Assembly: GCA_016490735.1 (NCBI GenBank)
Contig: JAEMWC010000268.1
Coordinates: 626,501 to 690,500 of the forward strand
Direction: 5' to 3'
DNA: 64,000 bases
Source of the DNA: Pachyseris speciosa
Taxonomy: Eukaryota; Cnidaria; Anthozoa; Scleractinia; Pachyseridae
A model generated the notes under the pieces. The model did not search any database and was not told where the DNA came from. It saw only the letters and a list, made by a program, of their open reading frames with translations. Below, in pieces: positions 1-64,000 of this stretch. A program made the position numbers and the translations under genes. The number at the start of each line of letters is the position of its first letter. Positions within the stretch are counted from its first letter, which is position 1.

Positions 1-232
1 AAAATTCCCCAACCACCCACGATCGAATTAATAACTCTTTACATCACCAGAAACAAAACCTGAAGCAGGTTCACTTAGTTGATCGTCCGGTAGTTGATGG
101 ATCAACTGAGGCTGAATCTTTCTGAGCATAACTAAATGTATTTCAATATTCCCTCGGAAAAGTAATGACGGTAGCTCAGTATTGGCATCTTTACTGATTT
201 ATATCTGAAAAAAGATTTAATTAACTCAACAG
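1..232. other. No gene seen; intron upstream of first FN3 exon
   Basis: AT-rich sequence ending in an AG splice acceptor at 231-232. No coding or repeat signal is seen. Confidence 0.5.
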
Positions 233-550
233 TGAGACCAGACCCACCTGAGAGTGTGAGCATTGTCTCCAAGACATCAAGGGAAGTAATTGTCTCTTGG
301 ACTCCTAGTTTTGATGGGAACAGTAACATTCTCAGTTACAAAGTGAGGATCAGTGAAGATAATCAGAACTTCAGGGAAGCTAAATGTCAAGGATTGTCCA
401 GTAGCGCTTGTGTGGTGGCCAGTTCTTCATCAAGTGCTTCTCTTGCAGACCTCCATCCCGGGAGGATGTACTACTTTAGGGTTTTTGCAAGTAATAAAGT
501 TGGTCAAAGTGCAGCAAGCTCTGTAGTTAATACAACTACAGAAAAAGAAG
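233..550 (+). CDS. FN3 exon 1 (divergent fibronectin III domain)
   Basis: One fibronectin type III domain of about 106 residues encoded by a single exon. It is bounded by AG (231-232) and GTAATG (551) and is in phase 1 at both ends. The product starts DPPESVSIVS and has the B-strand Trp (VIVSWTP), a C-strand SYKV and the F-strand motif YYFRVFASN. It has two Cys (CQGLSSSAC) that other exons here lack, and it is clearly different from groups A and B. FN3 domains usually build extracellular parts of adhesion molecules and receptors. Which gene this belongs to cannot be told, since both ends lie outside the window. The ATG- or GTG-initiated frame at 232 is only the exon read through its acceptor, not a start codon. 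Confidence 0.8.
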
Positions 551-663
551 GTAATGCATGTGTTCTAATAGTAGTGGTGGCAAATAATGCGTTTCTATGA
601 TGCACTTATCCACTGTTTGCTTTAGCTGCTTTCTAATAATTATTTCTTATATGAATAGACCAG

Positions 664-740
664 CCTCGTTCCCAGGGTCTCTCTTCTTTCCGTCCCCTAG
701 AGCGAGAGACAGGGACAGGAAGAGGACCCTGGGAACGAGG
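664..740. repeat. Short foldback element
   Basis: A perfect 16-bp inverted repeat (CCTCGTTCCCAGGGTC at 664-679, complement at 725-740) encloses 45 bp. This is the shape of a minimal foldback MITE in the intron after FN3 exon 1. Confidence 0.6.
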
Positions 741-867
741 TTGCGTACAAACATAATAATGGAGGTTAGCTTTTAAAGAGACTGTGGTGCTGTGTCGGTG
801 GAGAAGTGAAACAAGAACATTTGTTTTATCAACTATGCAAAACTTGTCCTTTCATTTAAACACTGAC

Positions 868-1241
868 AAAATACCGGGGCCCCAAGCGATCTGTTAAGAT
901 CTCATGCACCTCCGCAAATGTTATCTTTAATATTATTGCATAACTTGTATATTATGCAAAACCTTATACATCGGCGAAACAGGAAGACGACTAAGCAACC
1001 GAGAACACGTGATTTTAAGTAAGATGACAAAGACGCGTTGAAACCAGTCGCCCGGCATTTTAATCTCCCTAACCATTACAAACAACACATGTCAATCTGT
1101 GGCCTTTCCCTTCATCAAAATAACACGCAAAGCCGTAAAAATGTAGAACAAATTTCTTCTTTCAAATCGGCACCATTAATCCCCACGGTATCAAAGAACC
1201 TTTTTATTGAATTGATTTATTCCTGTTTTTCACGTTACTAA
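868..1241 (+). pseudogene. Penelope-like element fragment, GIY-YIG end (decayed)
   Basis: Remnant of the C-terminal endonuclease region of a Penelope-like retroelement. With frameshifts it reads as a run ending YIGETGRRL, then KPVARHFNLPNH and a Cys/His-containing tail. The same region is better preserved at 63,130-63,640. In this family the GIY-YIG nuclease nicks target DNA. This copy lacks the reverse transcriptase and is dead. Confidence 0.75.
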
Positions 1242-1455
1242 GTCAGCCATGTACCTCATAATAACTTTCTTTTATAGTCTACTAGCTAGTTTTAATTGCA
1301 TGACATTTATTAAGTGGTTATTGTGGTTGTTTTCAGCAGCTTTCAAGACACATTTTAACTTAAGAACCAACAGCAGAACAATAAGACCATTCCTATTATG
1401 TTCATCTCTATCAATTCTGCAGTTTCGCATAAGTTTTCAAATCTTATTTTAACAG

Positions 1456-1752
1456 CACCAAATGCTCCCCCAATTAATGTCAGTGGACACAACACTAGCT
1501 CTACCAGTATTTTGGTTCAGTGGGGAGAGGTTCCAGCTGATGATCAAAATGGCGTCATACTGAGTTACACAGTTACCTACACGGCGTTACCTGATGGTAT
1601 GGAACTAACCAAGAACGTTAGTGCCCCAAGCACTACAGCTCTACTGACAGATCTGAATGAATACACCAACTACAAAATCACCGTGTTTGCCTCGACTGAA
1701 AAGGGAGGTGGAAATGTGAGCGCACCAATCATTGTGATCACAGACGAAGCCA
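1456..1752 (+). CDS. FN3 exon 2 (group A)
   Basis: A 297-nt exon, AG at 1454-1455 and GTAAGT at 1753, phase 1-1, encoding one FN3 domain. Visible hallmarks are ILVQWGEV (B strand Trp), SYTVTYTALPDG, LTDLNEYTNYKITVFAST (core Leu and Tyr of the E-F region) and VSAPIIVITDE at the end. NTS and NVS glycosylation sequons fit an extracellular protein. Its duplicate is exon 6. Confidence 0.85.
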
Positions 1753-1982
1753 GTAAGTTTTCAGAAACTAGTATTTATTTTGTAGTTAAAGACCATTGAC
1801 CGTAACCCGTATTAGAAAGTCTGAGGCAGAGTGGCTACGTAAACTGTTAGTACATGTTGTTACTGGTACACTTTAGCTAGCAGGCGCAATAATATTACCT
1901 AGTTATATTTTGAATCCGTGAATGTGAACAAATGAAAATGTTGGTGGCAATATTCGGAATATTCTTAGTTTATTTTCCACTT

Positions 1983-2052
1983 TTTAACACCACCAACGGC
2001 TAGCCAATCTCCTGTCCAGGGTCACGATACAAGCTCTACAGGTATTTTTGTC
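1983..2052 (+). pseudogene. Truncated FN3 exon relic (5' part)
   Basis: Sequence matches the first about 70 nt of exon 7 and its acceptor region, then jumps directly to intron sequence (AATGGTATTACGCC, 2,055) that lies 2.7 kb downstream of exon 7 in the other duplicate. A deletion therefore removed most of this exon. No usable donor remains. Confidence 0.7.
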
Positions 2053-2159
2053 TAATGGTATTACGCCTGCAGTTTTTCAAGTAATCACCCCATGCCTATT
2101 CAAGGGAAATATTCGTTCACCTATAGATTGCATTGCTATAGTTATTATTCCGTCTCAGG

Positions 2160-2212
2160 TTTCGTGTGAGCTTATCGATTGTTGTCATCACAGATGAAGG
2201 CAGTAAGTACAG
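2160..2212 (+). pseudogene. FN3 exon relic (3' end only)
   Basis: About the last 45 nt of a group A FN3 exon (reading ...IVVITDEGS before GTAAGT) are fused to intron sequence. The same fused relic lies at 24,955-24,994. The intact parent arrangement survives at exon 13 (38,061), so the deletion happened before block duplication. Confidence 0.7.
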
Positions 2213-2277
2213 TGTAATTCAATAATACAATATCTGGGAATTGAGTTAATGTTTCTGATCTTTCTCTTTGCTTGCAG

Positions 2278-2574
2278 AGCCAAACGCTCCTCCAGTTGAT
2301 GTTTGTGGACACAACACGAGTTCTACCAGTATTTTGGTTCAATGGGGAGAAGTTCCAGGAGCTGATCAAAATGGCATTATACTGCTTTACACCGTTACCT
2401 ACAGAGCCTTACCTAATGGTCTTGAACTAACCAAGAACGTAAGTGCCCCAAGAGCTCAAGCTACGCTGACAGGACTGAATGAATACACAATCTACATCAT
2501 CACAGTGTTTGCCTCGACTTCAAAGGGAGGTGGAAATGTGAGCGCACCTATCACAGTCGCCACAGATGAAAACA
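2278..2574 (+). CDS. FN3 exon 3 (group A)
   Basis: A 297-nt phase 1-1 exon with TTGCAG acceptor and GTAAGT donor (2,575). The domain opens EPNAPPVDVCGHNTSS and carries ILVQWGEVPGADQ, LLYTVTYRALPNG and NEYTIYIITVFAST. A Cys replaces the Ser or Arg seen at the matching position in its relatives. The paralogue is exon 8, with matching introns for more than 500 nt downstream. Confidence 0.85.
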
Positions 2575-3131
2575 GTAAGTGCACTAAAAAAGGGAAAAGA
2601 ACTAAATCATTTTTAAAATGGCTACGAAACTGAAAGTTGATAAGCGGTGAAGGTGTTCTTTTTAAATTCATAGTAAAATTTTTGTTTCAACTTAATCGTG
2701 GTCTTGTTTGTTTGTTTTTCTTTCGAAAAACCTTCCTGTTCATAGTGACGTTTTCAGTCACGTACACACACGTGCATTTTTCTTGCAACTCGCATATTTA
2801 CTGTAAAGCTATCGATGCACCGCTCAACACCCTACAACATTTGTTGATCAACAAATTGTGAACGGCACCGATGGCAATCAACTTGTTTAACTTTGGCGAA
2901 AATTAATGCACCGAACAGAACAGAGTCTTTTATTTAATTTTAGGCTCAGGGTAATCCTTTCAGATACTTCAAAGCAACCTGTTATCAACAGGAGTCCTGA
3001 GCACTGTGACCTAAATATACAAAGTCGATGCTTAAATACAATTAAGAATTTAATTCAAAATACTAATATTACTAACACTAATTTCAACTATAAATATAAT
3101 TTAGGTAATGTTCAATAAATGAGCAAAAGTA

Positions 3132-3184
3132 TTTTATCAAGTTCAAACACGAGGCACAGCCGAGTGTTTTAGGACTTGATAAAA
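3132..3184. repeat. Palindromic foldback repeat
   Basis: TTTTATCAAGTTC at 3,132-3,144 pairs with GGACTTGATAAAA at 3,172-3,184, with further pairing inside (AAACAC with GTGTTT). It is absent from the matching place in the second duplication copy, so it is probably a later small insertion. Confidence 0.5.
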
Positions 3185-3489
3185 CACGAATTCTGAATTT
3201 ATTCAGACTTTACTGTCCATCTATCCATTCTTATACTAAAATTAAGGATTATGGGTTGTTTTGGCCTAGAAAATCGGATGTAAAGTTTAGCCGTGTCTTT
3301 ATCAGATATAAAGACACTCATTAAAAATTAGTTTCTTTTCTATTTCCCTCTTGAATTATTCATGAGTTTTTTAAACATGTAATCAAAGACAGTGATACGA
3401 AGAACACAATTTTACAACATCATGTACTAGAAAAATAGGTAAGTAGGTAAGTGAAGCAACTTACGTCTTCTAGTTATGCGCGTGTGAAA

Positions 3490-6400
3490 CTTGTTGCTGA
3501 AAGTGAAATAATCCTTAACATATCAAATGCAACGTCCTTTTATAGCGAAGCTCCGTGCGACGCACTCGCGGAGCACCATGGTTAAGAAAATATGGTAAAC
3601 CATCTCCTCGAAAAAAATTGTGGTTTTTGTCACCGTACGTGCGTACACCCCCTCCATGTTTGCCAAGTGAAAACTCACACTAAGCCTTAAGATAAACCTG
3701 TTCTTTTTTGCGAATTTTAGCAGGAAATCGTTGGAAAAAAAATTGAAACCAATAAGAGAAGAAACCTTATGACCTTTCAGCAATATCGGCATTGTATTTT
3801 CTGAGCAGTAAAAAGGAAAAAAACACCTCTTTAAAATGTTAGGTCTCTTACAGGAAAAGTGAAACTGGAGAGCCTGCTTTATATGTTTTAAGGCACACAA
3901 ACTAAAAAAAACAAATCGACATTTTTATCGAGGCAAGTGACTCGGTTCGCCTCATGCTAGCTAATTGAAGGCAAAAACTGAAAATCGAGGGGAAAAAAGC
4001 CGATCAAATGCATGTGCACCTCTCAAAATCTGATAGAAAGCCGTCAAAAACTAACGCACTTCACACTTCATTGAAAAAGTTAGAAATCTTTGTAGACTGT
4101 AATTAAACAATTAAGTTTTGCCCTCTATTTTGATTAATTTTGTAGTTTTTGTTTGTTTGTTTGTTTGTTTGAACCCGTAAGGATCAACGTTTGGAAATTT
4201 CTGCTGGCTGTGTACGTGTCTGCGAGGGAAAATTGGTTTTTACAAGCTTTAATTAACTTGATTGAAGGCAGAGACTCAAGCTCGAGTGAAAGAAAAGTCG
4301 ATGAGATGCATGTGCACGTCTCAAAATGTGACATAAAGTTGTCAAAAACCAGCGCGCTTCACTAGTCATTTGAAAAACGTTTCGTCGGAAGCGGCCTGTA
4401 AACAACAATGGCTTATTATCACCCTTGATCCAACGCGGTCGTTTGTTTTTGTTTTCAAATCGCGCCACTGTTAAATAATGCCTATAGTTGGTCAATTATT
4501 TTTATCGGGCTTTTGATCTCGTTCATAGCGCCGAGCTGTCGCTTGTGCCTGTTTGGCAAAGCAAATGGCTACAAATTCAACTTGCATATTTCTTCATATT
4601 CATGGTCAGAAATCTCGGACATCACATTTCGTGCGACTTACATTCACGCTGTCGCGTAATGGCCTTAACCGCTGGTTTGAGCAGTGACCTCCGGGCTCAT
4701 ATTTTTAGGACGGATTGAGGGGTGAGATACAAATATGTTTATGGTCAAATGAATGCCGCTGGCTGAAGATATTGGCAAAACGAGCAATGGCAGACAAAAT
4801 CTATGAAAAAAGCTATCGAACGATGCCTTTTGAGGAACATTTGAGGCACATTTGGCCGAGATATCGCTTGTTGAACTCAGAGCACGAACTTCCGGTTTAT
4901 ATGTATTTTATATGGCAGCTTTACTTCTTTTTTATCATCGAAATGAAACGAATAAATTTTCTTGAATCTCCTCGAGAATTTCGTTGTTTATGATACCAAA
5001 CATCCAGATTTTGTTTGCGAGAATACGGTGCTAAGAGCGAGACTTTTTTGTCTTCTTCTTCATGGAACGGACGTGTATCTGCGTGACATGTCGACCTTCC
5101 CGTGGTCTTATTTCATTGTGTACGGTTTTTAGCAGCCGAAAAGAAAAGGTAAGTTTACAAGCTGAAGATCTGTTTTTTATTCTGAAAACAGCGATCTAAA
5201 TGCATTTTTTGACTCGATTTTGGTAACTTACATAGCGACTTTAGATTTCTGATTATTTGCTAGCAAATATATTGTCTTCGGTTTTTTCCCCTGATTTATA
5301 ATGTTTTGACCGGAGCTGAAGTCGCAAATTGACATCCTTCCGTAAGAAAGGTATGGAATTCGTTTTTCTGGTATATTTTTAAACTACAATATCGCTGAAA
5401 TGTCTTTAAATAACACTTGATTTTGGCAAACGGAAAAACGGTATTAATAGTGCCTGTATTTTCCGTAATTCCATCACTTCTCATACAAAGCTTTGTAATT
5501 TCGCACGCCATTTTTGATATTGATTGGGAAAATCCACTACTACCGTGCGGGCTCAAATGTCCGAAATTTTCGGCCATGTCTTCATTAAAACAGTGAATAA
5601 TCGATCCGTTCACAGGTTTAAAATCGAAACAGCAAAGTATTAAATGATCCGTTATTGATAAAACTCGCTGATTATGAGGCGAGGATGGTGACAAAATATC
5701 CGCAAGAAAACATGTATTGTCCGCAGCTCCCGTTGTCGGGTAATGGTTTCTAATTTGCAGTAACAAAAATACTCGTACGTTCTCATTCACTTATCCTGTC
5801 CTTTCGCTTTATATTGATTGTGGTGAAAATACAGTCGACCATGCGGCTTGAGAAAAGGAGGAGAATTTTGAGCTCCGAATTAAAACACGGGTGGAAACAA
5901 AAGTGGCGTAGTCCTCATCGATCACGGACATCTCGACGAGAAAGAGAAATTAATTTTCACGCATTTTAGGCAAGCTGCAAACTGAACGTAAAGCTAGAAT
6001 GCCCGATGGGGCATAAAAATGGCAGTCGATAAAGAGACAAAGCAACAAATCGAATTAAAACCACTAAAAAGTTCACCAAAGCCGCCAGAGCCCATCACAC
6101 AAACTGACCTTGAGGTAAAACATCAAACATGCGTAAAACAGTTGTCCAGCTAAGTAAAATTTTTAATAGTCGCCATCAAATCAGTTTCCAAATCGCAGTA
6201 AGTTGGCTCCAACAAGCTCAGCGAATTCTTAAAAGCTTCGAGGTGAAAAGCACCAAACTTGAACAACAAGTCTCTGTAAATCCTCCTTGAACCTCAATTT
6301 GATATAAAACAACGCTGCGAAGTTACCCCGACCGACTACTGCCACGCTGACTCTTTCCACTTTACATGGGCCAAAATTTACATACATACAAATTGTTCCA

Positions 6401-6600
6401 ATAAACAGAGAATATATTTACGGCCATAAATTTGGAGATTTGTTCACGATGCGATAAAAAAAAAAGAGCGATAAAACAAGGGCTGCCTTCGAAGTCTGAG
6501 TAATTTCGCGTTATGGGAAATTCCAGAATTAACGGTCGCAGCGCACAATGCATCAAAGGTGACAATGGGCCAGTAGTCAAAATAAAGCCTGAAAAAGAAT
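3490..6600. other. Long intron tract without recognisable gene
   Basis: A block present only in duplication copy 1. I see a diverged direct repeat of about 295-bp period (about 3,960-4,080 and 4,255-4,375, sharing ATGCATGTGCAC and CTCAAAAT). A 164-codon minus-strand frame (5,790-5,296) has no recognisable motif and no visible splice context. Nothing else can be supported. Confidence 0.4.
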
Positions 6601-6855
6601 TCAGGCTTGTGCCGCAGTTTCTTATTTTCATATATTCATTCTCACGTCTTTACCTCTCTCGGGTATATCACGAGCAAACCTAATGACCAGCTCCCAGTTG
6701 GCTTGTTAGCTCAGTTGGTAGAGCATTGCACCGATATCGCAGAGGTCGTGGGTTCGAATCCCGTACAAGCCTGAATTTATTTCAGGCTTTATTTTCACTA
6801 CTGCTTAAGTCGTGTTCATAACTGCGATGATCATTCACATATTCATTAAAAATTC
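6588..6855 (+). repeat. tRNA-derived repeat (SINE-like)
   Basis: The core 6,700-6,772 folds as a tRNA: a 7-bp acceptor stem (GGCTTGT/ACAAGCC), a D arm TAGCTCAGTTGGTAGAGC, and a T arm GTGGGTTCGAATCCCGT. The anticodon position would read GAT (Ile), but position 33 is C instead of U and the anticodon stem has a mismatch. AAGCCTGAA-type palindromes flank it. The downstream tail (GTTCATAACTGCGATGATC) recurs in reverse in the element at 46,299-46,641. It is best read as a dispersed tRNA-derived repeat rather than a working tRNA gene. Confidence 0.65.
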
Positions 6856-7784
6856 ATAGATGCAAACTAGCGTTTTAGGTTCTTTTTTAAATTGTCTCAA
6901 TTTTGACAGGTTAAAAACACAGAGCTACTGCTGACGCTGTTTTTTTTTTTTTCATTAGACCTACAGACAATAGGTGTTATACATGCAGAAGTGATGCCGT
7001 TTTGCACGCAATAGTTTTACACATGCAAGCAACACGTTTGTTTCAAATGCTGAAGCAAGTCTGGAATTGCAGCTGCTTTTCACTGACTCAACGAAATTTG
7101 CATTATTTCGCAAAAATCGTAATTTTCGCAGTTTTTGTAAAAATCGTAGTTTTCTTTGGGGCCCTCTCAACCTCACTGTCTCCTGCTTTTTAATGGCTCT
7201 ATGAATTTTGCAATTTTTCGCAAATTTCACAGCTGCGTGCAAACCTGGACATATCTCGGGCGGTCCCGGAAAGCATTTATTTTAACAATCAGGCTATTAC
7301 TAAGAAGACAGCGCTCAATTTTATATAGTCCTTCATTGAGCTTCTTTTCGATAGAGGAAACTTGCGAGGTTCATTGTCATGAAACAGGTCGTTGATGATT
7401 TCTTTTACCAATCATAGAACTCGGCTGCTCTTCCAACTTTTATTGATCAACAAATTTTGACCCGTGAATAGTTCGTGTTGCTGATCGTCGTCTCATTTGT
7501 CCAAAAACATCAAATACTTGATCAGAAATACAGTTCAGGAAACAAAGGAAATGATCACCAAAATATGTAATGCCGTGAAACTGTTCGAATAATCTCGTCC
7601 AACCACTGCGTAACAAATATACAAAGAGCAATGAGAAGAATACATATATAATTATACATTTATTTATTAATTAATCAATATAGTTCCTGATAATTGGAGT
7701 TCATAGTCATATTCAGTTGGTTTTATCCTGAAGCATTCAAATCAGTAATAAAATACACCAACCTTAAGGTTGTACTTCTATTTA

Positions 7785-7905
7785 ACAATTATCCTGCGAA
7801 ATCGCGCGGAATATCGCCTCATACTTAGCCGACGAGGCCGTAGGTTGAGTTGGCTAAGATCAGGAGATATTTCAAGAGATTGAGGAAGATAATTGTTATA
7901 TTATT
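7785..7905. repeat. Foldback element, duplication copy 1
   Basis: Arms AATATCGCCTCATACTTAGCC and GGCTAAGATCAGGAGATATT form an imperfect inverted repeat inside AATTATCCTGC ... GATAATTG. The same element is at about 27,710-27,825, so it was present before the block duplicated. Confidence 0.55.
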
Positions 7906-8091
7906 TAACAACAGGATAACAAAGCACTATTTTCTACGTTAATTGCAAAAAAAAAAAAAATCTTGAAAGGCCGCCACTTTTCTCCACAACACGCAAACTT
8001 ACGTATGTTGCAGGATGTATGTGTTGAATTATAATACGCAATATCTTATTATTGTCTCTGTGGCTTCTGTTTTCTGTTTTCGTTTTTATAG

Positions 8092-8388
8092 AGCCGAGCG
8101 CCCCTCCGGCTAATGTCAGTGGAAACAACACTAGCTCTACCAGTATTTTGGTTCAATGGGGAGAAGTCCCCGCCCATGGTCAAACTGGAATCATACTGAG
8201 TTACACAGTTACCTACAAGGCGTTACCTAATGGTATTGAATTAAGCAAAAGCGTCAATGCCCCAACAACTAAAGTAACACTGACAAATCTCAATGAATAC
8301 ACTAACTACAGCATCAAAGTGTTTGCCTCCACTGTAAAGGGAGGTGGAAATGTGAGCGCACCTATCATTGTCATCACAGATCAAGACA
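8092..8388 (+). CDS. FN3 exon 4 (group A)
   Basis: A 297-nt phase 1-1 exon (TTATAG acceptor, GTAAGT donor at 8,389). The domain reads EPSAPPANVSGNNTSS, ILVQWGEVPAHGQTG, SYTVTYKALPNGIELSKS, NLNEYTNYSIKVFAST. AHGQ replaces the usual ADDQ turn, a feature shared only with its duplicate, exon 9. Confidence 0.85.
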
Positions 8389-8436
8389 GTAAGTACACCG
8401 TGCTTGCATTTCTATTTCAGTTATTTGATGTCTTGT

Positions 8437-8896
8437 CTCCGACCGGTCAGCTCAGTGATAGAGCACCGGACTACCGTGCGGGAGGTCGCGGGTTCGAAAC
8501 CCGGCCGGACCAACACTCAGGGTCTTTAAATAATTGAGGAGAAAGTGCTGCCTTTGTAATGACATCTACAAAGGGTTAGACTTTCCAGTCTTCTCGGATA
8601 AGAACGATAAACCGTAGGCCCCGTCTCACAGCTCTTCATAATTCTCTGATTCTGTAGGACGTAAAAGAACCACTAGGGACGTAACAAAACTCTGGCAGTG
8701 ACCACCCTTAGTGTCTGTCTTAATTTTATATTGACATTACGGGGGCACTCATAAATCAACTTCATTAAATGTAATTAAACTGCGTTATAAGCAGTCTGGC
8801 AAAGTCCCCTGGCCAGTGTTGTAATGCGCATTTGAATATTGCATAGAAAATGCGCAATATAAATGTGATATATTATTATTATTATTATTATTATTG
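8437..8896 (+). repeat. tRNA-derived SINE (copy 1) with ATT-repeat tail
   Basis: The head at about 8,437-8,512 has A and B box-like parts (GGTCAGCTCAGTGATAGAGC and GGTTCGAAACCC). A conserved body follows (AGTGCTGCCTTTGTAATGAC, TCTTCTCGGATAAG, CGTAGGCCCCGTCTCAC) and the element ends in (ATT)n. It lies in the intron between exons 4 and 5. The duplicate intron (28,306-28,380) is only 75 nt and lacks it, which fixes both borders and shows insertion after duplication. A second copy with another tail is at 57,971. Confidence 0.85.
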
Positions 8897-8939
8897 TAAT
8901 TGGTTTTGATGTTTCTCGTTTTCCGTTCCTATTTATCAG

Positions 8940-9239
8940 GGCCCAGTGCTTCTCCAGGTAACGTCCGTGGACATGACACAAGCTCTACCAGCATTTTGGT
9001 TCAATGGGGAGAAGTTCCAGCACAGGATCAAAATGGCATCATACTGAGTTACACAGTTACCTACAAGGCGTTACCTAATGGTATTGCCGAACTAACCAAG
9101 AACGTAGATGACCCAACAACTGAAGTTACACTAACAGGCCTGAATGAATACACTAACTACAGCATTACAGTGTTTGCCTCAACTGCAAAGGGTGGTGGAA
9201 ATGTGAGCGCACCAATCATTGTTATCACAGATGAAGACA
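8940..9239 (+). CDS. FN3 exon 5 (group A, 300 nt)
   Basis: A phase 1-1 exon with ATCAG acceptor and GTAAGT donor (9,240). One codon longer than other group A exons because of an extra residue in NGIAELTKN. It keeps ILVQWGEVPAQDQ and NEYTNYSITVFAST. The duplicate is exon 10. Confidence 0.85.
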
Positions 9240-9290
9240 GTAAGTATTCTAAGCTAGTATTATAAAACAATGAGTAGACAGGGGTTCTGA

Positions 9291-9584
9291 TAGCCTGCGT
9301 CGCAGACGTAAATTAACCCCGTTTAGTGACATCTGCGAAGCAGCTCCATATTCCTTGTTCTGGACCCTCAAAGGGCTAAAACGAATTACCGGAAGTGCGT
9401 TTTGAATTTTCCTTTACCATGATTGGTTATTGGAGCCAATCAAGCTCATTGAATAACGGCTTTTGTTAACGGATCAATCATAGCTCATGCTCAGATTCAG
9501 GGTACACAAAACAAGGAATTCGGCGCTACATTGCAGAAGTTAGCTATAGTAACCGGGGTTAATTTACGTTTGCGACTCAGGCTA
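9291..9584. mobile_element. Foldback MITE with 9-bp target duplication (MULE-like)
   Basis: Terminal inverted repeats TAGCCTGCGTCGCAGACGTA / TACGTTTGCGACTCAGGCTA enclose 294 bp. The 9-bp direct repeat GGGTTCTGA flanks it (9,282-9,290 and 9,585-9,593). A 9-bp duplication fits Mutator-like elements. A diverged paralogue lies at 28,729-28,992. Confidence 0.75.
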
Positions 9585-9847
9585 GGGTTCTGACATCAAA
9601 GGAACCAAACTAGAGGCCATATTTCCCTTCACTCGTCCTTCCAAAAGGCAATCGGAAATTACAAATTGCTACGTCACTGATTCGCATACACAGTTGTAAT
9701 ATTATGAGAAAGTTGGCATAACGAGATCTGAATTCCTTTGCATATTTTATTTTCACTATGGCATGCTGATCGTGTACAGTTAGTTGCCAAATTTTCGTAG
9801 CAGAAAAATTGAAATCAAGCATTTAAAAAGGACGACACAACGTTTAA

Positions 9848-9905
9848 ATTTGCAAGACATGTTTCGGATACTCAGTATCCATCTTCAGTTGAAGGATGTT
9901 TACAA
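9848..9905 (-). ncRNA. Hammerhead ribozyme motif (Penelope-type)
   Basis: On the minus strand: core CTGAAGA, stem II TGGATAC/GTATCC closed by TGA, then GAAAC, a tiny stem III (ACATGT) and cleavage triplet GTC (9,858-9,856). Stem I can start with CAA/TTG plus a bulge. All invariant core bases are present. Such type I hammerheads are known from Penelope-like elements. The motif lies in an insertion absent from duplication copy 2. Confidence 0.65.
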
Positions 9906-9984
9906 GTGAGTGACATATATAAAGTAGGTGTTCGCCATCGTGGTTTCAAATGATAGCTGAGTTAATCTTTTGTCTCACGATCGA

Positions 9985-10055
9985 GTCGCAAAGATGTGGA
10001 TCGCCACGTTTCGACCGCTATACTGCTGGTCTTCATCAGTAGATGGTGTCGACTG
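9985..10055 (-). ncRNA. Second hammerhead-like motif, probably inactive
   Basis: On the minus strand CTGATGA (10,039-10,033) is followed by stem II GACC/GGTC and GAAAC. The cleavage triplet reads GTG, which breaks the NUH rule, so cleavage is doubtful. Distal stem I pairing (AGTCG/CGACT) is visible. It lies 130 bp from the motif at 9,848, as in tandem terminal repeats of Penelope-like elements. Confidence 0.5.
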
Positions 10056-10295
10056 GCTGCGTGTCAGTATAAGAAGCACCGCTCAAACCGTGGTCTCGAC
10101 GCTAAAGACTTCTTCCTACAGCTTGCTATGGTCATCTCTCTTCCTGTCCCATGGACAAGGCTTGTTTAGTCCTAAGACGCAGGTCCAGTTCAGATTCCAT
10201 CTTACTCTCAAAACACATTGTCTAGCTGCACCCTTTATATAGAAGATGATATTTAATTTGTCGCTTGTAGTGGAAACTTGTGAAGATCATTCAGG

Positions 10296-10945
10296 TACTG
10301 TTTACACGGACGCGGTTTCAGTTGTAACCGCATCGGTTTCGATGCGGTTACGCCTTTCGTTTACACGGCGCCGGTCGAGTTCGTTATCAGAACCGGGTTG
10401 TTTTGAAAATACTTTCAAAAGTGGAGCGTTTTCAAAACGATACGGTTTCATTGGTCGTGTAAACAACGAAACTGTATCGATTTAAAAACGCTTACTTATT
10501 TTTGTGCGAAATTGGCTGGCTCGCGAAAGGTAAATATGGTGAACTTTGCACGGAGTGCAGCGCTTTTTTTGCACAATCACAATTTAAGTTCGCTTTTTCA
10601 GCTTTCATATATTTTACTCTCTATAAACCGAGAGGCATATCGTAATAACAGGCAGAGATGTCGTGAAATGTTGACTTTTTCGTCGATAACCTCCAGAGTA
10701 ACGAAGAGAAAGGCAAAACGACGATTCTGGATTCGGCCTGGGAGAACTCGTGTTTGATGGGACAACATTTTGGACGGTGTTATGCTTTCAGAAGAATGCC
10801 TGAGAACGAGATCGCCAAGACGTAAACGGTTGGATAGGTTCCGTGTAAACACTGTCTTCGAAACCGTGTCGTTTTGATGCGGTTTCTAGGTCATGGAACC
10901 GTGTCGATTGGAAACCGCTTCCGTGTAAACGATGCGTCAGGTCTC
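10296..10945 (+). pseudogene. Harbinger-like transposase fragment in inverted-repeat element
   Basis: Ends are rich in GTTTACACGGA...GCGGTTTC in inverted orientation (10,303 onward and before 10,931). Inside, 10,512-10,757 encodes an 81-aa stretch ending KRKAKRRFWIRPGRTRV. After an in-frame TGA it continues WDNILDGVMLSEE, which resembles the N-terminal part of HARBI1-like PIF/Harbinger transposases. No DDE domain remains, so it is a deleted, non-autonomous copy. Confidence 0.5.
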
Positions 10946-11039
10946 GCCTTCAGGACGCCACATATATACCAGTTTGTTCTACGATTGTATTCATCACTGG
11001 GAAAAAAATCTATCTAATTCCTCGTGTAGTCTCACTTGA

Positions 11040-11490
11040 CACTTGAACAAGAGTCTTTCAATATAAACTGCTCAATCGAATAATTTATACCAAGAAATCT
11101 TTACACAAAATGAAATTAGTCGACTCATCCCTCTGCTGTTTCTGCAAAAATTCGGACGAAGCTCTCAAGCATTTCTCTTCTCATTGCCATGGTCAGTTCA
11201 TTTCTCATTGTCTGTTGCTCTCTGGCTTGAGACCTTACACATTGATTGCGATCGCGATTCTTTCAGTGACTGCGACATCTTTCTTCTCATAACACAACTG
11301 AATTACGTCTCACTGGCTACTTCTAAATCACATCATTATTGTTGGAAAACAAATAATTGATCAAAATCGCCTTAAGAATTCTTTGCCGTCATTGTCTCTT
11401 TTAATTACTAGATTAAAATACATTGCCAAGAAGAACAATAGTCTAAAAACCCACGAGTGGAAGTGGAAGACTTTTCTTAGCGCTCTTTGA
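11040..11490 (+). pseudogene. LINE ORF2 C-terminal fragment (L1-like)
   Basis: Reads with stops as NRIIYTKKSLHKMKLVDSSL, CCFCKNSDEALKHFSSHC, and later a run ending KTHEWKWKTFLSAL and stop. The Cys/His spacing and context resemble the zinc-knuckle region at the end of L1-type ORF2. About 270 bp of possible 3' UTR follow. Truncated and inactive. Confidence 0.6.
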
Positions 11491-11759
11491 CACAACGTGT
11501 AAAACATATTCAATTAGTGAGTTTCACAATGATGTAATCTTTTGAGTGTCTGTAAGTGTTAAAGATAAAGCGTAAGTATGTGTAATATAGACTGTATGTA
11601 AATGTCAGAGTGGTGGTATATAATGTATATAATTATAAAAACAAAAGTTTGTACGAGTTTTTGTGAAACAACTTTAGTGTAAATAATTTTTATTCCGATA
11701 TAAATGTACTGTAAGTATACAGAATAGTGTAAGCATGTAATGAGCTTATTCCCCGAGTA

Positions 11760-12515
11760 TCGCTATTTTTGTGTCGTCAAGGTTTTCTTAACATCCTTTT
11801 TCTTCATTTGCGTCGATATTTTCAACAAGAGTCGTCGTAGCGGTAATGAAAAGACCTTGAACGAGGCTGTTGTTGTTGTTGTTGTTGAACTTCGCGTAAA
11901 TTAAAGCAAAATTATTTGTTGGCGGGCTCTCGTTAAAAATCCGTTCAGTTTGGGGTAAACCTGTAGAAAATTCTTCACAAACTTGTTGAAATACTGTCTT
12001 CCATTGTCAGGCTGTTGTTTCCTTAAATTTGTTTTGTAATTATGTTGGCAAAACGTGACTTTTGTCCCGTTACTTTGTTGACTACATGGTCGCTGCCAAA
12101 TGACCTCTCAAAGTTGACAGCGCTTCATAGTTAACCTGAAGGAAGATGCCTGCCATCTCAGACTTTGCTTAGCTAGTATTTTTAAGCAAATAAAAGGGAT
12201 GATATAAATGCAAGCGAAACGATCGACTCTCCTCGCTTCCCCAGTCGCTTAGAGTGTTACATGATGAACGACACGCATTTGCAGCGTTTTGGAGGATTTG
12301 TTGTCTTTCGTAGACACGAAAAGATTCAAATAAATCACAGCAATATAGACAAATAAATCGATGCTGATTTCGTTGTTCTAAGTTATTGTCATATTCACGC
12401 CACTGACACTCAGTGGGAGAATCTGGTAAACCAATCACATCGCAAGAATGAACAATAGAGAAGTTAAAAACAATAGCAAACGTGCGCAAGGCCTCTTGGG
12501 TGATCATGGGTCTCT
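11760..12515. other. Intron tract; only a short GTT repeat seen
   Basis: Apart from (GTT)n near 11,870-11,890, no feature can be supported. A 112-codon minus frame (12,507-12,169) shows no recognisable domain. Confidence 0.4.
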
Positions 12516-12668
12516 AAGTGGTTATTGGGGCTGTTTTCTAGCAGCTTTCAAATCATATATTAACTTAGGGACTAACAGAGGAACAACAGGGCCATTTTCT
12601 ATGATGTTCAGTAGTATCTCTATCAATCCTGTTAGTTTTTCCCTAACGTTTTAAATCTTTTTTAACAG

Positions 12669-12965
12669 CACCAAATGCTCCCCCAGTTAATGTCAGTGGA
12701 CACAACCTTAGCTCTACCAGTATTTTGGTTCATTGGGAAGAAATTCCAGCCAATGATCAAAATGGCGTTATACTGAGTTACACAGTTGCCTACAGAGAAT
12801 TACCTAATGGTGGTGAACAAACCAAGAACGTAAGCGCTCCAAGAACACAAGCTACACTGACAGGACTGAATCAATACACTAACTACAGCATCATAGTGTT
12901 TGCCTCGACTGCAAAGGGAGGTGGAAATGTGAGCGCGCCTATCACTGTGATCACAGATGAAGCCA
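12669..12965 (+). CDS. FN3 exon 6 (group A)
   Basis: A 297-nt phase 1-1 exon (AACAG acceptor, GTAAGT donor at 12,966). The product has ILVHWEEIPANDQNG where relatives have VQWGEVP, then SYTVAYRELPNGGEQTKN and NQYTNYSIIVFAST. The frame is open over the whole exon. The first ATG at 12,725 is internal and not a start. Duplicate of exon 2. Confidence 0.85.
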
Positions 12966-13242
12966 GTAAGTTTTTTTAAAGTAGTATTATTTTTTTAGTG
13001 AAAGACCATTGGCCGTTACCCACAGTCAGAAAGCCAGGAAGCGTGGCTACCTATACTGTTAGTATATGTTGTTGCTGGTACACTGAAGGTGGCAGGCTCA
13101 ATAACTGAAACAATACATAGTTATTATTACGTTATAGTGACTGTTATTGTGTGGCTGCTGGTGAATGTGAACAAAAGAAAATGTTGGTGGCAATGTTAAG
13201 TGACTAGATATTTAGTTCATTTTATTTTACACTTTTTCACAG

Positions 13243-13538
13243 CACCAAGCGCTCCCCCAGTTTATGTCAGAGGTCACAACACAAGCTCTACAAGTATATT
13301 GGTCAGCTGGGGAGAGGTTCCAGACAATGATCGAAATGGTGTTATACTGACTTACACAGTTACTTACATAGCATTACCTGGTGGTATTCCAATAAGCAAG
13401 GCAGTGAATGCTTCAACTAGGAAACTAAATCTGACAGGTCTGAATGAATTTACAACCTATAGCATCACAGTGTTTGCGTCGACTTCCAAAGGGGTGGAAT
13501 TGCAAGTGAGGCTATTGAGGTCAAAACAGACCAAGACA
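13243..13538 (+). pseudogene. FN3 exon 7, one-base deletion and frameshift
   Basis: Splice signals look good (CACAG acceptor, GTAAGT at 13,539), but the exon is 296 nt. Up to TVFASTSKG the frame is that of a normal FN3 domain. At the GGGG run (13,491-13,494) one base is missing, and the correct C-terminal G strand (ASEAIEVKTDQDS) continues in the next frame. If spliced in, it would shift all downstream exons. It is a pseudo-exon, a skipped exon or an assembly error. The only other trace of this paralogue is the relic at 1,983. Confidence 0.75.
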
Positions 13539-13833
13539 GTAAGTAGCCATTAGGCCCCATATGCATTATTAAAACTTTTTTGCCACTGGTAACTGTGTTC
13601 ATGCTTTGTGGTGATTATAGCAATAGTTCCAGTTGAATGCCTCACCTCAATACTCTTTTGCATTATGTGGGTATTAAATTTTCAAGCTGGTAAATGCTAA
13701 TATCAATAATCAATTCAGTGTACTTCTTTTATGTTTTCCTGTGTTTACATGCTAGTATAGCTTATGTTTCCACTCATGAATGCTTTATGTGAAAATTGAG
13801 TACTTATTCTTTTCCAAGAAAGTATAATGCATA

Positions 13834-13847
13834 TTTGTATACACATA
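13834..13847 (+). repeat. Left 14-bp target duplication of hammerhead array
   Basis: TTTGTATACACATA, repeated exactly at 15,382-15,395, brackets the whole array. Confidence 0.65.
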
Positions 13848-13961
13848 TGGATACTTCACAAATTAATGTGATCAAGTAAGCTGAAGCCACTCTAAGGGCA
13901 CTAAGGCCACAAGGTAGCGGGCATTACCCCTTAAATCTACCAAAGCAAAGATTGAGCCAAA

Positions 13962-14026
13962 GCATTAGCAGCCATGGACAGCTGTTTCGGCCTAGTTAGG
14001 CCTCATCAGCATGGCATAGCTAACGC
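13962..14026 (-). ncRNA. Type I hammerhead ribozyme, unit 1 (intact)
   Basis: Minus strand: stem I GCCATG/CATGGC plus an outer 8-bp stem (GCGTTAGC/GCTAATGC, one G-T), core CTGATGA, stem II GGCCTA/TAGGCC, GAAA, stem III ACA/TGT with loop GC, cleavage triplet GTC (13,979-13,977). All conserved core positions are present, so self-cleavage between 13,977 and 13,976 is predicted. Confidence 0.85.
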
Positions 14027-14215
14027 TCAGGCTCAAGTACCCACATATCAATAAAACAAGCAATGAAAACGTAAAGCTTGTGGGATGTGGCTGGAGTGAC
14101 AAGGATACTTCACAAATTAATGTGATCAAGTAAGCTGAAGCCACTCTAAGGGCACTAAGGCCACAAGGTAGCGGGCATTACCCCTTAAATCTACCAAAGC
14201 AAAGATTGAACCAAA

Positions 14216-14279
14216 GCATTAGCAGCCATGACAGCTGTTTCGGCCTAGTTAGGCCTCATCAGCATGGCATAGCTAACGC
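14216..14279 (-). ncRNA. Type I hammerhead ribozyme, unit 2
   Basis: Core intact (CTGATGA, GAAAC, GTC). One base is missing just after the cleavage site, so stem I starts GCCAT/ATGGC and leaves one unpaired G. Probably still active. Confidence 0.75.
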
Positions 14280-14468
14280 TCAGGCTCAAGTACCCACATA
14301 TCAATAAAACAAGAAATGAAAACGTAAAGCTTGTGGGATGTGGCTGGAGTGACAAGGATACTTCACAAATTAATGTGATCAAGTAATCTGAAGCCACTCT
14401 AAGGGCACTAAGGCCACAAGGTAGCGGGCATTACCCCTTAAATCTACCAAAGCAAAGATTGAACCAAA

Positions 14469-14533
14469 GCATTAGCAGCCATAGACAGCTGTTTCGGCCT
14501 AGTTAGGCCTCATCAGCATGGCATAGCTAACGC
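14469..14533 (-). ncRNA. Type I hammerhead ribozyme, unit 3
   Basis: Core intact. The first stem I pair next to the cleavage site is changed to a G-T wobble (CATAGAC on the plus strand). Predicted active. Confidence 0.8.
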
Positions 14534-14722
14534 TCAGGCTCAAGTACCCACATATCAATAAAACAAGCAATGAAAACGTAAAGCTTGTGGGATGTGGCTG
14601 GAGTGACAAGGATACTTCACAAATTAATGTGATCAAGTAAGCTGAAGCCACTCTAAGGGCACTAAGGCCACAAGGTAGCGGGCATTACCCCTTAAATCTA
14701 CCAAAGCAAAGATTGAGCCAAA

Positions 14723-14787
14723 GCATTAGCAGCCATGGACAGCTGTTTCGGCCTAGTTAGGCCTTATCAGCATGGCATAGCTAACGC
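14723..14787 (-). ncRNA. Hammerhead, unit 4, core G8 mutated
   Basis: Stems match unit 1, but the core reads CTGATAA: the G after the variable position, the proposed general acid G8, is A. Cleavage should be strongly reduced. Confidence 0.75.
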
Positions 14788-14976
14788 TCAGGCTCAAGTA
14801 CCCACATATCAATAAAACAAGCAATGAAAACGTAAAGCTTGTGGGATGTGGCTGGAGTGACAAGGATACTTCACAAATTAATGTGATCAAGTAAGCTGAA
14901 GCCACTCTAAGGGCACTAAGGCCACAAGGTAGCGGGCATTACCCCTTAAATCTACCAAAGCAAAGATTGAACCAAA

Positions 14977-15040
14977 GCATTAGCAGCCATGACAGCTGTT
15001 TCGGCCTAGTTAGGCCTTATCAGCATGGCATAGCTAATGC
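14977..15040 (-). ncRNA. Hammerhead, unit 5, core G8 mutated
   Basis: Combines the CTGATAA core change of unit 4 with the base deletion of unit 2 next to the cleavage site. The outer stem I is a perfect GCATTAGC/GCTAATGC. Likely inactive. Confidence 0.75.
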
Positions 15041-15161
15041 TCAGGCTCAAGTACTTGATCACATTAATTTGTGAAGTATCCTTGTCACTCCAGCCACATC
15101 CCTCCCACAAGCTTTACGTTTTCATTGCTTGTTTTATTGATATGTGGGTACTTGAGCCTGA

Positions 15162-15226
15162 GCATTAGCTATTCCATGCTGATGAGGCCTAACTAGGCCG
15201 AAACAGCTGTCCATGGCTGCTAATGC
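15162..15226 (+). ncRNA. Type I hammerhead ribozyme, inverted unit (intact)
   Basis: Plus strand: outer stem I GCATTAGC/GCTAATGC, inner CCATG/CATGG, CTGATGA, stem II GGCCTA/TAGGCC, GAAA, stem III ACA/TGT, GTC at 15,209-15,211. This is the only unit that a sense transcript of the FN3 gene would carry in cleaving orientation. Confidence 0.85.
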
Positions 15227-15381
15227 TTTGGCTCAATCTTTGCTTTGGTAGATTTAAGGGGTAATGCCCGCTACCTTGTGGCCTTAGTGCCCTTAGAGTG
15301 GCTTCAGCTTACTTGATCACATAAATTTGTGAAGTATCCTTGTCACTTCAGCCACATCCCACAAGCTTTACGTTTTCATTC

Positions 15382-15395
15382 TTTGTATACACATA
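15382..15395 (+). repeat. Right 14-bp target duplication of hammerhead array
   Basis: Exact copy of 13,834-13,847. Confidence 0.65.
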
Positions 15396-16312
15396 CACAA
15401 GGATTCTTGAAATCTTTGTCACATATACACTAAAAAATACATATACCCGACCCCACAAGCTGTAGCTTTTAATTTTATCTTGTGTAAGTAAAGATTGTAT
15501 AAATATCACAAAGTACAAAAATGATCTTTTCAAACCTAGAGTCTTCCATCTGGGTCCTCAAAGATAAAGGCAAAGCTAACTTGAAACCCTATGTTCCCAT
15601 CCACTATAGAATAGCACGATCTGAAAGGACCATGACATCAAAATTATGTTTGTCCTGAAGCTTTAATTTCTTCACACTAGTAACATTACAACAGGGTCAC
15701 TCAGATGCAATAAAACACTTTTTGTTAGTGAGTTCGGACAGTTGGTACATGGGAAGTGTCACAGGTTGGAATACAAAATAAGGACGCGGCAAAAACATAC
15801 ATGTCATAACGAGTCATGTTTTGCGTAAAAACTGAGGACTTCAGACTTTTAAATACACTTAAATATAATTTAGATTACGAGCTCAATATCTCTATAGCGT
15901 GATAGCTGATGAGGCTTGTTTCAGTACAAATCTACTAGTCGTTCAAAACTAAACAAGTAAATTATCTAAATCCTCGTCGCAAACACTTTGAAAACACGAA
16001 GAAGCTTCCCCCATTTTGTTGACAACCGCTGCTCACTTTCTCCAACAAAATAGACTGTGAGTATAATAGCCAGCAAGAGAACTCCGGCATTCCTGAGAGA
16101 ACGCTAGTAAATTTATACTAAATAGTATTATACTTTGAGCTGCTGTTTTGAAAGATATTGCGAATATGTTCTTAACACAGTCGAATGCTTCTCCATAGCC
16201 ATGGAGAACATATTAAACATCAATATTGGGTTTTAAAGTCATTACGTGTTTGTTGCGACAATATCTAATGGCATAACGCCTGCAGTTTTTCAAGTAATCG
16301 CCCCATGCCTAT
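15396..16312. other. Intron tract shared with 34,545-34,890
   Basis: No gene. The stretch about 15,575-15,870 (ACTAGTAACATTACA, TGCAATAAAACACTTTTT, GCAAAAACATAC) recurs at about 34,560-34,840. The end (16,266-16,312) recurs at 2,055-2,100 and supplies the LTR element's target site. Confidence 0.6.
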
Positions 16313-16499
16313 TGTAATGTTTATGTAATTAACCGGAAGTCATATAACCGTATATTATGGTTAGTAGTAGTCTCGCTATGAACTTTGGGAAGGACTCTCT
16401 TACCATCATGGCGATCCATGTGCTTGATGTTTCTAGTAACCATTAAAATCGTTGGTTTATCCTATGCATCGTGATTTAATGTCTAAAGGAAACATCACA
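16313..16499 (+). repeat. 5' LTR (187 bp, TG...CA)
   Basis: Starts TGTAATG and ends CATCACA. By eye it differs from the 3' LTR at about 7 of 187 positions (near 4%), so the insertion is not very recent. Confidence 0.9.
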
Positions 16500-16501
16500 A
16501 A

Positions 16502-16519
16502 TGGCGACGAGGACGGGAT
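16502..16519 (+). promoter_or_regulatory. Candidate primer-binding site
   Basis: TGGCGACGAGGACGGGAT starts two bases after the 5' LTR. TGG is complementary to a tRNA CCA end. The matching tRNA was not identified. Confidence 0.5.
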
Positions 16520-16597
16520 CGCTATAATTACAGAAGAAAATCTTTGTGTTTAAGGGCTGAATCGACCAAGAAAACCTACCGATCGACTGCGTATTCA

Positions 16598-16909
16598 ATG
16601 CCTTCGGATTCTTCATCACCCTCATCATCTTCACAGTCTTCAGTGACTACTACCTACACCATGGCTACGGGAATTAACCTACCGACGTTCCATGAATTTG
16701 AGCTCCAACCGAGGGACACAACGCCTACCCGTTTTGAGAAGTACGTAAAGCGTTTGAGGAACATGTTCACAGCGATGAACATTACCGGAGCGCCTCAAAA
16801 GAAAGGAATGCGATGTCTTCGAAACTCTTACTGTACCGGAACAGGCCGAAGGAAATGACGTATACGAAATTGCAGTGAAAACGCTTACCGATTACTTCGA
16901 ACCTCAACA
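16598..16909 (+). pseudogene. gag, N-terminal half (frameshifted)
   Basis: The likely start is ATG 16,598 (MPSDSSSPSSSS). The product is Ser-rich, then LPTFHEFELQ, TRFEKYVKRL and MFTAMNITG, as in Ty3/gypsy Gag. A deletion with frameshift lies near 16,800-16,806: the expected frame resumes as CDVFETLTVPEQAEG and runs to DYFEPQ, where the LINE interrupts it. The codons before 16,598 are open but start TTG. Confidence 0.7.
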
Positions 16910-17146
16910 ACAACAACAATGTATTTATTTAAAGAAGTATAAAGTTTACAATACTTCATGTCCTGCATATAGCTATAATGCTAATCTAGGCAGGACAAGA
17001 CTTTAATTTAGGTGTTATTAAATTACAAAAACAAAAGAGAATTACAAAGGCATACAGAAAGAAAGCACCTTACATATAAATTCAAGTACAAGGGATTTTG
17101 TTATATGAAAAAGACTAAAATTACGACTGTAAGTATATACAACATA

Positions 17147-17467
17147 TCAGGTTAACTTCACAAAATATTCTATTAAATAATTAACATTCAAATAATTATC
17201 TTCATTACCTAGAACATGAAGGAGTAGTGATTTAATTTTATTACGAAAATTAGAAACTTTAAGAGTCTTAACAGAGAGTGGAATAGAATTCCAAATAGAC
17301 ATGCCAATTCTAGTAAAAGATTTTTTCATTTTTTCGGTTCTAGAGAATTTAACAGAGAAGCATTCTTTTGTAGATAATCGCGAATGATAATGATGTTTTG
17401 TATTGATTTTCGCAAACTTATCGAGAAGACTTTTAGGAGCTGTCTTAGCGTCATACATTAACGTCAT
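17147..17467 (-). pseudogene. LINE ORF2 C-terminal region
   Basis: 106-codon frame with HHYHSRLST, SFTRIGMSIWNSIPLSVK and FRNKIKSLLL, the typical tail after the RT domain in CR1/Jockey-type LINEs. It is separated from the RT frame by stops. Confidence 0.75.
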
Positions 17468-17618
17468 ACATTAAATAGCTAAACTGTTGAAAAAACAAGG
17501 ACTGCAAAGGAAGGCAGTTTGCTTCAACAAAATAAGGGATTGCATGGTCTCTGGGTTTAGAAAAATAGAGCAATCTTATAGCACGTTTTTGCAGACCAAG
17601 TATCTTATTGAGGTAGGT

Positions 17619-18791
17619 CTATGGACAGTTGCCCCATGCACAGATACCATAATTTAAATAAGGAGAAATAAGTGTATGACATAAATTTAAAAGAAGATGC
17701 CGTGGAATGTAATGCCTCATTTTAGCAATTATTCCAACCGATCTACTAATTTTGTGACAGATAAAGTCAATATGATGCTTCCATGATAGTTCAGAATCAA
17801 TCATTATGCCCAAATATTTAACAAAGTCCTTCATCTCTAGAGTTACTCGAGTATTTAAAGTTGGATTAGAAATCTTAATTTGAGGAATGAAAGGTATTTT
17901 TTTTTGGCACGGACGAAAAATTACATAATTAGACTTTTTGACGTTGAGCGTTAGTTTGTTAGCATTAAGCCATGCACTTACTTTCTCAAGTTCATTATTG
18001 ACAGTTAGCTCAAGAGTACGTAAGTTGCTATTTGGATAAGTTAGACTTGTATCATCTGCGAATAGATGAAAAGTAAATTCCTTGGAAGATTTATGGATGT
18101 CATTAATATATAACAAAAATAACAAGGGTCCAAGTACAGAGCCTTGAGGCACTCCACATACGATCGTTTCATTTTCAGATATGCATTTCTCTATTTCAAT
18201 CGACTGTCGGCGATCCGAAAGATATGATCTAAACCAAGAATTTATAACTCCTCTTATTCCATAGTGTTCAAGTTTCGTCAAAAGAATCTCATGGTTAACG
18301 GTATCAAATGCTTTCTTAAGATCTAAAAATATTTCACAAGAGTACTTTCTATTGTCCATATTAGAATGTATGGAGTTCACAATATCAAGAATCGCATGCT
18401 GGGTGCTATGTTTATTGCGAAAGCCATATTGTAAATCATAAAGAATATCATTCTTGTCTATAAACTTTATCAGCCTACGATATAAGATTTTCTCAAATAA
18501 ACGATTATAGATTGATAACAAAGAAATTGGCCGATAGTTTTCAGGTAACGTCTCGTCTTCACCCTTATGCACTGGAATTACTTTTGTATATTTAAGTTTT
18601 GCAGGGTAAACCCCGGTTAGTACAGACTGGTTAAAAATTTTGGTTAACGATATGGATATGACTGATTTAGCAAGTTTTGACAGTTTAACAGGGGTAGAAT
18701 AAAGCCCCAGGGCTTTATTGTATGGCAACAAGGTAATTTCTGTTTCAATTTCTTGCGGTACAATTGGATCAAAATAAAAAATGTTCCGCAA
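17619..18791 (-). pseudogene. LINE reverse transcriptase domain
   Basis: 390-codon frame covering most RT blocks: KVIPVHKGE, NYRPISLLSIYNRLFEK, YGFRNKHSTQHAI, FLDLKKAFDTVNHEILL, GVPQGSVLGPLLFLLYIND, FADDTSL (catalytic Asp pair) and WLNANKLTLNVKKSNY. Residues of the catalytic centre are kept, but the frame is cut off from its endonuclease and C-terminal parts. Product once made cDNA on nicked target DNA. Confidence 0.85.
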
Positions 18792-18807
18792 AGGTGGATC
18801 GAGATAA

Positions 18808-19370
18808 TCAGAAATTAGTGTAAACTTCAGGAATATCGGCTGTAAGTTTCTGCCCTATTGACGAGAAGTATTTGTTGAGTGTGTTACCAATCGTTTTAGA
18901 ATCATCTGATAAAACGCTATGCTCGTTAGAACGAATGAAGTTAATTCTTTTTGATTTCTTCCTTTTCTTCGTATCTCCTAATATTTCGTTAATACCTTTC
19001 CATGTCGATCGTGTATTTTTTATGTTAGAGTCAAAAAACCTTTGATAGTGACGTTGTTTGCTCAATCGAATAAGGGTTGTTAACTTATTTCTTTACATTT
19101 TATATTTCGGCCAGTTTGATTCAAAGAACAATTTATTCTTCACCTTTATAGATTTCCTTAGTCCAGCAGTTAACCAAGGTTTAGTTAGCATTTTTAGTTT
19201 TCTCACTGAAACATCTGAGCGGTGCATGTTTATTAACTACACGATTTATGGTTTTATAAAAGTGAGAGAACGACTTATTTACGTCGCAATTACCAGAAAC
19301 CTCTTCCCAATTTATTGCACTTAAATCATTCATGAATTCATTAGCATTAAAGTTGGAATAATCCCTAAAT
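18808..19370 (-). pseudogene. LINE endonuclease-RT linker remnants
   Basis: A frame at 19,065-18,808 reads RFFDSNIKNTRSTWKGINEI. Upstream to about 19,370, broken frames read NWEEVSGNCDVNKSFSHFY and NKHAPLRCFSEKTK, the usual region after an APE endonuclease. Several frameshifts. Confidence 0.6.
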
Positions 19371-19720
19371 TTATTTTTTTTTTGTATGTGGTAATTTTTG
19401 CTTGTTTACATTGACAATACAGACTTGCGAAAAATGATGGGTTGTGTCGGTGACGATATTGCCGCTAGAAATATTATTCGTCAGGTTATTTGTGAAGATA
19501 TTGTCAATTAAAGTCGCTGAGGACCCATACACTCGTGTTGGTTTATCAATTGTAGGAAGCATAGAAAAACTTTGCATACACTGAAACAGTGTATAGTTCT
19601 CATTAATAAAAAGACCAACACCCCCGGCAGACAACGGGGTTTTAACAAATTCGAAGCATAATCGCGTTTCTGTAACACCTAATACCGTGAAATTATATTT
19701 TACCTCACTGAGTAGTTTTA
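19371..19720 (-). pseudogene. LINE APE-type endonuclease remnant
   Basis: Reads FTVLGVTETRLC, AGGVGLFI and LPTIDKPTRV...SATLIDNIFTN, motifs of apurinic-type endonucleases in LINE ORF2. The N-terminal part and the space between the first and second motifs are missing, and an internal deletion fuses it directly to the end of ORF1. Confidence 0.65.
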
Positions 19721-20481
19721 ATTTGAAGACCTGAGAACTACTAGATTTACGAACCAGAATCTCAGAGTTCTTTACCCAGACGTACTGGAATTGATGTGTA
19801 GATTTCAATTTGTTTGCCTCGCTAAGAAGTTGGTGTAATCTCGGGATCAAGTGTTCATGAATGCAGATATTTGCTGTGTAATAAATCCAGATCATCAGGG
19901 TTTAAGTTCGAGGTTTCATTGCGATGAGCCATGACTTCTCCTTTGGCCAGTCGTCTTATAAACTTACACACAATAGGTCTTGGGTAATGGCTGTCAGCCC
20001 TTCGGCTACTCACTCTGTGAGCGATATCAATGTCGTTTTTCGTCACTCCCTTGGCTCCGATAGCATGGAAAAGCTTTAAACACAACTGCGTGGTGGTTTC
20101 AGCAGACTCATGTTCATCTTGTTCAGGAAAGCCAATAATTTTGACGTTGTACTGAAAGCTGTACTTCTGTAAGTCATCAATGGCGGCGTCCAAACTATCA
20201 ACTCTTGTAGAAATCGCTTCAAGCTTACGGCTTAGATTGTCAAGTTCTTTCGACATAGCCTCTCGAAAGTTTTTCGTTATATGGTGGTCCTCACATAAGA
20301 AATCAACACTCTTTTGGATACTATTACCATATCTTGTTGCAGCGTCTCCAACTTGCTCGATGTCCGCTTGAAGTCGCTGTTGCTCGATAATCGATTTCAG
20401 CTTCTGGAGTTCACTATTTACCGCTTGAATCTCCTCCTTTAGTTGAAGGTTTTCCTTTTGTAGATTTTTAAATTGACTCAT
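19721..20481 (-). pseudogene. LINE ORF1 (coiled coil plus RNA-binding domain)
   Basis: Start ATG at 20,481. Residues 1-110 form a coiled coil (LQKENLQLKEEIQAVNSEL). The RRM-like part follows: YNVKIIGFPEQDE, DIDIAHRVSSRR, RPIVCKFIRR. After a frameshift near 19,870 the C-terminal part continues as ANICIHEHLIPRLHQLL and QYVWVKNSEILVRKS. Typical of L1-type ORF1 RNA chaperones. Confidence 0.75.
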
Positions 20482-20581
20482 TTTATTTTACAACATAAGA
20501 CACTGGTACGTTTTGAGTTTTATGCCGGCATGTGCGGAGCGCCCGCCGACATGACCGACATGAGAGACTTGAACAGCCAAA

Positions 20582-22001
20582 AAAAATCCTCAGAAGTGTG
20601 TTGATCACCACGTGTACGTCTTTCGTCAGGAAACCCAAAAATCCCGAGAAAAAGTTACCGAGTACTACACACGTCTTCAGTTACTGGCACGCAAATGTGA
20701 ATTCACTAATACCGAGTTGGAGATAAAGCGGCAAATAATTCAAAGCACTTCTTCGGTTCGTCTCAGGCGTAAAGCCATCGAACAGAACCTCAACCTAGAA
20801 AAGCTGCTCAAGGCCGCTAGTGCCATGGAAATCGCTGACGGGCAAACCAGCGAGATTGAGAAACAACAGTCACACGCAGTTGGTTTTGGTCGAAAGAGAA
20901 CAAGTGACAATCAACAGAAGGAGAGTTCCAGTGGTCAACCAAAGTCTGGTATTCACCACGTGAAATGTGGTTTGTGTGGTGGAAGGTTTCCACATCAAGG
21001 TGACTGTCCTGCACAAGGTAAACAATGCCTTAACTGTGGCAAAATGAATCACTTCTCTAAAGTTTGTCGCAGTAAACCCAGCAATCGCTCAAAATCCACC
21101 CGTCCAAGAAAGCCATCGAAAGGTAGCCACCGAGCCAGATCTGTTGACATTGAAGACCCCTCTGGTAGTGAAAAGTCAGCCTTACTGAGTGCTGATGGTA
21201 ACAACAGTGACGAGTATACCTTTCATATCGGCATGCACAAACCTCAAACCGCCAAACCTATCTTTCAAGTCAAGATTATCGACACACCCATCCACTTAAT
21301 GGCAGATTCTGGAGCAACAGTGAACATCCTGAGCAAAAGGGACTTTGGTAGCTTGAAACCAAGACCGCACCTGACAAATACAAATGTCAAAGTGTATCCA
21401 TACAAGTCTGCTGAACCGCTCAATCTGTGCGGCAAACTCCGAGTCAACATTGCTAGTGATCATTGCTCATCAGAAGAAACATTCTATGTAGCAGAGGGCT
21501 CATCAGGGTCTATACTCAGCTGGATGACATCACAGAAATTAAATCTCATCAAAGCTGTGAGCACGGTTGAACAACCTCCTGTAGATCTACCACCTGGTGC
21601 CCCAGATTTCCCCAAGGACTTTCCTAGTCTAACTAATGGAATGGGTGAATACAAAGGTGAACCAGTACGTATACATGTTGACGAATCTGTCAAACCAGTG
21701 GCACAGCCGCACCATTGCATACCATTTTACGTCCGGAAACAAGTGGAAGAGATACTGAGGCAACTTGAGAATGAAGGCATCATTGAACGTGCCGAGGGCC
21801 CAACCCCATGGGTTTCGCCAATTGTTGTTGTACCCAAACCCCAGAAGCCAAATGAAATCAGAATCTGTGTCGACATGAGGTCCCTAAACAAAGCCATCAT
21901 CAGAGAAAGGCACATCATCCCCACCATTGATGATGTAGTGTCTGACGTCTTAAATGGCTGCAAAGTGTTTAGCAAGATTGATCTAAGCTAAGGGTACCAT
22001 C
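20582..22001 (+). pseudogene. gag end, zinc knuckles, protease and RT start of LTR element
   Basis: Open from the LINE junction to a TAA at 21,989-21,991. Contains VYVFRQETQKSREKV, two CCHC-type knuckles (CGLCGGRFPHQGDC and CLNCGKMNHFSKVC), the aspartic protease motif LMADSGATVN, and RT blocks PWVSPIVVVPKP, ICVDMRSLNKAI and KVFSKIDLS. The stop replaces the residue between KIDLS and GYHQIPL and kills the RT. The first in-frame GTG (20,612) is not a start. Confidence 0.85.
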
Positions 22002-22276
22002 AAATTCCACTCCACTCTGACTCAAGACCACTGAAAACATTCTCCACACACGTCGGGTTGTTCCGTTACAAGCGTCTTAATTTTGGTCTGTCATGTGCTG
22101 CAGAAGTTTTCCAGAGGAAAGTGAGTGACTCGATCCGTGGTATTCCCTGTGTCAAGAACATCAGTGATGACATCTACGTCGGTGGCACAGACAGTGACAC
22201 CCATGACCAACATCTGAAGCAAGTATTCCGCCAGCTACAGGAGAATGGCCAGACAATCAACTTACCTAAATGTTAG
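21992..22276 (+). pseudogene. RT catalytic segment of LTR element
   Basis: Same frame continues as GYHQIPL, RLNFGLSCAAEVFQ and VKNISDDIYVGG, the catalytic Asp pair, and stops at TAG 22,274-22,276. A one-base loss right after it changes frame. Confidence 0.8.
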
Positions 22277-23712
22277 TTCCCACCATGCTTTTCTTTGGCC
22301 ATGTGTTCTCTGAAAAGGTCATGCCACCTGATCCGAGAAAAGTTGAAGCTCTTCAAAGCGTTGCCCCACCAACCAACGTATCAGAAGTACGAAGCCTCCT
22401 TAGCTCTGCTGCATTCTGTTCAAGGTTCATCAAGGACTTTGCAATTATTACTAGACCTCTTCGGCAGCTGACCTGTGATGGAGTGAGTTGGCAATGGACC
22501 CAAGAGGAGCAGTCATCATTTGAACGCCTAAAAGAAGCATTGTCAGTCAAGACGACTCTTGGATACTTTGACCCCAATAAACCTACTTCCATCCTCGTTG
22601 ATAGTGGCCCCGTTGGTTTAGGTGCTGTCCTAACCCAAGAAGATGAATCGAGCAAAGAAGTGACACCGCCGCAATATGCCAGTTGTCCGCTTACCCCCAC
22701 ACAAGCAAGATATCCTCAGATTGATCGTGAAGCTTTGTCGATTTACTGGGCAATCAAACGCTTTCACCTGTTTGTTTATGGCAAGGAGTTCAAGGTCATC
22801 ACCGACCAGACCAGACCCCTAGTGGCTTTGTTCAACAACCCGTCGTCCAAGCCCTCCACCAGGATTGAACGCTGGTTGATTGAGCTGCAGCAATATCGCT
22901 TCACTGTAGAGTATCACCCAGGTGCCTCAAACCCAGCTGACTACGCTTCAAGACACGCTGTTGGAGATCCAGAATCCCACAACTATGAAGTAGAATCTGA
23001 GGAACACATTTCTTTCATCGCTAGGAATGCAGTACCGAAAGCCGTCACATTGTCTGAGATACAGACTGCAGCTGCAAAGGATCCAATGCTTCAAGCTGTT
23101 ATGTCTGCGGTCAAGTCTAACTGCTGGCATAAAGCCCCACCTGACGCGTCACTATCTGAGCTGTCACGCTATGCACAAGTGAAAGATCAACTAACTTGTA
23201 CAGACACCGTCCTGCTGAAATCAGAACGCCTTTTGGTACCTGCTGTATTGAAAGAGCGAATCGTTGACATTGCTCACGAAGGCCATCTAGGCATAGTAAA
23301 GACGAAAGCTCTCCTGCGAGAGAAGGTGTGGTTTCCATGCATGGACAAGATGGTGGAAATGAAGATTAAGACCTGCTTACCGTGTCAAGTTGTTACCCCA
23401 ATGTACACTAGAGAACCACTTCAAATGTCTGTACTACCTGACAACCCTTTTGATGAAGTGAGCATTGATTTTGCACACGTGGAGGGTGAGACCCTGCTTT
23501 TAGTGGTTGATGACTACTCGAGATCCCCGTTCGTGAAACCGGTGTCATCTACGTCTGCTTGTGCTTCCATACCCAAGCTAGACCAGCTGTTTGCTACATT
23601 TGGAACACCCCGAGTAGTCAAGACAGATAATGGCCAACCATTCAGTGGAGAAGAATTTGCTAAGTTTGCTCGTGTGCTTGGCTTTAGACACCACAAAGTC
23701 ACTCCGCTCTGA
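22270..23712 (+). pseudogene. RT thumb, RNase H and integrase of LTR element
   Basis: In the next frame: FFGHVFS, then the RNase H core (ILVDSGPVGLGAVL, DREALSIYWAIKRF, ITDQTRPLVAL, NPADYASRH), the integrase HHCC finger (HEGHLG ... CLPC) and integrase core VSIDFAH and KTDNGQPFSGEEF. A TGA (23,710-23,712) stands where a Trp codon is expected before the GEVERF block. Confidence 0.85.
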
Positions 23713-24482
23713 CCCAGGGCTACTGGCGAGGTGGAGAGATTTGTAAAAACGCTAAAAAAACCATCAAGGCTGCTAAAACAGAAGGGAGAAATTGGAGAAA
23801 GGAGCTGCAAGCCATTTTGCGTAATTACCGCACCACGCCCCATGCAACCACTGGTGTTGCACATGCTGTGTTGTTGTTAAAACGCCCTGTTCGCAACAAA
23901 CTTCCACAAGCCAACCATGTAGATCCTGTGTCTGAGATCATCCACGAACATGACTCCTCACAGAAGTCCAAGATCAAGCTTCGTGCTGACAACAAGGCCT
24001 ACGTGAGACCCTGCACTATCTGCCATGGTGAAACTGTGCCTGTAAAGAGGCTATTTTCTGTATCAAAAGGAGGAACTGTTTATGATCCCACTCCCCTGAC
24101 AGTTGTGGATAAGAATGGCAGTACGATCACGGCTAAAAATGGAAAACACACAGTTACAAGAAATTCATCATTCTTCAAGAGTCTGAGCCATCCAGCTATC
24201 ACCCATGACAGTGATGAGTCTCGAAACAGTGCTTTTGGCTCTGTAGCTGACCAAGAGTGATTGCAAGAGCTTCCAGCTATAGCTCCAAGTGTGAATGCTC
24301 CTGATCCGGCGCCGCCAAAACTCTTGGACCAAGCTGATCTGCCAAGTTCAAGCAGTCCTGTTCCTGTTCCTGTTCCTGTTCCTATTCCAGAGAATCAAAC
24401 TCGTGCCTCTCAGCCTGATAGTCAGCCACCTTTGCGGAGATCCACCCGAAAGCGAACTCCTCGACAAATTCTCGACTTATAG
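23713..24482 (+). pseudogene. Integrase C-terminal part of LTR element
   Basis: Continues with GEVERF (catalytic Glu), a one-base loss in an A run near 23,755, then NYRTTPHATTGVAH, a chromo/SH3-like tail and an in-frame TGA at 24,258. The last part is Pro-rich (SPVPVPVPVP) and ends RRSTRKRTPRQILDL at TAG 24,480-24,482. Confidence 0.75.
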
Positions 24483-24687
24483 GCTAGAATTCAAGTTAGA
24501 ACTATCAACTTTGAGGACATGAATACTTCAAGTTGAAAAGACTTTTTTATGAACCACATGTTTGTTTCCGTTTGACTTTTGACTTGCAGCGTGAATTTAG
24601 GTCTACTGGACAGTTGCCGAGTTTGTTCAATTTTGTATTGCTGCAACCTTATTATAATCGTTGTTTGATTTGTCTCAAGAGATTTTC

Positions 24688-24705
24688 TAACTAGGAGGAA
24701 GGAGA
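24688..24705 (+). promoter_or_regulatory. Polypurine tract
   Basis: AACTAGGAGGAAGGAGA lies directly before the 3' LTR, where plus-strand synthesis is primed. Confidence 0.7.
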
Positions 24706-24892
24706 TGTAATGTTTATGTAATTAACTGGAAGTAATATAACCAGATATTGCGGTTAGTAGTAGTCTCGCTATGAACTTTGGGAAGGACTCTCTTACCATC
24801 ATGGCGATCCATGTGCTTGATGTTTCTAATAACCATTAAAATCGTTGGTTTATCCTATGCATCGTGATTTAATGTCTAAAGGAAACATCACA
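24706..24892 (+). repeat. 3' LTR (187 bp)
   Basis: Same length and ends as the 5' LTR. Followed by CCCATTCTAGG, the other half of the target site. Confidence 0.9.
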
Positions 24893-24954
24893 CCCATTCT
24901 AGGAAAATATACGTTCACCTATAGATTGTATTGCTATAGTTATTATTCCGTCTC

Positions 24955-24994
24955 AGGTTTTGTGTGAGCTTATCGATTTTGTCATCACAGATGA
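24955..24994 (+). pseudogene. FN3 exon relic (3' end only), copy 2
   Basis: Matches the relic at 2,160-2,212, reading ...VITDE before GTAAGT, with a further small deletion. Confidence 0.65.
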
Positions 24995-25070
24995 AGTAAG
25001 TACAGTGTAATTCAATAATACAATATCTGGGAATTGAGTTTATGTTTCTCATCTTTCTCTTTGTTTGCAG

Positions 25071-25367
25071 AGCCAAACGCTCCTCCAGTTGATGTTCGTG
25101 GACGCAACACGAGCTCTACCAGTGTTAAGGTTCAGTGGGGAGAAGTTCCACCTGATGATCAAAATGGCATTATACTGAGTTTCACCGTTACTTACAGAGC
25201 CTTACCTAATGGTCTTGAACAAACCAAGAACGTAAGTGCCCCATCAACTGAGGTTACACTGACAGGACTGAATGAATACACAAACTACATCATCACAGTG
25301 TTTGCCTCTACTTCAATGGGAGGTGGAATCGTGAGCGCACCTATCACAGTCGCCACAGATGAAAACA
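25071..25367 (+). CDS. FN3 exon 8 (group A)
   Basis: A 297-nt phase 1-1 exon, TTGCAG acceptor, GTAAGT at 25,368. Reads EPNAPPVDVRGRNTSSTSVKVQWGEVPPDDQNG, LSFTVTYRALPNGLEQ and NEYTNYIITVFAST. Val-Lys replaces Ile-Leu before the core Trp. Duplicate of exon 3. Confidence 0.85.
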
Positions 25368-25967
25368 GTAAGTGCACAAAAAAAGAGAAAAGAGCTACAA
25401 AGTCATTTTATGGCTTCCAAACTGGTAGTTGATAAGCGGTGAAGGTGTTCTTTTTAAATTCATACTAAAATTTTTGTTTCAACTTAATCGTGTTCTTGTT
25501 TGTTTGTTTTTCTTTCGGAAGACCTTCCTGTTCATAGTGACGTTTTCAGTCACGTGCACACACGTGCATTTTTCTTGCAACTCGCATATTTACAGTAAAG
25601 CTATCGATGCACCGCTCAACACCCTACAACATTTGTTGATCAACAAATTGTGAACGGCACCGAGGTTTGTTGGCGATGTGATTAAATGCTTCATGTTTTG
25701 TGATGGCAATCAACTTGTTTAACTTTGGTGAAAATTAATGTACAGAACAGAACAGAGTCTTTTATTTAATTTTGGGCTCAGGGTAATCCTTTGGATGCTT
25801 GAAAGTAACCTGCTATCAACAGGAGGCCAGAACACTGTAACCTAATTATACAAAGTCGATGCTTAATCAATTGTGAATATAATTAAGAATTTATAAATAA
25901 CATTGCCATAACTTCGTGACAATAACAGTATTAACAGAAATTTCAAGCTCACGATACAACTTTTTAA

Positions 25968-26005
25968 AGACATTTTTCGGCATGACTCATGCCATTATGA
26001 GTTTA
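25968..26005 (-). ncRNA. Decayed hammerhead motif, left arm
   Basis: Minus strand CTCATAA, stem II GGCAT/ATGCC, GAAAA, then TGTC. Several core bases are changed, so it is a relic. Confidence 0.5.
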
Positions 26006-26129
26006 ATGTGTTGCTTCCTTTTCCAATTGTAATAAGTACGTTTACAATTTGGGTGCGTTACTGTATTTAAATTTCAAATTGTTAACATACTCAAATTGTA
26101 AACGTACTTATAAACATTGGAAAAGGAAA

Positions 26130-26190
26130 CAACACATTAAACTAATGATGGCATAAGTCATGCCGAAACATGTCTTTGTATCGTGAGCTT
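26130..26190 (+). ncRNA. Near-intact hammerhead motif, right arm
   Basis: Plus strand CTAATGA, stem II GGCAT/ATGCC, GAAAC, ATGTC. Core G5 is A, so activity should be lost. Otherwise the layout equals the motif at 9,848. Confidence 0.55.
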
Positions 26191-26494
26191 GAAATTTCTG
26201 TTAGTTTAGAATTTGATTAAATGTACTAACATTACTAACACTAATATCAACTGTAAATATAATTTGGAAATATAATTAAAGATACTGATATTAAGAGCAT
26301 AATTTTACAACATCATGTAGAAAAATTGTTAGAAACAATACAACCATGGTAATAAAAAGATCTCTTCGCAATTCCTGTCTGACAGCAGGTAAGTGAAGCA
26401 ACTTACGTTGTTTGGTTAGGCGAGTGTGAAAGTTGTTGTTAAAAGTGAACTAATCCTTAAAATACTCAGGGCAACGTCCTTTAATACATTATGT

Positions 26495-26680
26495 ACCTGC
26501 ATGGCGTCTTTCTTCAAGCGCAGGCCACTTGAGATTTGCAGGGCTGCTGTGGGTCGTTCTGGCAACAATGCTACCTGCTCTCTTTTGCAAAGCCTCTAGC
26601 GCCTGACTATTTTCCTTACCGCAGAAACACCGCACTGTATCACAGTAATCTAGAATTGGTTTAATTAATAAGATGTAAAC
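26495..26680 (-). pseudogene. LINE reverse transcriptase fragment
   Basis: Minus strand reads ILDYCDTVRCFCGKENSQ, LEALQKRAGSIV and LKWPALEERR, the thumb region found at the end of many LINE RTs. Short and isolated. Confidence 0.6.
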
Positions 26681-26699
26681 AATCGCCAGAAATCAGGGA

Positions 26700-27345
26700 C
26701 ATTCTGCTCCCGCGTTAATCGGTCAGCGGAGAGTCAAGCTGCTGTATGAATATAATTAAAACAATGGCGGCACGACTTTCGAGAAAGGAGCGAGTTCAGT
26801 ATTAAAAAAAACATTATTTATAAGTCTTCTTTGATGACCTAGGAGACTGGGAACTAGTTTACCACCCGGAATAAGTTAAATATGGCTGCAGTATCGAGCA
26901 GTGTAACGATTCCCAAGGTTTTCTCTTTCTGTGCATTCATAAAGATGGCGTACTACCACCTTTACACCTACCGTAAAACTGGGAATATTCAAAAACTTTT
27001 GGAAGTATCTTATCGACAAGAAATGACTCTTATTTTTTAACACTTTGGATACTGCAAACATTCCTCCACTTAAAACAAGTCGGAGCTAATTGACCACATC
27101 AAGGGTTGTTCCTCAAATCGACAAGTATTTGGGACAGATTTAGTGATATTTTAAGCAAATGTATGGCTGCAGAAGCCTAAAATTTGAAATGGAAGCATCT
27201 AGGGAAGTTACAAGTAGACTTATGGCTTTTAATTTGTTTTTGTTTTAGAAGGATAGCTTAATCACTGCTGAAAATGTATCGAGTCGGAGCTAGGATTGAA
27301 TGGCCTATTATTACGCGTTACTGAACATTTGCCAAACTGCCGTTC
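26700..27345. other. Intron tract, nothing recognised
   Basis: AT-rich, no open frame with a known motif. From 27,345 it matches 7,430 onward. Confidence 0.4.
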
Positions 27346-27709
27346 CAACTTTTATTGATCAACAAATTTAATTTTGACCCGTGAATCGTTCGTGTTAGCG
27401 ATCATCGTCTCATTTGTCCACAAATATCAAATACTTGATCAAAAATACAGTTCAGGAAACAAAGGAAATGATCACCAAAAGATGTAATGCCGTGATATTA
27501 TTGTTTGAATAATCTCGTCCAACTACTACGTAAGAAATATACAAAGAGCAATGACAAGAATAGATATATTTATTTATTTGTGTCGAAAAAGTTAATGAAT
27601 ATAGTTCCCGATTATTGGAGTTAATAGTCATATTCAGTTGGTTTTATCCTCACGCATTCAAACCAGTAATAAAATACACCAACCTTAAGAATGTACTTCT
27701 ATTTAACAA

Positions 27710-27825
27710 TTATCCTGCGAAATCGCGCGGAATATCGCCTGATACTTAGCCGAAGAAGCCGTAGGCTGAGTTGGCTAAGATCAGGCGATATTTTTACAAG
27801 ATCGATCAAGATAATTGTTTCATTA
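27710..27825. repeat. Foldback element, duplication copy 2
   Basis: Arms AATATCGCCTGATACTTAGC and GCTAAGATCAGGCGATATT. Paralogue of 7,785-7,905, here better paired. Confidence 0.6.
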
Positions 27826-28008
27826 TTCAACAAAATGATCACAGAGTACAATTTTCAGCGTTTATTGCAAAAAAAAAAAAAAAGCTCGAAAGGCCGCCAC
27901 TTTTCTCCACAACACACAAACTTAAGTATTTTGCAGGATATGTGTTAATAATGCGTAACATCTTATTCTTGTCTCTGTGGCTTCTGTTTTCTGTTTTCGT
28001 TTTTATAG

Positions 28009-28305
28009 AGCCGAGCGCTCCTCCAGCTTATGTCAGTGGACACAACACTAGCTCTACCAGTATTCTGGTTCAATGGGGAGAAGTTCCCGCCCATGGTCAA
28101 AAAGGAATCATACTAAGTTACACAGTTACCTACAAGGCGTTACCAAATGGTATTGCATTAAGCAAAAGCGTCAATACCCCAGCAACTAAAGTCACGCTGA
28201 CAAATCTCAATAAATACACTAACTACAGTATCAAAGTGTTTGCCTCGACTGTAAAGGGAGGTGGAAATGTGAGCGCACCTATCACTGTCATCACAGATCA
28301 AGACA
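28009..28305 (+). CDS. FN3 exon 9 (group A)
   Basis: A 297-nt phase 1-1 exon (TTATAG acceptor, GTAAGT at 28,306). Reads EPSAPPAYVSGHNTSS, VQWGEVPAHGQKG, ALSKSVNTPATKV, NLNKYTNYSIKVFAST. Shares the AHGQ turn with exon 4. Confidence 0.85.
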
Positions 28306-28380
28306 GTAAGTACGCCGTGCTTGCCTCGATGTCTTGTGATTGGGTTTGATGTTTCTCCTATTTGCGTTTTTATATATCAG

Positions 28381-28677
28381 GGCCAACTGCTCCTACAGTT
28401 AACGTCCGTGGACACAACACAAGCTCTACAAGTATTGCAATCCAATGGGGGGAAGTTCCAGCTGATGATCAAAATGGCATTGTACTGAGTTACACAGTTA
28501 CCTACAAGGCATTACCTAATGGTATTGAGCTAGCCAAGAACGTAGGTGCCCCAACGACTGAAGTTACAATAATAGGCCTGAATGAATACACTAATTACAG
28601 CATCACAGTGCTTGCCTCGACTGTTAAGGGAGGTGGAAATGTGAGCGAACCAATCATTGTTATCACAGATGAAGATA
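28381..28677 (+). CDS. FN3 exon 10 (group A)
   Basis: A 297-nt phase 1-1 exon after a 75-nt intron (TATCAG acceptor, GTAAGT at 28,678). Reads GPTAPTVNVRGHNTSSTSIA, IQWGEVPADDQ, NEYTNYSITVLAST. It lacks the extra codon of its duplicate, exon 5. Confidence 0.85.
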
Positions 28678-28728
28678 GTAAGTTCACTAAGCTAGTATTA
28701 TAAGACAATGAGTAGACAGGGGCTCTGA

Positions 28729-28992
28729 TAGCTTGCGTCGCAGAAGTTAATTAACCCCGGTTGGTAACCTCTGCGAATTCCTTGTTCTGAATTCGCAACG
28801 AACTAAAGTGAGTTTTGAATTTTCCTTCACAATTATTGGCTATCGGAGCCAATCACAGCTCATTGAATAATGGCTTTTGTTAACGGACCAATCATAGCGC
28901 GTACACAAATTCTGGTTACACAAAACAAGGAGTTCGGCGTTGCTTCGCAGACGTTACTAACCGCGGTTAGTTTACGTCTGCGACGTAGGCTA
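28729..28992. mobile_element. Foldback MITE, paralogue of 9,291-9,584
   Basis: Ends TAGCTTGCGTCGCAGA ... TCTGCGACGTAGGCTA. Shorter by about 30 bp, and its flanks (GGGCTCTGA, AGGATACTGA) have diverged. Inherited with the block. Confidence 0.7.
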
Positions 28993-29700
28993 GGATACTG
29001 ACATCAAAGGAATCAAACTGGAGGCCATATTTCCCTTCACTTGTCCTTCCAAAAGGCAATCGGGAATTGCAAATTGCTGCGTCACTGATTCACATACACA
29101 GTTGTCATATTTTAACACAGTTTGCATAACGAGATCTAAATTCCTTTCCATATTTTATTTTCACTATGGCATCATGTTGATCTTGTACAGTTAGTTGCAT
29201 TGCCTTCTCTAATACATCGCATTTTTCAAGTATACATTCAACTTTGCTTGTATTGTGGATATATATAGAAAAGGCGGCGACGGCCCAAAAAACGACGGCA
29301 TAGAAATCCGACTACCTAGTAAACGTATGGAGCGACCAGCAGCACAAACGCGGCGGCGGGAATTAACAATTTAAAACATCTGCAGTTTAGCTTGGCCATG
29401 TTAAAACCCTTATGTCTTGCTGTTGAACTTGCAAACATTCGCATAGATACTTCTCTTAACATATTAGTTGTTCAGACCTAACAAACACAAGGTCAATCAG
29501 AGACGTTTTCGCGTACGTGATTTGTTCTGTGGCTTTTTTAAATAATCCAACATGGCGACATTCTTATGTCAGTTGTATTACTTTTCGTTAGCTCTTGCTC
29601 AGAAACACAGGAAGTGAGCTTTGTGGATGAATCCCGGCGACAGTGATAAAACGTTCTGATAATTCTCACGTAGAAACTGAGAATTCCCTTTTATTCTCAG

Positions 29701-30000
29701 AACCAGATAGTGCTCCACAAAATGTAACTGGCCGTAACAGCAGCTCAAAGAGCATCATAGTCACGTGGGATCCTGTGCCAGGTGATCAACAGAATGGAAT
29801 CATAACTAAGTACACCATTACCTACCAGTTACAAGCAGAGAATGACACTAATGCTAGTATAGCTGCTGGCGATGCTACTAAAATAGAAATAACAGGACTA
29901 AAGGAGTACGTGTTCTACAATATCACTGTGTTTGCATCTACTGTGAAAGGAGATGGACCACACAGTTCCCCTGTTCTTGTCGTGAGAACAGACCAGGATA
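29701..30000 (+). CDS. FN3 exon 11 (group B)
   Basis: First exon of the second FN3 type: 300 nt, phase 1-1, CTCAG acceptor, GTAAGT at 30,001. Hallmarks are SAPQNVTGRNSSSKSIIVTW, DPVPGDQQNGIITKYTITY, LKEYVFYNITVFAST, KGDGPHSSPVLVVRTDQD. Group B differs from A throughout (NSSSKSIIVTW for NTSSTSILVQW) and is richer in N-glycosylation sequons. Its upstream 370 bp match those of exon 17. Confidence 0.85.
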
Positions 30001-30062
30001 GTAAGTTGTCTCTATCAACTGAGATTTTTGTTCAATTTTCGTTTAACTCGTTTGACTTAGCA

Positions 30063-30152
30063 TGCACTTTAATATCACAGTGTTTACATCTACCGTGAAA
30101 GGAGGTCACACAGTGGTCTTGTTGTTGTTGTTAAAACAGCCCAGGATGAGTA
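30063..30152 (+). pseudogene. Half FN3 exon relic after exon 11
   Basis: Reads in pieces like the last third of a group B exon (NITVFTSTVKGG, then QD and a GTAAGT). No acceptor and no 5' half. An equivalent relic follows every group B exon, so it is part of the amplified unit. Confidence 0.65.
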
Positions 30153-30470
30153 AGTCCAATGGACTTACTATCCTGGGATGTTAATTTTGGTTAGCATAGG
30201 TTTTTTATTGTTTTACATGAGTGACTAATATATCGAGTCAAATAGCGAAGAAAAGAAAAGCCCAGGATTAAATGGTGTCGTTTACATTTTAACATTGGCT
30301 ATTAAGTTCGCGCTCTCCAGTTGTTTCTGACACGCGCTACACGCAGCGCCCTGAAGTGCTATCACAACCAAAATAAAAACTCTTTGTCGAATTAGAAAAG
30401 ACCAGAGGGATAACTGAATTTGTTAAAGGTTAATCGTCTGCAGTACTTGAACTTTCACTTTTCATGTCAG

Positions 30471-30770
30471 AACCTGCTGGTGCTCCACAAAATGTAAATG
30501 GCCGTAACAGCAGTTCAAAGAGCATCATAGTCACGTGGTATCCTGTACCATTTGAGCAACAGAATGGTATCATAACGAAGTACACCATTACCTACCAGTC
30601 ACAGACAGAAAATCACAGTGGAAGTGTCCCACTTGGTCCCGATGAACTGCAAAAGAACGTAACAGGTCTAAGGGAGTATGTGTTCTACAATATCACAGTG
30701 TTTGCATCTACTGTGAAAGGAGATGGACCACACAGTTTGCCTGTTCTTGTTGTAAGAACAGACCAGGATA
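30471..30770 (+). CDS. FN3 exon 12 (group B)
   Basis: A 300-nt phase 1-1 exon (GTCAG acceptor, GTAAGT at 30,771). Reads EPAGAPQNVNGRNSSSKS, IVTWYPVPFEQQ, SGSVPLGPDELQKNVTGLRE. The LGPDE loop occurs again only in exon 18. Half-exon relic at 30,833-30,923. The unit downstream to 31,990 matches that after exon 16. Confidence 0.85.
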
Positions 30771-30924
30771 GTAAGTTGTCTCCATTAGCTGAGAGTTTTG
30801 TTCAATTTGCGTTTAATTCGATTGACTTAGCATGTACTATAATATCACAGTGTTTACATGTACTATAAAAGGGGATCACGGAGTGGTCCTTTTCTTGTTG
30901 TTATGGAACAGCTCAGGAAAGTAA

Positions 30925-31953
30925 GTCCATGTAATTTTGGTTTCAATACTTTTGTAATTGTTTGAGGTGATTGACTAATATATCGAGTCAAATTCAGTAG
31001 AATTCACATTGAAAGAGAAATTCGTTATAATTCAAAGCCCACTCAGGCATATTAAGCCATTGTGAGTTATATCCAGTCGAGGGAAAAATACAAGTTTCAT
31101 TCCCAAACAAAGTAACAACGATTGAGCCAAATGTTAGGCTTCAATTTATTTCATTCACCTGTATTGCAGAGGCTTTTACCACTTGAAAATACGTATCCAC
31201 TTAAGTAAAAACACGAATCTGAAAAAATAGCAAACGGTTTGTCCAAAGAAAGAACTTCTTCCACTAAGTTTCAGCTACTCGTTCCTCCCGTTAATGCCCG
31301 GTGAACTGTTAAGTGACCTTTCTTGGTGTGCAGCAAGGTGTCGCGGTAAAGTGAAAGCCTTTGAAGCATTGAATCATTTTGTTTTTCAATCACACAACCC
31401 CGGCGAAATTCAAGTTCATTCCAGCTTTACGCTTTTCCTTAGCAAATCTTTTGCTCTTCCTTTTTGTCACATAAAAAATTTACTTTCTGGAGTCTCTTCT
31501 AAATAGTTCTTGATTTTTCTTTCTTTTTTTTTTTTTAATTCTTTTTCGCGAATTAAAAGACAAACTTCGTAGAAGATGAAGTTTTGCTAAAAATGAAGAA
31601 ACCAACTGAATATGAAATAAAAATTTCGAGCTGCAGAAAGCGCGCGAAAATTTAAGCACCGTTTTGGTTTAGGTGTCCCACACATGGCTTGAACCCGCGA
31701 TCCAATCGAAAGCTAGTACCTGGTCAGCGGTCAACTTAAAAAGAAGTTGACCTCGATGAGCTGTAAACTTGAGCTCGCGATATGGTCACATGAAACTGGT
31801 CAGCGCATACCTTGTTTTGACAAGTGTCAATTGACCATAACATGGATGTCCAATCTCAAAGATGTGCGCTGTAAACTAGATGATCATCGGTGGTCAGCTG
31901 GAGTATGGCCGCCATGCTGGGCTCAATTATTATCATCATCATCATCATCATCA

Positions 31954-31990
<37 letters not shown>
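30925..31990. repeat. Intron block duplicated at 41,722-42,720
   Basis: About 1 kb shared, including GCCCACTCAGGCATATTAAG, CAAACGGTTTGTCCAAAGAA and GGTGTCCCACAC. Both copies end in ATT/ATC repeats. Confidence 0.75.

Positions 31991-31991
<1 letters not shown>
31926..31991. repeat. (ATC)n(ATT)n microsatellite
   Basis: Trinucleotide repeat at the end of the duplicated block. Open frames across it encode only homopolymers. Confidence 0.9.
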
Positions 31992-34900
31992 ATCACTCGT
32001 GCCTTAAAGGCGACGAGTCTAGGATTCGGCTCTCTTCTTTTTCTTCTTCTTTTTTTCTTAGTCTTCGTGTCGCGATTTTCTCAGCACACGTAGCCACCAC
32101 GCAGAACTGCACAGAAGGGTTTAAGTCATCTTCACGTGTTTAGGACGTGCACGTGACTTGAGTGCCCTTTGCGTGCAGTTGAGTGACGTTCCGGGGAAAA
32201 CTACACGGAACTTCCAAAGATCTTTTCAACGCAAACCTTCGGTTCTTTTTCATTGTTTTTCTACAGGAGATGCTTCGATCATGAGTAATTTTGAAGGCTT
32301 CTCTGAGCATATCTAGAATCCTACACCGTTCCATAAGCGTTTCCTTTCTCAAACACTGAGCAGAATTATCCATTGACCAATTATGCTAAGTCATTTTGGA
32401 ATAAATACTATTTTTGTCTCATTAACTATGCAGAACATCCCATGGTGTAGTTGTTATTATGACCGCCTTAGATGCAAACGACCCGGATTCAAATACTGGC
32501 ACCACTCACGTGTTTTTTTGTTTTTGTTTTTTTGTTTTTACTTTAGTTTCTCTTATTCATCTTCTTTTATTATTTATTTTACAAGTGTTATAATTATGGT
32601 TATCAAAGGCTTTGTTCTAAAGCGGTTTTTTTTAATTTTGAAGGGATATATGTTGAGAGGGTTCTATGGATATACACTGCAAACAAGCGCAATGCGTCCG
32701 ATGTAGAAGGAGGACAGACTTCTCTGTTTCTCTTGTTTCCCGAAAACTTAGGGATACAAAATGTAGTTTTGCAGGCACGAGTTTAGGCTATAGGTTTTTT
32801 TAGGTTTAGGCACTAGCTTAGATTATTATTATTATTATTATTAATTATTGGGCAACGTTCGTCGTCGTCGTCGTCGTCGTCGTCTTGCGTTCTCTCCCGC
32901 GAGCAATAGCGCTAGCCATGATTACCACGAGAAAAGCTATTCACGGGTTCCTATAAGTATAGTGCTCGGCTTAGCGGCCCTTCACGCGCCGGAGCTCTGT
33001 AACAAAGTTGGCGTTTTTTAACGATATCTAAATTCCTTTCCACATTTTATTTTCACTATGGTATCATGTTGATCATGCACAGTTGGTTGCATTGCTTTCT
33101 CTAACATATCGTATTTTTAAGTACATTCAACATTGCTTGTGTTGTGGATGTCTAGAAAACGACGACCCGAAAAACGTCGGCATAGAAAAAAACCGACTAC
33201 CTTGAAAACGATAACCCGTAAAAACGATGAATGATTAGTGGCTTTTGATCTTAGGAGTTTGTGTTTCTTCATAGGCCCGCTAGCTTGTATTAAATAGCGG
33301 ATTTTTTGCATAAAAGTTACTGGAGTCTCGGTAAAATGTGAGGAGAAAAGATACTCAGCAGAATGAAACTATTTGCAAATACGTCATTTGAAACAGTCAG
33401 TGCTATAAAAAAGAGAGTAAGGTTTCTGCGGACATATCTATAGTTGGTTTTCACGTCACGTAAGTAAAAAATGAAATCGCTTATCATTAAAAAAAATAAT
33501 GTCAAGAAATTGAGATATTGTAGAAAAAAATAGGAAATAAACTACCTGTCAGAGTCTCAGGGGTGTGTGATGTTTCTTAAAATGAAAAACAAAAATGTGA
33601 TTAATTTATGCTGCGTCCGAAATTCTGATTACGATTGTTTACTGTGAGGGTTTCGTCTGTTGACTGAAATAATCATATGATGACCAAGTAATGCGTCTAA
33701 TAAAAAAAAAACAAAAACAAAAAACAAAAAACAAAAAACAACCAAAGCTTTTGAGAGATAAAGAGAAAGTCCATGTTTATGTTTATGTAATTAGTGATTA
33801 TGACGATCAATTCTCACCTGGCAGTTGTACTGCTTGATAGCCCGGAACAATATACTGTAAAATAAGGAATAGCTTAAAATTTTAGCACTTTAAGTAAAAA
33901 TAAACATTTATAAAACAGATTCACTGAATTGGTTTTATATGTTTAACTAAAGCGATTTAGACGGGGGAAAAAAGGGAAGAAACTAACGCTATCGAAACAA
34001 CGCCAGACTGCTATCTCTTACCGTCGCAACTTACAGTCAACGTAGGCTGGACGGCTGGGTAATATGCAAATAAACCTTCAATCGGTTTCATGTTATTTCC
34101 GGTTGCCGTCCTTCATGTCGCCGTCTACCGTAAGTTAAGGTCAGTATTGTTCGAAGTCAGCAGTAACCTAAATGAATGGAATAGATTTTAACATGTGGTT
34201 GTTTTCATATGATCAAATTTTTGCGGATCGATAGAACATGATCCGCGAAATTCGTGAAAGTTAAATCCTGAGAAAATATTTGATAACATCAATGTATCAC
34301 GGTGATTTGAAGACATAAGTTTTTCTGTAATTACCAGAGCACATTGTTTGTCTTTTGTTTTGGTGTCAAGTTCTCTCTTTTGCCTTACTTACGTCATTTG
34401 TGTACCGTACCTAAAGAGTGAACCAATCCATGAAAAATATCCAGGCGACTTTTAAAGTTTTTAAAAACTTTCCGTGGACCATAAGTCCACCCCATCAAAA
34501 CGTAACAACCTCGAGCACTCTCGTCTAGAAAGACAATTAAAGCTAACGTGAACCACCTATGGACCTATCCACCATAGAATGACATCGGATCTAAGAGGAC
34601 CATGACATAAAATTTCTTCATAGGTTGAAAGAGAGTAAGATATCATCCATACTTCGGCCGGTATACTACGTACGCCCTTAAGCTTTGTTCACACTAGTAA
34701 CATTACAAAACTGTTACGCAAATGCAATAAAACACTTTTTGCCAATGAGTTGGTAGGTGGAAAGCGTCATAAGTGGGAACAGTCACGAAATAACGATGTA
34801 GCAAAAACATACTGTCTTAAGGATAGCCGAGGGAAAAAACATAATCTCTTTATGTTTTGCCTATAAACTCAGGACTTCTGGCTACTTAATATACATAGTA

Positions 34901-36539
34901 CTATACTGAAGCTGTTGCATTAAAGATATCACTAGGAGCCATGGACAACGAGATGAAGTAAGTGTATATGAACCGTTTGCATACCAACCACCCATATATG
35001 TGCAGAAAATGCCGCTTTCACTTTTATGATTTATTTCTTGTTTAACTTTTGTGAGAACGTCATAATAATGTGTGAATAGCACCAACTGGTGTTTTTTACA
35101 ACTGTTACAGCCAAAAATACCGACTAGAATACTCGAGTTTTGCTCCATAGTACCGTTTGTTTGGCAACAAAGCCAAAAATACGTCTTTTGACCAAAGAAC
35201 AGTAACAAAAACTACACATTTTCGTGGTAAACCTTTTAATAAAAAGCACTGCCCAAAAATCAAAATTCTACATCTACAGCAAACCTTAAGGCCAGACCTT
35301 GGTAGCTGCATGGAAATTTTCCTCTCACTTTTTCCGCGGACCACACCTCAGCCATTTTATCTGGAGCCAGTCTCACGTATCTCAAGTTTACTTGATCACG
35401 CCATAAAATAATTCTGGAAAATTCAACTATCCATTAGCATGGGAGCCTTTCATTTCCTGCCACCCAGTACTAGCAGTAAAATTTGACATCGATTGAACTT
35501 TTTACCAGTCAAAACTAGTCCAAATGGCTTTGGTAGGTCCTGGAATCCTTCCACGTGAATAAAGAGACAGCTTCGGTTGTGGACCGCCATATTGGCTACC
35601 AAGCATATTTGGCGTGTCATTCAGCATGAGACTCTCTCTCACTCCTGGTTTCTTTCAGAGGCTTGCCATTACCCACATTCCAGCTGAATGGTGCCAGCCT
35701 GGGAGCCTTTGTAGAGAAAATTGGCTCGAAAAACACTTATAAAGAGGCAAATTTACCAGAATCAAGTTTGTTGACTCGGTAAACGAACAACGGCCACTAA
35801 TGTACGTGACGTCACACCTTAGTTCGACCCCACAGTGTCTCAAGACCGCGGTTATTTCCATCGCAACTCCTTATATGGAGAGGATTCGTGCTCCAGATTA
35901 ATTATCACCAAAAATTTACTAAACAATAGCAAAAACGCGGACGTTAAAGGGTTATAGGAACATTTCACATCACGAGACCTGGGCATTTGACACAACCAAC
36001 AAAAAGCAATGGCCAGACTTAACTTAATCCTAGGGTTATTGCCAAAGTTGGGGTTAGTTTTAGGATTAGGATTAGGTTTAGGGCTAGGGTTAGGGTTAGC
36101 GCTAGGTTGCGGCTAGTTTTAGGGTTGGCGTTTGAACATCAACGAGTCACGTGACAAAAATGCTCACCGCACTGCAATACCCTAGGGTAGCTAGCCACAC
36201 GTTGCTGTGTCTGTTGGATCAAAAATAGTTTGCCCTAAAGCAATGATTTTAAAACTGACCACCTCCCTTGCTTCCACTTTGCGCTTAGGTTTGATCTGGA
36301 GCTCTTGAGGGCTTGTACCAACAACCCTCCAACTCTAAATCCTTAATATCCTTTGCTTAGATTAACAGCAAACGTTCAAGTATTGCTAGTACTAATACGT
36401 ATCAGAGTTTCCAGAGTTTGCGATATGAAAATATCAAATGACCGGCAAATTTAAAACTATATTAAATAGTGATAATAGTGCCGTTACTCATTTGTGATGA
36501 CGATATTCAATAGTAAATTGCGCCTGAAATTTTCCAAGC
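31992..36539. other. Long intron tract without recognisable gene
   Basis: Seen only: ATT repeats (32,821-32,850), a (CGT)n run near 32,859-32,884, a stretch 33,025-33,210 repeated from 29,140-29,320, A-rich runs near 33,705, a stretch 34,545-34,890 shared with 15,575-15,870, and telomere-like repeats near 36,030. No frame has a recognisable domain. Confidence 0.5.
36030..36125 (+). repeat. Degenerate telomere-like TTAGGG tract
   Basis: Contains TTAGGATTAGGATTAGG, TTTAGGGCTAGGGTTAGGG and variants over about 95 bp. Cnidarian telomeres use TTAGGG, so this may be an interstitial telomeric tract or a simple repeat that looks like one. Confidence 0.45.
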
Positions 36540-36543
36540 AATC

Positions 36544-37969
36544 TGTACGGGTCCGCAAATGATCCCAGGACCGCAAATGATCCCGGACCGCAAATGATCC
36601 CCAAAATGGACCGCAAATGATCCCGGACCGCAAATGATCCCCATATTGGACCGCAAATGATCCCGAGCAAAAAATAAGGAATGGCATGGATTGATATAAA
36701 AATGACACACAAAAAACACGTTTTTCATTTTATGAGAATTATTCTATAGTTATTTTTGTTTTTTGTTTTTGTTTTTTTCGTTTTTAGTGGAAAATTTGTG
36801 ATCTTGCGTGACGTTGTCTGTTTGTTGATTTCAGGACGCCAGCTGCATAGTACAGTAATTGATTTTGTAAAAGATACTTGTTGCGATCGTGGACTGCGAG
36901 TTTCGCTTCATGTCTTCTGATTATTGTGTTGTACATCCCCGGACGTTCAAGAACATGCTTACTCAGATTTAATTTCTGTCGGGTATATGATCAACGCTTC
37001 GGTGCACGTGCCCGATTTCAGTGAAAATCCAGCATGTATAAATTAGCCTGGAAACAAACAGGCTCCGCAGTGGGAAAAAGAAGGATCGTGGCGAAAAAAT
37101 TCGGCGAGCGAAGCGAGCCGCCAGTCCCCCGCTCGGCTCGCTTTGTTCGCCGATTTTTTTTTTTTTGTTTTGGCCCACGTTCCTTCTTTTCGCTCTTTAA
37201 CCACACTGCGGAGCCTGGTACCAGGCTAGTATAATTCAATTGTATAATCACAAATACAACGGAGAATTAAAATACGCACATACCCGTAAAGGAATAACTG
37301 AAAAAATCCGCAGTTGATTTCGTTATCTTTTGAAATAAAAGTCTTTTGTTCACTGAGCACTCTCATTTAAAATTGTACCCAGAATACTAGAAGTGTTTCT
37401 TTCTCACATTCATGGGATCAGCCGACTGGCCTGTGGCAGGCGAGAAACGCGGTGATGTGGTTGAAATCGGAGCAGGGGTCAAAGATCATCCGAAACTTGT
37501 CACCGTCGTGTGAGCTGTGACTCCCACGCGTTCGGAAAATATGGCTAAACTGTCTTGTTCGTACTTCATTGGTATCATTTGTGAACGTTCTTGGAGTTAC
37601 TAAAGATAAGAACAAACACAAAGATCTCTAAAGACAGAAGGAAAAACGACATAGGTTTGGATCCTGGTGTGATAACACTGATTGACTGCTTCACATCAGT
37701 TGCACAAATTGTGTGACCACGTATACCTTTTTAAAATTAATCAGATGATGATAGTTGTGAGCCATGATTCAAGGCTTTGATTAAAATAATCGCAATTCAT
37801 GCCAATTCCCTATCCATACCATTTCACCATCCATGCCATTCCTTATTTTTTGTTCGGGATCATTTGCGGTCCAACATGGTGCAATACGGGGATCATTTGC
37901 GGTCCGGGATCATTTGCGGTCCAATTTGGGGATCATTTGCGGTCCTGGGATCATTTGCGGAACCGTACA
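36544..37969. mobile_element. Non-autonomous DNA transposon with subterminal repeats
   Basis: Ends TGTACGG ... CCGTACA, each followed inward by repeats of GGACCGCAAATGATCCC: six at the left (to about 36,665) and five at the right (from about 37,857), in opposite orientation. The inverted repeats extend to GGAATGGCATGGAT. AATC flanks both ends (36,540-36,543 and 37,970-37,973), and the paralogous intron near 2,088 has a single AATC at the same place, proving the borders. Length 1,426 bp, no transposase. A 4-bp duplication is compatible with Sola or Chapaev-type elements, but the family is not established. Confidence 0.85.
37044..37228. mobile_element. Foldback MITE nested in the TIR element
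   Basis: TAGCCTGG...CAGGCTCCGCAGTG at the left and CACTGCGGAGCCTG...CCAGGCTA at the right, with a GC-rich palindromic middle (GGCGAGCGAAGCGAGCC). It lies wholly inside 36,544-37,969, so it is younger or travelled with it. Confidence 0.65.
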
Positions 37970-38060
37970 AATCACCCCATGTGTATCTGGTGTACCTGTA
38001 GATTGTATTGTTATAGTTATTATTGCATCTCAGGTTTCATGTCTCTCTGTTTCATAACAG

Positions 38061-38357
38061 AACCAAATGCTCCTCCAGTTAACGTGCATGGACTCAACAC
38101 TAGCTCCACCAGTATTTTGGTTTATTGGGGCGAAGTTCCAGCTGATGATCAAAATGGCATCATACTGAGTTACACAGTTACCTACAGAGCCTTACCTAAT
38201 GGTGGTAAACAAACCAAGAATATTACTGCTCCAACAACTCAAGCTAATCTGACTGGTCTGAATCGATACACCAACTATAACATCACAGTGTTTGCCTCGA
38301 CTGTAAAGGGAGGTGGAAATGTGAGCGCACCAATCACTGTCATCACAGATGAAGATG
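38061..38357 (+). CDS. FN3 exon 13 (group A among group B)
   Basis: A 297-nt phase 1-1 exon (AACAG acceptor, donor GTACGT at 38,358). Reads EPNAPPVNVHGLNTSSTS, ILVYWGEVPADDQ, NRYTNYNITVFAST. Its upstream intron matches 2,055-2,160, so it is the only intact copy of the exon that survives as relics at 2,160 and 24,955. Confidence 0.85.
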
Positions 38358-38947
38358 GTACGTACACTAAGCTAGTGTCATTTTAACACAAAAGTGAAAA
38401 CAAAAAAAAAACACATTATTTTATGGCTATCAAACGGGGGTGTTCTTCATGTAAAACTTAAGTTAATCTCTTCTGAGAACACGTTCTTGTTAATATTGAC
38501 GTTTTCAATGCGTATGCTCAAACGATTAATGTAGTTTTAAAATTTGCTGTTGGTAACTCACACACGGATCAAAAGCTTGCTCAATTTTATGATCAACAAA
38601 TTGTAACCGGCGGATAGACTTGTCAGCGCCCTGATTAACTGTTGTGTCGTTTTGCAAGTATACGTTTTTAACTTTAACTTTTATTGAAAGTCAATGAAAC
38701 ATTGCTCAACATGGTTGAACATTTGTTGTTCAACCAATATTGAACGGCATTTAAACCCGTTGTCCCTGTAATGAAATTCTATGTTCTGTGTTTTCTATTT
38801 CGATCAACGTGACATTGTTTGAGGCCTTATGTCCACCCAGGCATAGAGAGGATGTCTGTTTGCAACTGTGTTAAACATTATTGAGAGAAATACAGCTCTA
38901 TTTTAATTGTATTCCTTTAGTAACTAATAATCGCCTTTTATTGGCAG

Positions 38948-39247
38948 AACCTGCTGGTGCTCCACAAAATGTAACTGGACGTAACAGCAGCTCAAAGAGC
39001 ATCATAGTCACGTGGGATCCTGTACCAGTTGACCTACAAAATGGTATCATAACAAAGTACACCATTACTTACCAGTCACAAACAGAGAATGATAATGGCA
39101 ATGTTACAGCTGCTGCCAATGCTACTGAAATAAAAATAACAGGTCTAAAGGAGTATGTGATCTACAATATCACAGTGTTTGCATCTACTGTGAGAGGAGA
39201 TGGACCACACAGTACTTCTGTTCTTGTTGTGAGAACAGATCAGGATA
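38948..39247 (+). CDS. FN3 exon 14 (group B)
   Basis: A 300-nt phase 1-1 exon (TTGGCAG acceptor, GTAAGT at 39,248). Reads PAGAPQNVTGRNSSSKS, DPVPVDLQNG, NGNVTAAANATEIKITGLKE, STVRGDGPHSTSV. Half-exon relic at 39,309-39,397. Confidence 0.85.
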
Positions 39248-39794
39248 GTAAGTTGTCTCTATCAGCTGATATTTGTGTCCAATTTCCGTTTAACTCGTTT
39301 GACTTAGCATGTAATATAATATCACTGTGTTCCCATCTACCATGATAGGAGATCACACAGTGGTCCATTTTCTGTTGTTAGAACAGTCCAGGATAGTAAG
39401 TCCATGCAATTTTGATCAGAACACTTTTGTAAATACGTTAGATGATTGACTAATATATCGAGTCAAATACGGAAGAAATCACATTGAAAGAAAATGTCGT
39501 TATAAGATGCCCAGGGTTGAATAGTTTTGTTAACATTTCAACATTTATTGGCTATTAAGGTTGCGCTTACCAGTATTGAGTTGTTTCTGAAGCGAAGCTT
39601 ACAGTTTACTCCAAGACAGCGTGATATAAGCTGCTTGCAAATATCTAGGTACATGATTGCGCTACATGTAGCGCCCTAAAGTGCTATCACAACCAAAATA
39701 AAAATTCTTTGTCGAATTAGAAAAGACCAGATGGTTAAATGAATTTGTTAAAATTAATCTCCTGTGATAGTTTAACTTTCACTTTTCATACCAG

Positions 39795-40094
39795 AACCTG
39801 CTGGTGCTCCACAAAATGTAAATGGACGTAACAGCAGTTCGAAGAGCATCATAGTCAGGTGGGATCCTGTACCAGTTGAGCAACAGAATGGTATCATAAC
39901 GAAGTACACCATTACCTACCAGTCACAAATAGAGAACGATAATGGGAATGTTACAGCTGCTGGCAATGCTACAGAAATAGAAATAACAGGTCTAAAGGAG
40001 TATGTGATCTACAATATCACAGTGTTTTCATCTACTGTGAAAGGAGATGGACCACACAGTTCCCCTTTTCTTGTTGTGAGAACAGACCAGGATA
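39795..40094 (+). CDS. FN3 exon 15 (group B)
   Basis: A 300-nt phase 1-1 exon (ACCAG acceptor, GTAAGT at 40,095), fully open but without an internal ATG, so start-based ORF calling misses it. Reads PAGAPQNVNGRNSSSKS, IVRWDPVPVEQQNG, NVTAAGNATEIEITGL, ITVFSSTVKGDGPHS. Half-exon relic at 40,153-40,247. Confidence 0.85.
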
Positions 40095-40639
40095 GTAAGT
40101 TGTCTCTATTAGCTGAGACGTTTGTTCAATTGCCGTTTACCTCGTTTGACTAAGCATGTACTATAATATCAGTGTTTCCATACACTATGAAAGGAGATCA
40201 CATAGTGTTCCTGTTGTTGTTATTGGAACAGCCCAGGATAGTAAATCCATGTAATTTTGGTCAGAATATTTTTGTCTAATATATCGAGTCAAATACAGAA
40301 GAAACCACATTTAAAGTAACTTTCGTTATAAGAAGCCCAGGATTGAATGGTTTCGTTTACATATGAACACTTGCTGCTAAGTTCGCGCTTTCCAGTTGTT
40401 TTTGAAACGAAGCTTACAGTTTACTCCAAGAGAACATGATAGAAGTTGTTTACAAACGCCTAATAATAAATTGGTTAAAGGTTAATCTCCTAGGTACATA
40501 ATTGCGCTACATGCAGCGTCCTAAGTGCTATCACAACCAAAATAAAAACTCTTTGTCGAATTAGAAAAGACCAGATAATTAACTGAATTCGTTAAAGGTT
40601 AATCTCCTGCAATAATTTAATTTTCACTTTTCATATCAG

Positions 40640-40939
40640 AACCTGGTGGCGCTCCACAAAATGTAACTGGCCGTAACAGCAGCTCAAAGAGCATCATAGT
40701 CACGTGGGATCATGTACCAGTCGAGCAACAGAATGGTATCATAACGAAGTACACCGTTTTCTACCAGTCACAAACAGAGAATGATAATGGAGCTGTTACA
40801 GCTGCTGCCAATGCTACTGAAATAGAAATAACAGATCTAAAGGAGTACGTGTTCTACACTATAACAGTGTTTGCATCTACTGTGAAAGGAGATGGACCAC
40901 ACAGTTTTCCTCTTCTCGTTGTGAGAACAGACCAGGACA
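40640..40939 (+). CDS. FN3 exon 16 (group B)
   Basis: A 300-nt phase 1-1 exon (ATCAG acceptor, GTAAGT at 40,940). Reads PGGAPQNVTGRNSSSKS, WDHVPVEQQ, KYTVFYQSQ, ITDLKEYVFYTITVFAST. Only the last third follows an ATG (40,849), which is internal. Half-exon relic at 40,998-41,086. Confidence 0.85.
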
Positions 40940-41129
40940 GTAAGTTGTCTCTATCAGCTGAGACGTTTGTTCAATTTACTTTTAACTCTGACTTAACATG
41001 TACTATTAAATCACAGTGTTTACATCTACTGTGAAAGTAGATCACACAGTATTCCTGTTCTTGTAGTTAGAAAAGCCCAGGATAGTAAGTCCGTGTAGTT
41101 TTAGTCAGAATACTTTTCAAATTGTTTAA

Positions 41130-41717
41130 AGTGCCCATAATGTAAAAAAATGTTTTTCGCTCATCTAATTCTACATTTCATCAAATGAACTTCGGTGAAA
41201 AATTTTTTCGATTTGGATAAAACGCGATTTTTTGACCAATTTTTACAAAGTTCAAAATTCTATTTTCTTGCGGTCGACCCCTACCGCTGATCACAAGAGT
41301 AACGTGCTCAAAATGACCACGTGATTGATGTCTGTGACGTAGGTTCAGGAACCTCACTTGACCTTGAGTGCATATAAACACACAGGTCGAGTGCGGGTTT
41401 TTTACGATATTGTGAGCTTTATTAGGTGTCCTTAGTGACCTCCGCGCTTCAATCCTTCTGAAGCAAGATTCCCACTTGTTTTCAAGTCAGATAAGTCACG
41501 ACCCAAAATCACGTGTTCCTGAACCTACGTAACGACTCACTTTAAACCGAGGAAGACTGGTGCAAATGGTGGACCAAAATGGCGGCAAATTTGAATGTCT
41601 TTAAAAAATTATAAAAACATTGCGTTTTATCCAAATCGAAAAATTTTTTCGCAGAAGTTTATTTGGTGAAATGTAGAATTAGATGAGCGAAAAACATTTT
41701 TTGACATTATGGGCACT
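41130..41717. mobile_element. TTAA-flanked foldback MITE 1 (588 bp)
   Basis: Inverted repeats of about 100 bp start AGTGCCCATAATGT and are flanked by TTAA at 41,126-41,129 and 41,718-41,721. The paralogous intron position reads TTTGAGGTG at 30,955, confirming the insertion point. TTAA target use fits Kolobok or piggyBac. No coding. Confidence 0.85.
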
Positions 41718-41721
41718 TTAA

Positions 41722-42648
41722 GGTGATCGACTAATATATCTAGTCAAATACAGTAGAATTCACATTGAAAGAGAAATTGGTTATAATTCAAAGCCCACTC
41801 AGGCATATTAAGGCATTGTGAGTTATATCCAGTCGAGGTAAAAATACAAGTTTCATTCCCAAACAAAGTAACAACGATTGAGCCAAATGTTAGGCTTCAA
41901 TTTATTTCATTCACCTGTGTTGCAGAGGCTTTTACCACTTGAAAATACGTATCCACTTAAGTAAAAACACCAATCTGAAAAAATAGCAAACGGTTTGTCC
42001 AAAGAAAGAACTTCTTCCACTAAGTTTCAGCTACTCGTTCCTTCCGTTAATGCCAGTGAACTGTTAAGTGACCTTTTTTGGTGAGCTGCAAGATGCCGCG
42101 GTAAAGTAAAAGCCCTTGAAGCGTTGAATCAATTTGTTTTTCTACCACAAAATCCGGGCGAAATGCAAGTCCATTCCAGTTTTAAGCTTTTCCTGAGTAA
42201 ATTTTTGCTCTTCTTTTTTGACACTTGAAAATTCACCTTCCGGAGTATCTGTTAACTAGTTCTTGATTTGTAGGCCTTTTACGCGAATTAAGAGACAAAC
42301 TTCGAAGAAGATGAGGTTTTGCTACGAAATGAAGAAACCAACTGAATGTGAAATAAAAATTTCGAGCCGCAGGAAGCGCGTGAAAGCTTACGCCTCGTTT
42401 TGGTTTGGGTGTCCCACACCTGGCTTGAACTTTCGATCCAATCGAACGCCAGTACCCGGTCAGCGGTCAGCTTAAAATAAAAAGCAGTTGACCTCAATGA
42501 GCTCTAAACTTGAGCCCGCGATGTGGTCACATGATAATGGTCAGCAGGGGTCAATTGACCATAACATGGATGTCCAGAATCAAAGATGTGCGCTGTAAAC
42601 TAGATTGTCATCGGTGGTCAGCTGGATTATAGCAGCCTTGCTGGGCTC

Positions 42649-42720
<72 letters not shown>
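41722..42720. repeat. Intron block duplicated from 30,960-31,990
   Basis: Same order of sequence as after exon 12, ending in a long ATT repeat. Shows that exon 12 and exon 16 are parts of duplicated segments. Confidence 0.75.

Positions 42721-42721
<1 letters not shown>
42649..42721. repeat. (ATT)n microsatellite
   Basis: About 24 repeats. Confidence 0.95.
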
Positions 42722-42726
<5 letters not shown>

Positions 42727-42739
42727 TGTTATTAATATA

Positions 42740-43500
42740 TAGATTTAGCCAAGCCTAAAAGGGGAGCTCCATGGTTATTATTTTATTTACTTGCGGCAAT
42801 ATTGTATGCTTAGAGCAGTCAATAGGAATTGACTGCGGTTCAAAAATATCAAAACATTAAAACATTACAAATAAAGAATTCACGACGACTATGTTTGCTT
42901 AAGAGTCTTGAAGAAAGTAGACAACTAAGCTTGTAGTAAACTGGACAAATTGCTACGCAATTTTGACATAAATGTCTGTGGAAAAGAAAGAGGAGTACCA
43001 ACCTATCTGATAGTTATGAGTAGTCAACAGGAATTGACCGTAGTTCGAAAACCACAAAACAACAAAAAATTGCAAAAAAAAATAATAATAATAATAAATA
43101 ACCAGGATGCGAACGTGTTTTCGAAAAAAACTTGGCGAAAGTGAAGATATTAGACAAGTTGCAAAAGATATCTCGCCGTAAGTTCGAAAACTTGCAAAGC
43201 AACTTTGGAATTTTGACCTTAACGGTCCGCACAGTACGAATCTGATCGTTTAGAGCAGTCAACAGGAATTGACCACAATTCACAAACCACAGAATAACAA
43301 AACATTAGAGAAAACCAAATTGCGATGAGTGGGTTATTGTAAGTTTCTTTTGACATGGTGGGGAAATTATACAAGTAACAAGCATATTTCGCAGTAAGTT
43401 AATAAAAATTGTTAAACAATTTTGCGTTAGCTTAAATGTCGGAGAAAAGAGAAAAGGAAAACAAACCGATGATTTGGATAGGTCAGTAATCGCATGGGGT
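42740..43500. repeat. Degenerate tandem repeat, ~200-236 bp period
   Basis: Variants of AGCAGTCAACAGGAATTGAC followed by a TTCGAAAACCAC-like stretch occur near 42,820, 43,020 and 43,254. Units are otherwise well diverged. No gene seen from 43,500 to 44,640 except a (GTGA)n run near 44,580-44,610. Confidence 0.45.
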
Positions 43501-44639
43501 CGAGAAAAATTAAGAATTAATATCACTTGTGTTTTCAGAAGTTGCTTAAATTGTCCTCTTCGCGCAAAACACAAGCAACACGAAACCCCCGGCTAAACGA
43601 TCAAACATTTTCCTGAACATTGTGTTTGACAAACACTACGTTGGGTGACTAGACGACAAACAATTTCCCTGCTAGCAGAGGTATCCACCGGCGAGAAACC
43701 TCTACTAGTAGGGAAACAAACAATGTTTGACCAAACACAAGACAGAGCGAGCTAGTACACAAGTCGCTTTTTGCGTGTTATCGCTAAAATTTTGACGTTA
43801 TGTGCTTCATTTGGTTTGCTTTTTACTGACTGTGAACTTTCTTGCTTGGGTTTGCTAAACGATCAAACATTTGTTCGTAGAGCGAAATGAGTGACTGCGG
43901 ACCTCGGACAGCGGTAGCAAGACGTGAAAAGTAATAATTATTAAGTGGCCGGGTATTCTGGAATCTAGCCAAGGCGCCTGAGGATAGGAAATGTCTTATT
44001 TCCTTGCATGAGGTCGCAGGAAATTTATTTTCAAACACTTGGTGGCCATGCATGCCTAGGCCTTGTTATATAAACATATGGCGTTGTTTTCTCCCTGTTC
44101 TCTTGTCTTGAACTCCAACCGTGTCCTTCAGTGCTAGTGGCATCGAAATAACTTGTTTTGATTATTAAGACATCCATTCCTTCCTGCTGCAGTCTTCCTT
44201 CGAGTGACAAGAAAAATCGTCGATAGGAAAAGCAATTTCATCATCGCTTTAAGATATTAGTAACAATTTTCGTCGTTTTCCATCTTCAATTCTCGGAGCT
44301 TCTATACTTAATCTATTAGCTTTCCACTTTCCAACTCCGGAAAAGGTATATTCAAGAGGATCGGACGAAAAATCATCCGCTTTACAGTCTTCACAAGCCA
44401 TTCATATTCACTTCAAGATACATAAACAGTCGAGTAAGAATCTACACATTTCTCCAACCCCCTGAAACTTGCAAACCTTGAGCAAAGAAGATTGCGGGGA
44501 CAAATACAATTCTTACCAGGAGAGGGACAGAAGAAATGTTTCATCCAAGTTTAATGAATAAATTAATCAGAATCGAGTGATCAGTGAGTGAGTGAGTGAG
44601 TGAGTGAGTGACATCGAAGTGCTTCCGATACTTCATGGC

Positions 44640-45361
44640 TTGACTACGTCATCCATGAGCTAAAAATGAGCTCTTTATCACCATAGCGGAGAAAGCGAGC
44701 GATAATTTGTCTTGGGCGTCTATCATTGCTTACTTTACCAACCCTGCGGACTCGCTGAAACTCTATATCCTTCGTGTCAACGTCAAGTTTGCTCTCCCGG
44801 AAAATATGTTTGAACTTTGAGCGAGTCTTCCTGTTCGTCTTCTTCTCGAATTCCGTAGAAGCGTAAATTTCACGCCTACAGTAAACCTCGACATAAAATA
44901 ACTATTCATCGAGAGTCTTGTACCTCGCTTTACATGTTTTGTCGAAATTCGCCTCTTCTTCTTCTTTGGCAGTCTTAAGTTCGTTATTAACTTGTTCGTT
45001 TAACTCCGTCAAGCCATCTTCCAACTCCCTAACCTTCGCTCCTATTACAGACTGTTGAAGTTGAAGGACTCGAGTATCCAACTTATCAAATTTCTTCTCT
45101 AAATTTGACACAGATGAAATCAGTTTCTCCAGTTGTTTCTTCACTTCAACTAAACTCGCGAGAATAAAGTCAATTTTTGAACCTAGGTTTTCCGTCATTT
45201 CTGACGCATCCCACAATTTCGTCTGACGACAAATACAATACTGCAGAATTTTCACACGACGAAGTTTCTTTGACCTTTTTCTCGTCTGGAGATCGTAATT
45301 CGCAATCTGATACGCTTGACAAGCTTGACTTTCCCTTACGCTCTTTTCTTTTACCAGACAT
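44640..45361 (-). pseudogene. LINE ORF1 (L1-like), frameshifted
   Basis: Minus strand from ATG 45,361 (MSGKRKERKGKSS). A frameshift near 45,200 leads into a coiled-coil frame (NLGSKIDFILASLVEVKKQL, LEKKFDKLDTRVLQLQQSV), which stops at 44,902. Then come VEVYCRREIYAST, DIEFQRVRRVGK and RPRQIIARFLRYGDKELIF, an RRM-like part of L1-type ORF1. No ORF2 follows, so this is a truncated copy in the intron between exons 16 and 17. Confidence 0.7.
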
Positions 45362-45872
45362 AAGTCATTTGTCCAGTATTAAGTTGTTAAAATATAGGAG
45401 AGTGCGGAGAAGCTTTCAACACGACTACTCCCTCCGCACGCTTCGACCCAGTCCGAAACTCTACTACATGTGACATCCCGTACTTGAGTTATTCAGCAAA
45501 AAAGAAAGCACTCAAAACTACAGAGTTTAGTATGGAGCGGCCCAGGTCACAAACACAGTGGCCGGAATTAACCTTCAAAAACATTTGCAGTTAAGTTTGG
45601 CCATGTGAAAACCTTTCGTCTCGCTGTTGAACTTGCAAACATTCCTGTAGATAATTCTCTCAAATTGGTGAAGCGATGTTTTCGTGTACGTGATTTGTTC
45701 TGCGGCTTCTTTAAATAATCCAACATGGAGGCATTCTTGTGTCAGATGTGTTACTTTCCGTTACGCTTGCGCAGAAACGCAGGAAGTGAGGTTTGTGGAT
45801 GAATCCCGGCGACAACGATAAAACGTTCTGATTATTCTCACGTAGTAACTGACAAATGTCTTTTACTGTCAG

Positions 45873-46172
45873 AACCTGCTGGAGCGCCACCAAATGTTAA
45901 TGGACGTCACAGCAGCTCAAAGAGCATCATAGTCACATGGGATCCTGTACCAGATGACCAACAAAATGGTATCATAACGAAGTACACAATTACCTACAAG
46001 TCACAAACAAAGAATGACACCAACGCTAGTATTGCTGCTGACGGTGCTACTGAAATAGAAATAACAGGTCTAAAGGAGTATATGTTCTACTATATCACAG
46101 TGTTTGCATCTACTGTGAAAGGAGATGGACCACACAGTTCCCCTGTTCTTGTTGTGAGAACAGACCAGGATA
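45873..46172 (+). CDS. FN3 exon 17 (group B)
   Basis: A 300-nt phase 1-1 exon (GTCAG acceptor, GTAAGT at 46,173). Reads PAGAPPNVNGRHSSSKS, DPVPDDQQNG, TNASIAADGATEIEITGL, YMFYYITVFAST. The ATG at 46,082 is internal. The upstream intron matches that of exon 11. Confidence 0.85.
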
Positions 46173-46237
46173 GTAAGTTGTCTCTATCAGCTGAAACTTT
46201 TGTTCAATTTGCGTTTAATTCGTTTGGCTTAACATAT

Positions 46238-46682
46238 ACTTTAATATCACAGTGTTTAGATCTACTGTGAAAGGCCAGATCACACTGTGGTCCTGTTCAA
46301 ATCAAATCAAATGAAGAATGAGCCTTGCTGTTGTGAACGCAATTTATGCAATTGCGAAAAGAATCCTGAAAAGATTCAGGACTTCAACGGGAATTGAACC
46401 CCGCGTGACCTCGCGGTTACCTGTACGATGCTCTAACCAACTGAACTAGGAAGCCACTAACGTTGGGAGCAAGTTACTTATGGGTTCATATGTTCCCGTG
46501 AAAGAAATGATTGTGAATGATATATGAAATAATTCATACATGAACTGCGGAAATGAAATCAAATGAAGAATGATCCTCGCAGTTGTAAACGCAATTTATG
46601 CAATTGCAAAAAAAAAAAACAACCTAAGAAAATTCAGGACAGTGGTCCTGTTCTTGTTGTTAGAACAGTTCAGGATAGTAAA
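46238..46682 (+). pseudogene. Half FN3 exon relic split by a SINE-like insertion
   Basis: Usual relic after a group B exon, interrupted between 46,298 and 46,642. It resumes with GTGGTCCTGTTC and ends GATAGTAAATCC, with a broken donor. Confidence 0.65.
46299..46641 (-). mobile_element. tRNA-derived SINE-like element with 12-bp target duplication
   Basis: Contains a minus-strand tRNA-like core (about 46,455-46,381) with D arm CTAGTTCAGTTGGTTAGAGC and T arm GGGGTTCAATTCCC. The flanking arms share AATGAAGAATGA and ACGCAATTTATGCAATTGC. GTGGTCCTGTTC is duplicated at 46,287-46,298 and 46,642-46,653. Related to 6,588-6,855. Confidence 0.75.
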
Positions 46683-47064
46683 TCCAATAAGCATGTAATT
46701 TTGGTCAGAATACGTTTATAATTGTTTAAGATGATTGTCTATTATATCGAGCTGAATACAGAAGAAGCCATGTTGAAAGAAAATGTCGTTGTAAGAAGCC
46801 CAGTACTGAATGGTTTCGTTTACGTTTGAACATTGGCTATGAAATTCGCGCTCTCCAGTTGTTTCTGAAACGAAGCTTACAGTTTGCTCCAAGAGACCAC
46901 GATGGAAGCTGTTTACAGATATCTAGGTACATAATTGCGCTACATGCAACGCCCTAAATTGTTATCACAACCAAAATTAAAACACGTTATCGAATTAGAA
47001 CAGATAACTGAATTTGTTAAAGGATGATCTTCTGCAATAGTTTAACTTTCACTTTTCATATCAG

Positions 47065-47364
47065 AACCTGCTGGTGCTCCACAAAATGTAACTGGCCGTA
47101 ACAGCAGCTCAAAGAGCATCATAGTCACATGGGATCATGTGCCAGCTGAGCTTCAGAATGGTATCATAACAAAGTACACTATTACCTACCAGTCACAAAC
47201 AGAATATAACAGTGGAAATGTCTCAGTTGGTCCCGATGAACGGCAAAAGAACATAACAGGTCTAAAGGAGTATGTGTTCTACAATATCACAGTGTATGCA
47301 TCTACTGTGAAAGGAGATGGACGACACAGTTCCCCTGTTCTTGTTGTGAGAACAGACCAGGATA
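47065..47364 (+). CDS. FN3 exon 18 (group B), last in window
   Basis: A 300-nt phase 1-1 exon (ATCAG acceptor, GTAAGT at 47,365). Reads PAGAPQNVTGRNSSSKS, WDHVPAELQNG, NVSVGPDERQKNITGLKE, ITVYASTVKGDGRHS. The GPDE loop links it to exon 12. It ends in a good donor, so more exons should follow, but none lies in the remaining 16.6 kb. Half-exon relic at 47,427-47,517. Confidence 0.85.
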
Positions 47365-47559
47365 GTAAGTTGTCTCTATCAACTGAGATTTTTTTTTTCC
47401 ATTTGCGTTTAACTCGTTTGACTTAGCATGTACTATAATAGCACAGTGTTTAAGTCTACTATGAAAGGAGATCACACCGTGGTCCTGTTCTTGTTGTTAG
47501 AACAGCCCAGGATAGTAAGTCCATGTAGTTTTGGTCAGAATGCCTTTGTAATTGTTTAA

Positions 47560-48165
47560 AGGGAACCTCCACTCTTACAAACAATTCACGCTAAATTGTT
47601 GGAAATAATTACTAGCTTCCAAATTTTGTTTTTAAACGTGGATATGACATTTAAGTGCACAAAAAAATCGATCTCATTATCGCCTATTTTCGCTTTCAAA
47701 TTTCCCTGGCGCGGCCATATTAGATTTGAAAATGTGTTATCAGTGTTGCAGCTATTGTCAGGAAGCAAATGAAGCAGAAAATCCTTTGTGTTAAACAATA
47801 GGGCAGCCATAACACGTCATGAAATAAAAAATGACCGCGCCCGGAAAATTTAAAGGCGATGATGATGGGTAGGGCTGCACCTCTTTGAAACCTCTAATTT
47901 TACTGGATCTTTATCAGTTGCACCTCTATTGTTTTATGGCTAGGTTCCATTGTTTTAATTCTTTGTTTATTGTTGTTTTGAACCAATCTTGTGAGGTGTT
48001 GCAAATGGTGCAGGTCGCCCCATGATGATATCCATTCTTTTTTTTTTTTTTTTTTTTTTTTTTTTGTACACTTAAATGTTATATCCACGTTTTAAACAAA
48101 ATTTGAAATCTAGTTATTATTGGCTACAATTTAGTGTTAACTTGTTGTAACAGTGGAGGTTTCCT
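47560..48165. mobile_element. TTAA-flanked foldback MITE 2 (606 bp)
   Basis: Inverted repeats of about 110 bp start AGGGAACCTCCACT and AGGAAACCTCCACT, flanked by TTAA (47,556-47,559 and 48,166-48,169). Unrelated in sequence to MITE 1, but in the same paralogous intron position. Contains a poly-T run (48,038-48,066). Confidence 0.85.
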
Positions 48166-48169
48166 TTAA

Positions 48170-48425
48170 GACGATTGACTAATATATTGAGTCGAATACA
48201 GAATAAGCCACATTGAAAGAAAATGTCGTTATAAGACGCCCAGTAATGAATGGTTTTGTTTACATTTGAACATTGACTATTAAGGTTGCGCTCTCCAGTT
48301 GTTTCTGAAACGAAGCTTCCAGTTTACTCCAGGAGAACATGATGGATGCTATTTACAAATACTTAGGTACATAATTGCGCTATACATGCAGCGTCCTGAA
48401 GTGCTACCACAACCAAAATAAAAAT
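48170..48425 (+). repeat. Truncated group B intron unit
   Basis: Follows the standard unit (TTGAGTCGAATACAGAA, GAAACGAAGCTTCCAG, CACAACCAAAATAAAAA) and stops about 100 bp before the point where the next FN3 exon would begin. The array's homology ends here. Confidence 0.7.
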
Positions 48426-48739
48426 AAGTACCCATATGGTACTTGTATTGGCTACAATAAGCCAATGAGAAAGGATTAATTCGCGCTACTTTCCAATTTA
48501 TGTTTGAAGTTATCAGAGGTTAGGGACGGACCATTAAAAAAAACCTAAGAGGGGAAGGGAGGGGGATTTTCGATGCATGAATTTGAAGCCCACTTGTCTA
48601 CAGGATTTTATTTCCTCTGCATGGACTTTTTTAGGTACCACTGCCTGCAATATTTTTTTAAACAATTTCCCTTGCCGTAAGATAAGAGATAACCTGAAAT
48701 GAATGTGGCGAATGGTTCTTCAAACAATAGGTGTTTCGC

Positions 48740-49440
48740 AGAATTTCCGTCAAATTTCATGGCTTTCGCCGTCTCGAGTTTTTGGCAACGTTGTCTCGGA
48801 TTATCGATTTCTTTTGCAAGGCTAAGAAAGAGGGACCTAGCTACGCCAATCGTTTTGTAGGTTACGTCGAGTACCAATTCTTTAATCAGTACAACGGTCC
48901 TAAACCTGAACTCTACGGTCGCTACATTGACGACTGCATCGTCTCAATTTCATCTAGCAAGGAGGAAATCAATCAATTCATAACTTCCGTTAATTCATTT
49001 CATCCCGCTCTACTATATACCTGGGAGATTTCGGAAACTTCGCTGGCTTTTCTAGATATCAAAGTTTCAATCGGTGGCAACGGTTTATGTACCAGCTGCA
49101 GTGTGCACTACAAACCCACCGATTCTCACAGTTATTTGTTGTATTCATTTTGACACCAATCTCATGTTAAAAACGCCATTCCCTATACTCAATTTCTTAG
49201 ACTGCGACGACTATGTAGTGATGACTCTAATTTTTCCAACAAATCAGAAGAAGTATGAAAGTTCCGTTGGAGAAACGCGGCTATCCTGATTCTGTGGTTC
49301 AATAGGGCCATTACTGCGCCAAGCAATTTGATCAACAGTCAGCACTACAGACGTCACAAAAGGAAAAGAATGACAGAATTTCATTCACCCTCACATTTGA
49401 CCCGCACAATAACCCAGTTAAAGCCATCATTCTTAATATA
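48740..49440 (+). pseudogene. Penelope-like element RT fragment
   Basis: An open frame to 49,153 reads RFVGYVEYQFFNQYNGPKPE, LYGRYIDDCIVS (catalytic Asp pair), TSLAFLDIKVS, VHYKPTDSHSYLLYS. It then continues with frameshifts as HVKNAIP, FLRLRRLCSDDSNFSNKSEE and similar. These are the last RT blocks of Penelope-like elements, before the linker and GIY-YIG nuclease, which are missing. Cut off at 49,434 by another repeat. Confidence 0.8.
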
Positions 49441-49500
49441 TACATTTAGCCAAGCCTAAACTGAAGCGGAGCTCTAAAGCATTCCTTTTTTTATTTTTAT

Positions 49501-49548
<48 letters not shown>

Positions 49549-49550
49549 TG
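49434..49550. repeat. Repeat with TTAGCCAAGCCTAAA and ATT tail
   Basis: The same motif lies at 42,745-42,772, also next to an ATT repeat. The (ATT)n part is 49,504-49,549. Confidence 0.55.
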
Positions 49551-50269
49551 GCATTCTGCTTGTCATGTCACACATCTGACCTCACTCAAGCTACAGATGC
49601 GATGCTGTAGAAAATAGTATGAAAAGGTGAAGTGAGCCAGTGGCACAACGGATTTGGAACCCCCCCCCCCCCCCCCCCCTCCCGGGCTTAGAGCAATACC
49701 TAAGGACAGGTCTGTTTCCCCGTTTAACTGTAGGCTACTTAGTTATGGTTTAGGGCCACTAGATATTGGTGGATAAGCCTAGTGATTGCTCCTTTGAATC
49801 AGTATCACATCAGTTATGTAGTGATTCAGAGCATCACTTCACAATGAATGCAATTTCAATTATCCACAGCCTCCCATGAGACAATCGAAAATCAGAAATT
49901 GTGTATCCTCTGGATATATGATTGCCTCAATAAAAATTTAATGAAAGAAAGATACATGGAAATCAATAAAAATACTTAGATGATATGAATTAAGACCAAG
50001 ATATTTCTCTTGATCAGTTACTTCTTGACCTTAATATCACAAAAGAAAAAACTGCTTGCTAGCATTAAGCTCATCAATCAATGCATCTACAGTGTTTTCA
50101 AAAAGAAATCCGGTTGCTCCTCTGGCTGGCCAATTGCAAGACCAAACAACTTGATAACAAAATAGTGGGAATTTGTTTGATACCACTATCAAGGTAATTA
50201 ACAATGTAGTATGAGGATTTATGGTAGTGATTCATCAAAGCAAATTGCTTGAAATCAGTGTTAGCCATC
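49551..50269. other. No gene seen; poly-C run
   Basis: A C run at about 49,661-49,679. No other feature is supported up to the transposon. Confidence 0.4.
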
Positions 50270-50273
50270 TTCA

Positions 50274-50298
50274 AGGAGAACTGAAGTCAAAAATCAAG
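50274..50298 (+). repeat. Left terminal inverted repeat of Kolobok element
   Basis: 25 bp, no mismatch to the right end. Confidence 0.9.
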
Positions 50299-50557
50299 GC
50301 GATTTCTATCGGGGACCAAAGATGTAAAAAGTGCGATTTTTACATTTTTTCCTGTCTATCGCCATACATTTGCGAGAATTTTTAGTTTGAAGTTGCTACT
50401 TTCTCGCTCTTTTGGGTTCATCAGTGCGGGCGCCAGTTTTCACTCAGCGGTTTGTAGCGAGAGCCTATGACGTAGCTTATGGGGAAACGACGTAAACAAC
50501 CTTGTGATGTTACTGTGAAGTACAATCATCTCTTTATTTGTTGACTTCACTGCGAGT

Positions 50558-50786
50558 ATGAGCGGGGTAGAACCTTTTCAATTCGAGCCAACGTATCCCC
50601 CTGGGGAAGAACCAGACACGGACGACTTTGAAGATGTGGAAGAAGATGAAAATTACAGACGTGCAATTGCAAGGATCGGCAACACAAACTGGTGTTCTTG
50701 CGGCGTCTGCGTAGCAATGCCGACAAACGACGAATGCTACTGCTGTCAAGAGCTCGAGGACCTCAATCCGAAATTCGATGAAACAG
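50558..50786 (+). CDS. P2X7 ballast-domain-like protein, exon 1
   Basis: Start ATG 50,558 (MSGVEPFQFEP), donor GTCAGT at 50,787, phase 1. Residues 14-32 are acidic. From residue 45 comes a Cys-rich block, WCSCGVCVAMPTNDECYCCQ (Cys 46, 48, 51, 60, 62, 63). In vertebrate P2X7 receptors the matching block (RCC.DCLPCELPESHRCLEELCC style) opens the intracellular C-terminal ballast and binds zinc. Here there is no channel domain, transmembrane segment or signal peptide, so the product should be soluble. It is carried by a DNA transposon. Whether it acts with the transposase is unknown. Confidence 0.8.
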
Positions 50787-51000
50787 GTCAGTGAAGAAAA
50801 TGTTTGTTTGATACTCAATTTATCTTTCTTTCGAAAGGTTAATGCATAGCCGTCGCCGTAGGTCGCACAAAGCGAAATGTTATTTCGAAATTTAGTAGCG
50901 GTGGTGGCAATAATTTTCAAATACAGAATGAACCTTAGTCAATACTCCCATGTAAAAGAAGCTTATAATTGAAACAAATTTCTTGTTTGTCTATTGATAG

Positions 51001-51127
51001 GCGTCATGTGCATCACAAACCATCATAAATTCCGTACAGTTTGCCTCGACACGGGTTTGTTGAGGACAGCACTCGTGGCGATTCACAATGCTCGCCTCAA
51101 CCCAGTTCCGGAGCCCATTACAAGCAG
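51001..51127 (+). CDS. P2X7 ballast-domain-like protein, exon 2
   Basis: Acceptor TTGATAG, donor GTAAAG (51,128), entering in phase 1 and leaving in phase 2. Residues 77-118: GVMCITNHHKFRTVCLDTGL, LRTALVAIHNARLNPVPE. This equals the middle of the P2X7 ballast, with Cys 80 and Cys 91 and a helical stretch. Confidence 0.8.
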
Positions 51128-51231
51128 GTAAAGCATAGCTGTTTAGCTGCATGTATTTTGATCTCTTTTCTCCACTCATTTGATAAATTATCCCTTTGAC
51201 AATGTTCCCATAACCTGCTTTTGAATTTCAG

Positions 51232-51400
51232 AACTTGGCGATTGGCTGCGTATCGGCAATTTACGTGGTGGGTACACGGAATACTCGGAAAAGGAAGACG
51301 GAGAGTGATTCCTGCATGTGTCGTTCGCGCCGTAAGGAAAGAATTTCCTGAGGAAAGTGGACAGTACTCGGGGTTTCAAGAAGCAGATATTAATTTGTAA
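51232..51400 (+). CDS. P2X7 ballast-domain-like protein, exon 3
   Basis: Acceptor TTTCAG, ends TAA 51,398-51,400. Joined exons total 525 nt (174 aa) without a stop. Residues 119-174 include RTWRLAAYRQFTWWVHG, PACVVRAVRKEFPEESG and QYSGF. This matches the most conserved end of the P2X7 ballast (AYRCY.TW, CCRW.IRKEFP...GQYSGF). Agreement across all three exons makes the domain assignment firm; function is inferred only. Confidence 0.85.
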
Positions 51401-51697
51401 TTCCATCAACTTGGACTATTTATTATTGTACAAAAATAACTAATATGCTTTGTTTACATTTAGCATACAACATTATCATAATTAAATAATTTATGGTTTG
51501 TACATATAAAGATGAAATACAGAATTTATAGTTTATTCACCATTACATACATTTTTTTCTAAAATCCCTAACACTTAGTGAAAAAGTTGACTCGTTATTA
51601 TATTAAATACCAAAATGAAAACGTCTTAAGATAGAAATAATTGATCTGTAAAAAAAACATACAACTCTTATCCGACTTTCAAGTTTGTCAGGTCATT

Positions 51698-53674
51698 TTA
51701 ATTATTAGCAAACCTTGATGTGTGTTTGGCAATAACTTCAGCTCTTAGTGGCCTTGGTTTGCTAGCAATATTTTTGGGAATGTCTGCTGGGGTTTGAAGT
51801 GTTGCTTTCCGCTCACGGGTTTTTTGTTTTTTTCTTTCAATTATAGCATCTAACATTGGCTTAAGATGATCCCTGCTTGTTTTTTCCATTGTTGGCTTAG
51901 CTATCCACTCTTTTGTGTTTTTTGGGAGGACAATTTTATACTGGAGTTCCCCTTGATTTTCACCCCTGGTTGCAGTAGCCTGTTGCCTTCCAGTGTTTGC
52001 ATTGTGGTCTAGTGCTGTCAGCTGGGTACGTGCAACCATACCCTTGTGGGAAAAATGCTGGCGTTTTGGCAAATACTTAGTTTGGACACTATGGTAAACT
52101 TCTAAGTTCCCAGTGTGGCAGCACAGTGAAAGCTGCTTGATGTCCTTCAAAAGATTTTTGTCAAATACGACCTCCTTCAAGGCCTCATGGGCTGGGGATC
52201 CAGGTCTCAGCCACCTTTTGGTTCTAGCCACATTACGAGGGATAGGTGGGTGAGCACATTCATGATATACATCTGCCGAGTCCCAAGAGTGGATATTAGC
52301 TTTATGATGTACAATGGAGATCCACTTTTCTCTCAGCAGCTCTGGGTTTCCCTCACAGGTTTCTGCACACCACCAAAGATGGTTTGAAATTGATTTTATC
52401 CAGGGTGAGAGCTCCTCACATTCTTTCTTTTTTGCTTTTTCATTCAATTTTTTGGTAATACTTTTGGAAAGGTGCCATACATCAAATTGGTGATCTATGT
52501 CAGGGTAATTTTTCTTCATGTCAGATCGAATTCCAACATGCCGATCAGTTGCTACAACTTTTATGTTTCCCCCCTTAGCCCTTATATTGTCCATACACCG
52601 CTTAAAGCCCTGCCTTTCCATGGCATTGCTGCTACTAACCTCACTCACTTGAACTATTTGAAAATCAACTATTTTATCAGTTTCTTGATCAATCATGGTG
52701 TATGTGCCATACTTTGCATTGTGCCCAGGGCTATCACAACGACCATCCCCTGACAGCCACAAATATTTGGAATTTAATTCCCCAAAAACAGCCTCTTGCT
52801 CTTGCGCCCAAAAATCATTAATTACTGGGAATAAATATTTGTCCTGAATGCTATAAAATGTTTTCTCACTAAAAAAATTTAAGTTAAGGATCTCGGCTAG
52901 CAAGGCTACCTTAGTGTATGAAGAGCCACTGAGTAAAATAGATGATGACATTAGCAAGTTTCCAGCAGCCATCCCTTCAAGCATAGGCTGGCTTTTCCAT
53001 AATTTTGTATGTCTATCTATGCAAGTTAGTGTCACAAATAATTGAGTTCCTTGGGTGGAGTGGTGCTTTTTAGTGACAACTGCACCACATTCAGGGCATC
53101 GTTGGAAAAGTTCAAACAGTTCACTTTTAAAAACAAGGAATTTTGTGTCATCCTGAGGGTTAGCAGACTTGCAGCTTTCCTCTTCCTCATTTTCTGATGT
53201 CTCGGATTCATCTGACCAATTTTCTTTGGATGAAGAGGGCTGGTACTCAGGATCCTTGTGAGGGGACACCACGGGAGACACAGTTTCAGCAATGTTTTCA
53301 TCAATGTCATCTGCTTCAGTAACCTTAATATTTGAATCACTTGACTCAAATTGTGTACTGGCATCATGAATTTCTGGTTTAGGAGTCTGGGTATCTGAGG
53401 ATTCCTTCATTAACTTGTCTCCATATGTATTGACCTGGCATCCAAAATCAGTACTCTCCTTTGCTAAGTTGACTTGAATCTCTTGTGACTGCACTGACAC
53501 ATAACATTCAAATGGCAAAACTGGTAACTCATCTGATGTAGAAGTACTTGGTTGATGCCCATCAGTGTCATCAGGTAATGAGGGAATGGATAATGCACTT
53601 GACGTTGATGTACTTGGTTGATGTTTATCAGTCTCAGGTAATGCTGGATTTGTTTCAGTGATGGAGACAATGTA
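51698..53674 (-). CDS. Kolobok-type transposase, exon 2 (DDE domain)
   Basis: Acceptor TTTGCAG just before 53,674, phase 0, stop TAA at 51,700-51,698, 658 codons, no interruption. The TTG at 53,680 lies in the intron and is not a start. The first about 180 residues are Ser/Thr/acid-rich and probably disordered. Then follow a C2-C/H zinc site (CPECG ... CIDRH), a conserved helical part, and the RNase H-like catalytic core: SGDGRCDSPGHNAKYGTYT (first Asp), VVATDRHVGI (second Asp), FDVWHLSKSI. Conserved C-terminal blocks are RTKRWLRPGSPAHEAL, CCHTGNLEVYHS and FSHKGMVARTQL. It should excise and insert the element at TTAA. The catalytic Glu was not pinned down. A close alternative is a domesticated THAP gene, but the surrounding TIRs speak for a transposon. 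Confidence 0.85.
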   Translation of the reverse strand, partial: YIVSITETNPALPETDKHQPSTSTSSALSIPSLPDDTDGHQPSTSTSDELPVLPFECYVSVQSQEIQVNLAKESTDFGCQVNTYGDKLMKESSDTQTPKPEIHDASTQFESSDSNIKVTEADDIDENIAETVSPVVSPHKDPEYQPSSSKENWSDESETSENEEEESCKSANPQDDTKFLVFKSELFELFQRCPECGAVVTKKHHSTQGTQLFVTLTCIDRHTKLWKSQPMLEGMAAGNLLMSSSILLSGSSYTKVALLAEILNLNFFSEKTFYSIQDKYLFPVINDFWAQEQEAVFGELNSKYLWLSGDGRCDSPGHNAKYGTYTMIDQETDKIVDFQIVQVSEVSSSNAMERQGFKRCMDNIRAKGGNIKVVATDRHVGIRSDMKKNYPDIDHQFDVWHLSKSITKKLNEKAKKKECEELSPWIKSISNHLWWCAETCEGNPELLREKWISIVHHKANIHSWDSADVYHECAHPPIPRNVARTKRWLRPGSPAHEALKEVVFDKNLLKDIKQLSLCCHTGNLEVYHSVQTKYLPKRQHFSHKGMVARTQLTALDHNANTGRQQATATRGENQGELQYKIVLPKNTKEWIAKPTMEKTSRDHLKPMLDAIIERKKQKTRERKATLQTPADIPKNIASKPRPLRAEVIAKHTSRFANN

Positions 53675-54258
53675 CTGCAAACCAAAAACAGCAGGTCTTG
53701 TTGCAAGTTTTATAGCAAGGGAATTACATGTCTTAAAAAGCCTTCATATCAAGAAAAACTTGTATGATAGCAGCAAGTAGAGCCATCGTGAAACTTTTAG
53801 TTTAATAAAATGACTGTCAAGTGGATCAGGTTTGCACAGATACATAGCTGAAGAAGATGATCTGCTTGTAAGGCTGGTTGTTACAAACTTAACCCACTAA
53901 GAGGACCCCCAAAAAATAGCAACACAGGCACTTGAGAGAGAAGGGTGTTTGAAAGTCAAAACTTTCCGTGATGCCTATAAAAAATTGACAAGCTGATATG
54001 ATTACTGGTGAGCTTGATCTTGTTAACAAGTATATTCTCCTATCGTTTTCAGTATCCATAATATTAATGCTTGCCAATCGCTCATCAACTTCACTTGGAT
54101 TTCCCTGCCCTTTTTTGTGGAGTCAGCATGTTTTGATACGAGCAGCAATTTCGATTGTATTTGCCATTTTTTGCAACAATATTAGACTGTTGGGTGACAG
54201 GCAAGCACCGTGCGATTTTGAACGATTTTTATAAAATAGCATTCTTAATTTAGCCTAC

Positions 54259-54591
54259 CTCTTTCTTGGCTTTTTCTTCTAGACGTCTCTCAGATGATAA
54301 TCTAGGCTTTTTAGGCGGGGGAAGATGAGAAAATATCGAAGGTACGGCATCTGTCTTTAAATCGTTTTTGCCTTTTCGGCCAGTGAGTTCTGCTCTGAAG
54401 TCACGCTTGTAATCGTCGGGGGTAAAATGCGCCGAACACAATCTGGAGTTTTTGGTCAAGACAAGATCAGCACGAGAAATTTTCGCAAGCCACTGGTCCC
54501 GAATAGCCACATCAGTTGGAAACTTGTGGTAGGAGACAGTCTTGTTATATCTTGAGTAGTTGTAACAGTCAAAGGCTGCGCAGTAAACCAT
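54259..54591 (-). CDS. Kolobok-type transposase, exon 1 (THAP domain)
   Basis: Start ATG 54,591 (MVYCAAFDC), donor GTAGGC after 54,259, phase 0, 111 codons. C2CH THAP zinc finger: Cys4, Cys9, Trp34, Cys52, His55 (LCSAHF), with the AVPSIF box at residues 82-87 followed by a basic stretch. THAP fingers bind DNA, here presumably the element's termini. A 584-nt intron separates it from the DDE exon. Joined protein is 769 aa in one frame. Confidence 0.85.
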
Positions 54592-55396
54592 CGTGATGAC
54601 GAACGGAAAGTTCTGCAGAAGTTCTTTGAGGCAACCTCGAAGTATTTCACATAATTCGACTAAGCTCCTTTATTTATACGAGATTCCTTGCGTAAGACCG
54701 GAACGTGCACAACGTAAATTAATAGAACAAACGCATAACCCAAAACAGCGTCTTAAATTTCATTTTATTTTACATCACAAGCTTAAGCTTTACGTGTACA
54801 TTTAGGATCAAAATTCAAAGGATACAACTGCACACAATTCCTTCCCGAAAAAAAAAACCGTAAGAGAGGAGTCTAATTTGTAGAGTTAAAGTCTACATAA
54901 GAGCTAAATGTTCAGTCAAAAGGACGAACAGGAGCTTTGAAACATTACGACATTGCTAAAATGTTTTGCAATCATTGACAAGACGACGGAAACCATCATC
55001 ATTCGTTGACCACGGACGTACGCAGTGCGTGCAGTACGTACGTACTTAGATCTGGCAAGATAAAATAAACTTACACAATCGTAGAAAGATTTGAATACTA
55101 TCTTTCAGCTGTGTGTCCACTCTGACTCGTATTTTGTTTCTTCAAAGCAATGTCGCCCCACATCAGCACGTGAAGTTCTACTGCCATGTTTTTCCGGTCT
55201 ATATTTTCTTCCCTATAACATACGTCATAAACTTCGTAAAGAACCGCTGACCAGGCCGATCTGAGCCGCCGTCAGACGGCAAAGTTACAGTGGAAAACTT
55301 GTCGTTCTTTTGCCTCGTGGTTTTTTTTAAGAAGGTATAAATGGTTAAATAGTGTTTTACTTGCCATAATTAATTAAATCAAGCTTAAAAAAATTA
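54592..55396. other. Right subterminal region of Kolobok element
   Basis: Non-coding. Contains the probable promoter and 5' leader of the transposase gene. No clear TATA box was identified. Confidence 0.4.
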
Positions 55397-55421
55397 CTTG
55401 ATTTTTGACTTCAGTTCTCCT
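55397..55421 (-). repeat. Right terminal inverted repeat of Kolobok element
   Basis: Exact complement of 50,274-50,298, followed by TTAA at 55,422-55,425. Confidence 0.9.
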
Positions 55422-55425
55422 TTAA

Positions 55426-56124
55426 CTTGTTTTTCTATTTTGCAAGAAAGGTAAGGACTAGTCTCACATTTCTCCATGTACATTTGAAATTGCACAACAT
55501 ACTTCATCAAACATCAGAAATCCCATTAAACATTAGTGCCAAATGTCATCCAAACATCCCACAAGATTGGTGTGAGCAGCTACTAATAAAATTAATTGAA
55601 AGACTGCATGCAGGAGAAGGAAGTCCAAAGGATGTGTACATTGATGAGAAAGAGCTTAATTTAGGTTTAATTTTAAGTTTAAGTTTAATAATTCTTTGTC
55701 ATGCGAATACAAGTAAGTTGATACAAAACAATAAAAGTGCATGACTGGAGAGTAATCGGGAAAAATTAAATTCCCATATATAGAATATTATCCAATATTA
55801 AAATGCTACTGAGGCGAAATTTTGAGTTTTTCTTGTTTGTCACTTTTCGTGATCTTTGAAGGCTAATAATTATGCATGCCAAATTTGATTTCGAAATTCC
55901 CAATGGAAGTCCGCTTTTTTGATGCATGTTTTTCGCGAACGAGCGTCCGCCATTACCCAAGCCAAATATTGTCCGAGCAAGACCAAAGGCTTGAAGCCAG
56001 CACTCCGTGACGTCATCTTATCATCTGAACTAAAGTGCTCTGAGAGGAAGTGACAGCTCCATACGTGGAAAAAAGGATATTCCTGTTTATATGCTCATCG
56101 TTTGTAAACCCTTGCGAGGCAGAT
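55426..56124. other. No identified gene
   Basis: A 105-codon plus frame (55,427-55,744) includes NIPQDWCEQLLIKLIERLHA, which looks protein-like, but I do not recognise it. 55,940-56,030 is related to the complement of 62,335-62,430 (both with TCCGTGACGTCATCT and CGTCCGCCATTAC). Confidence 0.35.
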
Positions 56125-56427
56125 ATGCCAGCTTGTCGCTGTGTTGTACAGGACTGCACCAACAAGTCAAACCCGCGAAATGGAATCTCTTTGCATACGC
56201 CAAAGAGCAATTATAAACTGGCCAAGGGGAAGCCTTCGTTCGCACTCACGGCACTAACTTCAACCCCAAGGGGCTTTTTAAGATCTGCTCGTTTCATTTC
56301 AGGAATGAAAGATTGTTTCAAAGAAGTTTTAGCTTGTATTCGAGTTTGAATCTTCACTCGTTTCCGATGCGTGGAAGGAAACAACCGACACCAACAACGA
56401 AAGAGACGGACTTTGATTGAACGATCA
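56125..56427 (+). pseudogene. THAP-domain fragment, frameshifted
   Basis: Starts MPACRCVVQDCTNKSNPRNG, with a Cys pair at the THAP position. After a frameshift near 56,230 it continues FVRTHGTNFNPKGLFKICSF, giving the C-x2-H pair (CSFHF), and stops at TGA 56,425-56,427. It differs clearly from the THAP exon of the Kolobok element, so it comes from another THAP gene or transposon. Confidence 0.6.
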
Positions 56428-57970
56428 TTATTTTGGCATGTTTGCGCGTCAGCAAAACGGCAAAGGAATTTTGGAGAAAAAATAAAAATGAGAATCAGAC
56501 GTGATTTAACACCATTCATACTTAAAGGCAAGCGAGATTTATACCCCTATTTAATGGTTCAATTGAGGAGGTTTGTCTCACTGAAATCCTCAAAGTCGCA
56601 GAAAAACGTATAAATGTTCCATTACAGTGTTTGAACCCGACATTCGTAATCTTGCTGCGTCAAATTTCAAACTCAGTGCAAAACAGTGAAACTTAAACTT
56701 TAGAGTAAATACAAACATTACGAAGCATGTCTGGCAAATTTTTGCAAGACATTAACCTTATCGTGAAATACGAAATATTTCGGTAATCAGATGAGAATTC
56801 TCTAGTTGCCCCCGCAGGGTTTTGGCCCAGAGGCCAAAACCCGGGGTGGCACCCTAGGAGTTCCCGCGTAAATATATACAAGGAATTTCAAAAATGTAAG
56901 AAATGTAATAAATGTGTTTGTAGTATGGGAAGCGTTCCCGATTTGATGGAACTAGGCGCGCAAGGTTGTGACGGCTAACATTCTTGCTTTCACATCAAAA
57001 TGGCTGCTAGCAGCCGAGTATGCCGTTCTCAGAAGGAAAAGACAGCTTTTTAAAACTGTAAAGACCCACGGAACACTCGACAGCTTAAATAATGGAAATC
57101 GGTTAGCTCATAGCAAAGAATCCCTCTTCGAGGGCATATATATGGTGGCGAAGAGACATGTGCTAATTCACTGCGAATCATCACAAGAATAATACAGATA
57201 ATAGACCTTTTCCGAAATGTTTGAGCGCTTCTGGGAGTCTATCCTTCAAAAAAGTACATGTTTGAATGTGAATTTATACCGTACTTTATATTTAATTCAC
57301 CGATTTTTTTGTATTCCAAGCAACTTCCAGCGAAATTTGCGAAAAACATGCTCAGTTCCATTCAAGTAAATTGTCCTCGTATTCGGTTGCTTCGTCTTCG
57401 CGAAGATCAACTCGAGGAAAAAATTACATTCAACGCGTTTACTTTTCAGGCATAAACTCAGGCTCATCTAAATATTTTTTATTTAGGAAAGCTTATTGTC
57501 TGTTTTTCTGTGTATCTCAATTCAAGGAATTTCGTATTACTTGATCTATACGTAAACAAACCCGGCGAAATCCGCGCAAACAAAACAAAACAGCCATCTA
57601 AATCTCAATTGTTGAACAATGACACTAAATCAAATATTGTTTCTGCCATTGATGTACTGGAGAAATATGCTTCTTCCACATACAATTTACAGAACTGCTT
57701 TATTTCACTAACAACAATACAGAAATGAGCAACAATGTCTTTAGTATTTTAATATTTACAACCACTCAACTACTCAAAAATTAAAATAAGGGGGCAGCTT
57801 TAGTTAAAACTATTTCTAGTGTATTAACAGAATAAGTGGCACGTAAGTTCTGACACGTCGTGAGATTTCCTTTGCGGTCGTTTATGTGTTGATCAGCACG
57901 ATGGAAACACTAAGAAGGTCGAAGGAGTCTTAGGTTAAAAATTGTCTGAATTGAAATGGCCGAAATAAAC
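56428..57970. other. No identified gene; one strong hairpin
   Basis: An 11-bp perfect stem GGGTTTTGGCC/GGCCAAAACCC with a 4-nt loop is at 56,817-56,842. Short frames (56,968-57,192 and 57,510-57,728) have no known motif. Confidence 0.4.
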
Positions 57971-58430
57971 CGCCGACCGGTTAGCTCAGTGATAGAGCTT
58001 CGGACTAGCGTGCGGTCAGTCGCGGGTTCGAATCCCGGCCGGACCAACAGTCAGGGTCTTTAAATAATTGAAGAGAAAGTGCTGCCCTTGTAATAACATC
58101 TGCAAATGGTTAGCATTTCTAGTCTTCTCGGATAAGGACGATAAACCGTAGGCCCCCTCTCACAACTCTTCATAATTGATTCTGTGGGACGTAAAAGAAC
58201 CCACACACTGTTCGAAAAGAGTAGGGGACGTAGTTCCCGGTGTGGTGGTCTATCTCTCATCAGATAGTTAAATGCTCGGATATATTAGCTGCACAAGTTA
58301 CTCTAAAATCCGAGGGTAAATAAAGTAATGTATGTATGAATGTATGTATGTATGAATGTATGTATGTATGTATGTATGTATGTATGTATGTATGTATGTA
58401 TGTATGTATGTATGTATGTATGTATGTATG
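57971..58430 (+). repeat. tRNA-derived SINE (copy 2) with TATG-repeat tail
   Basis: The head GGTTAGCTCAGTGATAGAGC ... GGTTCGAATCCC and the body match the SINE at 8,437. This copy keeps GACGTAAAAGAACCCACACA and GTTCCCGGTGTGGTGGTCT, and ends AAATAAAGTAATGTATG with (TATG)n at 58,328-58,430. Confidence 0.85.
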
Positions 58431-58909
58431 GCAACTTGTAGATTTTCGAGAAGTTGACTAAAGCGAAAAGCGCCAACTGATCGATCGAAATAAACATCGA
58501 TCAAACTTCTGCGGAACATGAAAAGCACTTTTATCGATGAGAATGTATGAATTATAAGTGGAATTATATTTGAGTTCCACAGCACCGCAAATACTGGCTT
58601 CAATGGTTAAAGCAAAACGATTCTCCATGCAATGTAATCCGGTAAGTATGGAACCTGTTACGAAATATAGCGTGTTAACAAAGACATAGCAGTGTAACTC
58701 ATCGTGCTAAACATGAGTAGAAAGCTCTACCGTGTTTAATAGCCACGTGCAAACAAAGCCACAAACAAGTTATTTCACGTCCCATTATTGTTCTTGCCTG
58801 CGCAGATATGCATACATTGTATACTCAAGAAAAAACGTGTTGTGTCAGACGAACCGATATCTACTTCTCCGGTAAAGCGCCTTTGGAACTGGAGTTCGTT
58901 CAATCACAG

Positions 58910-59215
58910 CAAGTAGCCGCAGAGACCATATTACCCCGTGCTTAAGAACCTGCACTGGCTTCCTGTTAGGTCACGTATTACTTCTAAGATTTTACTCTTA
59001 ACCTACAAAATTCTGAATGGACAATCGCCCACTTATCTTACTTCGCTTATCGGGTCCTATAAACCAGTTCGTTCTTTACGTTCATCCGATCATTTACTTT
59101 TACAAGTTCCGAACGTCAAGACAGCCACGTATGGAACAGTCTGCCTAAATCTTTAGAACAGTCTGAGACTGTAACTATTAAGAAGAAACTTAAAACTTTT
59201 TTTGTGATTATTTTA
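58910..59215 (+). pseudogene. LINE ORF2 C-terminal fragment
   Basis: Reads LKNLHWLPVRSRITSKILLL, TYKILNGQSPTYLTSLI, RSLRSSDHLLLQVPN. After a deletion it continues WNSLPKSLEQSETVTIKKKL. Typical post-RT tail of CR1/Jockey-type LINEs. Confidence 0.7.
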
Positions 59216-59290
59216 ACCTTTAGATAGTTATACGATTTTACTTACTTGTTTTTTTCGTTACATAAGATTATATATATAGTAGTACTGTAA

Positions 59291-59769
59291 GGTAAGGAGG
59301 GGATATATTAGCAACTGATTGCCTTAATTACTTAGGATCACCAGCCTATTCCCGTTTGGATGGCGATTGATTAGGGATTTCTGAGAAATAGAAACAGACA
59401 AGGTTAACTTGGGAACAGAAATCAACACAACTAAGTAATTAAGTGAAAATGTGGCTCAGCCAGGAATCGAACCTGGGTCTCCAGATTACCGGTCGGATGC
59501 CTTAACCACTAGGCCACTGAACCAACCACACTGGGAACACATATCTTTACTGTACAACACATACACAGTGGGGCCTTCTGATGGTAAGGTCCGAGGAGAC
59601 AATTTCACACATTTTCTGCAATCAGGATCACGTCACTACTCTCCGGTCGATCGGCGATGCACGGCCAAATCCCCCTGGAAATTAATTAAGCACAGTAAGG
59701 TAGGTAGGGGATATATTAGCAACTGATTGCCTTAATTACTTAGGATCACCAGTGAGACGAAGTGACGTG

Positions 59770-59770
<1 letters not shown>
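59291..59770 (-). repeat. tRNA-like repeat between direct repeats
   Basis: About 50 bp (GGGATATATTAGCAACTGAT through TTAGGATCACCAG) occur at about 59,298-59,347 and 59,707-59,753. Between them, 59,523-59,452 on the minus strand looks like a tRNA (GGTTCAGTGGCCTAGTGGTT ... GGTTCGATTCC, ends GGTTCAG/CTGAGCC). It is a tRNA-derived repeat rather than a gene. Confidence 0.55.

Positions 59771-59828
<58 letters not shown>
59771..59828. repeat. (ATT)n microsatellite
   Basis: Simple repeat directly after the direct repeat at 59,707. Confidence 0.95.
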
Positions 59829-59859
59829 CACTTCAAGAGCCATATTTGCCTCGAAGGCG

Positions 59860-60110
59860 GCAGCTTCTTCTTGAGTTGCAAGAAGCCTGTTCCCGGCCTT
59901 CAGATAGTAATCAGGGCGCGAGATTACCGGCAGAGTGAGGCGAAAATATAGCGGCGAAAAACCAAGCCCCCCCTCCATTTTTTGCCGCTTTATTTTCGTC
60001 GGATGTTCCTAATGCCAGGAAGGGGGAGCGGGGAACGGGGAACCGGGAACGGCAGTCTGGGAACCAGTGTCCAGCGGTAATCCGCAAAAAATCAAAATGG
60101 CGGTAACAGA
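59860..60110. repeat. Repeat copy, inverted at 61,975-62,175
   Basis: Shares GCAGAGTGAGGCGAAAATA, GGAACGGGGAACCGGGAACG, TCTGGGAACCAGTGT and CAGCGGTAATCCGC with the complement of 61,975-62,175. Confidence 0.65.
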
Positions 60111-61930
60111 TCGAGATAACACAACTAGCGTAGAAAACTCAATAAACGGTAAATTTATTTAAGTTACTGCATGCAAGGATACCTACAATTACCACTGAAC
60201 AACGAGTGAATAAATAAGCTCGTTTTTACAACTACAAATATATTAAATAAGCCAGAAAACCAGGAAATACAAGTTACAATTAACCTTGTATCGATAAACT
60301 TTTAAACAACAGCAAAACCAAGCATTGACAGAACTTGAAAATAGTATTTTATTCTTAGTCAATTGCCTTGTTTGGAAGCCTCTCAAAAGAGCTTTAAAAA
60401 CATGTCTTTTAGTGAAAATAACATTTCCCTTCTTGGACTTCCTTTTCAATATTTTTTTTTTTTTTACAAAATCATTTTTTAATGACACAACTTACTGTCA
60501 CGAAAAACTATACTGTACTTCAACCACAGGGCATCCAGACAATCTGTTTATGATGAATCGCTAAATATATGTATTGACCAATGCGAAATAAAAGTAAAAT
60601 TGCCTTACCTGTGGTGTACTGTCATCCTTTTGCCCCAGAAGTGATAATTGAAGTGATTTTGACAGGTTTTGTCTTGGCCATCGACTCTGCCTGACTGTAT
60701 GTTTGTTATTGTTAGAAGTAATAATAATTATTATGTCTGCTTAAGTTTTGCTTTCTTTGCTGACAATGTAATTGGCTAACAAAACTCCCAACACGCATAG
60801 CTGATCCTCTTGCATGCAGATGCCATTTTGGTGTTTTTGTTGTGAATTCAGATGATATCGTGTTTTTGAAACAGTTGATTACCTTGGTTTTTGTCTTACT
60901 CACAAACTCAAATAGAAACTACTCCAGTGTCTTGGCTAAAAAACGAATTGACGAAAACAGTCTTTGTTTCTTACAAAAACTCTGACTGTCATTTTTTGTA
61001 CCGTCGTCTCTATTTTAAATGCCTTGAATAAACTGACGTATGTATGTATGTATGTATATCATGAGCATGTAAACACTTAATGTTTTCCTTAGTACTGGTA
61101 TAATTTTTGAGACCTTAGAATAGTTTTGGCAGATGTTTTACTTAGTAATTGGGCATTATTAGCATTACAGGGCTTTCATAGCTCCTAAGAAGTAGGCAGT
61201 TTCATATGGTATTGCAGAACACGTGGGCTGTATCCTGATAAAAGGGCACTTGCTGTGAAGGCTATTACAGGTGTTTCAGTGAATGATATTGGAAAACAGG
61301 CCCTTTGGTATTAAGAATTCACCATCAACCCGATCAAAGCAAGATATTCTGACTGTTTCTTGAGTTTTTCAAAGTTGCAAAATTCAGTAATTTTGTAACT
61401 TACAATATGTTAATTTTACCAGCATTGTGGGCAAAGAAAAGGTACCAGAAATAAAATTTACGTGATAAAAGATGGTGAACATATGTGTGTAGCACTTAAA
61501 TATGATCAAAGTGTTGATGGTACAGTGATGATACACTTGGGCTGGGCAACAACACTGCAACAACACTCCTGCGTTTCCCATAAATAAGAAATATTTCAGG
61601 GCTAACAACATAAAAGGGAACGAAAATTAAACAGGAAGAAAATCACGTCGAGATAAGAGTAACATAACGCTGTATTGTTGAAATCAGCCAAAGATTTCTT
61701 AAATATGGGCAAAATCTTTACGATGGCATTCCACGTACGAGCTTCGGATGGTCCTGGAAAAAGTAGGAAAAAATTACAAAGGTGCGAACGGCAATTAAAT
61801 AATCCATGAAAAGATCTACCTGTGGTAATAATGGCGGCCTTAAATATGCGGAAACGGCGTTAAAAATCGGCAAAATGTTAACCTTTCCCTACAGTTTACA
61901 TACTGTACTACACTAAAGCCCAGGACCTCC
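60111..61930. other. No identified gene between inverted repeats
   Basis: Only a small (TATG)n run near 61,038-61,058 was seen. It is preceded by AAACTGACG, which may be a SINE tail remnant. Confidence 0.4.
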
Positions 61931-61974
61931 ACAACCTTTGCACATGCGCAGACATGTGCTCAAAACTGGTTCCC

Positions 61975-62175
61975 AGACCATTTTCGTTTCCTTCTTCCGC
62001 GATTTTGAATTTTTCTGCGGATTACCGCTGTACACTGGTTCCCAGACTCTCGTTCCCGGTTCCCCGTTCCCTAGTCCCGTTGCCGGTATTAGTAACAGCT
62101 ATTTTCGCCTCACTCTGCCAGTTCTTACGCTTCCCGTTTGTCATCTGAACGCCTGGAAACGACTAGTTGCAATCT
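61975..62175. repeat. Repeat copy, inverted relative to 59,860-60,110
   Basis: Complement of the left copy, about 1.9 kb apart. This is either the two ends of one element or two independent insertions. Confidence 0.65.
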
Positions 62176-62933
62176 TTGTCATAGGGTACGACGCTAGCTT
62201 CACTTTCCTCTATAAATCGTACTACTCCTGTCTGAACTCAACTCCGAACCGTCCTCTCACGAAAAAGACGAAGAACTTGAATAAGAAAACATTTCCTGTT
62301 ACTCTGTTTATTAAAAACAAGCGACTGGAAGACCTCGCTAAATGATGAGATGACGTCACGGAGGGAACACAGCTTGACAAAAATTGTGGGCTCGAGTTGT
62401 TGCCGTTTGAGTAATGGCGGACGTAATTTGCACACTTTCGTGCAGCCTTTACAGATGTAAACCAGCATCAGGTTAGCCGTGGACATATTTTTTGGTCGGC
62501 AATAGGGTCTAGTCTTCAACACAGGATACAAAAATCGTGAAAAAAACAACCCACTGATTTTATTTATTATTATTAACATACCAAAAACTAAGAGGTGAAA
62601 TTTAAACGCGGCCCAAAGCTTACCTAAATAAATTAAATCGAATACTTGTCTCTTACAAGTCACCCCTGATTTGAGATTGACAGTAAGAATTAAGAAGTAA
62701 AATTAAAGTACAACCCAAAGCTTTAACCTGGTTAAATTATATACTTGTCACTCACAAGTTACACTTGATTTAAAATTGACACAAATAATGTAATAGATAG
62801 GACTTAAAACTGCTTAAAGAAGGTGCATGCATGATGTTCGATGAAATAGTATTCCATCGAACATCATTAAAATAGCATCATGCATCATGCATCAGTCTGC
62901 TATGTAGCGATTAAAAAAAGAAAGGGTGAAGGC

Positions 62934-62936
<3 letters not shown>
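62176..62936. other. No identified gene; one hairpin
   Basis: ATGATGTTCGATG (62,831-62,843) pairs with CATCGAACATCAT (62,855-62,867). A 141-codon minus frame (62,663-62,238) has no recognisable motif. Confidence 0.4.

Positions 62937-63020
<84 letters not shown>
62937..63020. repeat. (AT)n microsatellite, ~84 bp
   Basis: Pure AT dinucleotide repeat. Confidence 0.95.
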
Positions 63021-63028
<8 letters not shown>

Positions 63029-63129
63029 GAAAGGTAATGAATTTTCGAGCAGATGGGTTACCACACTTTCTTAGCCATGGTACTCCGTGTGCGCGCCTTC
63101 GGAGCGCGGAGCTCCGCTAAAAACTTTAA

Positions 63130-63640
63130 ACTACTGCAAAATGATCCAGGAACTAGTTTGTACTGCTAGAATCTTTTCGTTACCACCCTTCAAACGCAAC
63201 AAAAATGTGGGTAACTTTCTAGTCAGAAGCGCATTCAAAGCAACTGAGCAACCTGGCACCTTTAAATGCGCTCGCTCGCGATGCAAAACTTCATTCAAAA
63301 CACTGACAAAATATCGGGCCCTAAGCGATCATTTAAGATCACTGATCGTTTCACGTGTACCTCCTCAAATGTTATCTATTGCATAACCTGTACATTATGC
63401 AAAAAGGTATACATCGGCGAAACAGGAAGACGACTAGGTGACCGATTCCGAGAAAATCTACGTGATGTTGAGAAAGATGACAAAGATGGATCCAAACCAG
63501 TCGCTCGGCATTTTAATCTCCCTAGACATTCCAAATAGCACATGTCGATCTCCGGCCTTTCTTATATGAAGGTGCCACGGAAAGCCGTAAATCCCCACGG
63601 TATAAACGAGCGTTTTTCATGCAATTAATTTAACCCCGTT
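63130..63640 (+). pseudogene. Penelope-like element, linker and GIY-YIG endonuclease
   Basis: First frame: NVGNFLVRSAFKATEQPGTF, KCARSRCKT. After a frameshift near 63,290: KISGPKRSFKITDRFTCTSS, NVIYCITCTLCKKVYIGETG, RRLGDRFRENL, KPVARHFNLPRHSK and a TAG at 63,536-63,538. Further decayed codons follow. The IYC...YIG core and the Cys cluster are the Penelope GIY-YIG nuclease. The RT part is absent. Confidence 0.85.
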
Positions 63641-63716
63641 TTTTACGTCACCAGGTTACTACCAATGGCGTTGCTCCATATTCTGTATAGAAACCATACA
63701 CAACCGACAATTCCTC

Positions 63717-63765
63717 GATTCGCTATGACGAAGGGCTAACGCTCCAAACGTCAGCTAATCGAATC
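63717..63765 (+). ncRNA. Decayed hammerhead ribozyme of Penelope-like element
   Basis: GATTCG/CGAATC outer stem I, then TATGACGA, stem II GGGC-TAAC-GCTC, CAAACGTC. Compared with the consensus, the first core C is A and GAAA is CAAA, so it should not cleave. It lies about 180 bp after the GIY-YIG stop, where Penelope terminal repeats carry such ribozymes. Confidence 0.55.
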
Positions 63766-64000
63766 CCTGGCGGTCGTCAATTTACATTATCAACTCCGTT
63801 GATAAACCAAATTTTCTCGTTTTAAAAATGTCTCGGGCTCGCAGAAAATATATTTGTCTCGCAAAGTCTCGGATTTACCATTTGCCATCCCTGGAAATGT
63901 CACGCCAGAGATATTTTTAAAAAGGCGCCGAAAATTATTCTTTTTTGCCGAAGGGAAGGGTTTAGTTCGGTTTAGGATGACATTAAATGTTTTTCGGGAT
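63766..64000. other. No gene seen at window end
   Basis: Probably the end of the Penelope terminal repeat (TTTACATTATCAACTCCGTT), followed by unassigned sequence. Confidence 0.4.

Follow-up and report, generated by a model that had tools for sequence, protein, structure and literature searches.

Kol0 elements of the Kolobok superfamily, which are represented by Kolobok-1_XT and found in cnidarians among others, encode two proteins, a DDE transposase and KolX (Kojima & Bao 2022, PMC9587614). KolX is similar to residues 476-595 of P2X7, the ballast-fold region with seven conserved cysteines, and the same study derives P2X7 from a P2X4-like gene that became fused to KolX and proposes Nanor as a domesticated KolX (PMC9587614). 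Free ballast proteins had been found earlier across animals, corals included, by Rump et al. 2020 (PMC7016195), in whose main text the word 'transposon' does not occur; that study reports that R546 and R578 are the only GDP contacts conserved outside vertebrates. RAG-like transposons (RAG1L and RAG2L) also carry a transposase and a convergent partner gene within one transposon, with later use in vertebrates (PMC7204232); their proteins differ from those described here, and the likeness is one of layout only. KolobokP elements are characterized by a His-Me nuclease together with long direct repeats of about 450 or 660 bp at their termini.

The window, that is, the whole stretch of 64,000 nucleotides from Pachyseris speciosa that we analyzed, contains what is very probably an autonomous-looking Kol0-type Kolobok DNA transposon, encoding a THAP-DDE transposase and KolX, a free-standing protein of the P2X7-ballast fold with the seven-cysteine set. 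Its features are as follows; the splice sites of both genes are predicted.

50274..55421, no strand assigned: whole Kolobok-type element, 5,148 bp
50274..50298, plus strand: left terminal inverted repeat (TIR), 25 bp, with the flank TTCA at 50270-50273
50558..50786, plus strand: KolX exon 1, with the start codon and C46, C48, C51, C62 and C63 of the zinc-type set
51001..51127, plus strand: KolX exon 2, with C80 of the zinc-type set
51232..51400, plus strand: KolX exon 3, with TWRLAAYR, C148, RKEFP, GQYSGF and the stop codon (51398-51400)
51698..53674, minus strand: transposase exon 2, DDE core, stop included, with D421, D488, DxxH at 509-512 and E636 assigned by eye
54259..54591, minus strand: transposase exon 1, THAP domain, residues 1-111
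55397..55421, minus strand: right TIR, 25 bp, a perfect match to the left TIR, with the flank TTAA at 55422-55425

The perfect 25-bp TIRs with TTCA and TTAA flanks that the initial annotation had reported were recovered at 50274-55421. An inverted-repeat search of the region paired 50270-50298 with 55397-55425 (29 nt, 97% complementary), and the two flanks differ by one base. The termini, AGGAG..CTCCT, follow the 5'-RR..YY-3' rule of the Kolobok superfamily (PMC9587614). Among the 11 insertions in the genome for which both ends were recovered, nine were flanked by TTAA on both sides, one by TTCA on both sides and the window element by TTCA and TTAA, in agreement with the TTAA target site duplication of Kolobok. 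The copy with TTCA at both ends (L019:2835-8233) belongs to the second of two families described below, and TTCA is likewise the left flank in the window; the flanks of L019 therefore indicate that insertion is not confined to TTAA. No direct repeat longer than 46 nt was reported in 49800-55900, and the second gene encodes a P2RX7_C domain, in contrast to the long direct repeats and the nuclease of KolobokP.

For the transposase, four splice combinations within the set ranges tried gave products of more than 700 aa (750, 755, 769 and 788). One of these is the spliced 769-aa THAP-DDE protein proposed from the letters alone, in which 54591-54259 is predicted to be joined to 53674-51698 on the minus strand. 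The product matched the Pfam THAP domain (PF05485, E=1.1e-17), a domain usual in the Kolobok superfamily (PMC6004289), and a Mutator-like transposase profile (E=9.9e-8, above the Pfam cut-off). With residues assigned by eye, DVWH occupies positions 509-512, between D488 and E636, as expected from the C/DxxH signature of Kolobok transposases (PMC9587614). The assignment of the element to Kolobok, made in the initial annotation, is thus upheld by the TIRs, the TTAA-type flanks, the THAP domain and the DDE signature.

On the opposite strand, a KolX frame of at least 160 aa was obtained from only one splice combination within the set ranges tried, a GT-AG model of 174 aa that coincides with the convergent three-exon gene first noticed. 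Its predicted product matched P2RX7_C (PF20478, E=3.8e-20); together with the THAP match, this was the outcome of the profile check that the initial annotation had called for. When the product was compared with PDB sequences, six matches were found at E<=1, four of which were P2X7 (best 1.2e-10, P2X7 residues 474-592), and the other two were an engineered channel at chance level (0.35 and 0.42). The gene is accordingly a homologue of the ballast, as first supposed. It resembles the vertebrate P2X7 ballast in its predicted fold, which was modeled for the relative P0001 and not for the window protein, in its seven-cysteine set and in the AYR, RKEFP and GQYSGF motifs. Unlike the vertebrate receptor, KolX is a free-standing three-exon protein with no channel: P2RX7_C was the sole Pfam match of the 174-aa product at E<=1. 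The splicing of KolX is a prediction, but an erroneous gene model that resembles P2X7 by mere chance is hardly credible. One 304-aa predicted protein, P0016, fuses a piece of reverse transcriptase with a KolX domain, and may itself be a gene-model artefact.

The element thus shares with Kol0 the two proteins, the ballast similarity and seven cysteines of KolX, the TTAA target, the 5'-RR..YY-3' termini and occurrence in a cnidarian. Its placement is based on KolX rather than on a transposase tree, and it fits every Kol0 feature examined. Its nearest named relatives were from stony corals (Montipora, Pocillopora and Porites). No name for its own family was found in the accessible Kol0 and KolX literature; it may be listed in supplements or in Repbase.

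Other features were seen outside the element. Retroelement remains lie at 20573-24260 on the plus strand, with RNase H and integrase domains (PF17919, PF17917, PF17921 and PF00665) in the frame at 22270-23712 and a frame at 20573-21991 that is Gag/protease-like by eye and had no Pfam match. A reverse transcriptase frame on the minus strand (17619-18854; PF00078, 4.5e-36) appears non-LTR-like by eye. About 1.1 kb to the left of the element, a 140-aa frame on the plus strand (48731-49153) looks by eye like the end of a reverse transcriptase; it had no Pfam match at 1e-3. Two similar plus-strand frames, 27765-28349 (fibronectin type III, PF00041, 8.4e-14) and 37790-38386, may belong to an adhesion-type gene of the host, as exons.

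To count copies, the 984-Mb genome was searched with a 24-base TIR pattern, allowing up to two mismatches. At least 22 matches were found, and none with the reversed control. The census covers copies that retain a close end; copies without one, and any KolX outside such elements, escape it. The matches were grouped into 17 insertions, nine of family 1, to which the window element belongs, and eight of family 2. The outermost TIR bases are common to both families, and family-2 ends agree over the first ~13 bases only. Both ends were recovered for seven family-1 insertions (the window, L009, L010, L011, L012+L013, L014 and L015) and four family-2 insertions. L012+L013 was read as a single interrupted element across 27 kb, with ~7.7 kb of its middle outside the stretch examined, and L015 carries an insertion. 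Runs of N, which may be either withheld sequence or gaps, were present within L017, L020, L022 and L024.

KolX exons were present in all 11 two-ended insertions, convergent with at least part of the transposase. The gene is mobile together with the element, as the initial annotation had supposed. In L023, residues 1-43 alone remain of the transposase, and in L014 an internal deletion has removed the THAP exon. KolX exons were also present in L016, one of six one-ended insertions; in the other five (L018, L021, L022, L024 and L025) KolX was not matched, but the part that aligns in the stretch examined is the transposase end alone, so that they are uninformative rather than supportive. Other copies of the element without the ballast gene, which had been named in advance as evidence against the first reading, were not seen among the two-ended insertions of this TIR-based census. 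Within family 1, frame-breaking changes were found in both genes of L011 and L015, in the transposase of L012 and L014, and in the transposase and the incomplete KolX exon 1 of L016. Under our gene models, both frames are open in the window alone among the nine family-1 insertions.

The initial annotation had described the ballast domain as transposon cargo. That the gene is a host gene recently captured by a single element might be argued from vertebrates, where the same fold belongs to a host receptor (PMC7016195). However, the identical convergent layout occurs in two families that are only about 66-73% identical over alignable DNA blocks, and in published work KolX is the second gene of Kol0 elements from a variety of animals (PMC9587614). 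We consider recent capture very improbable and rejected the picked-up cargo reading, KolX being the standard second gene of the Kol0 Kolobok lineage. The accompanying suggestion of a route for domain capture fared better: it is a plausible path to P2X7, and that P2X7 derives from KolX, rather than the reverse, was published in 2022 (PMC9587614). The evolutionary link is therefore already in print, and our observation is real and largely known.

An open KolX of family 2 (L017) encodes 175 aa, 70.5% identical to the window KolX over 173 aligned residues, with exons 1 and 2 equal in length. The two genes differ at 42, 32 and 111 of 173 codons in the first, second and third codon positions, respectively; for transposase exon 2, the window and family 2 differ at 172, 120 and 368 of 655. 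The excess of third-position differences indicates that both genes have been maintained at the protein level between the two families. Among close copies, dN/dS values for KolX were 0.0236/0.0324 (window versus L009) and 0.0236/0.0229 (versus L010), and those for the transposase were 0.0189/0.0356 and 0.0167/0.0378, respectively. KolX is near neutral in these comparisons and the transposase somewhat constrained, as is expected after insertion.

Over the element, the identity between L009 and L010 is 99.42%. On each side their alignment stops at, or at most one base from, the flanking TTAA, which marks them as separate insertions. In both, KolX is interrupted by a shared stop at codon 34, upstream of the cysteine set, and the transposase is open under the 769-aa model (the stop counted in L009 is its normal terminus). 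Most simply, an element that already lacked its own KolX moved; KolX would then have been supplied by another copy or have been dispensable for each move. Parallel mutation at codon 34, or a KolX product bypassing that codon, could also account for the pattern. KolX may be the second transposition factor that the initial annotation suggested, but two transposase-open copies with a common broken KolX make a strict need for it in cis unlikely, and the stop suggests that KolX may be partly dispensable.

The anatomy, the homology, the predicted fold, the presence of KolX in the two-ended copies examined and the protein constraint on KolX between two families are results of the analysis; the mechanism is a proposal. 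The transposase would bind the element ends via its THAP domain and insert mainly into TTAA. KolX, stabilized by zinc, would assist the transposition complex or its regulation in trans, being pooled among the copies in a cell and not demanded from the moving copy. Alternatively, KolX could act outside transposition itself, as a regulator or an answer to a host response, and copies lacking it would move wherever transposase is made. The L009/L010 pair, at separate TTAA sites with open transposases and a common KolX stop, speaks for this alternative, but the constraint between families and the presence of KolX in every two-ended copy examined point to long-term importance. These constraint and presence data are equally compatible with trans-acting help, and we regard action outside transposition as a real but unlikely possibility.

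Trans-acting help can be taken further, as a speculative and rather doubtful proposal: KolX may be a zinc subunit of the transposase machinery that is used in common, even by copies without an intact KolX, and the ballast of P2X7, which binds nucleotides, may be a domesticated transposition helper, the original activity of which could still be assayed in such elements. Zinc and GTP/GDP are bound by the P2X7 ballast, the role of which is unsettled. A copy with both frames open, such as the one in the window, offers an opportunity to study the activity of the ancestral protein.
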